The position numbers were made by a program, and so were the translations under genes. A DNA stretch of 64,000 bases, taken from Verrucomicrobiia bacterium. Lineage in GTDB: Bacteria > Verrucomicrobiota > Verrucomicrobiia > Verrucomicrobiales > Akkermansiaceae. Shown here piece after piece: positions 1 to 64,000 of this stretch (positions are counted from its first letter, which is position 1; every line of letters starts with the position of its first letter). The notes under the pieces are model-generated. The model saw only the letters and a program-made list of their open reading frames with translations. It made no database searches and was not told the origin of the DNA. Location of the stretch: the NCBI GenBank assembly GCA_030431475.1, contig JAUIJD010000008.1, forward strand, positions 1 through 64,000. Direction: 5' to 3'.

Positions 1-473
1 CGGCGGGCCACCGATCCGGTCTCGAGTGCCTGGCCGTGCTCGCGGCTCACCATGCTGTTCTCGCGGGCTCCCGAAGCGCTCTCGCGGGCGCTCTTCAGGA
101 AGCGATCGCCTCCCCCGGTGTCGCCATCGTAGACCTGACTGGCGTAGTCCTTGCGCCCCCAGAACGACCGCTTCTCGTAGTCCTTCAGGTTCCCCTTGTA
201 GCGCTGACCGTGGAAGTCGCCGGTGAACTGCTGGTTCACCATCGTGTTCTCGCCGGCCGCCTTGCGCTGACCGGTCTTGTCGAACATCGGGTTGGCCGCC
301 CCGTAGCGATCGACGATCTTCTGCGAATCGTCGTCGAAGAGGTCCCCACTCTTCATCTGGAAGCCCTGCTGGGGCGCCGGATCGGCGGCGGCTTCCTCGC
401 CTCCCCCCGCCCCGCAGGACGCAAGCAGGCCGACGCCCCCGAGGGCCACGGCGAGGAGAAGCGACGAATTCAT
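1..473 (-). CDS. Hypothetical lipoprotein, C-terminus beyond window edge
   Basis: This frame is open from an ATG at 473 to the left edge of the window, 157 codons with no stop; it is not in the ORF track. The N-terminus (MNSSLLLAVALGGVGLLASC) is a lipoprotein signal peptide with a lipobox LASC, so the mature protein should be acylated at the Cys and sit in the envelope. The rest is polar and rich in Gly, Asp, Lys and Gln, with no domain I recognise. Codon use is typical of the neighbours. Function is unknown. The upstream side is the repeat-filled gap before tyrS, which is transcribed divergently. Confidence 0.7.
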   Translation of the reverse strand, partial: MNSSLLLAVALGGVGLLASCGAGGGEEAAADPAPQQGFQMKSGDLFDDDSQKIVDRYGAANPMFDKTGQRKAAGENTMVNQQFTGDFHGQRYKGNLKDYEKRSFWGRKDYASQVYDGDTGGGDRFLKSARESASGARENSMVSREHGQALETGSVAR

Positions 474-503
474 CGGGCGCGGACCCTGCCAGAGCCGCGC
501 CCG

Positions 504-572
504 CTCCGCAATCCGCAATCCGCAATCCGCAATCCGCAATCCGCAATCCGCAATCCGCAATCCGCAATCCGC
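504..572. repeat. Heptamer tandem repeat, unit atccgca, about 10 copies
   Basis: Near-perfect head-to-tail copies of the 7-bp unit atccgca run from about 504 to 572, with the first copy carrying one change. Because 7 is not a multiple of 3, all six frames stay open through it, which creates the spurious ORFs reading IRNPQSA or IADCGLR. The repeat lies between divergently transcribed genes. The same core (ATCCGC) reappears inside purL at 43304-43338. Confidence 0.95.
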
Positions 573-648
573 GTCCCGCCCAAGGCTACCTCGTTTCGAC
601 TCAAGCCATCGGGTATCGGGCTCGAAATGGATGGGGGAACCACGAATG

Positions 649-780
649 AACGCGGATGGACACGAATGGGGAGGTCCCATGGCTCCGGCTGGGCACTCCG
701 GGCCGTGAGATCCTCCGAGTCAGGACTCTTCTCGGAGGGGTTCCTTTCAATATTCGCGTCCATTCGTGTCCATTCGCGGT
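649..780. repeat. Inverted repeat element with 21-nt arms in the tyrS upstream gap
   Basis: The arm at 649-669 (aacgcggatggacacgaatg...) and the arm at 760-780 (ccattcgtgtccattcgcgg...) are reverse complements at 19 of 21 positions, separated by about 90 nt. The right arm also contains a short direct repeat of gtccattcg. The segment between holds a smaller GC-rich hairpin near 711-739. The arrangement resembles a REP/MITE-like intergenic element. I cannot test its copy number in the genome. Confidence 0.7.
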
Positions 781-824
781 GGATCTCCCAAGGTGAGGCA
801 GCCTTGGCTTCCCGCCCGGCACCC

Positions 825-852
825 GTCATTTGCCGTTTGTCATTTGCGGTCC
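825..852. repeat. Degenerate heptamer repeat, unit gtcattt
   Basis: Four consecutive 7-nt units (gtcattt, gccgttt, gtcattt, gcggtcc) lie just upstream of the tyrS start. The period is the same as in the array at 504-572 but the core sequence differs, so at least two heptamer families share this gap. Confidence 0.6.
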
Positions 853-871
853 GCCTCTCTAGACCGCGCGC

Positions 872-2050
872 GTGACGCCGGAAGCCCAACTCGAATCGCT
901 TGTCGCCGGAACCGCCAAGGTGCTCTCGGAGAAGGAACTCCTCGAGAAGCTCAAGCGGGGCCGCCCGCTGCGCATCAAGCTCGGCCTCGATCCCACCACG
1001 CCCGACATCCACCTCGGCCACACCGTCGTGTTCGAAAAGATGCGGCAGTTCCAGGAACTCGGGCACCAGATCGTCATCATCATCGGCGACTTCACCGCCA
1101 CCATCGGCGATCCGTCCGGGCGCTCGGCCACCCGCCCGCCGCTCAGCCGCGAGGACGTGCTGGCCAACGCCAAGACCTACACCGACCAGATTTTCAAGCT
1201 GCTCGACCGGGACAAGACCGAGGTCGTCTACAACGGCGACTGGTTCCGCAAGATGACCTTCGAGGACGTGCTGCGCCTCAACGCCCGCGTCACCATGCAG
1301 CAGATGCTCCAGCGGGAGGATTTCAAGAACCGCATCGACAAGGGTCAGGAAGTCCGCCTGCACGAGATCCAGTATCCCATCGTCCAGGGCTGGGACTCGG
1401 TGGAGGTCCGAGCCGATGTCGAGCTCGGCGGCACCGACCAGCTTTTCAACCTGCTCGTCGGTCGCGACCTCCAGAAGGAGGAAGGGCAGGACCAGCAGGT
1501 CGTCATCACGATGCCCCTGCTCGAGGGTCTCGACGGCGTGAAGAAGATGTCCAAGTCCTACGGGAACTACGTCGGCGTCTCCGACGAACCCGCCGACATG
1601 TTCGGCAAGCTGATGAGCATCTCGGACGCGCTCATGGAGCGCTACTACCTGCTGCTGCTCGGCGAGACGCTGCAGGCCGACGCCCACCCGATGGAGGCGA
1701 AGAAGGGGCTCGCGCAGAAGATCACCGCCCGCTACCACGGCGACGAGGCCGGCAAGGAGGCACGGGCCGTCTGGGACGCCCGCTTCTCGAAGCGCGACGT
1801 CGCCGCCGGAGCCACCGAGCTTCCGCTCGACGGCATCCCCGCCGAGTCCACCGTGCTCACCCTCTCCGCCCACGCCTTCGACGCGGCCTTCGGCCTGAAG
1901 AAGTCCAACGGCGAACTGAGGAAGCAGTTCATCCTCCCCGGCGCGGTCCAGCTCAACGGCGACAAGCTCACCGATCCCACCGCAGCCGTCCACCCGCAGC
2001 CCGGCGACGTGCTCAAGCTGTCGAAGAAGCACGCGGTGAGGTTCGTCTGA
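872..2050 (+). CDS. tyrS: Tyrosine--tRNA ligase (TyrZ-like)
   Basis: This cytoplasmic enzyme charges tRNA-Tyr with tyrosine using ATP. The 392-aa product has the class I HIGH motif as HLGH at residues 47-50, a GGTDQLFN substrate-binding segment, and KMSKS at about residue 225. The C-terminus reads as an S4-type RNA-binding domain. The context GLDPTTPDIHLGHTVVF resembles the TyrZ subgroup rather than E. coli TyrS. The start is a GTG at 872; no strong Shine-Dalgarno sequence precedes it, and the heptamer repeats end only about 20 nt upstream. Length is normal for the family. Downstream lies a poorly coding stretch up to the next gene. Confidence 0.95.
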   Translation: MTPEAQLESLVAGTAKVLSEKELLEKLKRGRPLRIKLGLDPTTPDIHLGHTVVFEKMRQFQELGHQIVIIIGDFTATIGDPSGRSATRPPLSREDVLANAKTYTDQIFKLLDRDKTEVVYNGDWFRKMTFEDVLRLNARVTMQQMLQREDFKNRIDKGQEVRLHEIQYPIVQGWDSVEVRADVELGGTDQLFNLLVGRDLQKEEGQDQQVVITMPLLEGLDGVKKMSKSYGNYVGVSDEPADMFGKLMSISDALMERYYLLLLGETLQADAHPMEAKKGLAQKITARYHGDEAGKEARAVWDARFSKRDVAAGATELPLDGIPAESTVLTLSAHAFDAAFGLKKSNGELRKQFILPGAVQLNGDKLTDPTAAVHPQPGDVLKLSKKHAVRFV

Positions 2051-2159
2051 ACCGTGGATCCAGAAACAACGAGGCCGGGACCGCGCCGCTTCCCCAAGCG
2101 CGCGATCCCGGCAGTCCGTTTGATAAAGGGCCGATCGGGAGCGAACTCCCGCATGAACA

Positions 2160-2462
2160 CTAGGTGGCCCTTGATGTCCTCGAAAAACCCGGCGACCGAT
2201 TCGCCCCCCCGGACGAATCGATTGCCGATGTGCGACCTTTCGGAATGTCGGCTTCAGGTGTCCGCCCCCCGGCGGACTGCGAAACCGGTTCCCCCATTCC
2301 CGCGGTCGCGGTGATGAAAGCTTTGATGCGCTCCCCACCGGCCTCGCGGCCGATGAAAAACGAGAACCCGCCCCACTCGGAGCCGCCCGTCGGGCGATGC
2401 GTTCCCCCCAGATCGTTACCACCTTTCGGCAGCTCCTGGAGTGGGGCGAGGTTCGTCATCAC
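2160..2462 (-). CDS. Small hypothetical protein, possibly frameshifted
   Basis: This 100-aa ORF has a good AGGAG ribosome binding site about 6 nt before tandem ATGs, and an AT-rich region upstream that could hold a promoter. The first half (for example EWGGFSFFIGREAGGER) has high-GC third positions like a real gene. The second half is less coding-like and follows two G-runs on the coding strand (plus-strand C-runs at 2265-2270 and 2204-2210). Another frame beyond the second run reads FFEDIKGHLVFMREF before passing into the tyrS shadow. Either this is a short real protein or a decayed gene. No family is recognised. Confidence 0.35.
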   Translation of the reverse strand: MMTNLAPLQELPKGGNDLGGTHRPTGGSEWGGFSFFIGREAGGERIKAFITATAGMGEPVSQSAGGRTPEADIPKGRTSAIDSSGGANRSPGFSRTSRAT

Positions 2463-2555
2463 TCACTCCTATCGGGACCCTTTCACCTCGATTTCCAAAT
2501 TTTCCGAAATTTCTTTCCTACAAGACTATCCTGATCCCCGTTTGGTCGCGTTCCA

Positions 2556-2584
2556 TTGACCAAAAATATTGATAAATCAATACT
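2556..2584 (+). promoter_or_regulatory. Putative sigma-70-type promoter
   Basis: A TTGACC hexamer at 2556-2561 is followed, after a 17-nt AT-rich spacer, by AATACT at 2579-2584. The predicted transcript would start about 35 nt before the GTG at 2628. This is one reason to prefer that start over the TTG at 2556 used by the ORF track, because that TTG would lie inside the promoter. It is an assignment by eye only. Confidence 0.4.
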
Positions 2585-2627
2585 TCCAGCCGCTTGCGGG
2601 GGTCGGGAGAAATGTCAGGCTCCGCCC

Positions 2628-3641
2628 GTGAAAAAACCTGCCGTCGCCCCGAATCGTGCCGGAAAGGGGTCTTCCTGGCCGGCTCTGGTGCTCGTCGGCG
2701 CCGCCGGAAGCCTGCCCATCGTGGGCTGGATCGGGGGGCGGCACTGGTTTCTCGATCTCTTCAACCACTTCCAGGCCCAGTACTTCGTCTTTCTCCTGCT
2801 CTGCGGCGCGATTCTTGCCCTACGGCGCAGGTTTGTCAGCGCTGCGGTGGCCGGCTTGTTCCTCATCCCCCCTGGCATCCGGCTCCTCCCGCTATGGCTG
2901 CCCCCCGCCCCGGAAGCCCGGCCCAGCCTGCAGTTCGCCAGCTTCAACGTCCTCGGCCACAACGATCGCCACGCCGACACCCTCGACTGGATCCGTCGCG
3001 AACGCCCCGACATCGTCTACCTCTGCGAACCCACCACCGACTGGGCCGAGGCCCTGAAACCGCTGTCGGAGGAATACCCGCACACCATCGAGCGACCGCT
3101 GCGCGGCAACCTCGGCTTCCTCTTCTTCTCGCGCTTCCCCCTGCGGGACACCAAGGTCTCTCTCCTCGGCCGGATCGAGATTCCCCTGCTCGACACCACC
3201 GTCGATGCCCCCGGGGGGCCGATCCGGGTGTTCGGCGCCCATCCGGTGCCACCGGTTTCCGGTTTCTGGCAAACCGAGCACGCCGTCTACATGCAGGCGC
3301 TTGCCGATGCGGCGGGCCGTTCGGAGGGCCCCGCGGTGGTCCTCGGAGACCTCAATGCCACCCGCTGGGGACACCGCATGGCCCCCCTCTTCGCGGCGGG
3401 ATTCCGGGACTCGGCCCGCGGCCATGGCTACACCGCCACCTGGTCACGGCGCAACCCGCTGGTCGCCGTGCCCATTGATCACGTCCTCAGCCGCGACCTC
3501 GGACCCTGCGTCGATCACCACCTCGGTCCCGACCTCGGCTCCGATCACCGACCGGTGATCGCCGGGTTCCGGGCGCCTCAGGCGACCGAGCTGCGCACGA
3601 TCTCCTTCCGAGCCGGCGGAATCGGCAAATCCTCGGGTTGA
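2628..3641 (+). CDS. Membrane-anchored endonuclease/exonuclease/phosphatase-fold protein
   Basis: The N-terminal third contains hydrophobic segments (WPALVLVGAAGSLPIVGW, YFVFLLLCGAIL and a third near LFLIPPGIRLLPLW), so the catalytic part is probably tethered to the membrane. The C-terminal part matches the endonuclease/exonuclease/phosphatase fold: FASFNVL at the start, DIVYLCEP, VLGDLNATRW, and the terminal GSDHRPV, which supplies the conserved Asp-His pair. The substrate may be nucleic acid, a phospholipid or another phosphodiester; the sequence does not say. I prefer GTG 2628 (337 aa) over TTG 2556. The 3' end overlaps that of convergent lipA by 64 nt. Confidence 0.8.
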   Translation: MKKPAVAPNRAGKGSSWPALVLVGAAGSLPIVGWIGGRHWFLDLFNHFQAQYFVFLLLCGAILALRRRFVSAAVAGLFLIPPGIRLLPLWLPPAPEARPSLQFASFNVLGHNDRHADTLDWIRRERPDIVYLCEPTTDWAEALKPLSEEYPHTIERPLRGNLGFLFFSRFPLRDTKVSLLGRIEIPLLDTTVDAPGGPIRVFGAHPVPPVSGFWQTEHAVYMQALADAAGRSEGPAVVLGDLNATRWGHRMAPLFAAGFRDSARGHGYTATWSRRNPLVAVPIDHVLSRDLGPCVDHHLGPDLGSDHRPVIAGFRAPQATELRTISFRAGGIGKSSG

Positions 3642-4591
3642 ACGTCGAGGCCGGGCGTCGGCCCCGCCTTGTCGATGTCGTCGAGGATGTCCAGTTCCGG
3701 ACGGAAGTCGGCGGCGTGATAGGAGCTCCGGACCAGCGGGCCGCTCGCCACATGGCGGAAGCCCTTCTCCAGCGCGATCCGCTTGAACTCCGCAAACTGG
3801 TCGGGATGCAGGTAGTCAACGACCGGCAGGTGCCGAGGCGTCGGGCGCAGGTACTGGCCGAGGGTCAGCACGGTCACATCGTGCTCGAGCAGGTCGTCCA
3901 TCGCCCGAAGCACTTCCTCGTGCCGTTCGCCGAGACCGAGCATCAACCCGCTCTTGGTCGCGACCTTCCCCTCCACCATCGCCTTGGCCTTCTTCAGGAC
4001 GGTCAGGCTGCGCGGGTACTTGGCTCTCGAACGGACGAGCGGCGTCAGGCGTTCGACCGTTTCCAGGTTGTGGTTGAAGATGTGGGGACGGGCGTCCATC
4101 ACCATCTTCAGGGCCCAGTCCCGATCGTTGAAGTCGGGAACCAGCACCTCGATGATGATCCCCGGATTGAGCGCACGCACCGCCTCGATGGTCTTCTGGA
4201 AATGCTCCGCCCCGCCGTCGCGCAGGTCGTCGCGGGCGACCGCGGTGATCACCACGTGCTTGAGTTTCATCCGCCGCGTCGCCTCGGCCACCCGATAGGG
4301 TTCGTCGTCCTCCAGCGCATCCGGCTTGGCGGTCTTCACCGCGCAGAACCCGCAGGCCCGCGTGCACTTCTCGCCGGCGATCATGAAGGTCGCCGTGCCC
4401 TGGCCCCAGCACTCCCAGCGGTTCGGGCACTGGGCCTCCTCGCAGACCGTCACCAGCTTGAGGTCGGTCACCAGCGACTTGGTCGACCAGAACACCGGAT
4501 CGTTGGGAAGGCGGACCTTGATCCAGGACGGCTTCTTGTCCTGGTGCAGGCCCGGATCCATCTTCATCTTGGGACCGTGGCAACCGCTCAT
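3578..4591 (-). CDS. lipA: Lipoyl synthase
   Basis: This radical-SAM enzyme inserts two sulfurs into protein-bound octanoyl groups to make lipoyl cofactor. Both iron-sulfur motifs are visible: CEEAQCPNRWEC (C-x4-C-x5-C, auxiliary cluster) and CTRACGFC (C-x3-C-x2-C, SAM cluster). The C-terminal RSSYHA motif holds the Ser that ligates the auxiliary cluster. The chosen start, ATG 4591, gives 337 aa; ATGs a few codons in are alternatives, while the 478-aa ORF in the track runs into non-coding sequence. The likely client in this window is GcvH, whose lipoyl lysine is encoded at about 19.7 kb. Confidence 0.95.
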   Translation of the reverse strand: MSGCHGPKMKMDPGLHQDKKPSWIKVRLPNDPVFWSTKSLVTDLKLVTVCEEAQCPNRWECWGQGTATFMIAGEKCTRACGFCAVKTAKPDALEDDEPYRVAEATRRMKLKHVVITAVARDDLRDGGAEHFQKTIEAVRALNPGIIIEVLVPDFNDRDWALKMVMDARPHIFNHNLETVERLTPLVRSRAKYPRSLTVLKKAKAMVEGKVATKSGLMLGLGERHEEVLRAMDDLLEHDVTVLTLGQYLRPTPRHLPVVDYLHPDQFAEFKRIALEKGFRHVASGPLVRSSYHAADFRPELDILDDIDKAGPTPGLDVQPEDLPIPPARKEIVRSSVA

Positions 4592-4766
4592 GGGCGGGGA
4601 ACCTACGGGGCATCGGGCCACCGGAAAAGGGGAATTTCCCCGCCACCGTGCGGCTTCGGCAGTGCACGGTTGCGAAGTGCCACGACCGCCGGTTTTTCCA
4701 CGCCGCCCGGTCCGGCTTTCGCGAAACCTCCGCCTCCCCCCGCCCGTAGTCGGGAGTATCGAATCC

Positions 4767-6218
4767 ATGAATGCCTTCCCAACCGGAGTTTCCCGCCGCC
4801 ACTTTCTCAAGGCCGCCGGGGCCACCACGCTGGCCACGCTGCCCTCGTTCGGGGTCGTCGGCGCCAACGACCGCATCCGCCTCGGGGTGATCGGCTGCGG
4901 CGGCCGCGGCACGTCGCTGATGAAGCAGTTCGGCGCGCTTCCGGATGCCTCCATCGTCGCCATCGCCGATCCCGACACCGCCCAGATGGACCGCGCGGTC
5001 CGGCGCACCGGCATTCGCCCGACACCCGGCAGGCATCAGGACTACCGCAAGTTGCTCGAGCGCGACGACGTCGATGCGGTGCTCGTCACCAGCCCGAACC
5101 ACTGGCACGCGCTGCACACCATCCACGCCTGCCAGGCCGGGAAGGACGTCTACGTCGAGAAGCCCGTCACCCACAAACTGGCGGAGGCCGAACCCATGCT
5201 CGCGGCCGCGGAGAAATACGGACGCATCGTGCAGGCGGGCACCCAGAACCGCTCCGACCAGGGTCTGGTCGAGGCCTTCGATTTCCTCCGCAGCGGCGAA
5301 CTCGGAAAGATCACGGCCGTCCGCGGCCTGTGCTACCGCAACCGGAAGTCGATCGGCGCGAAGCGATCAACGCCGCTCACGCCGCCCGACACCCTGGACT
5401 ACGACCTCTGGCTCGGGCCGGCGCAGGATCGCCCCATCCTCCGGCCTCGACTCCACTACGACTGGCATTGGGTGTGGCACACCGGCAACGGCGACATCGG
5501 CAATCAGGGCCCCCACGAACTCGACCTGATGACCTGGGTCCTGGGAGATCCTCCGCCCCCTGCCACGGTTCGTTCCTTCGGACAGCGCTTCGGCTGGGAC
5601 GATGCCGGACAGACGCCCAACCTCCAGACGGCCTGGTTCGAACTCGGAGGGGTGCCCTGCATCTTCGAGGTCAACAACCTCTGGGTGCGGCCGGAGACCA
5701 ACGCGGCGGTTGCCTACAAGGGCATCCGGGTCGGGCTCGTGGTCACCTGCGAGGGGGGTGAGTTCCGCGGCGGTCGGGGCGGTGGCTACGTCGTCGGTCC
5801 CGATGGCAGGGAGCGCCTCCGCAAGTTTCCCGGCGACGCCGGTGGCGGCCACGCCCGCAACTTCCTCGAGGCCATCCGATCGCGCGACGCCGACTCGCTC
5901 AACGGCCGCCTCGACCGCTCGTGCGCCAGCTCCGGTCTCGCCCACCTCGCGAACATCTCCCACCGCGCCGGGAAGCCGGCGACGGCGACGCAGCTCCGCG
6001 AAGGCCTCCTCGCCTCCCGCCCGGACCTCCTCGAGGTTCTCGATCGCCAGAAAGCACAACTCGAACGCTGGTCGATTGATCCCGACAAGGTGCCGTACAC
6101 GATCGGTGCGGAGCTCGCCGTGGATCCGGAAACCGGAAAGGTCGCCGGAGATCTCGCCGATCCGACGATCGCCGACCCGCCCAACCGCGACGGCTACCCG
6201 CTTCCCGATCCGGTGTAG
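4767..6218 (+). CDS. Tat-exported Gfo/Idh/MocA family oxidoreductase
   Basis: The protein begins with a twin-arginine signal (SRRHFLKAAG followed by a hydrophobic stretch), so it should be exported folded. A Rossmann motif GVIGCGGRG and the EKP motif (YVEKPVTHK) identify an NAD(P)-dependent Gfo/Idh/MocA oxidoreductase. The C-terminal alpha/beta domain includes DWHWVWHTGNGDIGNQGPH, typical of the exported branch that is expanded in PVC and Bacteroidota bacteria. Such proteins usually act on sugars or inositols; the substrate cannot be read from the sequence. At 483 aa the length is normal. It is divergent from lipA across 175 bp and convergent with the methyltransferase. Confidence 0.9.
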   Translation: MNAFPTGVSRRHFLKAAGATTLATLPSFGVVGANDRIRLGVIGCGGRGTSLMKQFGALPDASIVAIADPDTAQMDRAVRRTGIRPTPGRHQDYRKLLERDDVDAVLVTSPNHWHALHTIHACQAGKDVYVEKPVTHKLAEAEPMLAAAEKYGRIVQAGTQNRSDQGLVEAFDFLRSGELGKITAVRGLCYRNRKSIGAKRSTPLTPPDTLDYDLWLGPAQDRPILRPRLHYDWHWVWHTGNGDIGNQGPHELDLMTWVLGDPPPPATVRSFGQRFGWDDAGQTPNLQTAWFELGGVPCIFEVNNLWVRPETNAAVAYKGIRVGLVVTCEGGEFRGGRGGGYVVGPDGRERLRKFPGDAGGGHARNFLEAIRSRDADSLNGRLDRSCASSGLAHLANISHRAGKPATATQLREGLLASRPDLLEVLDRQKAQLERWSIDPDKVPYTIGAELAVDPETGKVAGDLADPTIADPPNRDGYPLPDPV

Positions 6219-6228
6219 GACCTCCGCT

Positions 6229-7071
6229 CTAGCCGAGCTTCTCGCCACCGATGGCGAGGAACATCGGAAACTCCCGCGCCGCCCGGTGCTCGCCCCGGCT
6301 GCGAGAACCTCCGGCCTGCGACCGCCGGTGACTCATCAGCTCGCGCGTTTCGGTGATCGCGAGCCCGGCCGAACCGAAGGCCGACAGCACCTCGCCGAGG
6401 GGTCGGTGGTAGAACATCGTCTGCGCGTCGCCCCCCTTGCCCGGATGGGTGGTGATCGGGATCTCGAGATCGACACCGTAGCGATCGATGCGGCGATACT
6501 GCAGCTTGCGGCCCTCGTCCCACCCCCAGTGGGTCTGACGCGGGATGCGGAAACAGGGGTGCATGAAAATCGCCACGAAACGGCCGCGTGGCTTCAGCGC
6601 CTTGCAAAGATTCCGGCACATCGCCGGAAGATCGGGCACGTCGTGGACCGCCATCAGGTTCGCCGCCCGATCGAAACTGCCGTCCGCCCAGGCACCGTCG
6701 CCGCACGCGTCCGCCACCACCATGCTCACCCGGCCGTCGTTCTCGAATCGCCGGCGCGCGGCGTCGATCAGACGCGGGCTGGCATCCACCCCCACCACCT
6801 CCTTCGCCCCCTTGTCGAGTAGCAGGGGCACCAGCACCCCCTGGCCGGCACAGAGGTCGAGGACCTTTCTTTCCTCGAGACTCCCGAGCATCTCCATCGC
6901 CGCCGGCAACACGACATGCCGATGGTAGTCCGAGCCATGCTTGCCGACGAGTTGATCATACCAGGCGGCCACCGGGTCCCACCCGGTCCGACCGCGCTTC
7001 GCCGCCTTCGAGGCGGTCTTCTTCTTCGGCGTCCACTTGCGATACGGACGGCGTTTCCCGGGCTCTGCCAT
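6229..7071 (-). CDS. Class I SAM-dependent methyltransferase
   Basis: A 280-aa protein with a Rossmann methyltransferase core: motif I VLDLCAGQG (about residue 70), then VVGVDASPRLI for the acidic ribose-binding residue, and a motif IV region near FDRAANLMAVHDV. A lysine/arginine-rich N-terminal tail of about 25 residues could contact nucleic acid or be a disordered extension. The HPCFRIP segment after the core resembles small-molecule methyltransferases. The substrate is unknown. It ends 10 bp from the convergent oxidoreductase gene and lies 5 bp downstream of recR on the same strand, so co-transcription is likely. Confidence 0.85.
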   Translation of the reverse strand: MAEPGKRRPYRKWTPKKKTASKAAKRGRTGWDPVAAWYDQLVGKHGSDYHRHVVLPAAMEMLGSLEERKVLDLCAGQGVLVPLLLDKGAKEVVGVDASPRLIDAARRRFENDGRVSMVVADACGDGAWADGSFDRAANLMAVHDVPDLPAMCRNLCKALKPRGRFVAIFMHPCFRIPRQTHWGWDEGRKLQYRRIDRYGVDLEIPITTHPGKGGDAQTMFYHRPLGEVLSAFGSAGLAITETRELMSHRRSQAGGSRSRGEHRAAREFPMFLAIGGEKLG

Positions 7072-7076
7072 GACTC

Positions 7077-7676
7077 CTAGTGTTCCCGTCGTCCTTCAAA
7101 GGCCCGCGCCAGGGTCAGCGCGTCGGCATGCTCCAGTCCACCGCCCACCGGCAGACCCTGCGCCAGCCGGCTGATGCGACACTTCCCGCGAAGCAGGTCG
7201 CTGATGTAGCTCGCCGTCGCCTCCCCCTCGACGTCGGCTCCGAGCGCGAGGATGACCTCGCTCAAACCCTCCTCGTCGACCCGGCGCACCAGCCCCGCGA
7301 GGCGCAGGTCGTCGGGCGTCACGTTGTCGAGCGGCGACAAGCGCCCTCCGAGACAATGATAGCGCCCCTTGAACACGCCCGAGCGCTCCATCGGAAGCAC
7401 GTCGGTCGGCTGCTCGACCACGCACAGCGTCTTCTCACGGTTCGGATGATCGCACACCGCGCACTGGCTGGCCGTCGCGAAGAACCCGCAGGTCGGGCAC
7501 GAGGTCACCTCCTCCCGCGCCGTCGTCAGCGCACCGGCGAGCGCGGCCGGGTCCGACTTCGGGTGCTGCAGCAGCCAGATCGCGATCCGCTCCGCACTGC
7601 GGGGGCCGATGCCCGGCAGCGCCTTGAGCTGCTCGACCAGCGAGCCGACGGATTCAGGATAATCGATTCGTGCCAT
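7077..7676 (-). CDS. recR: Recombination mediator protein RecR
   Basis: RecR works with RecO (and RecF) to load RecA onto SSB-coated single-stranded DNA at gaps. The 199-aa product carries the N-terminal helix-hairpin-helix (LPGIGPRSAERIA), a four-cysteine zinc finger (CPTCGFF...CAVC), and a Toprim domain (LCVVEQPTDVLPME, then LALGADVEGEATA). The start ATG 7676 gives the usual family length; the longer track ORF extends into the upstream membrane-protein gene. That gene stops 2 nt before this start, so the two are probably translationally coupled. Confidence 0.95.
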   Translation of the reverse strand: MARIDYPESVGSLVEQLKALPGIGPRSAERIAIWLLQHPKSDPAALAGALTTAREEVTSCPTCGFFATASQCAVCDHPNREKTLCVVEQPTDVLPMERSGVFKGRYHCLGGRLSPLDNVTPDDLRLAGLVRRVDEEGLSEVILALGADVEGEATASYISDLLRGKCRISRLAQGLPVGGGLEHADALTLARAFEGRREH

Positions 7677-7678
7677 GG

Positions 7679-8104
7679 TCAGTTCGGGTCCGAGTGATTC
7701 GCCGCGTAAATCATCGATCCGGCCGACGCCCAGATCAGCGCCACCACCGGCATCGCCAGCGGCGCGGTGAATCCGATCAGGATCAACACCGGAAGCCACC
7801 CCAGGGTAAGCACCAGCGAACTCAGCGACACGATCCACCGCTGCCAGCGCTGCGGCAGGTGAATCACGGAGAACGCGACGCCGAAGACGAGCAACACCGT
7901 CCAGACCCACGCCCACGTCATCGACAGGTCGGCCAGCCCGCCTCCAAGCGCCAGCCCCCCGGCCCACGAGGCGACGATCTCATCCAGCGCCCGCAGCGGG
8001 CCGATCGCCTCGAGCACGCCTGCGACGAGCAGCGACATCGCCGCAATCGCCAACGCGGCGATGCCGGGATGGGGATCGGTTTTCGACGAAGCGTCCGAGG
8101 TCAT
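7679..8104 (-). CDS. Small integral membrane protein, unknown
   Basis: A 141-aa protein with four hydrophobic segments (around AALAIAAMSLLVAGVLEAI, WAWVWTVLLVFGVAF, WIVSLSSLVLTLGWLPVLILIGF and MPVVALIWASAGSMIY). It has no recognisable catalytic motif and is likely an inner-membrane protein. Its stop codon lies 2 nt from the recR start, but this does not imply a functional link to recombination. The length and hydrophobic pattern support a real gene; I do not recognise the family. Confidence 0.7.
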   Translation of the reverse strand: MTSDASSKTDPHPGIAALAIAAMSLLVAGVLEAIGPLRALDEIVASWAGGLALGGGLADLSMTWAWVWTVLLVFGVAFSVIHLPQRWQRWIVSLSSLVLTLGWLPVLILIGFTAPLAMPVVALIWASAGSMIYAANHSDPN

Positions 8105-8153
8105 GCGGGGCCGGACGCTAAACGCCCCGACGCCCCTTCACAAGCACCGCGCC

Positions 8154-11100
8154 TCACCCCTTCCGACCGCTCAACCACGCCACCAGATCCCGCAATTCGT
8201 CCGGCTTGAGAATGGCCCCCATCGGCGGCATCGCCGAGATCGGTTCGGTCATGCTCTCGATCGCCGAGCGCTCGATCCGCCGCCGTTCCCCGCCGAGATC
8301 CAGCTCGATGGCCTGCTCGCCGTCGTCGACCAAAGTGCCCCCCACCGCGGTCCCATCCTTGAGCGTCGCCGAAATCATTCCGTAACCCGATGCCACCTCG
8401 GCCCCCGGCACGATCATCGACTCGAGGATTTCCTCCCGCGACAGCCTCTTGCCGACATCGCCCAGATCCGGCCCCGCTCCGGCGCCGTGCCCGCCGCCCT
8501 CGACATGACAACGCAGGCATTGGGCCGCGGCATGGTTGCGGAACACCTGCTCGCCCCGGCGCGCGTCGCCACCGAGCAAGGCGGATTGAAACGGCCCGAG
8601 CTCCCCCGCCGCCTCGACCGAAGCCCGATACGCGTCCAGCGCGCGTTGGACCGGTTCCTCGTCGCGCTTTTCAGCCCCACCGAGAATCTCCAACGCCGCC
8701 GGATCCCGCCCGCCGCGGTCCTTGAGATCGGCAAGCGCCTCCACGAAGAGGTCCGACAGTCCCGGCAGCTCTCCGGCGAGTCGCCACGCCCGTTGCCGGC
8801 GCCGGACCACCTCGGATCCCGTTTCCCGCCTCACGGCCTCCTCCGCCTCGGGGGCCTTCATCTTCACCAGGCGGTCCAGGGCGGCGAGAGCCACCCTCCC
8901 GTCCCGGTCGCCCGCCGCCTCCAGCAGCAGTTCCCGAGCGCCGCCGTCGTCCGGAATCAACTCCAGCAGCGCGGCCCGGGCCTCTCCCGGCAATTCCGTA
9001 TCCGAGATCCGCTTTCCAAGCATCCCGGGATCCAGGGACGCTCGCAGTTCGTCGCGATTCAGCAAACGGGCCGCCGCCGCGAGAAGGTCCGGGGAAATCT
9101 GCAGCAAGTCGCCCGCCACGGGCGACACCGCGCCACTGAGTTCGCCACCGGGCCGAGCCGCCACCGGGTCCGCCCGTCCGGTCGATCCGTTGATGGCGGA
9201 CGGGGACATCCAGCCGTCGAGCAGGCGAATGGCCTCCCGCCGCGAGCGGGCGGGCATGGTCCCGTCGAGCGCGAAGCCGACCAGGCGTTTCGCGTTCTTC
9301 CCGCCGCCGACGCGTGAAGCCACATGAAGCAGGCGGTGCCAATCCCCTTCGCGTCGCTCGACCGCGTCCCGACGATCCAGCGCCGCCAACACCGCCGGAT
9401 GCACCGAACTCATCCCGAAATCGATGATGGTTCTCAGGGCCTCGTCCGCCACGTCGCGCTCGGGGTCCTCGAGAAACGCAACGATCGCATCGCTTCGCTG
9501 CCGTCCGAGCGCCACCACCGCCGCGAGGCGCACGGCGGGCGAATCATGGTCTTTCAGGGCCAGCAGGTCCACCGGCCGGCAGAGGCCCGCCAACGCTTCC
9601 GCTCCGGCGTGACGAAGCCAGGGATCCCGGTCCGCGTTCTCCTCCAGCATCCGGACCACCGCAGAAACGCCTTCCTCGATGCCCCCCTTCGCCAGGGCCA
9701 ATGCCGCCAGCATCCGGACCCGCGGCGACTTGTCCGCAAGCAGCGCCACCGCCTCCAAACCGGCCGCACCTGCATCGCCCAGGGCCCTGACCGACTGCGC
9801 CCGGGTGTCGTCGTCGGTACCCTCCAACAGGCTCGTCAGCACTGCCACCGCATCGGCCTTCGCGGCTCCGTCCACTCCATCGACCCGGCCGCCGGGATAC
9901 ACCGCCGCCCCGCACCGGGCGACCACCCCGAGACCCCAGATCGCGTGACGACGCGCCCGACCTTCCCCCTCCTTCGCCACCGCGAGCAAGGCCGCGCGCC
10001 CCCCGGCGGTGGTGGTCATGGCCAGTTGCGCCCGCAGTCGCACCCTCATGTCCGAGTGTCCGAGGAGCTCCTTCAACTCACCGACGTCACGCCCGCGAAA
10101 GCCCTTCGCCACCAACCCGGCCACCTCCGGCGTCGGCGTCCCGTCCGACACTTCGACGATCCGTCCCGCTTCGTGCGAGGTCCATCCGCCGACGAAGTCA
10201 CTGATCACCACCTTGCCCTCCCACGAGTAGGTCACATCCGTGGCGGCGAGCCCCCACACGAAACGCCGTTCGTCGGTCATCCGCATCCCCGCCCCCTCGG
10301 GCTCGACCCCGAAGGAGGTCACCCCCGACGCCGCCGCACCCCCGCGGTAGTCGCAGATCAGGAACCTCCCCTGCTCCGCCGGAAAGGAATCTCCACCCGG
10401 ATGATAGGCCAACCCCGAAGGTCCGGCCGTCAGGTTCGCCACCGGCGGCAGGAGCCAGGCCGGATGCCGGTCGCTCTCCGGCTTCCACAGATCCTCGTCC
10501 ATCCACGCGCACGGCGGCTTCTCCTCGAGGCCGACCTGACGATGAAACGACATCAGCACCTGGTGCCCCATCCGCCAGCCCGAGTCCGCTCCCTCGACGA
10601 TATGGACGAGTCGCGCGCGATCCCCCTGGTCGGCATTGTTGTCGACCGAGAACGCATTGCCGAACTTGTCGAAGGCGATCTCCTTCGGGTTCCGCAGACC
10701 GGTATGGATCACCTCGAAGTTCGAGCCGTCGGGATCGAAACGGAATACCGCTCCCTGGTCCGGATAGGCGAAGACCTCCCCCTCCCGCGTCGTGACGTGG
10801 AAACCCCGGTCTCCGATCGTCCCGTAGATCCGGCCGTCGGGACCGAGCGCGAAGCCGTTCATGTCGTGTCCGGAATAGGAGAACCTCACCCCGAAACCGT
10901 CCGCGACCCCGCCCCGCTCGCCCGCCTTGCCATCGACCCCGATCGGCAGCACATGGATCGTGGGAATGCAGGCGAAATAGAGGTGGCCCTCATAGGCGAA
11001 CACCCCCGCCGCGGTGCCGTCGAGGGCATCGTCAAAACCGTCGGCGAACACCCCCGACTCCTGCATCACCCCGTCGCCATCGGGCGAGCCGAGCCGACGG

Positions 11101-11474
11101 ATGATCTCCGACTTCTCGGTCAGGTAGTCGGGCGTCACCCGCTCCTTCCACTTCTCCAGCATCGCCCGGCGATCCTCGACGGTGCGGCTCGAGATGTCGT
11201 CGATCAACCAGAACTGACGGTCGCGGTTGTCCTCGATGCCGTGCCGGAAGCGATGCGTTTCCGCCACGAACAACCTGCCCTGCTCGTCGTAGGCGAGCGC
11301 GGTGGGCGAGGTGACCCCGTGCTCCTCATGGGTCGCGATCACCCGGGCCGCCGTCGATTCCGGCTGGGAAAGCCCGGCCACGCCTTCGGCGGCGGCAGCG
11401 GCTCCGATGACGGCGGCGAGCGGAAAACCAAGGCGGGTGATCGATGAGAGACTCCCCGGTGAGTTCGAAAGCAT
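8154..11474 (-). CDS. Secreted PVC-type propeller-HEAT-cytochrome c protein
   Basis: A 1,106-aa exported protein. After a signal peptide (LGFPLAAVIGAAAAAEG) comes a beta-propeller typical of the PVC 'membrane-bound dehydrogenase' N-terminal domain (PTALAYDEQGRLFVAETH; NPKEIAFDKFGNAFSVDNN). A long HEAT-like helical region (about residues 450-930) is followed by a C-terminal cytochrome c domain with one haem-binding motif, CLRCH, at about residue 985, and the heme-distal segment SGYGMISATLKDGT. These proteins are thought to act in periplasmic oxidation of carbohydrates or similar substrates; the substrate is unknown. The start at ATG 11474 is chosen because of the signal peptide. The upstream gene is divergent. 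Confidence 0.88.
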   Translation of the reverse strand: MLSNSPGSLSSITRLGFPLAAVIGAAAAAEGVAGLSQPESTAARVIATHEEHGVTSPTALAYDEQGRLFVAETHRFRHGIEDNRDRQFWLIDDISSRTVEDRRAMLEKWKERVTPDYLTEKSEIIRRLGSPDGDGVMQESGVFADGFDDALDGTAAGVFAYEGHLYFACIPTIHVLPIGVDGKAGERGGVADGFGVRFSYSGHDMNGFALGPDGRIYGTIGDRGFHVTTREGEVFAYPDQGAVFRFDPDGSNFEVIHTGLRNPKEIAFDKFGNAFSVDNNADQGDRARLVHIVEGADSGWRMGHQVLMSFHRQVGLEEKPPCAWMDEDLWKPESDRHPAWLLPPVANLTAGPSGLAYHPGGDSFPAEQGRFLICDYRGGAAASGVTSFGVEPEGAGMRMTDERRFVWGLAATDVTYSWEGKVVISDFVGGWTSHEAGRIVEVSDGTPTPEVAGLVAKGFRGRDVGELKELLGHSDMRVRLRAQLAMTTTAGGRAALLAVAKEGEGRARRHAIWGLGVVARCGAAVYPGGRVDGVDGAAKADAVAVLTSLLEGTDDDTRAQSVRALGDAGAAGLEAVALLADKSPRVRMLAALALAKGGIEEGVSAVVRMLEENADRDPWLRHAGAEALAGLCRPVDLLALKDHDSPAVRLAAVVALGRQRSDAIVAFLEDPERDVADEALRTIIDFGMSSVHPAVLAALDRRDAVERREGDWHRLLHVASRVGGGKNAKRLVGFALDGTMPARSRREAIRLLDGWMSPSAINGSTGRADPVAARPGGELSGAVSPVAGDLLQISPDLLAAAARLLNRDELRASLDPGMLGKRISDTELPGEARAALLELIPDDGGARELLLEAAGDRDGRVALAALDRLVKMKAPEAEEAVRRETGSEVVRRRQRAWRLAGELPGLSDLFVEALADLKDRGGRDPAALEILGGAEKRDEEPVQRALDAYRASVEAAGELGPFQSALLGGDARRGEQVFRNHAAAQCLRCHVEGGGHGAGAGPDLGDVGKRLSREEILESMIVPGAEVASGYGMISATLKDGTAVGGTLVDDGEQAIELDLGGERRRIERSAIESMTEPISAMPPMGAILKPDELRDLVAWLSGRKG

Positions 11475-11560
11475 GCGCTCGACCGTAGCAGACCGACGGG
11501 GCGGCGCCAGCATCGTGATCCATGCCCGCGATGAATATCGTGGAGGGAACCGTCGTCCAG

Positions 11561-12412
11561 ATGGACAACATGCGCGTTCTTCTTCTCCTGCTCGTCCTTT
11601 CCGCCACCGCGGACGCCGGTGCCCTCGCCGGGGCATGGGAGCGGTTCCCCACCCGATCCAACGCCGATGCCTGGACCCTCTACTCCTTCGACGATGAGCT
11701 TTTCGCCCCTCCGCTGTGGGCCGGTCCGGACCAGGACGACAACCCGTATGCCTATTCCTACTTCATCGGTGGCGACGGCGTGTGGTTCTTCGCCGACGGT
11801 CTGACCGCCGGCGGCGCGCTCGTCGGCGACTATGCGGACCAGAAGATCTCGGCACTCGACGTCAGCGTTTCCATCGACCCCGCGGAGATCGATTTCATCG
11901 ACCTCGCCGTCCATGCCGACGGACCGGCGGGCCCGGGCTTCTACTACTCGACCGTCCGTCTGCCCGAGGAACTCGGCAGCGACCCCGACTGGTACAGCCT
12001 GCGCTTCACCTTCGACGAATCCTGGTTCCTGCTGGACGACGGCGATTTCGTGCCGTTCCAACCGGACGACGAGTTCCTGGCCTCGATTCAGGAAGTCGGC
12101 ATCCGCATCTTTCCCTCCGCCCAGGCCACGGTGGCGAGCTACGTCGGCATCGACGATTTCATCCTGGTCCCGACGGTTGCCCCACCCGCCCTCACAACCT
12201 CGGCAAGTGGCGGCGATTTCACACTGCAGTTCGCCTCCAATCCCGGTGTCGATGCCACCATCCAATCCCCGGTTTCGGGGGGCGGCTGGGAGGCGGTCAA
12301 CGGCCAGGAGAACCTCACCGGCCCGGTGGTGTTCACCACGCCGGTCCTCCCGGGAGCCCAGCTGTTCCGGGTGGTCACGGAGGAGCGGCTCACGCCGGTC
12401 GTCAGCCCCTGA
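11561..12412 (+). CDS. Secreted protein with jelly-roll-like domain, unknown
   Basis: The N-terminus (MRVLLLLLVLSATADAGA) is a clear signal peptide, so the protein is exported. The body is rich in aromatic and acidic residues (WTLYSFDDELF, FYYSTVRLPEEL, SLRFTFDESWFLLDDGDF) and looks like an all-beta sandwich of the kind used for carbohydrate or surface binding. The tail is a second short beta domain seen in many verrucomicrobial secreted proteins. No catalytic motif is visible. Start: a GGAGGG sequence lies about 13 nt before ATG 11561; ATG 11570 is also possible. Confidence 0.7.
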   Translation: MDNMRVLLLLLVLSATADAGALAGAWERFPTRSNADAWTLYSFDDELFAPPLWAGPDQDDNPYAYSYFIGGDGVWFFADGLTAGGALVGDYADQKISALDVSVSIDPAEIDFIDLAVHADGPAGPGFYYSTVRLPEELGSDPDWYSLRFTFDESWFLLDDGDFVPFQPDDEFLASIQEVGIRIFPSAQATVASYVGIDDFILVPTVAPPALTTSASGGDFTLQFASNPGVDATIQSPVSGGGWEAVNGQENLTGPVVFTTPVLPGAQLFRVVTEERLTPVVSP

Positions 12413-12487
12413 GAACCGGATCCGGGGCCCGAACCCGCCCGCGAATCTCTTGCGACCCGGGCATTCCGCGCCTAGAACGCCGCCGCC

Positions 12488-13339
12488 ATGGCCGGCTTTC
12501 TCTCCTCCATCTACAAAAAGCTGACGAATCAGGCCGAGATCGACTGGGACGAACTCGAGGCTGATTTCGTCGCCGCCGACCTCGGACCGAAGCTCGCGAT
12601 GCAGCTGGTCGATGAGCTCCAGGAACTCGGCCGCGCGGTGTCGGCCGACGATGTGGCGGAGGTGGCGCGGAAGCGCATCGCCGAGCGCCTGCCGGTCGAT
12701 CAGCCTCCCCCGCTCCCGCCCTCGTCGGACAAGCCCTTCGTGTTCCTGGTCGTCGGCGTCAACGGCGTGGGCAAGACCACCTCCTGCGCCAAGCTCGCCC
12801 ACTGGCTCCAACGCCGCGGTTCGCCCACGGTGCTCGCCGCCGCCGACACCTTCCGCGCCGCCGCCACCGAGCAACTCCAGCGCTGGGGCGACCGGCTCGA
12901 CATTCCGGTCGTCACCGGACCACCCAACTCCGACCCGTCATCCGTCTGCTACAATGCCCACCAGCAGGCGATCCACGACGGGGCCCGCTACCTGATCTGC
13001 GACACCGCCGGCCGCCTCCACACCCGTCACAACCTGATGGAGGAGCTTTCGAAGATCCGCCGCACGCTCGCCAAGCAGGACGAAAGCGCCCCCCACCTGA
13101 CCCTGCTCACGGTGGATGCCACCACCGGAACGAACGCCCTCCAACAGGCCAAGGTGTTCCACCAGGCCTCGCCGCTCGACGGCCTGATCGTCACCAAGAT
13201 GGACGGCTCCGGAAAGGGCGGGATCGTGGTGTCCATCCACGACCAACTCGGCATCCCTCCCCGTTTCATCGGCACCGGTGAGGAGCCCGAGCAGTTCTCG
13301 CTGTTCAACAAGAACCACTTTCTGGAAGAGCTCGTTTGA
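12488..13339 (+). CDS. ftsY: Signal recognition particle receptor FtsY
   Basis: FtsY is the GTPase receptor that docks SRP-bound ribosomes at the membrane. The 283-aa protein has the NG domain only: N-domain helices, P-loop GVNGVGKTT, DTFRAAATEQL insertion-box sequence, DTAGRLHTRHNLMEEL, TKMDGSGKGG and the closing GTGEEPEQF. The acidic A domain found in E. coli is missing, as in many other phyla, so membrane contact would depend on the N-terminal amphipathic helix (AGFLSSIYKKL). It is the first gene of a coupled trio; its stop overlaps the next start as TTGA. Confidence 0.95.
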   Translation: MAGFLSSIYKKLTNQAEIDWDELEADFVAADLGPKLAMQLVDELQELGRAVSADDVAEVARKRIAERLPVDQPPPLPPSSDKPFVFLVVGVNGVGKTTSCAKLAHWLQRRGSPTVLAAADTFRAAATEQLQRWGDRLDIPVVTGPPNSDPSSVCYNAHQQAIHDGARYLICDTAGRLHTRHNLMEELSKIRRTLAKQDESAPHLTLLTVDATTGTNALQQAKVFHQASPLDGLIVTKMDGSGKGGIVVSIHDQLGIPPRFIGTGEEPEQFSLFNKNHFLEELV

Positions 13340-14391
13340 ACCGGCCGCCCGCCATCACCGGACTCGGCGTGCTCGGGCCGCTGGGCCACGACCTCGAACA
13401 ACACCGGCGCGCCCTGGCATCCGGCCGCCGCCCCCTGCGACCTCTCGGCGGGATGCCCGGTGCTCCCGTGGGCTTCGGGCAGCTCGAAGCGGGCTGGATC
13501 GAGCCCCGCGACCTTCTCCGCGACCGCAAGTGGTCCCCCTCCTCGATGGCGGCGATCCATGTCGCACGCCAGGCCCTCGATCAGGCGAACTGGACGGACA
13601 CCGAGCGGCGGGACGCGACCGTGTTCTTCGGCACCAGCCGGGGACCCCTCGCCGGGTGGACCGACCCGTGGCCCGGACGCCGGGGCTTCGACCTGCTTGC
13701 CGCCACCAATTCGCTCCCGGCCGAACCCGCCGCCGCCGTCTCCGCCACCTTCGGGATCGAAGGCCCCTGGCAGGTCAGCTCGACGGGCTGCTGCGCCGGC
13801 CTCGATGCCCTGGCCACCGCGGAGATGTGGATCCGCGGGGGCCACCTCGAGCGGGCCCTGGTGGTCGCCGTCGACCTGCCCCTGGTGGCCCCGGTACTCG
13901 ACGCCTACGCCCGCACGGGTCTGCTCGCGGGCGAGGGCCGCGAGGGCATGATCCCCTCCGAGGCCGCCGCCGCCGTCTGCCTCGAACGCGACGGGCGCGA
14001 CGGCCAGGCCCGCCTGCTCGGGTGTCTCGCAGCCGCCGACCCCTCCGCACTCGTTGGCAGCGGTCGCGATGGACAGCCCCTCGCCCGCCTTCTCGACACC
14101 GCCCGGGCGCGATACGGGGAACCCGGGTACGCCGTACCTCACAGCAGCGGCACCACCAGCAACCTCCGGGTCGAACGGGAAGCACTCGGCTCGGTGTTCG
14201 GGCCCGACCTCCCCATCGCCGCCTACAAGCCGCACACCGGGCATGGCATCGGGGCGGGCGGACTGCTCGAACTCGCCCTCGCCTGCGCCGCCATTCATCC
14301 TCCCGACACCCCGGTTCCGCCCCGGGGTTCCTTCTTCAAACTCGCATCCGCCCTCGGAGGGCGCCACTCCCTCGCCTGCATCGATTCATGA
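13336..14391 (+). CDS. Stand-alone beta-ketoacyl synthase-like protein
   Basis: A 351-aa thiolase-fold protein related to FabB/FabF condensing enzymes. The active-site cysteine is in SSTGCCAGLDALA, the first catalytic histidine is probably in VPHSSGTTSN, and the Lys/His element is KPHTGHGIGAGG. It is about 60 residues shorter than FabF, mostly in the N-terminal half. The TTG start overlaps the ftsY stop codon (TTGA), and its own stop overlaps the next start (ATGA). No acyl carrier protein or other fatty-acid genes are nearby, so it may belong to a pathway split over the genome, such as an aryl polyene or a special lipid. Its function is open. Confidence 0.8.
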   Translation: MNRPPAITGLGVLGPLGHDLEQHRRALASGRRPLRPLGGMPGAPVGFGQLEAGWIEPRDLLRDRKWSPSSMAAIHVARQALDQANWTDTERRDATVFFGTSRGPLAGWTDPWPGRRGFDLLAATNSLPAEPAAAVSATFGIEGPWQVSSTGCCAGLDALATAEMWIRGGHLERALVVAVDLPLVAPVLDAYARTGLLAGEGREGMIPSEAAAAVCLERDGRDGQARLLGCLAAADPSALVGSGRDGQPLARLLDTARARYGEPGYAVPHSSGTTSNLRVEREALGSVFGPDLPIAAYKPHTGHGIGAGGLLELALACAAIHPPDTPVPPRGSFFKLASALGGRHSLACIDS

Positions 14392-15509
14392 AACCCGATC
14401 ACATCGAAGTCTCCATCGACCGCCAGGAACTCACGCTCCACTCGGGCGACCGCATCCTCCAGCGATGGCCCGTCTCCACCGCCGCGCGAGGTGTTGGCTT
14501 CACCGAGGGAAGCTTCCGCACACCGACGGGCCGCTTCCGGATCGCCGACAGGATCGGAGCCGGCGCCGCGCCCGACACCATCTTCCGCGGCAGGCTTCCC
14601 GATGGAGTCTGGGACGGATGCCCTTGTGACGACGACCTCGTCGTATCACGCATCCTCCGACTGGACGGCACCGAGCCCCGCAACGCCAACACCTATCAAC
14701 GTTTCATCTATATCCACGGCACGAACCATGAGGACCGGCTCGGCAAACCTCACAGTTGCGGATGCGTTCGGATGTCGCGGGCCGCAATGATCGAACTCTT
14801 CGACCAGACTGAAGAAAACATGGAGGTGATCATTCATCCTCCCACGCAACGGCGGGGAAAACTCATCTTCTTCGACTGCGACTCCACCCTCTCATCCATC
14901 GAGGGCATCGACGAACTGGCCCGTTCCGCCGGCCCGGAGGTCTTCTCCCGCATCGAGTCGCTCACCCATGCGGCCATGAACGGGGAAATCCCCCTCGACC
15001 AGGTGTTTCCCCGCCGGATGGAAAGCCTCGCGCCCGACCGGACACTTTGCGACCGCATCGCGGCGCAATACATCGAGACCGAGACTCCCGGGTCCGCCCG
15101 ATTCATCGACGAATTGCGCCGGGACGGCTGGACCCCCGTCATCCTCTCCGGTGGTTTCGAACCGCTGATCCGCCCTCTCGCCGACAAACTCGGCATCCGT
15201 CACGTCGAAGCGGTACCGCTCCATTTCAACGACGATGGAAGCTACCAGGGATACGGCACGGACTATCCGACAACCTATAACGGAGGAAAACCCGAGATCA
15301 TTCGCGAATGGAAGGAGGCGACCCTTCCCGAGCACGTGATCATGGTTGGCGATGGCATTTCCGACCTTGAAACAAAATCCGAATGCGACCTTTTCATCGG
15401 ATACGGAGGTGTGGTCGAACGTGAACCGGTGAAGCAGGGCGCCGATTTATGGGTCACGAATTTCAATGATATCACCACCGCACGGATCCGCTCCCTGATG
15501 AAATCATGA
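14388..15509 (+). CDS. L,D-transpeptidase (YkuD) fused to SerB-like HAD phosphatase
   Basis: One uninterrupted 373-aa frame joins two enzyme domains. Residues 1-150 form a YkuD domain with the catalytic motif HGTNHEDRLGKPHSCGCVRM (Cys near residue 125), the fold that makes 3-3 peptidoglycan crosslinks. Residues 158-373 form a HAD-IB phosphatase with DCDST near residue 163 (nucleophile and acid Asp), ILSGGF for motif II, and VGDGISD for motif IV, resembling phosphoserine phosphatase SerB. There is no signal peptide, which is odd for a transpeptidase. An internal ATG at about 14818 could start the phosphatase alone but lacks a ribosome binding site. The start overlaps the previous stop. Confidence 0.85.
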   Translation: MKPDHIEVSIDRQELTLHSGDRILQRWPVSTAARGVGFTEGSFRTPTGRFRIADRIGAGAAPDTIFRGRLPDGVWDGCPCDDDLVVSRILRLDGTEPRNANTYQRFIYIHGTNHEDRLGKPHSCGCVRMSRAAMIELFDQTEENMEVIIHPPTQRRGKLIFFDCDSTLSSIEGIDELARSAGPEVFSRIESLTHAAMNGEIPLDQVFPRRMESLAPDRTLCDRIAAQYIETETPGSARFIDELRRDGWTPVILSGGFEPLIRPLADKLGIRHVEAVPLHFNDDGSYQGYGTDYPTTYNGGKPEIIREWKEATLPEHVIMVGDGISDLETKSECDLFIGYGGVVEREPVKQGADLWVTNFNDITTARIRSLMKS

Positions 15510-15518
15510 CTCAACATT

Positions 15519-15547
15519 CGCAACACACTGAATATTTATGTGTTGCG
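15519..15547. promoter_or_regulatory. Perfect 9-bp palindromic hairpin with AT-rich loop
   Basis: The arms cgcaacaca and tgtgttgcg are perfect complements around an 11-nt AT-rich loop. The element lies 10 nt after the phosphatase stop and 36 nt before the lysine-rich HTH gene. No T-run follows, so it is not a standard intrinsic terminator. It could be an operator for the HTH protein, an mRNA-stabilising hairpin or a terminator that acts with Rho. Confidence 0.5.
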
Positions 15548-15582
15548 GTTGAAGGCAGACAGCGGTAGGCAGCTCTCCAGCC

Positions 15583-15957
15583 ATGAGCAGCAAAGCAAAG
15601 AAGGCGGTCAAAAAGACCGCCAAGAAATCCAACAAGGGCAAGCGTTACACACCGGCCCAGAAGAAGGAGGTCGTCGATTTCGTCAACGAAGTGAACTCCT
15701 CCAAGGGCCGCGGTGGACAAAGCGCCGCCTCGAAGAAGTTCGGAATCTCGCCCCTCACCATCTCGAGCTGGCTGAAGGCCACCGGATCCGCTCCGAAGAA
15801 GCGCGGGCGCAAGGCGGCTGCCGCGAAGGCCTCCGCCGGCGGTTCCCTCGAGAAGAAGCTCGACCGCCTGAAGAACCTCGCCAAGGACATCGACGCGACC
15901 GAGAAGAAGCTCAAGCAGCTTCGGGGACAGTTCGATTCCCTCAAGGCCTCGCTCTGA
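15583..15957 (+). CDS. Lysine-rich HTH DNA-binding protein
   Basis: A small basic protein (124 aa). Residues 1-22 are a histone-H1-like tail (SKAKKAVKKTAKKSNKGKR). Residues 25-70 form a helix-turn-helix resembling the InsE/IS3-type transposase N-terminal domain (SAASKKFGISPLTISSWLK). A second basic segment (KKRGRKAAAAKAS) leads into a C-terminal coiled coil (LEKKLDRLKNLAKDIDATEKKLKQL). No transposase catalytic domain follows and no inverted repeats flank the gene, so it is likely a domesticated nucleoid-associated or regulatory protein rather than an IS remnant. A strong terminator follows it. Confidence 0.8.
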   Translation: MSSKAKKAVKKTAKKSNKGKRYTPAQKKEVVDFVNEVNSSKGRGGQSAASKKFGISPLTISSWLKATGSAPKKRGRKAAAAKASAGGSLEKKLDRLKNLAKDIDATEKKLKQLRGQFDSLKASL

Positions 15958-15986
15958 GCCTGACCTGGAACATTATCATTTTTCCC

Positions 15987-16020
15987 GCCCCGGCGTCCTC
16001 GCGACGACCGGGGCTTTTTC
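15987..16020 (+). terminator. Rho-independent terminator
   Basis: A 7-bp perfect GC stem (gccccgg at 15987-15993 and ccggggc at 16008-16014) with a 14-nt loop is followed immediately by TTTTT. It sits 30 nt after the stop of the lysine-rich HTH gene and just before the end of the convergent NUDIX gene. Confidence 0.88.
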
Positions 16021-16034
16021 TTGCTCCCGCCTTC

Positions 16035-16547
16035 CTAGCTCCCCGAAGGCCAGAACACGTCCTTCTCGACGTCGTGCCAGATCACCTCCTCACCATCGAA
16101 CACGAACCGTCCGAGAAAGGACCGGTCGTCGAGCAGCAGCGGGAGCCAGTGGATGTCGTCCTTCCACATCTGGTCGTAGGGAATCCGGTCGAGACGGCAC
16201 CAAAGCGGCACCGCCTCCTCGGTCTCCGTCGGGTGCCCCTCGAAATCCCGGGCGAGATAGACGTGGCAGAGGATGTCGGGCACGTCCGACATCGCGAAAT
16301 GAAGCTCGCCGTATTTTCTCGGACGCCGCACCCGGACATGAAGCTCCTCCTCGGTTTCCCGAACCGCGCACTCCAGGGCCGTCTCCCCGGGATCGATCTT
16401 GCCGCCCGGGCCGTTGATCTTTCCGGCGCCCAGCCCCCGCTTCTTCTCGATCAGGAGGATCTCCCCGTCGCGCACCACGAACATGAGCGTCGCGTGCACG
16501 GGAGCACTCCAGCTCGCCCAGTCGATCGGTGAGTCGTCCATCGGCAT
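16035..16547 (-). CDS. NUDIX hydrolase, MTH1/8-oxo-dGTP-type
   Basis: The Nudix box is intact as G-x5-E-x7-RETEEEL (beginning GKIDPGE), the metal-binding motif for hydrolysing nucleoside diphosphates linked to another group. The strand order and the KINGPGGK lead-in, followed by the C-terminal WCRLDRIPYDQMW and WLPLLL segments, resemble the human MTH1 group that cleaves oxidised purine nucleotides. Length is 170 aa from ATG 16547; a TTG at 16559 would add four residues. A nucleotide-pool sanitation role is inferred. It is convergent with the HTH gene. Confidence 0.85.
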   Translation of the reverse strand: MPMDDSPIDWASWSAPVHATLMFVVRDGEILLIEKKRGLGAGKINGPGGKIDPGETALECAVRETEEELHVRVRRPRKYGELHFAMSDVPDILCHVYLARDFEGHPTETEEAVPLWCRLDRIPYDQMWKDDIHWLPLLLDDRSFLGRFVFDGEEVIWHDVEKDVFWPSGS

Positions 16548-16584
16548 GCCGCGTTTCAATCACGGACGCCGAGCGGGCGCACGA

Positions 16585-19416
<2,832 letters not shown>

Positions 19417-19477
19417 GGCAATGCGGAAGTCGGACCGGCGCGGGCCGGCCTGAAAAGTGGGCGACAAAGGAAGCGGG

Positions 19478-19855
19478 TCAACCGATCATCCCGCGATAGG
19501 CATCGGCATCCATCATGCCCTCCACCTGCGAGACGTCCTTGACCTTCAGTTTGTAGATCCAGCCCTGACCGTAGGGGTCGCTGTTGACCAGCGACGGATC
19601 CGCCTCGACCGCCTCGTTCACTTCGACCACCTCCCCGGCGACCGGCGAGTAGATGTCGCTGGCGGCCTTGACCGATTCCACCACGGCGGTCGGATCGCCG
19701 GCATCGACGGCGCGGCCGACCTCGGGAAGCTCGACGAAAACCACGTCGGTCAATTCTTCCTGGGCGTGGTCCGAAATGCCGATGGTCGCGGTGTCACCTT
19801 CAAGGCGCACCCACTCGTGGGACTTGTTGTAGCGAAGTTCGTCGGGGACGTTCAT
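19478..19855 (-). CDS. gcvH: Glycine cleavage system H-protein
   Basis: GcvH shuttles intermediates between the P, T and L proteins on a lipoylated lysine. The attachment site is the Lys of [12 protein letters not shown], at about residue 63, in a barrel-sandwich hybrid fold of the expected length (125 aa). The N-terminus ([16 protein letters not shown]) is typical. The gene sits 11 bp after gcvT and 61 bp before gcvP. Lipoylation requires LipA, which is encoded at 3.6-4.6 kb in this window. Confidence 0.97.
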
Positions 19856-19866
19856 GGTCAGCAGTC

Positions 19867-20955
19867 TTATCCTTTCTTGTTGGCGGGCTTGTAAAACGGT
19901 TTCTTCACGACGACGGCGGGGAATTTCCGGCCTCGCACGTCGATCTGGAGCGGCGTGCCGACCTTGACCCCCCCGCGCGGCAGGTAGGCCATCCCGATGC
20001 CCTTGCCCAGGCTGGGGGAAAGAACCCCGCTGGTGAGCTCACCAAGGGTCTCGCCCTCCGCCGAAAGCACCGCGTAGTGGGCACGGGGGGGCGCCCCCTT
20101 GTCCGTGTACTCGATCGCGAACAGGCGCTCGTCCGGCCCCTCGGCCTTCTGGGCGGCGACCACGTCACGACCGATGAAATCTCCCTTCTCAAGATCGACG
20201 AAGAACCCGAGACCGGCCTCGACCGGTGTCCGCTCCGGCGACAGGTCGTTGCCGTTGAGCGGGTAGCACATCTCCAGGCGCAGCGTGTCGCGGGCTCCGA
20301 GTCCGCAGGGTTTCGCCCCGGCATCGACGAAGGCCCGGAACGCCCCGGCGCCGTCGGAGGCAGGGCTGAAATACTCGAAGCCGTCCTCTCCCGTGTAGCC
20401 GGTCCGGCAGACGATTCCTCCACCCGGGACCTCCGCGATTCCATTGCGGGGCGGCAACGCAACCTCGGGAAACACCTTCGACCACACCTCGGCGGCGTCG
20501 GGTCCCTGGACCGCCATTCCCGCCCAGGCGTCGCTCTGGTCGAGCAGCTCCACGCCCTCGTCCCGCCGTCCCTCGAGCCACGAGAAATCCTCGGCCATCT
20601 TCGAGGCGTTGACCACGAGGAAGAACTCGTCCTCCGCGAGTCGATAGACGATCAGGTCGTCGATAACGCCTCCTCCCTCGTTGAGGAGGAAGGAATACTG
20701 TCCCTCCCCGTCCCCCAGTTTGGCGACGTTGTTCGCCAGCATCCGGTTGAGCCAGGCCTCGCTTCCGGCTCCCCGCACGATGAACTGCCCCATGTGCGAG
20801 ATGTCGAACACCCCGGCGCCGCTGCGCACCGCCTGATGCTCGTCCATGATGGAGGTGTACATCACCGGCATGTTCCAACCGGCGAAGGGGACCATCCGTC
20901 CCCCGAGCTCGACATGAACGGATTCGATCGGAGAATGCAGCAGATTTTCGGACAC
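19867..20955 (-). CDS. gcvT: Glycine cleavage system aminomethyltransferase (T-protein)
   Basis: GcvT transfers the methylene group from the GcvH aminomethyl-lipoyl arm to tetrahydrofolate, releasing ammonia. Typical motifs are [31 protein letters not shown] and the Asp/Glu-containing [20 protein letters not shown] prefer the GTG at 20955 ([10 protein letters not shown]..., 362 aa); the ORF track begins 12 codons earlier at a TTG inside a promoter-like region. It is the first gene of the gcv operon. I looked for a glycine riboswitch upstream, but only 58 bp separate it from the preceding gene and no such structure is evident. Confidence 0.95.
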
Positions 20956-20975
20956 GCGGCGGAACTTGGGTAAGT

Positions 20976-21008
20976 GCGCCGTAAATGTCAAATCAGGCGC
21001 TTTTTTTT
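20976..21008 (+). terminator. Terminator-like hairpin on the + strand, antisense to gcvT
   Basis: On the plus strand, gcgcc (20976-20980) and ggcgc (20996-21000) form a 5-bp GC stem with a 15-nt loop, followed by eight T residues. The gcv operon and the gene before it both run on the minus strand, so this would stop antisense transcription. The loop includes a perfect TTGACA on the minus strand (20986-20991), which could be a -35 box for gcvT, although no good -10 box follows. Confidence 0.35.
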
Positions 21009-21013
21009 GCTAA

Positions 21014-22450
21014 TTATCGACCTGGCTTTGATTCATAGACCGCCTCCATGCGGTCGAGGTATCCGGAGACGGGATCCTTCTTCTCCACCCGCGGTCGTTC
21101 GGCGAGATCGCGCTTCAGACGCAGGTAGTCGTCGAAGCTTCCACTGAGTTCACTCGCCCCCGCGATCTCCATGTAATCGAGGTAGTCGCGCGCGCGCAAC
21201 GATCGCCCCTCCATGATGGCCCGCGTTTCCGCCAGCTCCTGCAGCGCGGCCTCCAGTTCCTCCACGTTCCCCTCCGTCGCCCATTCGACCAGCCACTGCT
21301 GGTACTCGACCAGCAGCGGTCGATAGGAGGGAAAGCACCGGTAGCTCAGGCGGTTGAGCGCTTGCTGCGCCGGGCGGATCGCCGCCAGGCGCGCGGCTTC
21401 CCCCAGCTCCTCGTCCACCGGGCGGCCATCGAAGGGGACCTTCGTCGTCATGCCCTCGAGCTCGACATGCAGCGCGAGCGCCTCCTCGAGCTGACGCTCC
21501 GTTTCGGCGATGGTCATCGAATCGGTGAGCGGCGCATCGGAGAGCTTCGCCAGGGTCAGCGCCCACCACTTCGCCAGGCTCTTTTCGGAGAGGTTGAGGC
21601 TTGGGAAATGACGCCTCAGCAGGATCGGCATCTCGCCCTCGAAGGTCGCCACCGAGCTGCAGAAGGAGGCCAGCGAGGAACGGCCATCCGCCTGCTCCAG
21701 CAGTGCCATGACGAGCGCTCCGGAAAGCACGCGGAACATCTCTCGCGAGACGCCGTCGAGGCGGGCATGCTCGACACTGCTCATGCCCAGCACCTCGTCC
21801 ATCGTGAATCGTCCGCCGCTTTTGAACACCCCTTCGTAGAGCGCCCGGTCGCCGGCGCCGCGCCGCCACGCCAGAGTCTCCTGCATCCCCTCGACCAGCC
21901 ACGTGGGGGCCATCACGGGGGAGTCCAGATCGCCGGGCACGACCTCCTTGAGCGACCTTTGGTAGATCAACCCGCGGAATATCGCCCGCTGCAGCCGCTC
22001 GTGGTCGACTCCCCGTGAAAGGTCGACGTGGATGTTCAGCAGGAACGTGTCCTTCGTGAAACGCAGCTCCAACGCCATCGCCCGCGGTTTCGGCGGGTCT
22101 CCCGCCTGCCCGTGGAGCAGGATTTCGATGGGCATGGTCACCGGCTGTTCCTCCAGCCCCAGCAGGTCCTGGAAGTCCTTGCGCGCCGCCTCCGCTTGCA
22201 GCGCCAGCGAGGCCCGGAGTTCCCCGCTGCCCCCCGAGACGCCGAACTGGCGACTGCTCGACTCGACGCGACCCCGCTTCGGCAGCCCGGGGTTCACCGT
22301 CGGTTCCTCGATCCGAAGCGGCGCATCCCCCTCGTCCGGCGCCACGGCATCGGGATCGAGCAGCGGCAGCGCCTTCGGGGGCTCCTCCCCGGTCGCCGGG
22401 AAAACCATCGCGCACGCCAACCAAGCCCCTGCGAGCAAGCGGACCATCAT
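21014..22450 (-). CDS. Secreted peptidase MA-like protein, probably degenerate
   Basis: A 478-aa exported protein (signal peptide LLAGAWLACAMVFPATG). The central part, DHERLQRAIFRGLIYQR followed some 35 residues later by APTWLVEGMQETLAWRR, has the layout of gluzincin peptidase MA-like proteins (HExxH, then a W-x-x-EG motif). The metal-binding HExxH is not intact here, so a structural or inactive role is likely. The C-terminal third is helical. Its start overlaps the stop of the upstream membrane protein (ATGA), so the two are coupled and may form one envelope module. The gcv operon follows on the same strand. Confidence 0.65.
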   Translation of the reverse strand: MMVRLLAGAWLACAMVFPATGEEPPKALPLLDPDAVAPDEGDAPLRIEEPTVNPGLPKRGRVESSSRQFGVSGGSGELRASLALQAEAARKDFQDLLGLEEQPVTMPIEILLHGQAGDPPKPRAMALELRFTKDTFLLNIHVDLSRGVDHERLQRAIFRGLIYQRSLKEVVPGDLDSPVMAPTWLVEGMQETLAWRRGAGDRALYEGVFKSGGRFTMDEVLGMSSVEHARLDGVSREMFRVLSGALVMALLEQADGRSSLASFCSSVATFEGEMPILLRRHFPSLNLSEKSLAKWWALTLAKLSDAPLTDSMTIAETERQLEEALALHVELEGMTTKVPFDGRPVDEELGEAARLAAIRPAQQALNRLSYRCFPSYRPLLVEYQQWLVEWATEGNVEELEAALQELAETRAIMEGRSLRARDYLDYMEIAGASELSGSFDDYLRLKRDLAERPRVEKKDPVSGYLDRMEAVYESKPGR

Positions 22451-23160
22451 GGAGCTCCGGGCATCGCTCGGGTGTTCGGCACCGGATCAAGCACCAGCTT
22501 GCCCTCTTCGAGGCGGATCCGTGCCATCTCGTCGATGAAATCCAGCCCCTTCACGGCTTCGGCCCCGTCGGTGCGGTAGACCCCCGCCAGGTTCTTGAAC
22601 GAGGGAAGAACCAGCACGAGGAAGCCCTGGGGCACCGGCAGCCGGCCGAAGCGTCCGCCGACCGCCGGCCAGGGAAGGCTCTCGTGATACGGACCGCCGT
22701 CGAGGAAGATCTCGGTGTTGATGGTGCCGGTGGGCAGCTCGGTCTGCTCGACCCTCAGAAACATCGACAAGGTCAGCGGCCGTCCCGCGACCTCACGCTC
22801 GATGATCACCTCGGCACGCGCCTCATCCAGCCGCACGGCCACGCTTCGGATGCTGACCTGGCTTGCCAGCATCCCGGCCTGCTCGGCCTTGAGCGTGTCC
22901 CGCAGGTAGAGGTTGATTTCCTCCTCGGTGAGGCTGAGCGAATAACCCCCGTCGAGGGCGTTCTGCATCACCTCCCGCAGGTCGCGGGATGACTTTCCCA
23001 CCGCTCCGGGGCCGCGGCCCTCGAGATCGGAGAGATCCTGGGGCTGAAGGATGAAGAATACCGCCGCCCCCAGCCCGATCAGTCCCCCGAAAACGAACAA
23101 CGCGGTCAGCTTGCCGATGCAGCTGCCTTTCTTCTTCGGAGCCTCGCCGCTCTCACCCAT
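22447..23160 (-). CDS. Membrane-anchored hypothetical protein
   Basis: A short cytoplasmic N-terminus rich in Lys (APKKKGSCIGK) precedes one transmembrane helix (TALFVFGGLIGLGAAVFFIL, about residues 19-38). About 200 extracytoplasmic residues follow, including SLTEEEINLYLRDTL and a beta-rich part (VAVRLDEARAEVIIEREV). The layout suggests an envelope protein that binds a lipid or another protein; no family is recognised with confidence. It shares an ATGA overlap with the downstream peptidase MA-like gene, which supports joint function. Confidence 0.7.
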   Translation of the reverse strand: MGESGEAPKKKGSCIGKLTALFVFGGLIGLGAAVFFILQPQDLSDLEGRGPGAVGKSSRDLREVMQNALDGGYSLSLTEEEINLYLRDTLKAEQAGMLASQVSIRSVAVRLDEARAEVIIEREVAGRPLTLSMFLRVEQTELPTGTINTEIFLDGGPYHESLPWPAVGGRFGRLPVPQGFLVLVLPSFKNLAGVYRTDGAEAVKGLDFIDEMARIRLEEGKLVLDPVPNTRAMPGAP

Positions 23161-23203
23161 GGCCCAGCGCTAAAGGATTCCCGGCCTCTTGCCAAGCGCC
23201 CCC

Positions 23204-23500
23204 TCACGAGGGGGAGCCGCCCGCCCCGGATCCGGAGCTCGACGGCTTGGATTCCTTCTTCTCCGCCGGCTTCGAGGCCTCGCTCTCCTTCTTGGCGCCC
23301 TTCTTGTAGGACTCGGAACGGTAGTCGGTCTGGTAAAAGCCTCCGCCCTTGAAGATCACCCCGGCCCCGGTGCCGAGCAGGCGCTTCACCCGGCCGTCGC
23401 AGTCCTCCGCCGGACAGTCCTCCAATTTCGGGTCGTTCATGCCCTGGAACACCTCGAACTGGTGGCCACAGCTTTCACAGCGATAGTCGTAAGTCGGCAT
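23204..23500 (-). CDS. FmdB-type zinc ribbon protein
   Basis: The N-terminus MPTYDYRCESCGHQFEVFQ with CxxC, followed by CPAEDCDG, is the zinc ribbon of the FmdB/regulatory family. The middle FKGGGFYQTDYR is the usual second conserved block. The C-terminal 30 residues are a low-complexity Lys/Ser/Gly tail. These small proteins are widespread, and their role (regulation or metal-dependent scaffolding) is not established. Length is 98 aa. It lies 43 bp upstream of the membrane-anchored protein on the same strand. Confidence 0.88.
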   Translation of the reverse strand: MPTYDYRCESCGHQFEVFQGMNDPKLEDCPAEDCDGRVKRLLGTGAGVIFKGGGFYQTDYRSESYKKGAKKESEASKPAEKKESKPSSSGSGAGGSPS

Positions 23501-23615
23501 AAGCTAGGAAGTTGCGGCGCTCCCTCTACCACCTTTTCCGCGCCTTGCAACTCCCGGTTCACCGGCAGCCGGCCTTGACCCCCCGCCTCCGGCGCGTATC
23601 TCTACCGGCGTCCGC

Positions 23616-24227
23616 ATGAAACGCCTCGCCGCCCTTCTCGCTCCCCTTCTGTTCGTCACCTCCTGCAATTTCGGCGGGGGCGACAGCCAGAGCCGCTATC
23701 TCGCCGCCTACGGCCCGCCCCGCCAGGAGCAGCGGGCTCCGGAGGACCCCGGGGCGGCCCTCCCCGACGACGTTTCCTACTGGGCCGGCGACGGCGTCCG
23801 CGGCGCGCCCTCGGTGCGCATCGACCTCAGTGCCCAGAAGGCTTTCTTCTACAAGGCCGGCACCCTGGTCGGCGTGTCCCGGATCTCGACCGGCAGCGAC
23901 GAGCACGCCACCCCGCCCGGCACCTTCAAGATCATCCAGAAGAACAAGGACCACCGCTCCAACCTCTACGGGATCTTCAAGGACAAGGCGACCGGCCAGG
24001 TGGTCAACGACGACGTCGACACCTCCAAGGACAAGACCCCGCCCGGATGCGTCTACGTCGGCGCCCCCATGCCCTACTTCATGCGCTTCAACGGCGGCAT
24101 CGGCATGCACACCGGCTACCTCCCCGGCTACAACGCCTCCCACGGGTGCGTCCGCATGCCGCACAAGATGGCCAAGGCCTTCTTCGAGAACGTCGAGATC
24201 GGCACCCCGGTGATCGTTCAGCGATGA
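23616..24227 (+). CDS. L,D-transpeptidase (YkuD) lipoprotein
   Basis: A cell-wall enzyme that would form 3-3 crosslinks or attach proteins to peptidoglycan. The lipobox LFVTSC follows a short signal peptide, so the protein should be lipid-anchored in the envelope. The YkuD domain spans about residues 65-203: STGSDEHATPPGTF and the catalytic motif HTGYLPGYNASHGCVRMP with Cys near residue 182. Unlike the fusion at 14.4 kb, this one is exported. Its stop overlaps the rhodanese start (ATGA). Confidence 0.92.
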   Translation: MKRLAALLAPLLFVTSCNFGGGDSQSRYLAAYGPPRQEQRAPEDPGAALPDDVSYWAGDGVRGAPSVRIDLSAQKAFFYKAGTLVGVSRISTGSDEHATPPGTFKIIQKNKDHRSNLYGIFKDKATGQVVNDDVDTSKDKTPPGCVYVGAPMPYFMRFNGGIGMHTGYLPGYNASHGCVRMPHKMAKAFFENVEIGTPVIVQR

Positions 24228-24580
24228 GCGACCTGCCCGACCCCGACACGACGATGGAGATGTCCGTCGAGGAGGTCTCCGCTCTCGGCCCGGCCATCGC
24301 CGCCGGCGACCTCCTCCTCCTCGACTGCCGGGAGGACGACGAGTGGCGCATCAACCGTCTGCCCGATGCCCGTCTCGTGCCCCTTTCCCGGTTCGCCACC
24401 GAGGCGGCCTCCGTGCTCGGTGACTCGGGCAAACCCTGCATCATCTACTGCCACCACGGCATGCGTTCGCTGCGGGCCACCGAATGGCTCCGCAGTCACG
24501 GACACCGGCAGGCGTGGTCGATGAAGGGCGGCATCCACGCCTGGTCGGAGCACATCGACCCCGAAGTCCCGAAGTACTAG
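24224..24580 (+). CDS. Rhodanese-like domain protein
   Basis: A single rhodanese domain of 118 aa. The active loop YCHHGMRSLRA carries the persulfide-forming cysteine, and LLLDCREDDEWRINRLPDA is the usual CH2-type N-terminal motif. It lacks a signal peptide, so it should act in the cytoplasm in sulfur transfer or thiosulfate detoxification. It starts inside the stop of the transpeptidase gene (ATGA) and ends 7 bp before dtd, so the three are likely co-transcribed even though their functions look unrelated. Confidence 0.9.
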   Translation: MSDLPDPDTTMEMSVEEVSALGPAIAAGDLLLLDCREDDEWRINRLPDARLVPLSRFATEAASVLGDSGKPCIIYCHHGMRSLRATEWLRSHGHRQAWSMKGGIHAWSEHIDPEVPKY

Positions 24581-24587
24581 GTCCACC

Positions 24588-25043
24588 GTGCGTGCCGTCG
24601 TCCAGCGTTGCTCCGAGGCGTCCGTCACGATCGACGGCGAACCGGTCGCCTCGATCGGCAGCGGCCTCCTGATCCTCCTCGGCGTGGAAGCGGGCGACGG
24701 CCCGGAGGACCGCGACTGGCTCGCCGGCAAGATCGCACGGATGAGGATCTTCGGCGACGCGGAGGGCAGGATGAACCTCTCGCTGGCCGACCTTCCCGAA
24801 TCGGGCGCGATCGTCGTCAGCCAGTTCACGCTCCACGCATCGACCCGGAAGGGCAACCGCCCCTCGTTCATCCGGGCCGCAACGCCCGACCATTCGGAAC
24901 CGCTCTACGAGCAGTTCTGCGAGTCGCTTGAAACCGAGCTCGGACGGAAGGTCGGACGCGGCCGGTTCGGCGCCGAGATGCAGGTGGCCCTGGTCAACGA
25001 CGGGCCGGTGACCATCACCATCGACAGCAAGGCCCGCGAGTAG
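24588..25043 (+). CDS. dtd: D-aminoacyl-tRNA deacylase
   Basis: Dtd removes D-amino acids (and glycine) wrongly attached to tRNA, a proofreading function in the cytoplasm. The family signatures are present: SQFTLHASTRKGNRPSF for the catalytic SQxTL element, and VNDGPVTI for the cross-subunit Gly-Pro motif. The protein has 151 aa, about the normal size. The GTG start at 24588 is 7 bp after the rhodanese stop. Confidence 0.95.
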   Translation: MRAVVQRCSEASVTIDGEPVASIGSGLLILLGVEAGDGPEDRDWLAGKIARMRIFGDAEGRMNLSLADLPESGAIVVSQFTLHASTRKGNRPSFIRAATPDHSEPLYEQFCESLETELGRKVGRGRFGAEMQVALVNDGPVTITIDSKARE

Positions 25044-25058
25044 CCTTCCGCAAGGCTC

Positions 25059-26234
25059 CTACTCCTTGATGCGGACGGAGGTGCCGCAGAAGGTGCAATT
25101 GAACCACTTGAAGGTGATCGTGTGCAGTGCCAGCGCCATGATGTGTCCGAGCAACGGAATGTGGTGGGCCTTGCGATTCTTGAGACACTGGCGCGGGGCC
25201 AGCACCCGTTGTCCGCAGACGCGACATTTCACCCGGTAGGAGATCGAAAAGTAGAGGATGCCGAGCACGGGCACCGCGATCGGGAAGGCGACGAACCACT
25301 TCGGCACCCAGGTGAAGGAACCGTCCGGATTGTCCGAGAGGATCAGCAGCGGCGAGGCGACCAACGCGAGCGGAATCGAGATCTGGAACAGCAGAACCAC
25401 CACGCATCCCGTCCAGACCAGCACGGATCGATCGTGCAGCACGCCCCGGATGAAACGTCGTGACTGCGGGTCCTTGCCCCGGTTCGTCGTCTCGCGGGCC
25501 GTGCGGATCAGGCGGGTTCGCTCATCGACCTCGACCTTCGGGACCGGCGTCGGATCGGCCGCCGCGTCCTCGATATGACGGACCCGGGACGCATCGAATC
25601 CCCGCTTCTCGCCGGCACGGAAATCCGCCACCTGCACCAGGCCCGACGCCCGGCGCTTGGGCATGCCGACCGGCTCGCGCCGCTTTTCTCCGACGGCCAC
25701 ATCCACCTCGAGGTCGCTGTCGGCCCGGTTGAGCACCGGAGCCACGGCGATCTCCGACGGCCGAATCCCGGCCTCCGCCAGCGTGCGGTTGGGAATCGGA
25801 AGCGCCACCGGCGCCCTCGCAAGCATCTCCTGAACGTCGGGATCGGCTTCGAAATTGACGGGCGCATCCACCCGTTGCACCGGAGACTCGGCCTCTCCCC
25901 CGGACGAGTCCTCAGGCGCTTCCTCCCCGCCCGGCGCCTCCTCCTCCGGCGGCGGGTCCGCGGCCTCCGGCTCGCTCGGCGACGCAGGCACCTTCGCGGC
26001 CTTCTTCCTCGCCGCTCCGGGGGCGTTCTTCCGGACCGAGGCGATCCACGCATCGATCTCGTCGACCGAGGGCGTCTCCGGGGCGAGTTCGAGCACCTCG
26101 TTGGCCTTCGTCAATTCACGATGGACCGCTCCGGCATCCGCCGAGAGCAGGTCGCGATCGTTCTCGAATCCGGCCGCCTCCAGAAGATCCAGATGCTCGG
26201 TGGACAGTTCGGAACTGATCGAAAGTTTCGCCAT
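25059..26234 (-). CDS. DUF4332 protein with membrane segment and zinc-binding cysteines
   Basis: Residues 1-75 resemble the DUF4332 helix-hairpin-helix domain (STEHLDLLEAAGFENDRDLL...). A disordered acidic, Pro/Glu-rich linker (about residues 75-125) and a further basic region follow. The C-terminal part has two hydrophobic segments (VLVWTGCVVVLLFQISIPLALVASPLLIL; FVAFPIAVPVLGILYF), then CRVCGQR and CTFCGTS, two CxxC knuckles that could hold zinc. The final segment also has a hydrophobic stretch (LLGHIMALALHTITF). The protein is probably an inner-membrane protein with cytoplasmic HhH and zinc modules. Function unknown. Confidence 0.7.
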   Translation of the reverse strand: MAKLSISSELSTEHLDLLEAAGFENDRDLLSADAGAVHRELTKANEVLELAPETPSVDEIDAWIASVRKNAPGAARKKAAKVPASPSEPEAADPPPEEEAPGGEEAPEDSSGGEAESPVQRVDAPVNFEADPDVQEMLARAPVALPIPNRTLAEAGIRPSEIAVAPVLNRADSDLEVDVAVGEKRREPVGMPKRRASGLVQVADFRAGEKRGFDASRVRHIEDAAADPTPVPKVEVDERTRLIRTARETTNRGKDPQSRRFIRGVLHDRSVLVWTGCVVVLLFQISIPLALVASPLLILSDNPDGSFTWVPKWFVAFPIAVPVLGILYFSISYRVKCRVCGQRVLAPRQCLKNRKAHHIPLLGHIMALALHTITFKWFNCTFCGTSVRIKE

Positions 26235-26294
26235 GAGATGCCCCGGTGGGCGATGAAGGACGCTAGCGGTCCCGGACGGCCGGGCACAAGCCCA

Positions 26295-28985
26295 TCATCC
26301 GAGGGCGTCGACCATCTCTTCGAGCTGGCCGAGCTTCTCCCGCCATTCCTCCAGGCGTTGTTTCTCCTGGTCGACCACCGCCGCCGGTGCCCTTTCGACG
26401 AAGCTGGCGTTGCCCAGCTTGCCCTCCGACTTCTTCACCTCCCCGCGGATCTTCTCGATCTCCTTGCCGAGCCGCTGGCGCTCGGCCTCGACGTCGATCA
26501 ACCCCTCGAGCGGCATCGCGACCTCGCCGACATCCGTCAACGCCGCCGGCGTGCCCTTCGGCGCCTCATAGGCCGGATCGATCTCGATCTCCCCCGCCCC
26601 GGCGAGAAGCGCGAGCACGCCCTTCTCGTCGGCCAACCAGTCCGGAGCCCCCTTGACCACGAAACGGACGTCGCGGCGGTTCGCCACGTTGTACTCCGCC
26701 TTCAGGTTGCGCAGCTTCCCGGCGGAGGCGTAGATCGCCGCCGCCTGCGTCGACGCCGCCCCGGCGTCCACGCCGTCGAGCAATCCCGCCTCGGGCAGCT
26801 CGCGGGCCATCACGAACTCCCCCTTGCCGACGAAGCCCATCCGTGCCGAGAGCTCCTCGGTGACGTGGGGCATGTACGGGTGAAGCAGTAGCAGGAAGCG
26901 CGACATCGTCGCATCGAACACCGCCAGCGTGACCTCGCGCGCCTCGGCCGAGGCGTCGTCCCTCAGGTCGCCCTTCACCGCCTCGAGGAACTTGTCGCAG
27001 AACTCGCTCCACAGGAACTCGTAGAGCCTTTGCGAGATCTCGCCGAAACGATAGTCCGCATACAGCCCCTGAAGGTCCGCCGCCAGGCGGTCCAGCTTCG
27101 CCATGATGTCCACATGGTAGGGCCGCAGCGCCTCTTCCTTTGGCACCTGGGCCTTCTCACCCGGCACATCACCGGAGGCCATCTGCCGGAACCGGCAGGC
27201 GTTGTAGAGCTTGTTGGCGAAGTTCCGTCCTTCCTCGATCTGCGCCTCGTCGAAGCGGATGTCGGTACCGACCGGCGCGATGCGCATCAGGCCGAAGCGC
27301 AGGCCGTCGGCACCATACTTGTCCATCAGGTCGATGGGGTCCGGCGAGTTGCCGAGCGACTTGCTCATCTTGCGACCCTTCATGTCGCGGATCAGTGCGG
27401 TGAAATAGACGTTCTCGAAGGGCCGCTTCTCCTCGAAGCGGAAGCCGGCCATGATCATCCGCGCGACCCAGAAGAACAGGATGTCCGGACCGGTCACCAG
27501 GTCGGTGGTCGGGTAGAACTTCTCCAGCGCGTCGGTGCGTTCGCCGACGTCGGCCATCGTCGCGAAGGGCCACAGCCACGAGCTGAACCAGGTGTCCATC
27601 ACGTCCTCGTCGCGCACCCAGGCGTCCTCGTCCGCGGGCGGTTCGACGCCCACGTGGATGTCGCCCTTTTCAAAGTCCGACATGTCCAGCGACTCGGCCC
27701 CCTTGAGCGCCTCGAGCTTGTCCTTGCGGTACCACACCGGGATCTGGTGCCCCCACCAGAGCTGGCGGCTGATGCACCAGTCCTGGATGTTCTCCAGCCA
27801 GTGCGCGTAGGTCTTCGCCCAGCGCGCCGGCCGGAAGGTGATGTCACCGTCGGCCACCGCCTTCGCCGCCTCGTCGACGCAGGGGTACTTCAGGAACCAC
27901 TGCATCGAAATGCGCGGCTCCACCGGCACGTCGGCGCGCTCGGAAAAGCCGACGTTGTTCTCGTACTCCTCGACCTCCACCAGCAGGCCCATCTCCTCGA
28001 GCTTCTTCGCCGCCAGCTTGCGGGCGTGGAAACGGTCCAGACCGTCGAGATCCGGGCAGTCCGGACAATGGATGGTGCCGTCGGGATGCAGGACGTCGAT
28101 GATCTCGAGATCGTTCTTCATCCCGATCTCGAAGTCCGCCTTGTCGTGCGCCGGGGTGATCTTCAGCGCGCCGGTGCCGAACTCGATGTCGACGTGTTCG
28201 TCGGCCACGATCGGGATCTCGGCCGCGGGAAACGGACGCCGGACCTTGCGGCCGATGTGTTTCGCATACCGCGGGTCCTTCGGGTTCACCGCCACCGCCA
28301 CGTCGCCCATCAGGGTCTCCGGCCGCGTGGTCGAAATGTGCACGTACTCGCCCGGCGCATCGACCAGCTCGTAGCGCATCGTGTAGAGCTTCGAACGCTG
28401 CGGCTTCATGATCACCTCCTCGTCGGAGAGGGCGGTGAGCGAGACCGGGCACCAGTTCACCATCCGCTTGCCGCGGTAGATCAGGCCTTCCTTGAAAAGC
28501 TCGACGAAGACGTGGCTGACCCACTCGGTGTAGCCCTCGTCCATGGTGAAGCGCTCGCGCGACCAGTCGCATGAGCAGCCGAGGCGCTTGAGCTGCTTGA
28601 TGATGATCCCCCCGTGGTGCTCCTTGAAGTCCCACACCTTCTCGAGGAAGGCCTCGCGGCCGAGGTCGCGGCGACCCTTGCCCTCCTCGTCGCGCAGCTT
28701 GCGCTCGACCTTCGTCTGGGTCGCGATGCCGGCGTGGTCGGTGCCCGGCAGCCACAGCACCTCCTTGCCCTCCTGCCGCGCGCGGCGGGCGAGGATGTCC
28801 TGCAGCGTGTTGTTGAGCACGTGCCCGAGGTGGAGGATGCCGGTGACGTTCGGCGGCGGGATGACGATCGAATACGCCGGCTTGTCCGACGACGGATCGG
28901 CCTCGAAACACTTTCCCTCCAGCCAGGCCGCATACCAATGCGCCTCGACCTCTTGCGGCTCATACGCTTTCGCCAGTTCGGACAT
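26295..28985 (-). CDS. valS: Valine--tRNA ligase
   Basis: ValS charges tRNA-Val and edits mischarged threonine. Class I motifs are clear: PPPNVTGILHLGH with the HIGH box, GTDHAGIATQ, and KMSKSLGNSPDPI. The editing domain lies in between and the C-terminal coiled-coil arm (LEGLIDVEAERQRLGKEIEKI) is present, so the 896-aa protein is complete. Start ATG 28985 (MSELAKAYEPQEVEAHWY) matches the family; the track ORF starts in the leader. It is preceded by a 311-bp non-coding stretch downstream of rho. Confidence 0.96.
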   Translation of the reverse strand: MSELAKAYEPQEVEAHWYAAWLEGKCFEADPSSDKPAYSIVIPPPNVTGILHLGHVLNNTLQDILARRARQEGKEVLWLPGTDHAGIATQTKVERKLRDEEGKGRRDLGREAFLEKVWDFKEHHGGIIIKQLKRLGCSCDWSRERFTMDEGYTEWVSHVFVELFKEGLIYRGKRMVNWCPVSLTALSDEEVIMKPQRSKLYTMRYELVDAPGEYVHISTTRPETLMGDVAVAVNPKDPRYAKHIGRKVRRPFPAAEIPIVADEHVDIEFGTGALKITPAHDKADFEIGMKNDLEIIDVLHPDGTIHCPDCPDLDGLDRFHARKLAAKKLEEMGLLVEVEEYENNVGFSERADVPVEPRISMQWFLKYPCVDEAAKAVADGDITFRPARWAKTYAHWLENIQDWCISRQLWWGHQIPVWYRKDKLEALKGAESLDMSDFEKGDIHVGVEPPADEDAWVRDEDVMDTWFSSWLWPFATMADVGERTDALEKFYPTTDLVTGPDILFFWVARMIMAGFRFEEKRPFENVYFTALIRDMKGRKMSKSLGNSPDPIDLMDKYGADGLRFGLMRIAPVGTDIRFDEAQIEEGRNFANKLYNACRFRQMASGDVPGEKAQVPKEEALRPYHVDIMAKLDRLAADLQGLYADYRFGEISQRLYEFLWSEFCDKFLEAVKGDLRDDASAEAREVTLAVFDATMSRFLLLLHPYMPHVTEELSARMGFVGKGEFVMARELPEAGLLDGVDAGAASTQAAAIYASAGKLRNLKAEYNVANRRDVRFVVKGAPDWLADEKGVLALLAGAGEIEIDPAYEAPKGTPAALTDVGEVAMPLEGLIDVEAERQRLGKEIEKIRGEVKKSEGKLGNASFVERAPAAVVDQEKQRLEEWREKLGQLEEMVDALG

Positions 28986-29218
28986 CGCGGCGGAGCCATG
29001 CCAGAGCCCCCCGGTTTTGTAAAGACAGGCGACTTCCGGTAAAACCTCCGCCCGGGGAAAAGAGAAGGGCCCGGCCGACACCACACAGGAAAAAACCCAA
29101 AAACCTGCGCGAAATCTGACCGGGCCCCCTTACCTTAGGGTTCTTGCCCCTCGGCAAAAGTGCTTTGCTTCGATGAAGCTTACATGGAGTGAAACGCCAC
29201 CGACCCGCGATTGTTTCA
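28986..29218 (-). other. Non-coding leader of valS
   Basis: The 311 bp between rho and valS hold no convincing gene. On the minus strand, after the putative rho terminator, there is a small hairpin (TTGCC with GGCAA), several G-rich runs and A/T-rich tracts. I looked for the T-box consensus expected of some tRNA-synthetase leaders and did not find it. A promoter for valS must lie here unless it is read through from rho. Confidence 0.4.
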
Positions 29219-29268
29219 GAAAAACTTCGGGAGTCTACAACTTTTTACGCAATTCAACGTAGACCCGG
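29219..29268 (-). terminator. Putative terminator downstream of rho
   Basis: Read on the minus strand, CGGGTCTAC pairs with GTAGACTCCCG (one two-base bulge) around a 22-nt loop, and AAGTTTTT follows. It lies about 30 nt after the rho stop codon. The stem is imperfect and the T-run is offset by a few bases, so efficiency is uncertain. Confidence 0.45.
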
Positions 29269-29296
29269 CTTCTGAAAGCCCTCCCCACGATCCACC

Positions 29297-31036
29297 TTAA
29301 CCCTTGATCTCCAACAACATCTGAGGATTGCTGGGGAACTTCTTCAGGAAGAAGAGAAGCCGCTCCATGGCCTCCACCGGACGGTGCCCGGAGAGCCCCC
29401 GGCGAATCATGTGGATCTTGTGCAGGGTGTGCTCGGGAAGGAGGAGCTCCTCGCGCCGGGTACCGGACTTGAAGATGTCGACGGCCGGGTAGATGTAATT
29501 TTCGGCAATTTTCCGGTCGAGGACGAGCTCCATGTTGCCGGTGCCCTTGAACTCCTGGAAAATCGCGTCGTCGGCCCGGCTGTTGGTCTGGACCAGCGCG
29601 GTGGCGAGAATGGTCAGCGAGCCGGCCTCACGGGTATTGCGGGCCGCGGCGAACAGGCGCCGCGGCACCTCGAGCGCCCCGACCATGATGCCGCCGGAGC
29701 CGATGCCACGTCCCTTGCCCCGCTTGCCGCCGGCCGCGTTGTTGTAGGCGCGGGCGAGACGGGTGATGGAGTCCATCAGCAGGAACACGTGCTTGCCGCC
29801 CTCGACCAGGCGCTTGGCCCGTTCGATCGCGATCTCGGCGATCCGCGTGTGGTTGCGCGGATGCTCGTCGTTGGAGCTGGCGTAGATCTCCACCCCGGGC
29901 AGGGCCCGACGGAATTCCGTAACCTCCTCCGGACGCTCGTCGACCAGCAGCACCATCGGATGCAGGGTCTCGTCGTGCAGCTCCTGGACCGCTTCCGCGG
30001 TGTGGAGCAGCAGCGTCGTCTTCCCCGAGCGCGGCGGCGAAACGATCAGGCCCCGCTGGCCGCGTCCGACCGGCGAGATCAGGTCGATCACCCGCGTGGT
30101 GTAGCGCTCGGAAGTCGTCTCGAAGGAAATGCGCTTGTTCGGATTAATCGCCTTCAGCTCCTCGAAGGCCGGCAGCTTGCGGGACTCGTCGGGGTCGAGA
30201 TCGTTCACGCTGGTGATCTCCACCAGCTGCGGCCCTCTCGGTCCCTGCTGGGAAAGCCCCTTGATCCACACTCCGACCCGCAGACCGAACTTCCGCACCA
30301 GGTCGGGCGAGACAAACACGTCGTCGCGGGCCTGCTCGAACTTCTTCGACGGCTGGCGCAGGAAGCCGAAGCCCTTGGGTGCCATCTCGAGCAGTCCGTC
30401 GACCTCGGTCTTGGGGCCTTCGAGCTCGGCCGGGCGCGAATCCTGCTCCTGGCTCTCGCCCCGTTCCCCTCCCTCGCCGCCTTCACCGCCACGGCGGTTG
30501 CGCCGGCGGCGACGGCGACGGCGACGTTTGCCGCCGCCCTCGCGATTCTCCTCCTGATCTCCTCCGCGGTCCGGCGCATCCTCCTCCCGGCGGTCTCCCC
30601 GCTCCTCCCGCTTGACCGGACCCCCACCCGGCACACGGCCGAACTTCACCTCCTTCTCGTCGCCGTTTCCGGAACCGGACGCGCCTCCCTTCGCTTCCTT
30701 CTCCGGCTTGGATCGGCCGCTCTCCCGAGCGGACTCGGACTTGGGTGCCTCCTGTACCGCGGCCTCGTCCTTCGGCGGCCTCGGGGCCTTGCCACTGCTG
30801 AAATCGAGTTCCCCCTGAGGCGGCTCCATGCGCGCCGTTGGTTCGGCCGGAGCGGTCTCAGGCTTGGACGCGGCGACCTTCTTCGCGGTCTTCTGGGCGG
30901 CGGTCTTCTTCGCCGCCTTTTTCGCGGTCTTCTTCGCCGCCTTGCGGGCCGTCTTCTTGGAAGCCTTCTTCGCGGGTTTCTCCGCGGTGCTTTCCTCGGC
31001 CTTAACCGCGGGTTCGCGCTTGCTGTCGTCGCTCAT
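29297..31036 (-). CDS. rho: Transcription termination factor Rho with long basic N-terminal extension
   Basis: Rho is the hexameric RNA translocase that ends transcription. The core is clear: cold-shock RNA-binding domain (GLLEMAPKGFGFLRQ), Walker A PPRSGKTT (about residue 332), Walker B VLLVDERPEEV, and FKGTGNMELVLDR. Two features are unusual. The first 200 residues are disordered, with a histone-H1-like Lys/Ala tail and an Arg/Gly-rich tract. The Q-loop normally near SGKVLTGGVD is replaced by a longer GGKRGKGRGIGSGG (about residue 440). The total length of 579 aa compares with 419 in E. coli. yebC lies just upstream on the same strand. Confidence 0.96.
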   Translation of the reverse strand: MSDDSKREPAVKAEESTAEKPAKKASKKTARKAAKKTAKKAAKKTAAQKTAKKVAASKPETAPAEPTARMEPPQGELDFSSGKAPRPPKDEAAVQEAPKSESARESGRSKPEKEAKGGASGSGNGDEKEVKFGRVPGGGPVKREERGDRREEDAPDRGGDQEENREGGGKRRRRRRRRRNRRGGEGGEGGERGESQEQDSRPAELEGPKTEVDGLLEMAPKGFGFLRQPSKKFEQARDDVFVSPDLVRKFGLRVGVWIKGLSQQGPRGPQLVEITSVNDLDPDESRKLPAFEELKAINPNKRISFETTSERYTTRVIDLISPVGRGQRGLIVSPPRSGKTTLLLHTAEAVQELHDETLHPMVLLVDERPEEVTEFRRALPGVEIYASSNDEHPRNHTRIAEIAIERAKRLVEGGKHVFLLMDSITRLARAYNNAAGGKRGKGRGIGSGGIMVGALEVPRRLFAAARNTREAGSLTILATALVQTNSRADDAIFQEFKGTGNMELVLDRKIAENYIYPAVDIFKSGTRREELLLPEHTLHKIHMIRRGLSGHRPVEAMERLLFFLKKFPSNPQMLLEIKG

Positions 31037-31069
31037 GAAAAATTGGGGAAGGAAATTCGGCGGCGCCGC

Positions 31070-31822
31070 TCAGTCGTCGAGCTGGGCCAGCACCTCGTCG
31101 GTGACGTCGAAATTGGTGAAGACGTTGATCACATCGGCATGCTCGTCGAGATTGTCGAAGAGCCGCATGACCTGTTTCGCCCGGCCGAGCTCGTCGACCT
31201 CGATCGGATTCTGGGGCAGCGAGACCAGCTTCTGGGTTCTCGGCTCGAACCCCTGCTCGCGCAGCGAGTCCGCCACCGCGGCCAGCTCCGTGGGCGCGGT
31301 CAGGATGACGTGTTCGTCCTCCTCGCGGCGGACGTCGTCGGCACCGGCAAGGATGGCGGCCTCCATGATGGCATCGTCCCCCACCCCTTCCGCCGTCAGG
31401 CGGAGTTCGCCCATGCGGTCGAACTGATAGGCCACGCTTCCCGGATCGGCGACACTCCCGCCCCCCTTGGTGAAGATGGAACGCATGTCCGCCGCGGTGC
31501 GGTTGAGATTGTCCGTCGCCGCCTCGATCAGGAAGGCGATGCCTTCCGGGCCGTAGCCCTCGTAGGTCGCTTCCTGGATCGCGTCGCCACCGAGTTCGCC
31601 GGTCCCCTTCTTCACCGCCCGCTCGATCTTGTCCTTGGGCATCGACACCGACTTGGCGTTGTCGATCGCCGTCCGCAGCCGGGGATTCATCGTCGGGTCG
31701 CCGCCGCCATCGCGCGCGGCGATGGCGATCTCGTGGGCACACTTGCTGAAGACCTTGCCGCGGACGACATCGACACGGGCCTTGATGTGCTTAACCTTGG
31801 ACCACTTGTTGTGACCTGCCAT
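31070..31822 (-). CDS. yebC: YebC/PmpR family protein
   Basis: The family N-terminus MAGHNKWSKVKHIKAR identifies a YebC/PmpR-type protein of normal length (250 aa), with the conserved blocks ATYEGYGPEGIAFLIE and NRTAADMRSIFTKGGG. Members have been described as DNA-binding regulators, and more recently as ribosome-associated factors that help with difficult stretches such as polyproline; the sequence does not decide between these. Start ATG 31822 is set by the family N-terminus. It lies 33 bp before rho on the same strand. Confidence 0.94.
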   Translation of the reverse strand: MAGHNKWSKVKHIKARVDVVRGKVFSKCAHEIAIAARDGGGDPTMNPRLRTAIDNAKSVSMPKDKIERAVKKGTGELGGDAIQEATYEGYGPEGIAFLIEAATDNLNRTAADMRSIFTKGGGSVADPGSVAYQFDRMGELRLTAEGVGDDAIMEAAILAGADDVRREEDEHVILTAPTELAAVADSLREQGFEPRTQKLVSLPQNPIEVDELGRAKQVMRLFDNLDEHADVINVFTNFDVTDEVLAQLDD

Positions 31823-32080
31823 GGAGGTAGGAAAAATGACTCGCTCGCGAATGAACCGAAGACCCCGCGAGGGAGGTGGAACGATGGAGGAACACCGGAA
31901 GGGTTGAACCCCGCGCAAGACCACGACCTCGCGGCTGTTGGCGGGAACCGAACCGTAGCAACCTGTTCAAACACAGGCGCCGCCTCAGTCGGACGGGCGG
32001 AGAATGACCGCCGCTACCCGCTTTGGCAAAGGAATTCTTCGAGGCGAGCGGGGAGACGTCATGGCCCATCCCCGCCCCCA

Positions 32081-33046
32081 TCAAGCCAGCCCGACCGCCT
32101 TGCGCACCCGGTCGATCACCTTGGTCGCCTCCACACGGGCCTTCTCGGCTCCGGTGGCCAGCACCTGCTCCACGTAGCCGGGATCGGCGATCAACTCGTC
32201 GCGCCTCGCCCGCATCGGGGCGAAATACTCCCAATAGGCCTCGGCCAGCCGCTTCTTGAAGTCGCCGTAGCCGCAGCCGCCGCTTTTGTGGTCGGCGACC
32301 ATCTTCGCGTAGTCGTCGTCGCTGGCGAAGAGACGGAAAAGGGGCAGGATCAGGGAGCCGTCGACCGGCTTCGGGTCCTCGACCGGCGTCGAGTCGGTCA
32401 CGATGCGCATGATGAGCTTCTTCGACGGCTTCTCGTCGCCGAAGAGGGGCAGGGTGTTGTGGTAGCTCTTGCTCATCTTCTGCCCATCCAGCCCGGGCAC
32501 CACGGCCATCCCCTCGGAAATCATCGGCTCCGGCACCACCAGGGTCCCCTCACCGTAGGCTTCGTTGATCTTCCCGGCGAGATCACGGGTCATCTCGAGG
32601 TGCTGCTTCTGGTCCTTTCCGACCGGAACGAGGTTCGAGTCGTACAGGAGGATGTCCGCCGCCATCAGCACCGGGTAGGCGAAAAGCCCGTGGTTCGGTG
32701 CGATCCCCTTGGCGATCTTGTCCTTGTACGAGTGCGCCTTCTCGAGCATGCTCACCGGACAGACGCTCGAGAGGATCCACGCCAGCTCGTTGACCTCGGG
32801 CACATCCGACTGCCGGAAGAAGACCGAACGCTCCGGATCGAGGCCGCAAGCGAGGAAATCGACGGCCAGCTCCCGCGTGTAGTCGCGAAGCTCGTCGGCG
32901 TTCCTCACCGTCGTCATCGCGTGGTAGTTGGCGATGAAGTAGAACGCCTCTCCCTGCTCCTGGAGCCGCACCGCCGGCTCCATCGCGCCGAAGTAGTTGC
33001 CGACGTGAAGTTTGCCGCTCGGCTGGAGACCCGTCAGAATTCGCAT
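32081..33046 (-). CDS. trpS: Tryptophan--tRNA ligase
   Basis: TrpS charges tRNA-Trp. The 321-aa protein has the HIGH-type motif as PSGKLHVGNYFGA and KMSKS as GQKMSKSYHN, with the usual class Ic layout (AYPVLMAADILLYDSNLVPVG between them). Start ATG 33046 begins with MRILTGLQPSGKLH, as in the family. Downstream of it lies yebC after a gap of about 258 bp in which I see no gene. Confidence 0.96.
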   Translation of the reverse strand: MRILTGLQPSGKLHVGNYFGAMEPAVRLQEQGEAFYFIANYHAMTTVRNADELRDYTRELAVDFLACGLDPERSVFFRQSDVPEVNELAWILSSVCPVSMLEKAHSYKDKIAKGIAPNHGLFAYPVLMAADILLYDSNLVPVGKDQKQHLEMTRDLAGKINEAYGEGTLVVPEPMISEGMAVVPGLDGQKMSKSYHNTLPLFGDEKPSKKLIMRIVTDSTPVEDPKPVDGSLILPLFRLFASDDDYAKMVADHKSGGCGYGDFKKRLAEAYWEYFAPMRARRDELIADPGYVEQVLATGAEKARVEATKVIDRVRKAVGLA

Positions 33047-33136
33047 GGCGCGGACGATGGTGAGTCCGACCCCGGCGGTCAAGATCCGGCCCGCGATGAC
33101 CGCTTGCGGGAACGCCGAATCGAACTAGGATCGGCC

Positions 33137-34117
33137 ATGGTCATCGAGTGCAACGGCGGCGCATGTCGCGCACCCAGGTGGATGCCGATGCTGCTGATCG
33201 CCGCGGGAATCTATCATCTGCTCTTCGCGGCGTGGGCGTGTTGCTGGCCGAATGTCTACTTCGATTGGATCGGTTGCGACCGTCCCAACCATCCGATGCT
33301 TTGGCGAGGCCTCGGGTTCCTTTCGGGCGCCTTCGGTCTCGGGTTTCTCATCGCCGCCCGGTCGCCGATCCGGCATTGGCCGCTGGTCCTGATCGGCTTC
33401 GTGAAGTTCAACCTCGTCATCATCACGCTCGTGCTCGGCCTCATGGAAGGCCCCCTGCCCCGGGAAATCGTCGCCCTCGTGGTCATCGACGATCTCGTTT
33501 GGTGGCTCCCGTTCGCCTCCATCCTCTGGGCGTCGGCCCAGGCCCATGCGGGCCGCCCGCCTTCCGGCGAGCCGCCTCTCGACCTCCGCCAGGCCGGAGA
33601 GCGCTACAAGCTCTCGACCGGGGAAACCCTCGGTGAAGCCTCCCGCGAGCACACGCTGGTGCTCGTCTTTCTCCGCCACTTCGGCTGCACCTTCACCCGA
33701 CGGATTCTTCGCGAACTCGAGGACCTCAAGGCCGAGGCCGACCGCCACGGAGCCCGGCTCGTGCTGGTGCACATGCTCGCGCCCGGAGATGAGAAGGTCT
33801 ACCTCCACAAGAAGAGCGACGTCGCCCGCATCGCCGACCCGATGTGCGAACTCTACCGGTCCTTCGGCCTTGGCAAGGGGGGATTCCTCGAGCTGTTCGG
33901 CCCCCGCGTCTGGATCCCCCTCCTCGCCGCCCTGCTGCGGGGCTGCGGCGTCGGTCATCTCGCCGGCGATGGTCTCCAGCTTCCCGGCGCCTTCCTGTTC
34001 CGCGACGGGGAGATCGTCCGTGCCCAGCGGGCGCGCACCCAGGCCGACCTGCCCGACCTTCCGGGCCTCTTCAAAGGGTTGCCAGACGCCCCCTCGGCTG
34101 AAAGCGTGCCGGCGTGA
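33137..34117 (+). CDS. Membrane protein with SelL-related peroxiredoxin-like domain
   Basis: The N-terminal half (residues 1-140) has about four hydrophobic segments (MLLIAAGIYHLLFAAWACC; LGFLSGAFGLGFLIAA; WPLVLIGFVKFNLVIITLVLG; EIVALVVIDDLVWWLPFASIL). The C-terminal half has a thioredoxin-like fold of the SelL/AhpC-TSA_2 type: LVLVFLRHFGCTFTRRILREL. In related proteins this loop is usually C-x-x-C or selenocysteine-containing; here the second position is Thr, leaving one redox Cys. A role as a membrane-bound peroxidase or thiol oxidoreductase is inferred. Its stop overlaps the start of the SDR gene (GTGA). Confidence 0.8.
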   Translation: MVIECNGGACRAPRWMPMLLIAAGIYHLLFAAWACCWPNVYFDWIGCDRPNHPMLWRGLGFLSGAFGLGFLIAARSPIRHWPLVLIGFVKFNLVIITLVLGLMEGPLPREIVALVVIDDLVWWLPFASILWASAQAHAGRPPSGEPPLDLRQAGERYKLSTGETLGEASREHTLVLVFLRHFGCTFTRRILRELEDLKAEADRHGARLVLVHMLAPGDEKVYLHKKSDVARIADPMCELYRSFGLGKGGFLELFGPRVWIPLLAALLRGCGVGHLAGDGLQLPGAFLFRDGEIVRAQRARTQADLPDLPGLFKGLPDAPSAESVPA

Positions 34118-34818
34118 GCCCGCTCGCCGACAAGACCATCCTCCTCACGGGCGCCTCCAGCGGTATCGGGAAGGCCACCGCCGCGGCGCTGATCTCCCGT
34201 GGCGCCCGGGTGCTCGGCGTTTCACGCCATCCCTCGTCGCTGGCCGCGGGCATCGTCCCGATCCAGGCCGACCTCACCCGTCGCGAGGACATTCTCGAAA
34301 TCTTCCGGCAGGTCGATCGGATCGACGCACTCGTCAACAACGCCGGCATCGCCTACCTCTCCCGCATCATCGACGGCAACCCGGCCGACTGGGAGGAGAT
34401 GTGGCGTGTCAACGTCTTCGCCCTCACGCTCTGCTCGCAGCTCGCGCTCCGTCACTTCCCGAAGACCGGCGGACGCATCGTCAACGTCAGCTCCATGAGC
34501 GGCCACCGCGTCCCCCCCACCGGGGGCTTCTACTCGCCGACGAAGTTCGCCGTCCGGGCGATCACCGACGCGCTGCGCCTCGAGATCAAGTCGGCCGGAC
34601 TGCCCGTCCAGGTCGGCTGCGTGTCGCCCGGCTTCGTTGACACCCCCCTTCTCGAGCACTATTTCCGCGGAAGGGAGGACGCCCTGCAGAAGACCCGGCA
34701 GGCGATGGCGATGCTGCAGCCCGACGACGTCGCCCGCTGCGTCATCCAGCTCCTCGAAACCCCGCCCCACGTCGAAATCGGCGACATCCTCCTGCGAAGC
34801 TCCGACCAGAAGGTCTGA
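34114..34818 (+). CDS. Short-chain dehydrogenase/reductase
   Basis: A classical SDR of 234 aa: TGASSGIG for nucleotide binding, NNAG in DALVNNAGIAYL, active-site Ser in VSSMSG, and YSPTK for the Tyr/Lys pair. The lack of an acidic residue after beta-2 (VLGVSRHPSS) suggests NADP preference. The substrate is unknown; the cluster with glycosyltransferase, plsY and gpsA would fit a lipid or envelope sugar substrate, but this is inference. The GTG start overlaps the previous stop. Confidence 0.9.
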   Translation: MSPLADKTILLTGASSGIGKATAAALISRGARVLGVSRHPSSLAAGIVPIQADLTRREDILEIFRQVDRIDALVNNAGIAYLSRIIDGNPADWEEMWRVNVFALTLCSQLALRHFPKTGGRIVNVSSMSGHRVPPTGGFYSPTKFAVRAITDALRLEIKSAGLPVQVGCVSPGFVDTPLLEHYFRGREDALQKTRQAMAMLQPDDVARCVIQLLETPPHVEIGDILLRSSDQKV

Positions 34819-34860
34819 GGCACGCACGCCCCCGATCACCCCACTCCCGGAAACCGTTCC

Positions 34861-35619
34861 ATGTCTTCCCCGGTCAACATCATCTGCATGAAGTGGGGCA
34901 CCCGCTACCCCGCCCACTACGTCAACGTCCTTTTCCGCTCCATCGAGCGGAACCTCTCCCGGCCGTTCCGCTTCGTCTGCCTCACCGACGACGCGGACGA
35001 CCTGATCGACGGCGTCGAGACCGCCCCCTTTCCGGAGAATCCCGGCATCACCCAGTCGAAGTGGCCCAACGTGTTCCTCAAGCTGGTGATGACGAAGGAC
35101 GGCTTCCTCGACCTCGAGGGCCCCACGCTGTTCCTCGATCTCGACCTGGTCGTGCTCGACTCGATCGACTGCTTCTTCGACTACAAGCCGGGCAAGAACT
35201 GCATCATCCACAACTGGTGGGAGCGCCGGAAACAGCTCCTCCGCAAACGCCCGGAGATCGGGAACTCCTCCATCTTCCGCTTCGAGGCCGGAAAGTCGCA
35301 GTACATCTACGACACCTTCATCGAGGAAATGGACCGCGCGCAGGACCGCTCGGTCTTCGTGACCGAACAGCACTTCCTCACCTACGCCATGAAGGAGCGC
35401 TACTGGTGGCCGGAGCAGTGGGTGCGCAGCTTCAAGTTCAACGTGCGGCCGCCCTTCCCGCTCAATCTCGTCATGGCGCCGCGGAAACCGAAGGGCGCGA
35501 AGTTCCTCGTCTTCCACGGCCAGCCCGACCCGGATGACGCCGTCAACGGCTTCGAGGGCCGGAAGCTCCACCACCGCGTGAAGGCGGCGCCATGGGTGGG
35601 TGACTACTGGAAGCTGTAG
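34861..35619 (+). CDS. Glycosyltransferase-like protein with DxD-type motif
   Basis: A 252-aa protein beginning VNIICMKWGTRYPAHYVNVL and containing FLDLDLVVLDS, the D-x-D-type motif that binds metal and nucleotide sugar in GT-A enzymes. The early section on following the position of a sugar donor (SKWPNVFLKLVM) resembles GT8-like and other small GT-A families common in PVC bacteria. It has no membrane segment, so it should be cytoplasmic, acting on lipid-linked or surface sugar precursors. The acceptor is unknown. The end overlaps an ORF shadow of plsY, but the real plsY start lies 73 bp later. Confidence 0.8.
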   Translation: MSSPVNIICMKWGTRYPAHYVNVLFRSIERNLSRPFRFVCLTDDADDLIDGVETAPFPENPGITQSKWPNVFLKLVMTKDGFLDLEGPTLFLDLDLVVLDSIDCFFDYKPGKNCIIHNWWERRKQLLRKRPEIGNSSIFRFEAGKSQYIYDTFIEEMDRAQDRSVFVTEQHFLTYAMKERYWWPEQWVRSFKFNVRPPFPLNLVMAPRKPKGAKFLVFHGQPDPDDAVNGFEGRKLHHRVKAAPWVGDYWKL

Positions 35620-35692
35620 GGAACGGCGCTTGGAACGCGCCCCTTCCTTTCCGGCTGACAAGCCCCCGTCCATCGATTACTCCCGCGCCGGC

Positions 35693-36421
35693 ATGCAGCT
35701 CTGGATTTGCCCCCTTCTGGCCTTCCTCCTCGGATCCATCCCCTTCGGACTGATCATCGCGCGGATGAAGGGCATCGACATCCGGGCCCACGGATCGGGC
35801 AACATCGGCGCCACCAACGTCCTTCGCGTCGTCGGCAAGCAGTACGGGATCACCTGCCTCTTCCTCGACCTCCTCAAGGGATTCATCCCCGTCGTCATCG
35901 CCGTCAACCTCATCCAGATCGAGGGCAAGGCCGTGGTGCCCCACCTGGCGTTCCTCGACCCCCTCGCCCTGCGGCTGCCGGCGGCGGACCAGCTGCAGGG
36001 ACAGCTCGTCCACGTCGTCACCGCCCTCTGCGCGGTGCTCGGACACAACTACTCGCCCTGGGTCGGCTTCAAGGGAGGCAAGGGCATCGCCACCTCGGCC
36101 GGCGTCATGCTCGGGCTCATGCCCCTCGCCGTCCTCATCCTCATCGGCGTCTGGGGGCTCCTGTTCCTCACCACGCGCTACGTCTCGATCGCCTCGATGG
36201 GATCCGCCGCCGCGCTGCCGGTCGTGACCCACCTGCAGGCACGGCTCTCGCAGGGGGCCGACGGACGCTCGCCGTGGGAGACCGGCACCTGGAACAAGCC
36301 GCTCTTCTTCTTCTCGCTGCTCATCGGCATCCTCGCGATCTGGAAACACCGCACCAACATCCGCCGACTCCTCGACGGCACCGAGCACCGCTTTTCCCCG
36401 AAGACCGGAGCCCGGTCCTGA
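35693..36421 (+). CDS. plsY: Glycerol-3-phosphate acyltransferase PlsY
   Basis: PlsY transfers an acyl group from acyl-phosphate to glycerol-3-phosphate, the first step of phospholipid synthesis, in the inner membrane. The signatures are GSGNIGATNVLR (residues 36-47 region), VLGHNYSPWVGFKGGKGIATSAG, and at least five transmembrane segments. Start ATG 35693 is the first Met before the first transmembrane helix. Its product pathway matches that of gpsA, which follows 43 bp downstream and makes the glycerol-3-phosphate substrate. Confidence 0.95.
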   Translation: MQLWICPLLAFLLGSIPFGLIIARMKGIDIRAHGSGNIGATNVLRVVGKQYGITCLFLDLLKGFIPVVIAVNLIQIEGKAVVPHLAFLDPLALRLPAADQLQGQLVHVVTALCAVLGHNYSPWVGFKGGKGIATSAGVMLGLMPLAVLILIGVWGLLFLTTRYVSIASMGSAAALPVVTHLQARLSQGADGRSPWETGTWNKPLFFFSLLIGILAIWKHRTNIRRLLDGTEHRFSPKTGARS

Positions 36422-36464
36422 TCCCCGCCTCGTCACACGTCCGCACCTTCCCTCCCGACCGCCC

Positions 36465-37463
36465 ATGTTCTCTTCAGCTGCCATCGTTGGAACCGGATCC
36501 TTCGGCACCGCCCTGGCCCATCTGATCGGAGGCTCGCTGGAAAAGGTCGTCCTCGTCGGCCGGGATGCCGAGACCGTCGACGCCATCAACCGCAACCGGA
36601 AGAACCCCCGCTACCTCCGCGAAACCGAGCTGCCGGCGTCCGTCGAGGCGACCACCGACCTCTCCGCCGTCGTCGGCCACCCGCTGATTCTCTTCGCCGT
36701 CCCGACTTCCGCGACGCGCGACCTGGTGGATCGGCTCGCCCGGCTCGGGCTGTCGGAGGGAACCGCCCTGCTCTCCTGCGCCAAAGGCATCGAACGCGGC
36801 ACCGGCGAGCGCATGAGCGAGATCATCCAGCGCGGCTTTCCGGACAACCCGGTCGCCGTGCTGTCCGGCCCGAACCACGCCGAGGAGATCGGCGGCGACC
36901 TCGCCACCTGCGCCGTGATCGGTTGTCGCGACGAGACGCTCGCCTGCGGCCTCCAGCAACTGTTCACGGCCCCCCACTTCCGCTCGTACACCAGCGACGA
37001 CATCGCCGGGATCGAGCTCGGCGGCGCCATCAAGAACGTCTACGCGATCGCCGCCGGCATCGCCTCCGGTCTCCAACTGGGCGACAACGCCATCGCGGCC
37101 CTCGTGACCCGCGCGCTCGCGGAGATGACCCGGCTCGGGGTCCGGCTCGGTGGCCGCATCGAAACCTTCGCCGGATTGTCCGGCGTCGGCGACCTGATCG
37201 CCACCTGCTTTTCCGAGCACTCGCGCAACCACCGCGTCGGCAAGGCCCTCGGACGCGGCCAGACGCTGAAGGAAGCGGTCGATGCCCTCGGCATGGTGGC
37301 CGAAGGGGTCCCCAACACCCTCTCCATCCACGAGGCGGCCCGCAAGGTCGGCGCCCGCACGCCCATCATCGACGCCGTCCACGCCATTCTCTACGAGGAC
37401 ATGCCGGCCGCCCGGGCACTCAGCGAACTCCTCAACCGCGATCCGCGGCCGGAGGCGGAGTAG
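36465..37463 (+). CDS. gpsA: Glycerol-3-phosphate dehydrogenase [NAD(P)+]
   Basis: GpsA reduces dihydroxyacetone phosphate to sn-glycerol-3-phosphate for phospholipid synthesis. The Rossmann motif is VGTGSFGTALA, the catalytic Lys is in LGGAIKNVYAIAAGI, and LSGVGDLIATCFSEHSRN is the usual C-terminal signature. The length of 332 aa is typical. The gene follows plsY directly, so substrate supply and use are encoded side by side. Downstream lie 170 bp in which only a small GC-rich hairpin is visible. Confidence 0.96.
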   Translation: MFSSAAIVGTGSFGTALAHLIGGSLEKVVLVGRDAETVDAINRNRKNPRYLRETELPASVEATTDLSAVVGHPLILFAVPTSATRDLVDRLARLGLSEGTALLSCAKGIERGTGERMSEIIQRGFPDNPVAVLSGPNHAEEIGGDLATCAVIGCRDETLACGLQQLFTAPHFRSYTSDDIAGIELGGAIKNVYAIAAGIASGLQLGDNAIAALVTRALAEMTRLGVRLGGRIETFAGLSGVGDLIATCFSEHSRNHRVGKALGRGQTLKEAVDALGMVAEGVPNTLSIHEAARKVGARTPIIDAVHAILYEDMPAARALSELLNRDPRPEAE

Positions 37464-37633
37464 CCCACCGGGGGAAAAAGCGCCGGCTTCACCCGGCTGG
37501 AAGCGCGGCCCCTTCATCGCGTCGAGCCGCCTCCTCATCCGATGAATCCGCTGCCGGGTGGACCCGGCGTTCCGCCCGCCCACGAAAAACATCGGCAAAC
37601 GCCCGCCCCGTCCCTACACCTCGCCCGCCTTCC

Positions 37634-38260
37634 ATGGACGCCCTTCCGAAAGCCGACACCGAGAAGAAAGACGGCATCATCCGCCGCCTCTACAACTGGA
37701 CCATCTCCTGGGCCGACCGCCCCGGCGGCTCGTGGGCGTTGTTCCTCATCGCCTTCGCCGAGTCGTCCTTCTTCCCCATCCCGCCGGACGTCCTGCTGCT
37801 GGCGCTTTGCTTCGGGGCGAGGCAGAAATGGCTCAAGTATGCCCTCATCTGCACCGCCGGCTCGGTATTCGGAGGCATCGCCGGCTGGTACATCGGCTGG
37901 GGCCTGCGCGAACCGGTCGCCATCCCGCTGATGAATCTCTTCGACCACGACGGCCACACCCGCGAGAAGATCGAGGCCTGGTATGAGGCCCACGGCTTCT
38001 GGGGCATCATGCTCGCCGCCATCACGCCCATTCCCTACAAGGTCTTCACCATCTTCTCCGGGATGATGAACTACAGCCTCCCGGTCCTGATCGGCGCCTC
38101 CATCATCGGCCGCGGCTTCCGCTTCATCGTGGTCGCCGCCGTGGTCCGTCTCTTCGGCCCCCGCTTCCGCCCCTTCATCGAGAAGAACCTCGAATGGTGC
38201 TTCGTCGCGTTCGGGATCCTGCTGGTCGGCGGCATCCTCGCGATCAAGTTGCTCCGCTGA
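37634..38260 (+). CDS. VTT-domain (DedA/YqaA-like) membrane protein
   Basis: A 208-aa inner-membrane protein with the conserved motif FAESSFFPIPPDVLLLAL (like F-x-E-S-x-x-FPxPPE/D) and an AAITPIPYKVFTIFSGMM segment, both typical of VTT/DedA-superfamily proteins. Related proteins are linked to lipid scrambling and undecaprenyl phosphate recycling; whether this one does so is not shown. It follows the phospholipid genes plsY and gpsA. The stop is 14 bp from the end of the convergent LolA-like gene. Confidence 0.9.
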   Translation: MDALPKADTEKKDGIIRRLYNWTISWADRPGGSWALFLIAFAESSFFPIPPDVLLLALCFGARQKWLKYALICTAGSVFGGIAGWYIGWGLREPVAIPLMNLFDHDGHTREKIEAWYEAHGFWGIMLAAITPIPYKVFTIFSGMMNYSLPVLIGASIIGRGFRFIVVAAVVRLFGPRFRPFIEKNLEWCFVAFGILLVGGILAIKLLR

Positions 38261-38274
38261 CTCGGAGCCCGGCG

Positions 38275-38973
38275 TCAACGCGCCCCCGGCACGACCCGCT
38301 TCGGCTTGTCGAACTCAAGCGTGCTGCGGCTGCTGGTGCGGTTCCCGTTCATGCTGGAGACGTCCATCCTTTTCAGGGTGTAGCTCCCGTCGGAAAGCTT
38401 CTGCACCTCCCGCACCTCGAATCGCTTCAGGCGCTTGCCGCTGCGGTCGAAGCCCTCGATCTTCATGAAGGCGCCGAACTTCTTGTGCACCCAGACGTAG
38501 ATGACCGAGTAGGCCCCCTTGCCGCCGGGGTTGTTGACCCGGATCTTCCAGCAGTCATGGGTGCTGACCCGCTCGTCGCCTTCGAGCTTCGGATTCGGCC
38601 AGTAGAGGAAGCGGAACGAGAGGTCCTCGTAGGTCAGGTCGCTGCCGGCGATCGGCATCTTCAGCTTCGCCGCCGGGAACCTCACCGTCTTGCCGCCCTT
38701 GAACTCGAAAAGGTCGAACTGGTCGTCGCCGAGGCGCAGGTGAAACGGCACCCATTTGCCGTTCTCGTGGAACTGGAACTGGATGTTCTTCCCCTTCAGG
38801 AACAGACCCACGTGCGTCTTGCCGCCCGGACCGCTGATCTCCCCGGTCAGGTCGGCGTGCTGCAACGTCGCCGCCAGCCGGGCCCGCTCCATCAGCTGCT
38901 CGGCATCCTGTCCCCGGGCCGGCATCGCCATCACCGCGACCGCCAGCGCCTTGAAAATCCATCGTTTCGTCAT
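38275..38973 (-). CDS. Secreted outer-membrane lipoprotein-sorting-like protein
   Basis: After a signal peptide (WIFKALAVAVMAMPARG) the 232-aa protein has a LolA/LppX-like beta-rich fold with alternating strands (THVGLFLKGKNIQFQFHENGKW, YVWVHKKFGAFMKIEGFDRSGKRLK). Such proteins bind acyl chains in a hydrophobic cavity in the periplasm; this annotation rests on the overall pattern. The start at 38973 is preceded by GAGGG at about 8 nt. It is divergent from the next gene across a 171-bp AT-rich gap. Confidence 0.75.
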   Translation of the reverse strand: MTKRWIFKALAVAVMAMPARGQDAEQLMERARLAATLQHADLTGEISGPGGKTHVGLFLKGKNIQFQFHENGKWVPFHLRLGDDQFDLFEFKGGKTVRFPAAKLKMPIAGSDLTYEDLSFRFLYWPNPKLEGDERVSTHDCWKIRVNNPGGKGAYSVIYVWVHKKFGAFMKIEGFDRSGKRLKRFEVREVQKLSDGSYTLKRMDVSSMNGNRTSSRSTLEFDKPKRVVPGAR

Positions 38974-39144
38974 GGCTGCTACCCTCATGCTTTCCCCTCG
39001 GACGCGCAAGTGCCGCGCTCGATTCAAAATTTCCCCGCCCGGCGCCGCGCAATTTTTCCAATTTTCCGCATTGGAGCTTGCCGGCCCACGGGCGGCTCCG
39101 TTGGATTCTCAGCGACGATTCCGTCAGATTTCCCCACGACCCCC

Positions 39145-40140
39145 ATGAGTCTCCGCACCCAGCTTTCGGACCTCCTCCCCTCCCTCCTCCCCAGCAACCC
39201 CTCCGAAGCCATCAAGGGAACCGAGCTGATCCGGCTCGTGAGATTGCAGCTGACGGGCAACTACTCCGACGCTTCGCTGCGCTACCATTTCTCCATCATG
39301 TCCTGCGATCCGGCGTCGCCGATCGCCAAGGTGGAGAAGGGTCAGGGCTACTACCGGCGCACCGCCCCGGTTCCCGCCCTGTCGGGCGCCCAGGAGCTCG
39401 TCGCCCTCAGCCAGGGTCGGCTCGAGGACCTCAGCGGCAACCGGGAGGCGGTCGACCACGCACTTGAGCGGGTGAAGAAGTTCCGCGCCATCGTCCGCCG
39501 CGCGAGCGAGGTCAACGGTCGCTTCCCCTTCGAGTTCCGCCACGCCTTCGCCGCCGGCTCGCCCCTTGGAAACCTCTGGAAGTATCCCGAGCTGGTCATC
39601 GTCGACTGGCAGACCGGGGACGAGGAATCGGAAGCGGAGATGGCGCTGGACTCGCGCATGCTCGCCCTCAAGCAGCGCCTCGGCCTGCCGCCGTTCCGGC
39701 TCTGCTCGACCCGCCTCCGGATCCAGGCCTCCCTCCACGGGTTCCGGGAGGATTTTTTCCAGGCCGTCTCGTCGGCGATGTGGACCCAGGGCGGCGAGCT
39801 GATCTACGCCTCCCCGATCGAGGACGAGGCACTGGCCGACGGCCTGCGCGCGCTGAACGCCACCTTCGGCGTCGGGGTGAGCTCCTTCGGCATCACGGTC
39901 GAGGCGCTCGATGACCTGCCCCGCGCTGCCAACATCCTCAACGCCCATCCGAAGGAGACCGAGGCGCTGATGGAGCGCATCCATTTCGACCGTCTCGCCG
40001 CACCGCAGTACCGCGATCACATCGATTGGACCTCGCTCGAGGCGCTGCGGCGGGAAAGCGACGAGGCCGACGAGTTGATCGAGTGGCTCACCCAATGCGT
40101 GGAGGCGGGGAGTGCCTCGCATTTCACGCCGAAAAACTAG
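39145..40140 (+). CDS. Hypothetical protein, winged-helix-like N-terminus
   Basis: A 331-aa cytoplasmic protein. Residues 20-70 (AIKGTELIRLVRLQL...ASLRYHFSIMSCDP..KVEKGQGYYRR) look like a winged-helix with a basic wing. The middle part contains KYPELVIVDWQTGDE, FRLCSTRLRIQ and a stretch of helices, which might be a nuclease- or dimerisation-like fold, but I see no safe catalytic motif. No signal peptide or transmembrane segment. Function unknown; a DNA-binding regulator is possible. Codon use is normal and the ATG at 39145 is the first in frame with the coding-like sequence. Confidence 0.75.
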   Translation: MSLRTQLSDLLPSLLPSNPSEAIKGTELIRLVRLQLTGNYSDASLRYHFSIMSCDPASPIAKVEKGQGYYRRTAPVPALSGAQELVALSQGRLEDLSGNREAVDHALERVKKFRAIVRRASEVNGRFPFEFRHAFAAGSPLGNLWKYPELVIVDWQTGDEESEAEMALDSRMLALKQRLGLPPFRLCSTRLRIQASLHGFREDFFQAVSSAMWTQGGELIYASPIEDEALADGLRALNATFGVGVSSFGITVEALDDLPRAANILNAHPKETEALMERIHFDRLAAPQYRDHIDWTSLEALRRESDEADELIEWLTQCVEAGSASHFTPKN

Positions 40141-40169
40141 TGTCCTGCGCGCCAAGAGCGTTGACTTTC

Positions 40170-40264
40170 GCGCGAGAGATTTTTTCCAAATGCAAGGCGT
40201 GACGAGGGAGTCAATCGAGATTTGCGACCAAGGAACAACGCAGCCGTTGGGAAAAAGATCCGCG
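40170..40264. repeat. Imperfect inverted repeat element upstream of purL
   Basis: The 267-bp gap before purL is AT-richer than its surroundings. It contains gattttttcc (40178-40187) and gggaaaaagatc (40249-40260), which are nearly complementary, flanked outside by short cgcg/gcg stems, with about 60 nt between. No gene fits. It may be a dispersed structural element or a leader hairpin of purL. Confidence 0.4.
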
Positions 40265-40407
40265 AGCCCTTCAACGGCCGAGCCCAGCGAGCTGATTTCA
40301 AAGGAACTCCTATCATCTCGAAAGGTGACGAAATAGGCGCGCGGGACACGAGCGCACGGCCGCGCCTTGCCCTCCGGCGGGAAGCCGCTACGCTCTCGCG
40401 CTTTCCG

Positions 40408-43400
40408 ATGCACCGCGTTTTCGTCGAAAAGCAGCCCGAGTTCGCCAACGAAGCCCGCCACCTCTTCCGCGAGCTCCGCGAGTCGCTGGAACTCGCCCCC
40501 CTCACCGGTCTCCGTCTCGTCCAGCGCTACGACGTCGACGGGCTCGAGGACCACGAGTTCGAGCAGGCCGTCCGCAACATCCTCTCGGAACCCCGGACCG
40601 ACCTCACCCACGGCGAGCTCGAGATTCCGGACGGCGCCGCCTCCTTCGCGGTCGAATACCTGCCGGGACAGTTCGACCAGCGGGCCGACTCCGCCGCCCA
40701 GTGCATCCAGATCCTCACCGGCAAGGAACGCCCGGCCGTCGCCTCGGCGCAGGTGCTGATCCTCGAAGGCGCGCTGACGGATGACCAGATCGAGGCGATC
40801 AAGCGCTACGTGATCAACGCGGTCGATTCCCACGAGGCGTCGATGGCCATGCCGGAATCGCTGGACCATCCCAGTCCGCCACCCGCCGATGTCGAGATCC
40901 TCGACGGTTTCGGCCAGCGCGAGCCGGAGGAGATCCGTCGCTCGCTCGGCCTCGCGATGTCCGCCGAGGACGTCGCCTTCTGCCAGCGCTACTTCACCGG
41001 CGAGGAGCATCGGGATCCCTCGATCACGGAACTCCGGATGCTCGACACCTACTGGTCCGACCACTGCCGCCACACCACCTTCCTGACCCGGATCGAGGAC
41101 GTCACCTTCGCCGAGGGCACCGGGCCCGTCCAGCGGGCGTGGAAGACCTACCTCGCCGTGCGTGAAACGCTCGGGCGGACCGACAAGCCGGTCACCCTGA
41201 TGGACATCGCGCTCTGCGGCATGCGCGAGCTGCGCGCCTCCGGGGAGCTCGACAACCTCGAGGAGTCCGAGGAGATCAACGCCGCCTCCATCATCGTTCC
41301 GGTCGAGATTTCTCCCACTCCGGGCTCCCCGCTCCCCGCTCCCCGCTCGGAGGAATGGCTGATCCAGTTCAAGAACGAGACCCACAACCACCCGACCGAG
41401 ATCGAGCCCTTCGGCGGGGCCGCCACCTGCCTCGGCGGCTGCATCCGCGATCCGCTCTCCGGCCGTTCCTACGTCTACCAGGCCATGCGGGTCACCGGCG
41501 CGGCCGATCCCCTCGCCCCCTTCTCCGAAACCCTGCCCGGCAAGCTCCCCCAGCGGAAGATCTGCCAGGTCGCCGCCGAGGGCTACTCGTCCTACGGCAA
41601 CCAGATCGGCCTCGCCACCGGCCTGGTCGCCGAGGTCTACCACCCGGGCTACCTCGCCAAGCGGCTGGAGATCGGGGCGGTGGTCGCCGCCGCACCTCGC
41701 GAGAACGTCTTCCGCGGCACCCCCGCGTCCGGCGACTCCATCCTCCTGATCGGCGGGCGCACCGGACGCGACGGCGTCGGCGGAGCCACCGGCTCCTCGA
41801 AGGAGCACGACGATTCCGCCCTCGAGAACTCCGCCGAGGTCCAGAAGGGCGACGCCCCCACCGAGCGCAAGATCCAGCGCCTCTTCCGCAACAGCGAGCT
41901 GGCGAGGAAGATCAAGATCTGCAACGACTTCGGCGCCGGCGGCGTTTCGGTGGCGATCGGCGAGATCGCTCCATCGCTCGACATCGACCTCGACGCCGTC
42001 ACCAAGAAATACGACGGCCTCGACGGCACCGAACTCGCCATCTCGGAGTCGCAGGAACGCATGGCGGTCTGCGTCGATCCCGCCGATGTCGACTTCTTCG
42101 TCGCCGCCTCCGACGCCGAGAATCTCGAATGCGTCCACGTCGCCACCGTGCGCGACCACGGACGCCTGCGCATGAACTGGCGCGGCAAGACCATCGTCGA
42201 CCTCTCCCGCGCCTTCCTCGACACCAACGGCGTCCAGCAGAGCGCCACCATTCACGTCACTTCACCCACTCCGCCGCAGGACACGGATGACCGGTCACCG
42301 ATCACTGATCACCTGGCGATGCTCAACCACTGCTCCCAGAAGGGCCTCGGCGAGATGTTCGACGGCTCGGTCGGCGCCGGCACCGTGCTCTGGCCTTTCG
42401 GCGGAGAGCACCAGCTCACGCCGCCCGACGCGATGGTCGCCAAGCTTCCCCTGCTCGAGGGTGACACCGACGCCTGCACTTACATGAGCTGGGCCTACGA
42501 TCCCTATCGTAGTTCCGATTCCCCCTTCCACGGCGCCGCCTGGGCGGTGACCGAGTCCGTGCTCAAGTGCGTCGCCGCCGGCGCCCGGCTCTCCGACGTC
42601 CGGCTCACGCTCCAGGAGTACTTCCCCAAGCTCGGCACCGACCCGTCCCGCTGGGGCCTTCCCTTCGCCGCGTTGCTCGGTGCCTTCGATGCCCAGCACG
42701 GCCTGCGTCTCGCCGCCATCGGCGGCAAGGACAGCATGTCCGGCTCGTTCAACGAGCTCGACGTCCCGCCGACCCTCGTCTCCTTCGCCCTCGCCCCGGG
42801 CAAGGCGAGCCACGCGCTTTCGCCCGAGTTCAAGCAGGCCGGCTCGACGGTCAGTCTCGTCGAGATCCCCGCGACCGACGAAGGACTGCCCGACTACGAC
42901 GCAATCCTGACGATGGCCACCAGGCTCCACTGCCTGAACCAGTCCGGCGCCATCCTCTCGATGAAGCATGTCGGCTCCGCCGGCCTCTCCCACGCCCTCG
43001 CCGTCTGCTGCTTCGGCAACCACCTCGGTTTTGAAAGGAGCGCCGATTATGAAATCGGCACCACACCGAGACCCGCCGCCTTCCTCATCGAGCACAGCGA
43101 GCCCCTCCACCCGTCCTTCGGCGCGGTCGAGCTCGGCCGAACCACCGAGGAACCCCGCCTCCACCTCGGCGAAGAAACCCACGAACTCGACACCCTCCTC
43201 GCCGCCTGGACCGGCACCCTCGAGCCCGTCTATCCGACAAAACCCGAGGAGGCCCCGTCATCTCCGGGCCCCGCCGACCTCCCGATCACCTCCGCTCCGA
43301 AACCGATCCGCAATCCGCGATCCCAAATCCCCCATCCGAAGGTCCTCATCCCCGCCTTCCCAGGAACCAACTCGGAGTACGACTCCGCCAAGGCCTTCCG

Positions 43401-44130
43401 CGAAGCCGGTGCCGACTCCGAGATCCTCGTCTTCCGCAATCTCACCGCGACCCACCTCGAGGAATCCCTCGCCGCCTTGGCGGAGAAGATCCGCGAGTCG
43501 CAGATTCTCTTCATCCCCGGCGGCTTCAGCGCCGGCGACGAGCCCGACGGGTCGGCGAAGTTCATCACCGCCGTGCTGCGCAGCCCGCGCATCGCCGAGG
43601 CCGTGATGGACCTGCTGAAGAACCGCGACGGACTCATCCTCGGCATCTGCAACGGCTTCCAGGCCCTGATCAAGACCGGGCTCGTCCCCTACGGTGAAAT
43701 CCGTGAACCCGACCCCGCCGCGCCGACCCTGTTCCACAACGACATCGGCCGCCACGTGTCCTGCTACGCCCGCACCCGCATCACATCGACCCGGTCGCCA
43801 TGGTTCGCCGGCTGCGAGCAGGGCGACCTGCACCGCATCCCGGTCTCTCACGGCGAAGGGAAGTTCATCGCCGATCCCGCCGTGATCGAGCAGCTCGCCG
43901 CCGCCGGACAGATCGCCACCCAGTACTGCGATGCCGACGGCCACCCGTCGATGGACATCGCCCACAATCCGAACGGCTCCTACGCCGCGATCGAAGGGAT
44001 CACCAGCCCCTGCGGCCGCGTCCTCGGAAAGATGGGCCACACCGAACGCCGCGGATCCCGGGTGGCAAAGAACATCCCCGGCGACAAGCACCAGCCCTTG
44101 TTCAAGGCCGGCGTCCGCTGGTTCGCCTGA
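40408..44130 (+). CDS. purL: Phosphoribosylformylglycinamidine synthase, single-chain
   Basis: PurL converts FGAR to FGAM in purine synthesis using glutamine and ATP. At 1,240 aa it joins the PurS-like N-terminus, the two ATP-binding AIRS-like halves (KNETHNHPTEIEPFGG; AAIGGKDSMSGSFNE) and a C-terminal glutaminase (FIPGGFSAGDEPDG; nucleophile in LGICNGFQAL; His/Glu in AHNPNGSYAAIEG). It resembles the clade II form common in Firmicutes and some other phyla. Three stretches inside the frame at about residues 302-316, 625-637 and 965-979 are encoded by heptamer repeats and look like insertions (see the repeat entries). Confidence 0.93.
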   Translation: MHRVFVEKQPEFANEARHLFRELRESLELAPLTGLRLVQRYDVDGLEDHEFEQAVRNILSEPRTDLTHGELEIPDGAASFAVEYLPGQFDQRADSAAQCIQILTGKERPAVASAQVLILEGALTDDQIEAIKRYVINAVDSHEASMAMPESLDHPSPPPADVEILDGFGQREPEEIRRSLGLAMSAEDVAFCQRYFTGEEHRDPSITELRMLDTYWSDHCRHTTFLTRIEDVTFAEGTGPVQRAWKTYLAVRETLGRTDKPVTLMDIALCGMRELRASGELDNLEESEEINAASIIVPVEISPTPGSPLPAPRSEEWLIQFKNETHNHPTEIEPFGGAATCLGGCIRDPLSGRSYVYQAMRVTGAADPLAPFSETLPGKLPQRKICQVAAEGYSSYGNQIGLATGLVAEVYHPGYLAKRLEIGAVVAAAPRENVFRGTPASGDSILLIGGRTGRDGVGGATGSSKEHDDSALENSAEVQKGDAPTERKIQRLFRNSELARKIKICNDFGAGGVSVAIGEIAPSLDIDLDAVTKKYDGLDGTELAISESQERMAVCVDPADVDFFVAASDAENLECVHVATVRDHGRLRMNWRGKTIVDLSRAFLDTNGVQQSATIHVTSPTPPQDTDDRSPITDHLAMLNHCSQKGLGEMFDGSVGAGTVLWPFGGEHQLTPPDAMVAKLPLLEGDTDACTYMSWAYDPYRSSDSPFHGAAWAVTESVLKCVAAGARLSDVRLTLQEYFPKLGTDPSRWGLPFAALLGAFDAQHGLRLAAIGGKDSMSGSFNELDVPPTLVSFALAPGKASHALSPEFKQAGSTVSLVEIPATDEGLPDYDAILTMATRLHCLNQSGAILSMKHVGSAGLSHALAVCCFGNHLGFERSADYEIGTTPRPAAFLIEHSEPLHPSFGAVELGRTTEEPRLHLGEETHELDTLLAAWTGTLEPVYPTKPEEAPSSPGPADLPITSAPKPIRNPRSQIPHPKVLIPAFPGTNSEYDSAKAFREAGADSEILVFRNLTATHLEESLAALAEKIRESQILFIPGGFSAGDEPDGSAKFITAVLRSPRIAEAVMDLLKNRDGLILGICNGFQALIKTGLVPYGEIREPDPAAPTLFHNDIGRHVSCYARTRITSTRSPWFAGCEQGDLHRIPVSHGEGKFIADPAVIEQLAAAGQIATQYCDADGHPSMDIAHNPNGSYAAIEGITSPCGRVLGKMGHTERRGSRVAKNIPGDKHQPLFKAGVRWFA
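41324..41349. repeat. In-frame heptamer repeat in purL, unit gctcccc
   Basis: Three perfect copies of gctcccc (41324-41344) plus a partial copy lie inside purL, between IIVPVEI and EEWLIQFKNETHNHP. They encode part of SPTPGSPLPAPRS, a Pro/Ser-rich loop. The reading frame is kept. Confidence 0.85.
42286..42313. repeat. In-frame heptamer repeat in purL, core gatcac
   Basis: Four consecutive 7-nt units (gatgacc, ggtcacc, gatcact, gatcacc) lie inside purL, encoding the segment DDRSPITDH in a low-conservation linker after DTNGVQQSATIHV. The unit is degenerate but the period is exact. Confidence 0.75.
43304..43338. repeat. In-frame heptamer repeat in purL, consensus nnatccn
   Basis: Five consecutive 7-nt units (cgatccg, caatccg, cgatccc, aaatccc, ccatccg) lie in the linker before the glutaminase domain of PurL. 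They encode PIRNPRSQIPHP. The core ATCCG matches the array upstream of tyrS. Confidence 0.8.
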
Positions 44131-44224
44131 TCCACGCCACCGCCCCGCTCGGAGGCCCGAGGAATTTGTCGGACAAATTCCGACTTTTGGTTGATAAATC
44201 AGCCTTCTCGCACGTATCTGCGCC

Positions 44225-46516
44225 ATGCGATTCGGAATCTTCCTCGTTCTCCTGACCCTGCCGCTGGCGGCCCAGCGGGGTGACCGCAGCGGTCACGACA
44301 ACACCGAGCCCGTGGTCCCGGAGAGCGCGATCCCCCCGGCGCCGGTGCTCACGGTCGAGCAAGCGCTCGAGACCTTCGAGATCCAACCCGGCTTCACCAT
44401 CGAGCCGGTCGTGGCCGAACCCCTCGTGGAGAAGCCCGTTGCACTCGATTTCGATGCGGCCGGGCGCATGTGGGTCTGCGAAATGCGTGGCTACATGCCC
44501 GACATCGACGGCAAGGGGGAAAACGAACCGATGGGACGCATCGCGGTGCTGGAGGACTCCGACGGCGACGGCCGCGCCGAGACCCGCCACACCTTCCTCG
44601 ACCAGCTGCTGCTTCCGCGGTCCGTCTGCGTGTATCCCGACGGCGTTCTCTTCCTCGACGAGAACCGACTGTGCTGGGTGCCCCGGGACGGGGTGAAAGC
44701 CTCCGGGGAGGTCGAAGTGATCGACGCCGGCTTCGCCCGGGGGGGCAACGTCGAACACAAGCCCAACGGCCTGCTTCCGAATCTCGACAACTGGCTCTAC
44801 CTCGCCAAGAGCGACAAACGCATCCGCCGGGTTGATGGCGAGTGGATCGTCGACCGGACCTCGTTCCGCGGCCAGTGGGGCATCGCCCGCGACGACTGGG
44901 GCCGTCTTTACCACAACAACAACTCGACCTTCCTGGTCGCCGACCAGATCGCGCCCAACGTCCTCACCGGCAACCCGGCGGCAAAGATGAAGCTCCGGAT
45001 TTCGCAGCGCCTCGGGAGCAACCGCGTCTGGCCGATCCGCGTCACCCCGGCCGTCAACCGCGCCTACATCGCCAAGGCGAACGGCTACGACCAGAACACC
45101 CTCGACCCCGACACCCACAAGCTGATCAATTGCACTGCGGCCGCCGGCTTGACGGTCTATCGCGGCACCCATTTCCCGGACGCGTGGCGGAACACCGCCT
45201 TCATCACCGAGTCATCGGTCAACCTGCTCAAGGCCATCCGCATCCAGGACGACGGCGGAGAACTCTCCGGCGAACCCCTGCCCGGCGAGCAGGAGTTCCT
45301 CGCCTCCACCGACGAACGCTTCCGGCCGGTCAACGTCTACAACGCCCCCGACGGCTCGCTCTACCTGTTGGACATGTATCACGGCATCATCCAGCACAAG
45401 ACCTACATGACGAGCTACCTGCGGGAGCAGACGCTTTCCCGCGGACTCGACAAGCCCGGGCTCGGGCACGGACGCATCTACCGCATCCGCCATGAGGCAT
45501 CCGAACCGCAGGAGGTTCCGGACCTCGCCGCCCTGCCCCCCGCCGGACTGGTGGAAATGCTGCGCCACCCGAATGCCTGGCATCGCGAAACGGCGCAGCG
45601 TCTCATCATCAGCGGCAAGGCCGATGAGTTCGCCCCGCTCCTTCGCCCGCTGGCCGCCGACACCTCCGCTCCGCGGGCGGCGCTCCATGCGATCTGGTCG
45701 CTGGAGGGGCTCGGAGCCCTCACACCGACGGATCTCGAGGCCGCCATCCGGTCGCAGGATGCCAAGCTCCGTGCCGGAGCCCTGTGGGCCGCCGGCACCC
45801 TGCCGGCACCGGCCCTGATCCAGACCGTCGCGCTCCTCGAAGGCGTCCGTCCCTCGAAGGAATCCGCCCCGTACCGCGCGCGGATGCTGGCCCTCACCGC
45901 CACCCCCGACTCGATGCGCCAGCTTGCCGCCCTGCTCTCCAAGGCCAGCGGGATGCGCTTCGTCCGGGAAGCCGCGGTCTCGGGGATGGCCGGCCACGAG
46001 CGCTCGTTCCTCGAGTTCTACAGGGACTCGCTTGGCGACAAACAGTTGGTCGCCTGGCTGGAGAAGGCCGCGGCCGGCAATCACGACCAACAGAAGGGCC
46101 CCGGCCTCGCCGGCCAGGAGCTCGCCTCCTTCCTGCGCGGCAAGGAACTCTTCCACGGCGAGGCCGCCTGCATGGGTTGCCACGGGGCCGATGGCGCCGG
46201 ACTCGACAACCTCGGTCCACCCCTCGACGGCTCGGAATGGGTCACCGAGGATGCCGCGAGACTGGTGAAGATCATGCTTCACGGCATGACCGGCCCGGTG
46301 GAGGTCGCGGGTGAAACCTACACTCCTGCGGCCGCCATGCCGGGTCTTTCCTTCAATCCGGCGATGACGGACCAGCACATCGCCGACATCGCCACCTACA
46401 TCCGGCACGAGTGGGACAATCGCGCCGGGGTCGTCGACAGGCAACAGGTCACGAAAACGCGGGCCGCCACCTCGGAGCGATCCGGCCGCCCCTACACCGC
46501 GAAGGAACTCCGCTGA
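44225..46516 (+). CDS. Secreted propeller-cytochrome c protein (PVC type)
   Basis: A 763-aa exported protein (signal peptide MRFGIFLVLLTLPLAAQRG). The beta-propeller domain (PVALDFDAAGRMWVCEM; RGQWGIARDDWGRLYHNNNS; PVNVYNAPDGSLYLLDMYHG) is followed by HEAT-like helices and a C-terminal cytochrome c domain with CMGCHG (about residue 645) and GPPLDGSEWV. Its architecture is like the 8.2-kb protein but with a shorter HEAT region. It is probably a periplasmic electron-transfer dehydrogenase of unknown substrate. The ATG start lies about 95 bp after purL. Confidence 0.88.
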   Translation: MRFGIFLVLLTLPLAAQRGDRSGHDNTEPVVPESAIPPAPVLTVEQALETFEIQPGFTIEPVVAEPLVEKPVALDFDAAGRMWVCEMRGYMPDIDGKGENEPMGRIAVLEDSDGDGRAETRHTFLDQLLLPRSVCVYPDGVLFLDENRLCWVPRDGVKASGEVEVIDAGFARGGNVEHKPNGLLPNLDNWLYLAKSDKRIRRVDGEWIVDRTSFRGQWGIARDDWGRLYHNNNSTFLVADQIAPNVLTGNPAAKMKLRISQRLGSNRVWPIRVTPAVNRAYIAKANGYDQNTLDPDTHKLINCTAAAGLTVYRGTHFPDAWRNTAFITESSVNLLKAIRIQDDGGELSGEPLPGEQEFLASTDERFRPVNVYNAPDGSLYLLDMYHGIIQHKTYMTSYLREQTLSRGLDKPGLGHGRIYRIRHEASEPQEVPDLAALPPAGLVEMLRHPNAWHRETAQRLIISGKADEFAPLLRPLAADTSAPRAALHAIWSLEGLGALTPTDLEAAIRSQDAKLRAGALWAAGTLPAPALIQTVALLEGVRPSKESAPYRARMLALTATPDSMRQLAALLSKASGMRFVREAAVSGMAGHERSFLEFYRDSLGDKQLVAWLEKAAAGNHDQQKGPGLAGQELASFLRGKELFHGEAACMGCHGADGAGLDNLGPPLDGSEWVTEDAARLVKIMLHGMTGPVEVAGETYTPAAAMPGLSFNPAMTDQHIADIATYIRHEWDNRAGVVDRQQVTKTRAATSERSGRPYTAKELR

Positions 46517-46556
46517 CGCAGCTCGGGCGCTTGTCGGCGATCCCGCCGCGTGCCCT

Positions 46557-47024
46557 TTACATCCCCTCCTTCCGCATCAGCTCGCTGAGCTGCTTCTGGA
46601 ACGATTCGATGTCCTCCTGGTTCGGGCGGTAGCCGGGAGTGTCGGGATCGAGGCCGGGGCGACCCATCTGGTCGATCATCCACACCGCCGTCTCGCCGTC
46701 GGAAAAGGTCACCTTCCCGCTCACCAGCGCTCCCGGCACCGCAATGCTGTCCATGCTCACATTCACCGCCCCGGTCGCCTCGGGCACGGCATCGATGACC
46801 GTGTCCTCGTCCGCCGGCTTCGCCTCCCCGCCCGCGTCGTCGTCCGTCTCCTCGAGAATCGTGATTCCCAGATCGAGCACCATGAAACGCGCGTCCATGT
46901 AGGTGATGGTCAGGTCGTGCTCCTCCTTGAGCTTCCGCTGGAGGTCGGCGATCGACGCCCCTTCGGCCGCCCACTGGTGGAGCGACTGCTTCTGGTCTTC
47001 GGTGAGCTGGCTGGCGCTGAACAT
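46557..47024 (-). CDS. Hypothetical protein, acidic
   Basis: A 155-aa soluble protein with no signal peptide. The N-terminus (TEDQKQSLHQWAAEGASIADLQRKLKEEHD) is helical, the middle is Asp/Glu-rich and probably disordered, and the C-terminal half (AVPGALVSGKVTFSDGETAVWMIDQMGRPGLD) looks like a small beta domain. No family is recognised. It is convergent with the cytochrome gene and upstream of the AP2-like gene's region. Confidence 0.65.
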   Translation of the reverse strand: MFSASQLTEDQKQSLHQWAAEGASIADLQRKLKEEHDLTITYMDARFMVLDLGITILEETDDDAGGEAKPADEDTVIDAVPEATGAVNVSMDSIAVPGALVSGKVTFSDGETAVWMIDQMGRPGLDPDTPGYRPNQEDIESFQKQLSELMRKEGM

Positions 47025-47077
47025 GCGTCCGATTCAGAACCGCCGCCGCCGATTGCCAAGCCCAAACGCGCGGGGAA

Positions 47078-47509
47078 TCACCCGCTCACCCCTTCACGCC
47101 GCGCTTCCACCGCGAGACGGAAAGCCTGCCGGTCGCCATGGCGGCGGATCGAGAACTTCACGCAGCGCCGGCGTCCGGGCTCCGGACACCAGGTGGCCTG
47201 CCAGAAATAGTAGGTCTCCCCGTTGGTGGCCGACACCGCGACCTTCGACACCCCGACCACACCTGAAGAATTCCGGGCCGATTTCAGGCACACCCGCGGA
47301 CCGGAATCCCGCTCGTCCAGCTTCTCGACCAAGGCATTCCGCCACTGCCGGGCCGCGCGATACGAGGAACGCGTTCCCCCGTGCAGCCGGTCGGCGAAGA
47401 ACTTTCCGTATTTCCTCCCGCGACGCTGCAGCCGGACCTGCCAGCCATGGGTGCTGGCGTCCGGCAGGTCGATGCGCGCGATCGCATAGGTGTCGTCAGG
47501 CGTCCACAT
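47078..47509 (-). CDS. AP2-like domain protein
   Basis: A 143-aa basic protein. Its C-terminal half (SSGVVGVSKVAV...YFWQATWCPEPGRRRCVKFSIRRHGDRQAFRLAVEARR) follows the AP2 pattern: a GVS-type strand, a W-x-A strand, an FS-strand, then G-x-x-x-A-F-x-x-A in the helix. The N-terminal half (AIARIDLPDASTHGWQVRLQRRGRKYGKFFAD) looks like a second, weaker copy. AP2 domains bind DNA and occur in bacterial homing endonucleases and mobile elements; no nuclease domain is visible here. It lies at the border of the accessory region. Confidence 0.65.
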   Translation of the reverse strand: MWTPDDTYAIARIDLPDASTHGWQVRLQRRGRKYGKFFADRLHGGTRSSYRAARQWRNALVEKLDERDSGPRVCLKSARNSSGVVGVSKVAVSATNGETYYFWQATWCPEPGRRRCVKFSIRRHGDRQAFRLAVEARREGVSG

Positions 47510-47601
47510 GCGGCCCCGAAAACCTCGGATGCCGCGGATGCCTTGTCAACGAAAGGCCAGCCAAAGTAGCTTCGGCTCCGGCGAAAGCGTTGGGGCGGCG
47601 C

Positions 47602-47862
47602 TCAACTCTTGGCCATGATTTCGATCTCGACGAAGGTCACGTCGGCGACGCGCCACGGCTTGGGTATGGATCTCCTGGCCATCCGACCAGCGTGCCGCCC
47701 GCAGAACCGCCACGCGACACCGCAGCAAGGGGCGCATCTACCCTGCTTACGACGCTTCAGCACGGCCTGTAGTTTCAAACTAAGCGATTCGGGAATCGTG
47801 TCGGCCAGCGCCAGAGCGAACAGAGCCAGTGAAAGAATGATCGGGGTGAGGATGGCTTTCAT
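47602..47862 (-). CDS. Small secreted ORF next to RCC1 remnant
   Basis: The first 20 residues (MKAILTPIILSLALFALALA) form a signal peptide and GGGAG precedes the ATG at 47862 by about 9 nt. The rest of the 86-aa product is basic and Cys-rich (RCAPCCGVAWRFCGRHAGR) and not like any family I know. The ORF starts about 10 nt after a decayed fragment of an RCC1 gene and may itself be a composite of gene debris. Another frame of the same stretch also reads through without a stop. Real status uncertain. Confidence 0.35.
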   Translation of the reverse strand: MKAILTPIILSLALFALALADTIPESLSLKLQAVLKRRKQGRCAPCCGVAWRFCGRHAGRMARRSIPKPWRVADVTFVEIEIMAKS

Positions 47863-47872
47863 GTCTTGGTCT

Positions 47873-47974
47873 CCCGGTGCCACCCGCTGCAACCGCAACG
47901 ATATCCTAGCGAAAGTCACCCCCTCCGACATTTTTCACCTTTCCCGCGGATCCGCAGTTGGCGCTATTGCCCTG
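47873..47974 (-). pseudogene. Decayed RCC1-repeat fragment, copy of part of the 1,608-aa gene
   Basis: These 102 bp align without gaps to 52527-52628 inside the large RCC1/hydrolase gene. I count 13 mismatches, with the first 35 positions (plus-strand order) identical. Translated in the matching frame it reads GNSANCGSAGKVKNV, a TAG stop, then DIVAVAAGGT; the intact gene reads GNSTNRGSAVKVKNI ... DIVAVAAGGT. It is a broken remnant of an RCC1 blade. Confidence 0.85.
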
Positions 47975-47986
47975 ACGCCAATGGGA

Positions 47987-49117
47987 TCACGGCGACCACG
48001 TGACACCCTCCGGAGCATTTGGCGCAAGGTTTGTCTCTTGGTCGTATTCCAAATTCCGGTCGTTTAGTGTGGGATTGAGGTAGTAATCAAACCTCAATCT
48101 AGGCATTTTATCGAGCTCCCGATCAACCCACATGGCAGGAATTACTTCAAAGGGATTGACGTTCGCGACGCGCTCCATCGGTCTCGTTATCTTCCCATAA
48201 AGAGCTGAAATAATTTTTCCGGTCTCTTTATCCTTCACAGTGCGGAATCTCACAAGGTAGCCAATGGGCTCTTTTTGCTCGGCGAAGATTCTTGCGCCCC
48301 GTTCTGACGATCTTTTCTCGATGGTTAACTCTTTCACGGCGTAGCCATCCAACGGTGCCTCCCTTGGATATTTGAGCAGGCTTTCCTCACTTACTAGTTC
48401 AGGCACGGGAACAAGACCGTCGTCCGGATTCGAAAATCGGATAAAGCATGATATCTTGTAATCATTCTGATCCTTGAACTCGGATTCAAATTTTACGAGC
48501 AGATCATCTTTCTTTCCTTTCCCATAGGGCTTCACCCAGTCCTTCTCAAACAGATCAAATCCAAATTCTTGGTCAACATTAGGAGCGCGGTGAGCCCCGT
48601 CAATCCCTCCAAGCCATACTCGCATGGGGATGGGCTTGCCTACTTTCCTAAGAGCCACGTCAATGGTTGGATCCCAAGGACGAAAGCCAACTTGTTTCGC
48701 CAACTCGCGATCATTGTTTAGATCGCCCCTCCATCTTACTTCTGGTCTGCTAGGATAATAACCATCTTTTTCGATCACGACATCAGAGCAACCCTGACCT
48801 CGAGACTCCACCGTGAACAAACCTTCTTCATCTGTTCTACCTTTGTAATTATTGTGACCGTCAGCATGCAAAAGGCTGTCGATCCCAACATTGATATCCG
48901 CGTCAGGAATCGGTTTTCCGTCTTCACCAATCACACGGAATGTGACCTTGATCTTGTAGTGACGCTCCCGGTAAATTTTTTGGATGTATTCTTCCGCAGT
49001 GAGACCTTCCGGTATCTCATACTTAGGAATGTCCTCGGGCTTATAGGTGAATGGCTCTTGAGTAAAACCGTTTTGCGACGTGAGCGCCAAGATTGTCAGA
49101 AATGTAAATATTTTCAT
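47987..49117 (-). CDS. Low-GC secreted protein with carboxypeptidase-regulatory-like domain
   Basis: A 376-aa exported protein (signal peptide MKIFTFLTILALTSQNGFTQ). Residues 55-120 (IKVTFRVIGEDGKPIPDADINVG...GRTDEEGLFTVESR...VVIEKDGYY) form an Ig-like carboxypeptidase-regulatory domain; the rest is a beta-rich domain (ALRKVGKPIPMRVWLGG) of unknown function. By eye its GC content is about 45%, far below the neighbours, and codons ending in A/T are common, so it was probably acquired. It starts 4 bp after the stop of the RCC1/hydrolase gene and is surely in its operon. An accessory or protective role toward that protein is conjecture. Confidence 0.75.
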   Translation of the reverse strand: MKIFTFLTILALTSQNGFTQEPFTYKPEDIPKYEIPEGLTAEEYIQKIYRERHYKIKVTFRVIGEDGKPIPDADINVGIDSLLHADGHNNYKGRTDEEGLFTVESRGQGCSDVVIEKDGYYPSRPEVRWRGDLNNDRELAKQVGFRPWDPTIDVALRKVGKPIPMRVWLGGIDGAHRAPNVDQEFGFDLFEKDWVKPYGKGKKDDLLVKFESEFKDQNDYKISCFIRFSNPDDGLVPVPELVSEESLLKYPREAPLDGYAVKELTIEKRSSERGARIFAEQKEPIGYLVRFRTVKDKETGKIISALYGKITRPMERVANVNPFEVIPAMWVDRELDKMPRLRFDYYLNPTLNDRNLEYDQETNLAPNAPEGVTWSP

Positions 49118-49121
49118 CAGT

Positions 49122-52100
49122 TCAGTTGGTTGGTGGTGGGATGAAGTGGTCGTTCAGATCACCACGGGAGACCATGTCTGAGAACAATTTCCAGACATGC
49201 CCCATCGGCTCATTCTTGAGATCGCTATGCTCCCAATCGCCCCAGTTTCCATTCTTCAATATATTGGGCATATCGGTCCCCGCAAACAAGGCGACTGAGT
49301 TACTCCCGGCCGGGTTCGAGATGGCGGGAACATCATGCCCGAGCAAAAATGACTGGATTGGATACTGCGCGGCAATCGCGCTGCCGTTCGAGCCATGGAT
49401 TGACTGGGGGTTCTGACCGTTTTGATCGAAGAACTCGGTGAACGGCTTGAAGTACGGGGTAGCTTTCAACGGCTCATTCTGGGCTGGTGGATTGCCTCCC
49501 CAGAAGCTGTTGAAAGCCCAGCCACCGTTGGACTGATGCCCGCCGCTGGCCAGCTTCTTGGTGAAGCTGCCCTTGCCCATTTCCTGTTTCACCCATGCAA
49601 GCTGGCTACGGATAGTCACGTCCGACAAGGCGTTTGGTTCGGTTCCATCACCGCTTTTCAAGACCTCCTCGCCCGTGGAGTAGTAATTGTGCGGGTTGGT
49701 TTCGGCCGCCAAGGTCGAAAAACGTCCCTGCCACGTCAGCTTCCTGCGCCCGTCGTTCGCCGGGAATAGCGTCCAGTAATCTGTCGCCCAGAGCCGGGTT
49801 TCCAGATTCGCCCAGCTGGGATTCCTGACAAGATTACGGTCTCCGTTCGCATGATCCGCCGAATACGCCTCCCGCGCTACGGCGGCATTGAGCAGGAAGT
49901 ATTGCTCCGAGCCTAGGTCATGATCGCAGATCGCGCTGCTCACCAACATGTTGCCGAGGCTGTGGCCAGCGATAACTTTCTTGCCACTCTGGCCATTGAC
50001 CACCGTTGCCAAGGCGGACGAACTCCGGAACGCGTTATAGGCATTGTGCCAGTAGTCCGGTGTGACGGTGGCAAAAAGCCCGAGGATGCCGCCGATCTGC
50101 CCTTGATTGCCTTCCCACGTCACTCCGAGGAACTTCGCGTCGGAACCCATCTGGTGAAGACGCTTGAAAACCTCTGCATTCCATCCGCGTGCGGCTTCCT
50201 CGCCGACGTTGTAGCCGTGGCAGAACACGAACCACCGGTTCTTGCGGCTGTCCTTGAACTTGTCCCATGCCGGAGGGACGGGTTCAGTAGAAACCGGTTG
50301 GCCGTAGGCCGCCGGCCGAATGTTGGCCCGCCAATACAAATTCTCTACGCCGTCCAGCGCCATCGGTAGGGCGCGGGCGATCCTCGCGACTTCTTCCCCG
50401 CCGTTCTTCGAGACAATCAGCTCGAAGGACTGGTTGGTCGCGGCCTTCGACTCAAAAAGCAGAACTCCCATGCCGTTCTTCACCGCATCAAGGTATTCTG
50501 CAGTCAGCTCCGAACCATTGCCCGCTGTGTGGTTCAAAGGCTGGCTCATCGCCTCAGTGGCACTAGATTTATCGGCAAGATATGAACCTGCGCCATTGGT
50601 TCGTTGGCTGTCTGGCTGCACGCTTGGCATCTCAATGAAGCCGAGCGCACCCGTCGGATGGGATATCCGGTAGGTGTATTCCTCCGGCGGAAGCACATCC
50701 AGGATCTTCTCAATGCGGAGCTGGACGGGGAAAAAGTCTACCAGATCCCGCTCACCGTTGACCACGTCATCGGCATTATCCACACCTTGGCCCGGGATAT
50801 CACCGAAGTGAGGTTCCCCGTTCTCATCGTCGTCATCATTGACCCAGAACATGAAGGGCTCTTCGTCCGTCGCGTTTCCCCGATCGTCATCATTAATCAT
50901 CCCGTCGCGATTCCAGTCCGGGATGAAACCCACGGGCAGGAAGCCGGCAGCGATCGTGGTGGGATAGTAGCGATGCACCTCCGGGTCGAAGCCCTCGGTC
51001 TCTACTTCAGTCACGGTCAATTTGATCTCCACGGTGAGGTCGGCTTCCGGACCCGCCGTCAGCACCTCAACGGCGTCGATCGACGCCGGGGATAGTCCAT
51101 TCAATTCGACACCGTGATGCACCCACTTCTCGTGCCACTCGTTCACTTCACCATCTCCTTCGATCACGTCGCCCACCGTGGGAGTGATCCGCCATTCGAA
51201 GGTATCGTTGTACTCCGGCTTTACGGTATATTTCGGATACTCCTCACTCGCCGAAGCAATGATCAGGAGTCGGCTCTCGCCAGCGGGGATCACGAACTCC
51301 TTCGCCTCAAACTCGGTCCGGAAGAGCGCATCCTTCGCAGGGGAAAACCCGGTAAAGGTAAACCATTCGGCATCGGGTGTGGAACCCGCATCGTTCGGAT
51401 CGCTTTCCTCATTGACCTCGTCCCCATCAGAAAAGCCGTCGCCGTCGCCGTCCGGATCGCCGGGATCGGTGCCGAGGAGCACTTCCTCCAGATTCGTCAG
51501 GCCGTCACCATCAAAATCCTCATCGCCATCCGACACCCCGTTGCCATCGCTGTCTGCTTTCATGGGATCCAGCCCCAAGGTAAATTCCACCGTAGCAGGC
51601 AGACCATCCCCGTCGTCGTCGATGAGACTCGCCGGACCAAAGCGGATTCGAAAAAACACCGTCCCAGAGGGGATCGAGCCGAGCCAATCGACAACATCGA
51701 CTTCCAACTCCTGGTTCTGTCCGATGAAGCCCATGGGATACACCTGCCATTCGGTCAGAGTTTGGCTGAATTCAATGGTATACCAGAAATCCCGCCTGCC
51801 AAACCATCTGGCATATCCGGTTGCACGCACCTCCCCCGGATCAAAAGACTCCTTCCAAACCGTTGCGCTTCGACCCACGTCGTGCTCTTCCTTGTTCGAC
51901 ACCTGATCATTGTCCCAATCGCCATCGGCGCTCTTGGCGGTCCCGAGTTCCAGCGACAGCGGCGAAAAACCGTGCCAGTTCTCGTAGCCGTCTTCCATCC
52001 CATCTCCATCGGTGTCGGGATCAAGCGGATCGGTCAGGTAGTCGTTGAGCTCCGCCCCGTTGCTCAGACCGTCGCCGTCGGCATCGCCGAGCGGGTCGAG

Positions 52101-53948
52101 CTCAATTTCGAAGCTCCACGGTTGCGACATCGCCTGCACGCCATCGTGATCGGTCACCACAGCCACCGCATTGCCGGTGCCGGCGGGAAGGTCTCCGACC
52201 GTGAGCTGCCATGGCGAGACGGTCGCCGATCCGGCGAAGCTCCCATTCGCATAAAAGTCCACCCTCGCGATGTGGGCGGCCCCGAAGGGCCCGCTGTGGC
52301 TTGGAGCTGCAGCGAGCAGGATCTCTCCCGGTTTGGCCGGCAGGATAACCGTACCGCTCAGACTCACCGAAGGCTCGCCTTCGTCGATGGCGGTCTCGAC
52401 ATGCTCTGTCGGGAGCTTCAGGCCTTGCCAGAGATTGGTGCTTCCGGTGCCGAGCTGCCCCTGGTTGTTCCGCCCCCAGACCCAGATCGTGCCGTCTTCC
52501 GCCAGCGCCATGCTCGCTCCCTGAATCCCGGTGCCACCCGCTGCAACCGCAACGATATCCTGGAGAAAGCCACTCCCGTCGATATTTTTCACCTTCACCG
52601 CCGATCCGCGGTTGGTGCTGTTGCCCTGCCCGAGCTGACCGTAATAGTTCGAACCCCAAGCCCAGACATGGCCGTCGATGTCCACGGCCAGCGTGTGCGC
52701 CGCCCCGGCCGCCACCCCGACGATTCCGTCAAGCGGCTGACCATTATCGAAGCGCACGACCTGCACCGGGGAAGTCTCCTTTCCGAAAGCTCCCGAGCCG
52801 TGACCCAGGCGGCCGTAGTAGCGATTCCCGCAGCACCAGACGGTGCCCTGCTGATCGGGGTTTTCCGGATCCCAGCGCGCCACCACGCTGTGGCTGTCCC
52901 CGCCGGCAACCTCGATCGCATGATCCATCGGCGTGCCGTCCGCGAAACGCATCCGCTCCGCACGGACAAGCTGGGCCGTGTTTCCCTGTCCGAGCTGGCC
53001 TTGGGCATTGTGACCCCATACCCATACCTCGCCCGTGCCCTCCACAGTTTCCAGTGCGTTCGCCTCACGGGCGATCCCGAAGGCCCCACCGGCCGCAATG
53101 CCGCGGATGGCATCAAGCGGAGGATACGCCGCGTCATCCCCCCGCTGCACCGGCGCCGCAAAGTCCGTCGTGCCCGTGGACAGGCCGAGGCCCGTCCGGG
53201 CATTGGCGTTCCAGCCCCACGAACGCACCGAACCGTCGTCGTCCAGCGCCACGGAGAAATACTCGCCACCCGCCACCGCGCGAATTCCGGAAAGCGGCGC
53301 CCCCGGCCCCTCCAGCACCGCGACCGGAAGGGCGGCGTCGGCATGGCTACCATCCCCGAGGGATCCGTAGGCATTGTGCCCAAACGCACGCACAAAACCG
53401 TCCGCACCAAGGACGAGCGAATGGTAATAGCCAGCAGCGATATCCGCGCCACCATCAAGCGCCGAAACCCCGTCGGCGTCCAGTGCCGGGGCGGGCACCG
53501 GCTGGTTGCCGTTCGCCGTCGAGCCGTTGCCAAGTCGTCCGTTGTTCTGGCGTCCCCACGACCACACGCTCCCGCCGACGCTGAGAGCCAAACCGTGCTG
53601 GTTGCCGCTGGCGATGGCGCCGGTGATCCGGTAGTCCCCGACCGCCATGTCGCTCGCCTGCCCACCGAGCCACGCCCGCGCCTTGACGACCGCCGAGCGG
53701 GCAACGGTCAACGTCCCCCCGGATTCGACGATGGGGTCGAAGACGGCGGGTTCGCGCCCATCCAGCGTGTAACGGATCACCGAACCCCTCTCCGGGCTGC
53801 TCACCGTAAGCTCCAAGGCGGTTGGTGAGTCCGCCACCTGAGGAGTAAGCACCGGCGTCTCCACCGCCCGGACCTCGGAAATCCAGCACAGGGTCACCCC
53901 GGCCACCAAACTCGCTGATATCCGCTGAAATCCGCCAAATATCTTCAT
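49122..53948 (-). CDS. Giant secreted RCC1-propeller/TSP3/alpha-beta hydrolase protein
   Basis: A 1,608-aa exported protein. Order: signal peptide; CHB_HEX-C-like Ig segment (SVIRYTLDGREP); about seven RCC1 blades (for example GDGFVRAFGHNAYGSLGDGS-like units, WVWGHNAQGQLGQGN, WAWGSNYYGQLGQGN), enough for a full propeller, at about residues 90-510; an Ig-like domain; calcium-binding TSP3-like repeats (DADGDGLSNGAEL; DTDGDGMEDGYE; DGDGDGFSDGDEVNEE); a domain with DWNRDGMINDDDRGN; and a C-terminal alpha/beta hydrolase with FVFCHGYNVGEEAARGW and the nucleophile elbow GHSLGN (about residue 1325). Start ATG 53948. It probably acts on the surface or outside the cell as a lipase/esterase. GC is lower than the flanks. 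Confidence 0.85.
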   Translation of the reverse strand: MKIFGGFQRISASLVAGVTLCWISEVRAVETPVLTPQVADSPTALELTVSSPERGSVIRYTLDGREPAVFDPIVESGGTLTVARSAVVKARAWLGGQASDMAVGDYRITGAIASGNQHGLALSVGGSVWSWGRQNNGRLGNGSTANGNQPVPAPALDADGVSALDGGADIAAGYYHSLVLGADGFVRAFGHNAYGSLGDGSHADAALPVAVLEGPGAPLSGIRAVAGGEYFSVALDDDGSVRSWGWNANARTGLGLSTGTTDFAAPVQRGDDAAYPPLDAIRGIAAGGAFGIAREANALETVEGTGEVWVWGHNAQGQLGQGNTAQLVRAERMRFADGTPMDHAIEVAGGDSHSVVARWDPENPDQQGTVWCCGNRYYGRLGHGSGAFGKETSPVQVVRFDNGQPLDGIVGVAAGAAHTLAVDIDGHVWAWGSNYYGQLGQGNSTNRGSAVKVKNIDGSGFLQDIVAVAAGGTGIQGASMALAEDGTIWVWGRNNQGQLGTGSTNLWQGLKLPTEHVETAIDEGEPSVSLSGTVILPAKPGEILLAAAPSHSGPFGAAHIARVDFYANGSFAGSATVSPWQLTVGDLPAGTGNAVAVVTDHDGVQAMSQPWSFEIELDPLGDADGDGLSNGAELNDYLTDPLDPDTDGDGMEDGYENWHGFSPLSLELGTAKSADGDWDNDQVSNKEEHDVGRSATVWKESFDPGEVRATGYARWFGRRDFWYTIEFSQTLTEWQVYPMGFIGQNQELEVDVVDWLGSIPSGTVFFRIRFGPASLIDDDGDGLPATVEFTLGLDPMKADSDGNGVSDGDEDFDGDGLTNLEEVLLGTDPGDPDGDGDGFSDGDEVNEESDPNDAGSTPDAEWFTFTGFSPAKDALFRTEFEAKEFVIPAGESRLLIIASASEEYPKYTVKPEYNDTFEWRITPTVGDVIEGDGEVNEWHEKWVHHGVELNGLSPASIDAVEVLTAGPEADLTVEIKLTVTEVETEGFDPEVHRYYPTTIAAGFLPVGFIPDWNRDGMINDDDRGNATDEEPFMFWVNDDDDENGEPHFGDIPGQGVDNADDVVNGERDLVDFFPVQLRIEKILDVLPPEEYTYRISHPTGALGFIEMPSVQPDSQRTNGAGSYLADKSSATEAMSQPLNHTAGNGSELTAEYLDAVKNGMGVLLFESKAATNQSFELIVSKNGGEEVARIARALPMALDGVENLYWRANIRPAAYGQPVSTEPVPPAWDKFKDSRKNRWFVFCHGYNVGEEAARGWNAEVFKRLHQMGSDAKFLGVTWEGNQGQIGGILGLFATVTPDYWHNAYNAFRSSSALATVVNGQSGKKVIAGHSLGNMLVSSAICDHDLGSEQYFLLNAAVAREAYSADHANGDRNLVRNPSWANLETRLWATDYWTLFPANDGRRKLTWQGRFSTLAAETNPHNYYSTGEEVLKSGDGTEPNALSDVTIRSQLAWVKQEMGKGSFTKKLASGGHQSNGGWAFNSFWGGNPPAQNEPLKATPYFKPFTEFFDQNGQNPQSIHGSNGSAIAAQYPIQSFLLGHDVPAISNPAGSNSVALFAGTDMPNILKNGNWGDWEHSDLKNEPMGHVWKLFSDMVSRGDLNDHFIPPPTN

Positions 53949-54159
53949 GCCTTGGAACGGCAACACCACCCACAACGGGCGTCAAGGTGAAGCAAGATCC
54001 GCGAGATCTACAATAGAACGCGACCACTCGGCAGTGTCCAAAAACTCACCACAACCGGTTACTCCAACGAACGGATGGGACCGTCCGGAGGAGACAACCG
54101 ATCCGACACCTCCCCCGGGACATAGGGAAACCGCCGCAGGGACCGCCTCGCCCGCCGTT

Positions 54160-55119
<960 letters not shown>

Positions 55120-55136
55120 GGGTCGTGGGGTTGGAG

Positions 55137-55856
55137 TTAGATCTGGAAGTCGTTGTTCATGGATTCGAGGTGCAGACCGCACTCGTATTTCTCGCCGTTG
55201 AAGCGGGTCGACTCGGCATCGGCACCTCCCGTGGCCGGGGTCGTGCTGTGCCAGTCTCCCATGGTCAGGTAACCCTGTGCGGCCAGGGGGTGCGGCGGCA
55301 AGTCATGATCATGCATGTAGGCGGAAACCTGGGCATCGGCCCAGTCGAGGATGGGATAGACCTTCAGGGTCCGCTTCTGCTGCTCGGCGAAGGGGCGATC
55401 GGCCCGGGTGCTCGACTGGCTGCGGCGAACCCCGCTGATCCACACCTCGGCACCCAGCTCGCTGAGCGCCCGGTTCATGGGTTCGAGCTTGGTGATCGTG
55501 CCATACTGGTCGAGGGCCTCGCCGCCGTGCTCCCAAAGACGCCCGTGCAGCGCCTCGAGGCGGGCCGCGGTCATCCGGGGCTGGTAGATCCGCAGGTCGG
55601 TTCCGAAGCGCTCGGCCAGCTCGTCCGCGTAGCGGTAGGTCTCCGGGAACAGGAAGCCGGTGTCGACGAACACGACGGGCACCTGGGGCGCGTGCCGGGC
55701 GATCAGATCGAGCATGACGGCCGACTGCAGGCCGAAGCTGGTCGAGGCCACCAGCCGGTCGCCGAAGCGCTCCGCCAGCAACTCGAGCCGCTCCCCGGCC
55801 TTGCGTTCCGCGAGGTCGGCCGAAAGCCCGACCGCGATATCGGTGGTCGTCGCCAT
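55137..55856 (-). CDS. cysH: Phosphoadenylyl-sulfate (PAPS) reductase
   Basis: CysH reduces PAPS to sulfite using thioredoxin or glutaredoxin. The 239-aa sequence matches the E. coli type: [39 protein letters not shown], and the C-terminal active-site KYECGLH. The CC...CxxC iron-sulfur motif of APS reductases is absent, so the substrate is most likely PAPS rather than APS. ATG 55856 lies 2 nt after the cysI stop. Confidence 0.93.
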
Positions 55857-55858
55857 GG

Positions 55859-57577
55859 TCAGTTCTTCAGTGCCTCTTCCTTGATGTTCTCGTGGAAGTC
55901 GGCGCCCTGGACGGTGGCGTTGACGATCCCGGCCCGGATGACGAAATCGCCGAAGCGCTCCCCGTCGTTCCGCTCCTTCGCGTAACGCTCGAGGATCGGA
56001 TCGAGCGTCGCGCGGATGTCGGCGGCATCGAGGTCCTGGCGGTAGAGCTTGTTCAGCCGCTGACCGGCGTGTCCCCCGCCCAGATAGAGGTTGTAGCGAT
56101 TCGGCCCACGACCGACGAACCCGATCTCCGAGATGAACGGACGACCGCAACCGTTCGGGCATCCGGTCATCCGGATCGTGATCGCATCGTGCCGGAGTCC
56201 CAGCTCCTCGAGCTTCTCCTCGAGGTCGGTGATCACGTCCGGCAGGTAGCGCTCGGCCTCGGCCAGCGCGAGGCTGCACGTCGGCAGCGCGACGCAGGCG
56301 ATCGACGCCAGCCGCAGCGCGCTGCGCTCGTGACTCCGATGCATGCCGTACTTCTCGAGCAGCCTCTCGATCTCCGAGCGCTTCTCTTCGGCGACGTTGG
56401 CGATCACGAGGTTCTGGTTGGCGGTGAGGCGGAAGTCGCCCTCGTGCACCTTGGCGATCTCGCGCAGGCCCTCGCGCATCGGATAGCCCGGCGTGTCGAC
56501 CACGCGCCCCCCCTGCACGAAGAGCGTGTAGTGGAAGTTGCCGCGCTCGTCCTCGACCCACCCGTAGCGGTCGCCGTTGTCCTCGAAATGGAAGTCGCGC
56601 ACGGCACCGAGCTCGTGGCCGAGATACTTCTCGAGCTCCGCCTTGAACCAGTCGACGCCCCGGTCCTGGATCGTGTACTTCAGCCGGGCGTGCTTGCGTT
56701 CCTTGCGGTCGCCGTAGTCGCGCTGGACCAGCACCACCTTCTCGGCGACATCGACCACCTGCTCGGGCGTGCAGAAGCCGATCACGTCGGCGAGCCGCGG
56801 GTAGGTCTCCTCGTTGCCGTGGGTCATCCCGAGGCCACCTCCGACCGCGACGTTGTAGCCCGCCAGCTTTCCATCCTCGACGATGGCGATGAACGAAAGG
56901 TCGTTGGCGTAGATGTCGACGTCGTTGCTCGGCGGCACGGCGATGGTGATCTTGAACTTCCGCGGCAGGTAGGTCTTGCCGTAGATCGGCTCGATCTCCT
57001 CCTCGGAGGTCTCGATCTTCTCGCCGTCGAGCCAGATCTCGTGATAGGCCCGGGTCTGCGGCGTGAGGTGATCGGAGATCTCCTGGGCCGCCCGCAGCGC
57101 CTCCTCGTGGATCGCGGAGAGGTGCGGGTTCGGATTGCACATCACGTTCCGGTTCACGTCACCGCAGGCCGCAATGGTGTCCATGGCGGTGTCGTTGATC
57201 TCCTTGATCGTGCGCTTCAGGTTCGACTTGATGATCCCGTGGAGCTGGAAGGCCTGGCGGGTCGTCAGCTTGATCGTGCCGTTGGCGAACTGGTCGGCCA
57301 TGCGGTCGGTCTCGATCCACTGCTTCGGCGTCGCGACCCCCCCGGGCACGCGGACGCGGATCATGAACGAGTAGGCCTTCTCCAGCTTGTGCTTGCGGCG
57401 GTTGGCCCGCACGTCGCGGTCGTCCTGCTGGTAGGTGCCGTGGAACTTGAGCAGCTGCTGGTCGTCCTCGCTCAGCGAGCCGGTCGACAGGTCGCGCAGC
57501 CCCTCGGCGATGGTTCCACGCAGATAGTTCGAACGGGTCTTGATCCCCTCGTTCGCGGAAAGTTTCTCTTCACTCAT
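55859..57577 (-). CDS. cysI: Sulfite reductase hemoprotein (beta) subunit
   Basis: CysI holds the siroheme and [4Fe-4S] cluster that reduce sulfite to sulfide with six electrons. The cluster cysteines appear as CVALPTC and CPNGC (C-x5-C and C-x3-C), and the siroheme-binding segment [16 protein letters not shown] is present. At 572 aa it is the normal size. It is 34 bp after cysJ and followed by cysH at 2 nt spacing. Confidence 0.96.
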
Positions 57578-57611
57578 CGTCTTCAGTCTCTGGTTTTAAG
57601 GTCCTCGGTGT

Positions 57612-59378
57612 TCAGTAGACGTCCCGCTGGTAGCGTTTGTCCTTCTTCAGGGCGCCGACATAGGCCTCGGCCTCGGCGCGGCTCTTGCCGCCGACGTTCT
57701 CGACCACCTCGATCAGGGCCTCGTGGACGTCGTGGGCCATCCGCGAAGCGTCGCCGCAGACGTAGAAATGGGCGCCGCGCTCGAGCCAGGCATACAGCTC
57801 CTCGGCGTTCTCACGGATGCGGTCCTGCACGTAGACCTTCTCCGGCTGGTCCCGCGAGAAGGCGACGTCGAGGCGACTCAGCGCGCCGCTCTTCAAGTGG
57901 TCCTGCCATTCCAGCTGGTAGAGGAAGTCGTAGCTGAAGCGCTGGTCGCCGAAGATCAGCCAGGAATCCCCCTTCGCCCCGGTTTCCGCGCGGTGCTCGA
58001 TGAAGGCCCGGAAGGGCGCGATGCCGGTTCCCGGCCCGACCATGATGATGGGCGTGTCGTCCGAGTGAGGCAGGCGGAAGTTCTTGTTCTCGTGGGTGTA
58101 GACCTTCACCGGCTGACCCGGCGCCACCAGATCGGCGAGGTAGGTCGAAGCCACTCCCTTGCGGGCCCGGCCATGCGCATCGTAGCGCACCGAGGCGATC
58201 GTGAGGTGCACCTCGTCGGGATGGGCCAGCGGGCTGGACGCGATCGAGTAGAGGCGCGGCGGGAGCTTGCGGAGGATGCCGGTGAGGTCCGCCGCCGACA
58301 GGCCCTTCGGGGCGAAATCCTGGATCGCATCCGCCACCCAACGTCCCCAGAGGTATTCCTTGAGTTCCTCCTTCGCGTCGTCCGCCAGCAGCTTCTCGAG
58401 CTTCGGCGCCTTCGTCGCGGCGAGGAGTTTCTTGAGGATCGCCTTCGAAAGCGTGGTCACCTCGAAGTCCTCCCGCAGCGCGTCGGCGAGCACCTTGCGT
58501 CCTCCGCCCTTGATCTCGACCTCCTCGGTCCCCTTCAGCCGCGAGGCCTTGAGGATCTCCTCGACCATGTCGGGCGCATTCAGCGGCACCACGGCCAGCG
58601 CGTCGCCGGGCACGTAGGTCAGACCCGACCCCTCGAGGGACAGCTCGTAGTGCCACGTCTCCTTCTTCGATCCCTCGCCATTCAGCAGCACCTTCTCGAG
58701 CAGCTCCGAGCCGAACGGGTTCTTCTTCCCGTAGATCGATGCCGCCGCCGGAATGACCACGCCCGGAGCCGCCGAGGGCACGGCCGCAGCGGCCGGAGCC
58801 AGCGCCTTGAGCGCGGCATCCAGCCAACTCGCGTGATCCTCCTCGTAGTCGACGTCGCAGTCCTGACGCGGCGTCACCCGCTTCCCGCCCAGCTTCTCGA
58901 GCCGGGCATCCACCTCCTTGCCCGTCTTGCAGAATTGCTCGTACGACGTGTCTCCCAGCGCGCAGACCGAGAATTCCACCCCGCCGAGGTCCACCTCATC
59001 ATGCATCAGGCCGTTGTAGAAATCGGTCGCCGTCTCCGGCGGATCCCCATCCCCCCAGGTGCTCACGATCACCAGCAGCTTGCCCGCCTTGGCCAGGTCC
59101 GCCGGCGCGAGATCCGACATGTTCTTCACGCTCGGCTTGAAACCCCGCTTCTTCGCCTGCTTGGCACTCATGTCCGCGAGCGCCTCCGCATTGCCGGACT
59201 CCGTGCCATACAGCACCAGGAGCGGCTCGGGCTTGGCCACCGGCGTGGGAGCGGCCGAGGAGACATCGGCGGACAGAAATCCACCGAGCCAAAGACGTTG
59301 CCCGGGAGACAATCGGCCCAGCAGGGCGTCGAGGGCGGATCGCTCTTCGGGCGAGAAAGGTGCATGCTCTGGAATCAT
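57612..59378 (-). CDS. cysJ: Sulfite reductase flavoprotein (alpha) subunit
   Basis: CysJ passes electrons from NADPH through FAD and FMN to CysI. The 588-aa protein has the flavodoxin domain (LYGTESGNAEALA), a FAD-binding domain (RLYSIASSPLAHPDEV), and a NADPH domain (MVGPGTGIAPFRAF), ending in the usual aromatic C-terminus KRYQRDVY. First gene of the cys operon. A sensible RBS (AAGG) lies just before ATG 59378. Confidence 0.96.
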   Translation of the reverse strand: MIPEHAPFSPEERSALDALLGRLSPGQRLWLGGFLSADVSSAAPTPVAKPEPLLVLYGTESGNAEALADMSAKQAKKRGFKPSVKNMSDLAPADLAKAGKLLVIVSTWGDGDPPETATDFYNGLMHDEVDLGGVEFSVCALGDTSYEQFCKTGKEVDARLEKLGGKRVTPRQDCDVDYEEDHASWLDAALKALAPAAAAVPSAAPGVVIPAAASIYGKKNPFGSELLEKVLLNGEGSKKETWHYELSLEGSGLTYVPGDALAVVPLNAPDMVEEILKASRLKGTEEVEIKGGGRKVLADALREDFEVTTLSKAILKKLLAATKAPKLEKLLADDAKEELKEYLWGRWVADAIQDFAPKGLSAADLTGILRKLPPRLYSIASSPLAHPDEVHLTIASVRYDAHGRARKGVASTYLADLVAPGQPVKVYTHENKNFRLPHSDDTPIIMVGPGTGIAPFRAFIEHRAETGAKGDSWLIFGDQRFSYDFLYQLEWQDHLKSGALSRLDVAFSRDQPEKVYVQDRIRENAEELYAWLERGAHFYVCGDASRMAHDVHEALIEVVENVGGKSRAEAEAYVGALKKDKRYQRDVY

Positions 59379-59530
59379 TACCTTAGTGATTTACCTGATT
59401 TTATAAAGTTTGCTGCGCGGAGACTCCGACACCCCTCCTCCGAGCGCAAGCGAAAACCTCCGACAAACCTGCCATCCCGCCTCCCCCATTTGGCACGACA
59501 GGGACGCCCGCGACACGCCGTAAGGCGGGA
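59379..59530. promoter_or_regulatory. Divergent promoter region between cysJ and the esterase gene
   Basis: These 152 bp separate two divergent starts. The cysJ-proximal half is AT-rich and carries TATAAA about 30 nt upstream of the cysJ ATG on the minus strand, which could be a -10 box; no good -35 box is apparent. The esterase side is GC-rich. I see no clear operator or riboswitch. Confidence 0.4.
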
Positions 59531-61510
59531 ATGCGCGCATTCCTCGCTCCCTTCCTGCTTCTCACCGCGTGGGCTCTGCCCGCATCCGCCGCCATCCAGC
59601 TCCCGGCGCTCTTTTCCGATGGTGCCGTCCTCCAGCGGGACCGCCCGGTGCCCGTCTGGGGCAAGGCCGATGCGGGAGCCACGGTTAAAGTGGAGTTCGC
59701 CGGTCAGGAAAAGACCATCGAGGCCGGTGACGACGGCTCTTGGATGCTCAAGCTCGACCCGATGAAGGTCCGGGCGGAAGGCGCGGATCTGTCCGTCCGG
59801 GAGAACGACGGCGATCCGCTGGTGGTGCGGAACGTCCGGGTCGGTGAGGTCTGGCTCGCCAGCGGCCAGTCGAACATGCAATGGGCCATCCAGCAGGTGA
59901 GGCAGGAGGACCAGGCCCTGGCGGCGGACGGACCGGTCGAGGGCCTCAGCGTGTTCCTCGTCCCGCGCAAGCTCGCGCCGCTCCCGCTCGACGATGTCGA
60001 CGCGGCCTGGCGTCCGGCCCAGCCCGACACCGTCCGCGATTTCTCCGCCGTCGCCTACTTCTTCGGCCGCCGCCTCACCGAGGAGCTCGGCGTGCCGGTC
60101 GGCATCATCGCCAGCTCGTGGGGCGGATCGCGCATCGAGCCCTGGACGCCGGAAAGCGGCTTTGCCGCGGTCGACGAGCTCGCGGAGCTGCACCGCTCCC
60201 GACTCCCGCGGCTTCCCGGGACGACCGAGTATCGCGACGCGTGGCAGCGCCACATCGCCGCCACCCGCGCCTGGTCGGAGAGTGCCGAACGCTCCCTGGC
60301 CGCCGGCGTCCCCCTGCCGCCCCAGCCCGCCGCGCCGCCGACCCTGAGCCTCTCCCACAACGGCGAGACCGGCACCTGGCAGGCCATGATTTCCCCCCTC
60401 GCGCCCTACGCCCTGCGCGGCTTCATCTGGTACCAGGGCGAGTCGAACCTCGCCGACGGCATGGCCTACCGCTGGAAGAAGGAGGCGTTGGTGCGCGGCT
60501 GGCGGGAGCACTTCGACGCCCCGGACGCTCCCTTCTTCTACGTCCAGCTCGCGCCCTTCCGCTACGGCGGCAACCGTTCCGGCATGCTGCCCGAGATGTG
60601 GGTCGCCCAGACCCGCGCCCTCGAGATCCCCAACACCGGGATGGCGATCATCAACGACATCGGCAATCCGCGCGACATCCACCCGCGCAACAAGTCGGCG
60701 GTCGGACACCGGCTCGCCCGGCTCGCGCTGGCGGACGCCTACGGCCGGGATCTGGTGAAAAGCGGGCCGCTCTTCGAATCCTTCGACGCCTCCGGCAAGG
60801 AGATCACGGTGAGCTTCACCCACACCGGCGACGGCCTGAAAACCCGCGACGGGAAGGCCCCGGACTCCTTCGAGATCGCCGGCTCCGATGGCACCTTCCA
60901 TCCGGCCACGGCCCGCATCGACGGCGACCGGGTGATCCTCACCAGCGATGCGGTGGAGCAACCCGCACGCGTCCGTTTCGCCTGGTCCGAGGTCGCCTCT
61001 CCCAACCTCGTGAACTCCGCCGACCTCCCCGCCTCGGCCTTCCACAGCCACTGGCCCGACGACCCGGAACTCGGTCGCAATGTCGCCCTCGGACGTTCCC
61101 ACGTCTCCTCGGACCCCAATCCGCACAACTGGAACAGCGGCCTGACCGACGGCACCTGGGACGGGGAAGCCGGCCGTTGCTTCGCCACCGGGCGGAAGCC
61201 GAACTTCCCGAAGCACGCGACCATCGACCTCGGCACGGAACGGCGCGTGCACGCCATCCGCATCGGCACCCCGGCCTACGGATCGACCAGGACCGTCAGC
61301 GTCGCGGTGAGCCACGACGGCGGAGAGTTCTCCGAAGTCGGCCGCCAGGTGTTCGAGCCGAAGTCCGAGGGACGCGTCACCCTTCAGTTCGATGCCCGCC
61401 CCGCCCGGCACGTCCGGGTGACCTTCCACGACCACCACCCGAAGCAGGACCACTACGACCCCAACTTCGCCTTCCTGCGGGAGGTCGAGGTCTACGAGGC
61501 CACCCGCTGA
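59531..61510 (+). CDS. Sialate O-acetylesterase-like secreted protein
   Basis: The 659-aa protein has a signal peptide (AFLAPFLLLTAWALPASA) and a SGNH-type SASA domain: GQSNMQW (Ser nucleophile, about residue 112), SSWGGSRIEPW, ISPLAPYALRGFIWYQGESN, and DIHPRNK (Asp/His near residue 381). Residues from about 510 form an F5/8 type C-like carbohydrate-binding domain (SSDPNPHNWNSGLTDGTWDGE). It should remove acetyl groups from glycans outside the cell. Such esterases help PVC bacteria use decorated polysaccharides. It is divergent from cysJ. Confidence 0.9.
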   Translation: MRAFLAPFLLLTAWALPASAAIQLPALFSDGAVLQRDRPVPVWGKADAGATVKVEFAGQEKTIEAGDDGSWMLKLDPMKVRAEGADLSVRENDGDPLVVRNVRVGEVWLASGQSNMQWAIQQVRQEDQALAADGPVEGLSVFLVPRKLAPLPLDDVDAAWRPAQPDTVRDFSAVAYFFGRRLTEELGVPVGIIASSWGGSRIEPWTPESGFAAVDELAELHRSRLPRLPGTTEYRDAWQRHIAATRAWSESAERSLAAGVPLPPQPAAPPTLSLSHNGETGTWQAMISPLAPYALRGFIWYQGESNLADGMAYRWKKEALVRGWREHFDAPDAPFFYVQLAPFRYGGNRSGMLPEMWVAQTRALEIPNTGMAIINDIGNPRDIHPRNKSAVGHRLARLALADAYGRDLVKSGPLFESFDASGKEITVSFTHTGDGLKTRDGKAPDSFEIAGSDGTFHPATARIDGDRVILTSDAVEQPARVRFAWSEVASPNLVNSADLPASAFHSHWPDDPELGRNVALGRSHVSSDPNPHNWNSGLTDGTWDGEAGRCFATGRKPNFPKHATIDLGTERRVHAIRIGTPAYGSTRTVSVAVSHDGGEFSEVGRQVFEPKSEGRVTLQFDARPARHVRVTFHDHHPKQDHYDPNFAFLREVEVYEATR

Positions 61511-61548
61511 GGACGAACGACCGGGACGCAAGCAGGCGGGCCGGCGTC

Positions 61549-61959
61549 CTAACCAATCCACTCCCAGTTCATCTCCACCTCGATGTCGGGGTGGATGCTG
61601 TGATGAACGGGGCAACCGCGGCCGGTCGCCTCGAGAAAAGCGCGCTCGGGGTGATCGGCGGGAAGCGGCACCACGAGCTCGAGCTCGAGCTTGGCGATGC
61701 GCCGCGGGGTGTCGGCCGACATGTGCTTGCGAACGGTCACCTTGAATCCCTCGAGCGGGATCCCCTTCCGGCGCGCCGCGATGCCCATGACGGTGGCCAT
61801 GCAACTGCCCAGTGCGGTCGCCACCAGGTCGGTCGGCGAGAACGCCTCGCCCCGGCCGTTGTTGTCGACCGGCGCGTCGGTCGCGATCACCGAGCCCGAC
61901 GGGCCGTGCTTCGCCGAGCAGTGCAGCTCGCCTTCGTAATCAATCTCGATCTGAACCAT
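61549..61959 (-). CDS. OsmC-family protein
   Basis: A 136-aa protein of the OsmC/Ohr superfamily. The two conserved cysteines are in ALGSCMATV and TGRGCPVHHSI, with a Glu/Arg network expected nearby. Such proteins detoxify organic hydroperoxides with thiol reductants, or have an unknown osmotic role; the sequence does not separate the OsmC and YhfA-type groups. ATG 61959 lies inside the end of the upstream kinase-like gene (20-bp overlap), so the two are coupled. Confidence 0.9.
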   Translation of the reverse strand: MVQIEIDYEGELHCSAKHGPSGSVIATDAPVDNNGRGEAFSPTDLVATALGSCMATVMGIAARRKGIPLEGFKVTVRKHMSADTPRRIAKLELELVVPLPADHPERAFLEATGRGCPVHHSIHPDIEVEMNWEWIG

Positions 61960-64000
61960 CTTCTTCGTCTTCGGGTGAATCCTCCTCCTCGTCGTCGGCC
62001 TCCGGCTCTTCTTCCGACTCCGGCGGCTTCTTGGCAAGCACGACGCGGAATCCGTAGCTCGGATCGACCGCGTCCGGCGGTTGCGGGTTGCGCGAGCCGA
62101 TGTAGAGGTCCTTCTCCTGGGCGCTCCGCCAGCCTCCCCCTCGCAGCACGCCGTTCTCGTCGGTGAGACCGCTGTAGGAGTCGGAGACCCACTCCTGCAC
62201 GTTTCCGCAGAGGTCGTGGAGCCCGAGGGCATTCGCCTCGTACGAGCCGACCGGCGCCGTCCCCGGAAATCCGTCCGCGAAACCCTCCACGGGGCCGAGA
62301 TTTCCCACACCGGCGGGCGGTGGCCAGTCCCCGCCCCAGAAGAAGAACTTCGGCTTGAGCTGGTCGCGCTTCGCCGGAGAGATCTCCTCGAACTCCTGCG
62401 CACCGGCCAGCAGCGTCCACTCGAAGTCGGTCGGCAAGCGGTATTCCAGCGACCTCGTCAGGCGATCCTCGGCCCGCTCCTTCTCGGTCAGCCAGCGGCA
62501 GAATCCCTCGGCCTCCTCCCGGGAAACCGCCACCACGGGATGATCGTCATCCCCGTCGACATCGGCCTCGAAGGGCCAGTCGGCCGGCGGCGGCATCCGC
62601 TCACCCGTCGCTTCGGCGTAGGCGCGGAAGTCCCGCCGGCGGGTCTCCCAGACCGCCGCCATCCAGCTGTCACCCGCCGGCACCATGGGCATCCCGAGGG
62701 AATTCTCCCACTCGCGATCAAGCACCACGCTCATGTTCGGCTGCAGCTGCAAGATGACCTGGAGCGTCTCCCTCGGCGCGAGATCGATCGTGCGCGTTTC
62801 CGACTTGTAGCCTTCGAGCGATGCGGTGAGCTCGGCCTTCCCGGGGCGGACCCGGTCGATCAGCAGCATGCCGGTCGATGAGCCCTGCGCGAACCCGTCG
62901 AGGTAGATCTCCGCCCCCGGCGGCTTGCTCTCCACCATGATCCTGGCGTACGGGATCCGCCGTACCAGCACCCGGAACGGCTTCCATCCCTCCCGACGTG
63001 CGGCGTCCCCCAGGCGGTTCGCCGGAAAGTCGTCGACGAACCGGGGCAGGGCTTCGTGGTCTCCGGTCAGGTAGCCCTGCTCGACGCCGGTATTCACCAG
63101 CCAGTCGCAGTAGGCTCTGGCCTCTCCCTCGCTGGTGACCACCGCACGGCGCGTCCGTCCGGCGTCGTCGAACTCGACCACCTGGCCGATCCCGGCCGGG
63201 CGCTGGGTTTCGGACAGGTAGGTTTTCCACGCCTTCTCGCCCACCGGCCGCACGCTTTCATGCGCATCGCCCAGCGGACGGTAATCCTCCCCCAGCTGGT
63301 CGTTCCACGGCTCGTTCAATGCCGGAGGCGAGAACACCTTGAGCGCGGCCGACACCACCAGCGGCTCCTCCGCCGCCGAGGGTGGCACCGTCACCGTCAC
63401 CTCGTACGGCCGGTAGCCGTCGCGGAGAATCCGCAGCGAGACCTCCTCGCCGACGAAGGACTCGAGCACATCCGTCGGGGTGCGTCCGATGAGTTCCCCG
63501 GCGCCGGAATCCTCGTCGACCACCTCGATCACGTCGGCTCCATCGGGAGTGCTGGTCACCTTCAGGAAGGCCTCCCGCGGTGCCTCGGGCACGACCGGCG
63601 GCGACGCCCCTCCGAAGGCCTTCGACCACGGCGCCCGGTGCGCCGCCTCCCAACCGCCCCAGGCCAGGGCGGAGCCGAGCAGCAGGGCCGTCAACATGCC
63701 GCCGACCGGCTTCCGGCGTCGACGGCGCTTGCCCTTGCGCAGCAGGGAGAGCGCCTCGGAAAGCTCGCCGGCGGTGCGGATCGTCCGCCGCGAGACGTGC
63801 GGTTCGCAGACCTCGCAGATGACCTGGTTCAGGGCCAGCCACTGACGCCGCTCCGAGGCCGCGGGAATCTCGTCGGGGAGCTCGGGGAAATCGAGCCGGT
63901 CCTTCCCCGTCGCCACCTCGTAGAGCACCTTGCCCAGCGAATAGACGTCGGCCTGGGCCGAACCCGGCCCCTCCGGGGGCACGAAGCCCTCGGTGCCGAC
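61940..64000 (-). CDS. Ser/Thr kinase-PEGA-SUMF1-like fusion, N-terminus beyond window edge
   Basis: Open to the right edge. The visible part begins in the kinase C-lobe (GTEGFVPPEG; QADVYSLGKVLYEVATG), followed by a basic juxtamembrane patch (KGKRRRRRKPVGG) and one transmembrane helix (MLTALLLGSALAWGGWEA). Outside follow a PEGA-like domain, a weak SUMF1-like segment, a second PEGA domain (MVESKPPGAEIYLDGF) and a formylglycine-generating-enzyme-like domain (LGLHDLCGNVQEWVSDSY, GVLRGGGWRSA). The C-terminal motif lacks the cysteine pair of true FGE enzymes, so it is likely a sensor or scaffold. An acidic tail ends the protein. Signal sensing across the membrane is inferred. Confidence 0.85.
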   Translation of the reverse strand, partial: VGTEGFVPPEGPGSAQADVYSLGKVLYEVATGKDRLDFPELPDEIPAASERRQWLALNQVICEVCEPHVSRRTIRTAGELSEALSLLRKGKRRRRRKPVGGMLTALLLGSALAWGGWEAAHRAPWSKAFGGASPPVVPEAPREAFLKVTSTPDGADVIEVVDEDSGAGELIGRTPTDVLESFVGEEVSLRILRDGYRPYEVTVTVPPSAAEEPLVVSAALKVFSPPALNEPWNDQLGEDYRPLGDAHESVRPVGEKAWKTYLSETQRPAGIGQVVEFDDAGRTRRAVVTSEGEARAYCDWLVNTGVEQGYLTGDHEALPRFVDDFPANRLGDAARREGWKPFRVLVRRIPYARIMVESKPPGAEIYLDGFAQGSSTGMLLIDRVRPGKAELTASLEGYKSETRTIDLAPRETLQVILQLQPNMSVVLDREWENSLGMPMVPAGDSWMAAVWETRRRDFRAYAEATGERMPPPADWPFEADVDGDDDHPVVAVSREEAEGFCRWLTEKERAEDRLTRSLEYRLPTDFEWTLLAGAQEFEEISPAKRDQLKPKFFFWGGDWPPPAGVGNLGPVEGFADGFPGTAPVGSYEANALGLHDLCGNVQEWVSDSYSGLTDENGVLRGGGWRSAQEKDLYIGSRNPQPPDAVDPSYGFRVVLAKKPPESEEEPEADDEEEDSPEDEEDGSDRD

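Follow-up and report, generated by a model that had tools for sequence, protein, structure and literature searches.

As judged from sequence comparisons, a 373-codon gene in the window (the whole 64,000-nucleotide stretch of DNA analysed here) very probably encodes a bifunctional cytoplasmic protein that combines an L,D-carboxypeptidase of the ElsL class with a phosphoserine phosphatase (SerB), fused once from neighbouring genes. The enzymes themselves are known, and what is new is their arrangement as domains of one protein; our search of the open-access literature found no paper linking YkuD with phosphoserine phosphatase, and a prior report elsewhere is possible. The first-pass annotation had described two complete catalytic domains in one frame, and this description was borne out (Table 1). 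Pfam models placed YkuD (PF03734, 62 bits) at residues 4-149 and HAD (PF00702/PF12710) at residues 158-328. The NCBIfam models matched below their cut-offs, ElsL (NF040925) at residues 6-149 with 76 bits against a cut-off of 270, and SerB (TIGR00338) at residues 154-350 with 106 bits against a cut-off of 144. Both families are divergent here.

Table 1. Features of the elsL-serB fusion gene and its upstream neighbours (positions in the window), and positions of DUF1015 genes in loci of other genomes.
Feature	Position	Strand	Basis or remark
elsL-serB fusion ORF, 373 aa plus stop	14388..15509	+	ATG to TGA
N-terminal ElsL-type YkuD domain, residues 1-150, without signal peptide	14388..14837	+	PF03734, NF040925, cytosolic tree clade
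YkuD His110 (HGT motif)	14715..14717	+	invariant, 60/60 aligned rows
YkuD catalytic Cys126 (SCGCVRM)	14763..14765	+	invariant, 60/60 aligned rows
Short linker, residues 151-157 (PPTQRRG)	14838..14858	+	
C-terminal HAD-IB phosphoserine-phosphatase-like domain, residues 158-373	14859..15506	+	TIGR00338, phmmer, Foldseek
HAD motif I, Asp163-x-Asp165 (nucleophile, acid/base)	14874..14882	+	aligned to human PSPH Asp20/Asp22
HAD Lys301	15288..15290	+	aligned to human PSPH Lys158
HAD Asp322 to Asp326 (DGISD, Mg site)	15351..15365	+	aligned to human PSPH Asp179/Asp183
Beta-ketoacyl synthase-like gene, overlaps elsL from upstream	13336..14391	+	PF00109/PF02801
ftsY, upstream, same overlapping gene string	12488..13339	+	TIGR00064, 285.8 bits, over cut-off
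DUF1015 (PF06245) loci	L064 3081-4328; L133 2773-4083; L134 2541-3854; L127 2989-4236		

The two domains and the gene neighbourhood

The absence of a signal peptide, reported earlier from the sequence, was confirmed by comparison with relatives. Across about 40 fused loci the start codon is conserved a few residues before the first YkuD strand ('LEVS'), and inspection of these loci by eye revealed no signal peptide, transmembrane helix or hydrophobic leader in the fusion or its fused relatives. The genome has a second YkuD protein (L002) with a lipoprotein leader, so that the export signal and lipobox absent from the N-terminal half of the fusion are present in a paralogue of the same genome. 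In a tree of YkuD proteins from the whole order, the lipoprotein and the leaderless (cytosolic) types split at 100/100. Two genomes of another family in the same order carry ketosynthase-ElsL single ORFs of 583-584 aa (L086 459-2213 and L092 290-2041), and this attachment to a ketosynthase favours a cytoplasmic location. We infer that the fusion protein is cytoplasmic.

The suggestion that the YkuD fold might serve a cytoplasmic substrate has an experimental precedent in ElsL of Acinetobacter baumannii, a leaderless cytoplasmic YkuD L,D-carboxypeptidase which trims recycled tetrapeptides (PMC8649774). Its activity requires the YkuD cysteine Cys138, of which Cys126 of the fusion is the counterpart by motif (PMC8649774). 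Like the A. baumannii protein, the N-terminal half is a YkuD domain of about 150 aa that has the catalytic Cys and no leader, in hosts that usually lack LdcA and have Mpl; unlike it, it has a phosphatase fused on and scores under the model cut-off. The N-terminal half is thus ElsL-like in action but outside the narrow NF040925 model of NCBI, an 'exception'-type model whose cut-off the unfused Akkermansiaceae ElsL proteins also fall short of, at about 90-95 bits. It is probably an ElsL-class L,D-carboxypeptidase, which is likelier than an L,D-transpeptidase, and the earlier name 'L,D-transpeptidase' is probably wrong. Seen as an ElsL-type enzyme, a YkuD protein without a signal peptide is no longer a paradox. 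ElsL orthologues have been reported in all orders of Verrucomicrobia, in a survey that dropped proteins longer than 200 aa (PMC8649774); for that reason the fused forms are missing from it.

The content of murein recycling genes is consistent with this assignment. LdcA (peptidase S66), which catalyses the same reaction in the same pathway as proposed for the ElsL half, has an unrelated fold and a distribution largely complementary to that of ElsL here. None of the 18 genomes of the source genus has it. Among 57 genomes, 47 had cytosolic ElsL without S66, four had S66 without ElsL, one had both and five had neither; cytosolic ElsL was therefore present in 1/5 genomes with S66 versus 47/52 without (p = 0.0015, relatedness ignored). 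G026 is the one genome of the 57 in which LdcA accompanies the fusion. Mpl scored over its cut-off in the source genome and in 51 of the 57 genomes overall.

The C-terminal half is most likely a phosphoserine phosphatase, as suggested by several lines of comparison. Its best phmmer match was human PSPH (E 1.5e-31), and the best Foldseek match, using an AlphaFold model with a mean pLDDT of 78.7, 7 sequences behind it and parts of the YkuD half below 50, was also human PSPH (6hyy, about 34% identity in the fold alignment). The half has the HAD-IB fold with the DxDST, S, K and DGxSD motifs. Of the 42 fused rows, some of which repeat one genome, 40 retain the PSPH residues D20, D22, S23, E29, M52, R65, S109, K158, D179, D183 and R202, and this catalytic and substrate-binding set is kept in 21/21 unfused rows. 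The phosphoserine-binding residues E29, M52 and R65 correspond to E172, M197 and R210 in the fusion; at the positions of PSPH Gly53 and Phe58 there are other residues, mostly Asn/Asp and Ile/Leu. In common with SerB/PSPH (TIGR00338; 6hyy, 1nnl), therefore, it has the HAD-IB fold, all key catalytic residues and most substrate residues, but it differs in scoring under the TIGR00338 cut-off, a score (144 bits) reached in none of the 57 genomes, and in having an N-terminal ElsL domain where some SerB proteins have ACT domains. No other SerB-model match in the genome exceeds 50 bits, and SerA is over its cut-off there.

The coupling to ftsY and a ketosynthase that had been noted earlier was also confirmed, as stop and start codons overlap between ftsY and the ketosynthase gene (TTGA) and between the latter and the fusion ORF (ATGA). 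The ketosynthase-like gene is stand-alone and is retained beside elsL across much of the Akkermansiaceae; it adjoins elsL in most fused relatives and also in several unfused genomes. Just downstream of the fusion, on the opposite strand, are the glycine cleavage genes gcvT-gcvH-gcvP (16585-20991). The gcvP gene adjoins the fusion in many fused relatives, and a distant genome (G298) has an unfused serB beside gcvT-gcvH. Also downstream is a conserved gene for a small basic HTH-like protein (15583-15957) with weak matches to BrkDBD and IS3 transposase; in several relatives an ORF contains the motif twice, and in one of these long low-complexity stretches separate the two copies. The entire elsL-serB gene is missing between the ketosynthase gene and the HTH-like gene in one genome (G029, locus L147), where neither cytosolic ElsL nor S66 was found.

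Distribution and origin of the fusion

A search for the same fusion in relatives, which the first-pass annotation had proposed, found it in a single frame in about 80 genomes, which belong to three genera of the Akkermansiaceae. Every genome of the source genus (18) and of genus g10 (10) has it, as do about 54 of genus g13, with some copies cut by contig ends. Because so many genomes share it, the assembly error or frameshift that had been considered possible is ruled out. Among 388 genomes sampled from the phylum, the fusion was found in none outside the three genera. Other Akkermansiaceae genera have two separate genes, either neighbours or at distinct loci. The idea that homologues might consistently be two proteins consequently failed for one clade, where the fusion is real, and held outside that clade, where there are two genes, often adjacent.

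All 39 sampled fused proteins formed one clade with 100/100 support in a tree of both domains, and this points to a single fusion event. In a tree of ElsL only, the fused rows were not one clade and 5-6 changes were counted, on weak branches. The fusion is old and has been retained since the common ancestor of the three genera. Ratios of dN/dS were about 0.1-0.2 for both halves in most close fused pairs, with the YkuD half reaching about 0.3; both halves are therefore under selection, which speaks against a chance or artefactual ORF.

The unfused elsL/serB pairs were spaced -20 to +33 bp in eight of nine sampled cases, and 1.1 kb in the ninth. Where unfused SerB starts with Met (MKL), the fusion has Gly (GKL). 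Most simply, elsL and serB would have been adjacent and translationally coupled, and the fusion would have formed when elsL lost its stop codon and serB its start codon.

Loss of the SerB half and the occurrence of DUF1015

In two sister genomes (G176 and G203) the YkuD half of the fusion is intact and the HAD half has lost catalytic residues, among them the nucleophile and the Lys. The dN/dS of this decayed half was 0.38 versus 0.11 for the YkuD half. Both decayed ORFs (L072 2677-3810 and L073 2602-3675) keep the HAD half open in frame, and a non-catalytic role is possible. ElsL occurs with no SerB half in three further genomes (G180, G150 and G157), and the ElsL of G180 falls inside the fused group of the ElsL tree with modest support. 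In these three genomes the gene order is ketosynthase - elsL - DUF1015, with DUF1015 (PF06245) occupying the slot of serB.

We compared the occurrence of SerB and DUF1015 in the 255 classifiable Akkermansiaceae genomes. DUF1015 was present in 0/143 genomes with an intact SerB-type HAD and in 98/112 without one, namely 96/110 with SerB absent and both genomes with decayed SerB (G176 and G203); here 'absent' means no match to the fusion query at E 1e-30, unlisted genomes count as absent, some genomes are incomplete, and p-values ignore relatedness. Within genus g13 alone, DUF1015 occurred in 0/53 genomes with intact SerB versus 15/20 without. A test on independent pairs comprised only three well-supported pairs, which were nearly always opposite, and had no power (median p = 0.25). 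In the Akkermansia-like genomes G064 and G019, DUF1015 lies directly before, or near, a serA-like gene.

The simplest reading of these patterns is that the SerB half would perform a step of the serine pathway and that DUF1015 can replace it. We consider it somewhat better than an even chance that DUF1015 is a non-orthologous phosphoserine phosphatase, or completes the SerB step otherwise. A search of the PDB with DUF1015 gave no match, and in the open-access literature we found no paper linking DUF1015 with phosphoserine phosphatase, a prior report elsewhere being possible. ThrH, present in G203, G176, G158, G185, G175 and G184, was considered as a replacement of the decayed SerB half and rejected; most of its occurrences are alongside DUF1015, many genomes without SerB lack it, and DUF1015 fits better.

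Proposed function and its alternatives

In the proposed mechanism, the Cys126/His110 site of the N-terminal half would cleave imported murein tetrapeptides at the meso-DAP-D-Ala bond by hydrolysis, and Mpl would then reuse the resulting tripeptide. In the C-terminal half, Asp163 would be phosphorylated by phosphoserine and the phospho-aspartate then hydrolysed, which would be the last step of serine synthesis. One chain would thus carry two independent active sites for unrelated substrates. Co-expression or stoichiometry alone appears a likelier reason for the join than channelling, since separate genes suffice in relatives and decay of one half occurs. A coupling role beyond co-expression, through allosteric cross-talk or a structural need between the halves, would suit the retention of the fusion since the common ancestor of the three genera, as well as the HAD half staying in frame in G176 and G203 despite its lost catalytic residues. 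We nevertheless think such a role unlikely, given the close relatives with separate proteins, the relaxed constraint on the decayed half relative to its YkuD partner and the genomes in which ElsL occurs without a SerB half.

The HAD half could instead be a phosphatase of the recycling pathway, acting for example on MurNAc-6-phosphate as MupP does, and both halves would then serve murein recycling. This would make the fusion metabolically coherent, and the SerB score of the HAD half under the cut-off is in its favour. However, MupP belongs to a different HAD subfamily, the main substrate-binding residues of phosphoserine phosphatase are kept in the HAD half, and the genome has SerA with no other SerB found. 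The HAD half also lies near gcv genes and is replaced by DUF1015, itself beside a serA-like gene in Akkermansia-like genomes, and we regard a recycling phosphatase as improbable. YkuD enzymes usually act outside the cytoplasm, and this is the argument for a protein exported by a non-classical route with a true L,D-transpeptidase as its YkuD half; export by some such route had been put forward in the first-pass annotation. We give this a very slim chance, as no relative has a leader, cytosolic partners are fused on either side of YkuD in different families, the genome has a separate lipoprotein YkuD, and the distribution is largely complementary to that of the cytosolic LdcA.

The bifunctional ElsL-SerB reading links a seemingly orphan YkuD protein with a known class of recycling enzymes across the Akkermansiaceae, and corrects the 'L,D-transpeptidase' annotation that such proteins likely receive. 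The larger interest is the DUF1015 lead rather than the fusion itself, the loss of the SerB half being a natural experiment that suggests an enzymatic role in the serine pathway for DUF1015. The absence of SerB genes has been acknowledged as a gap (PMC9026213, PMC5764234, PMC7311316): of 2856 gut genomes, 450 encode SerA and SerC but none of the four SerB types considered (PMC9026213), and in Desulfovibrio vulgaris the phosphoserine phosphatase gap was left unfilled (PMC5764234). If the proposed role of DUF1015 is true, it could fill part of this 'missing SerB' gap in hundreds of gut genomes.
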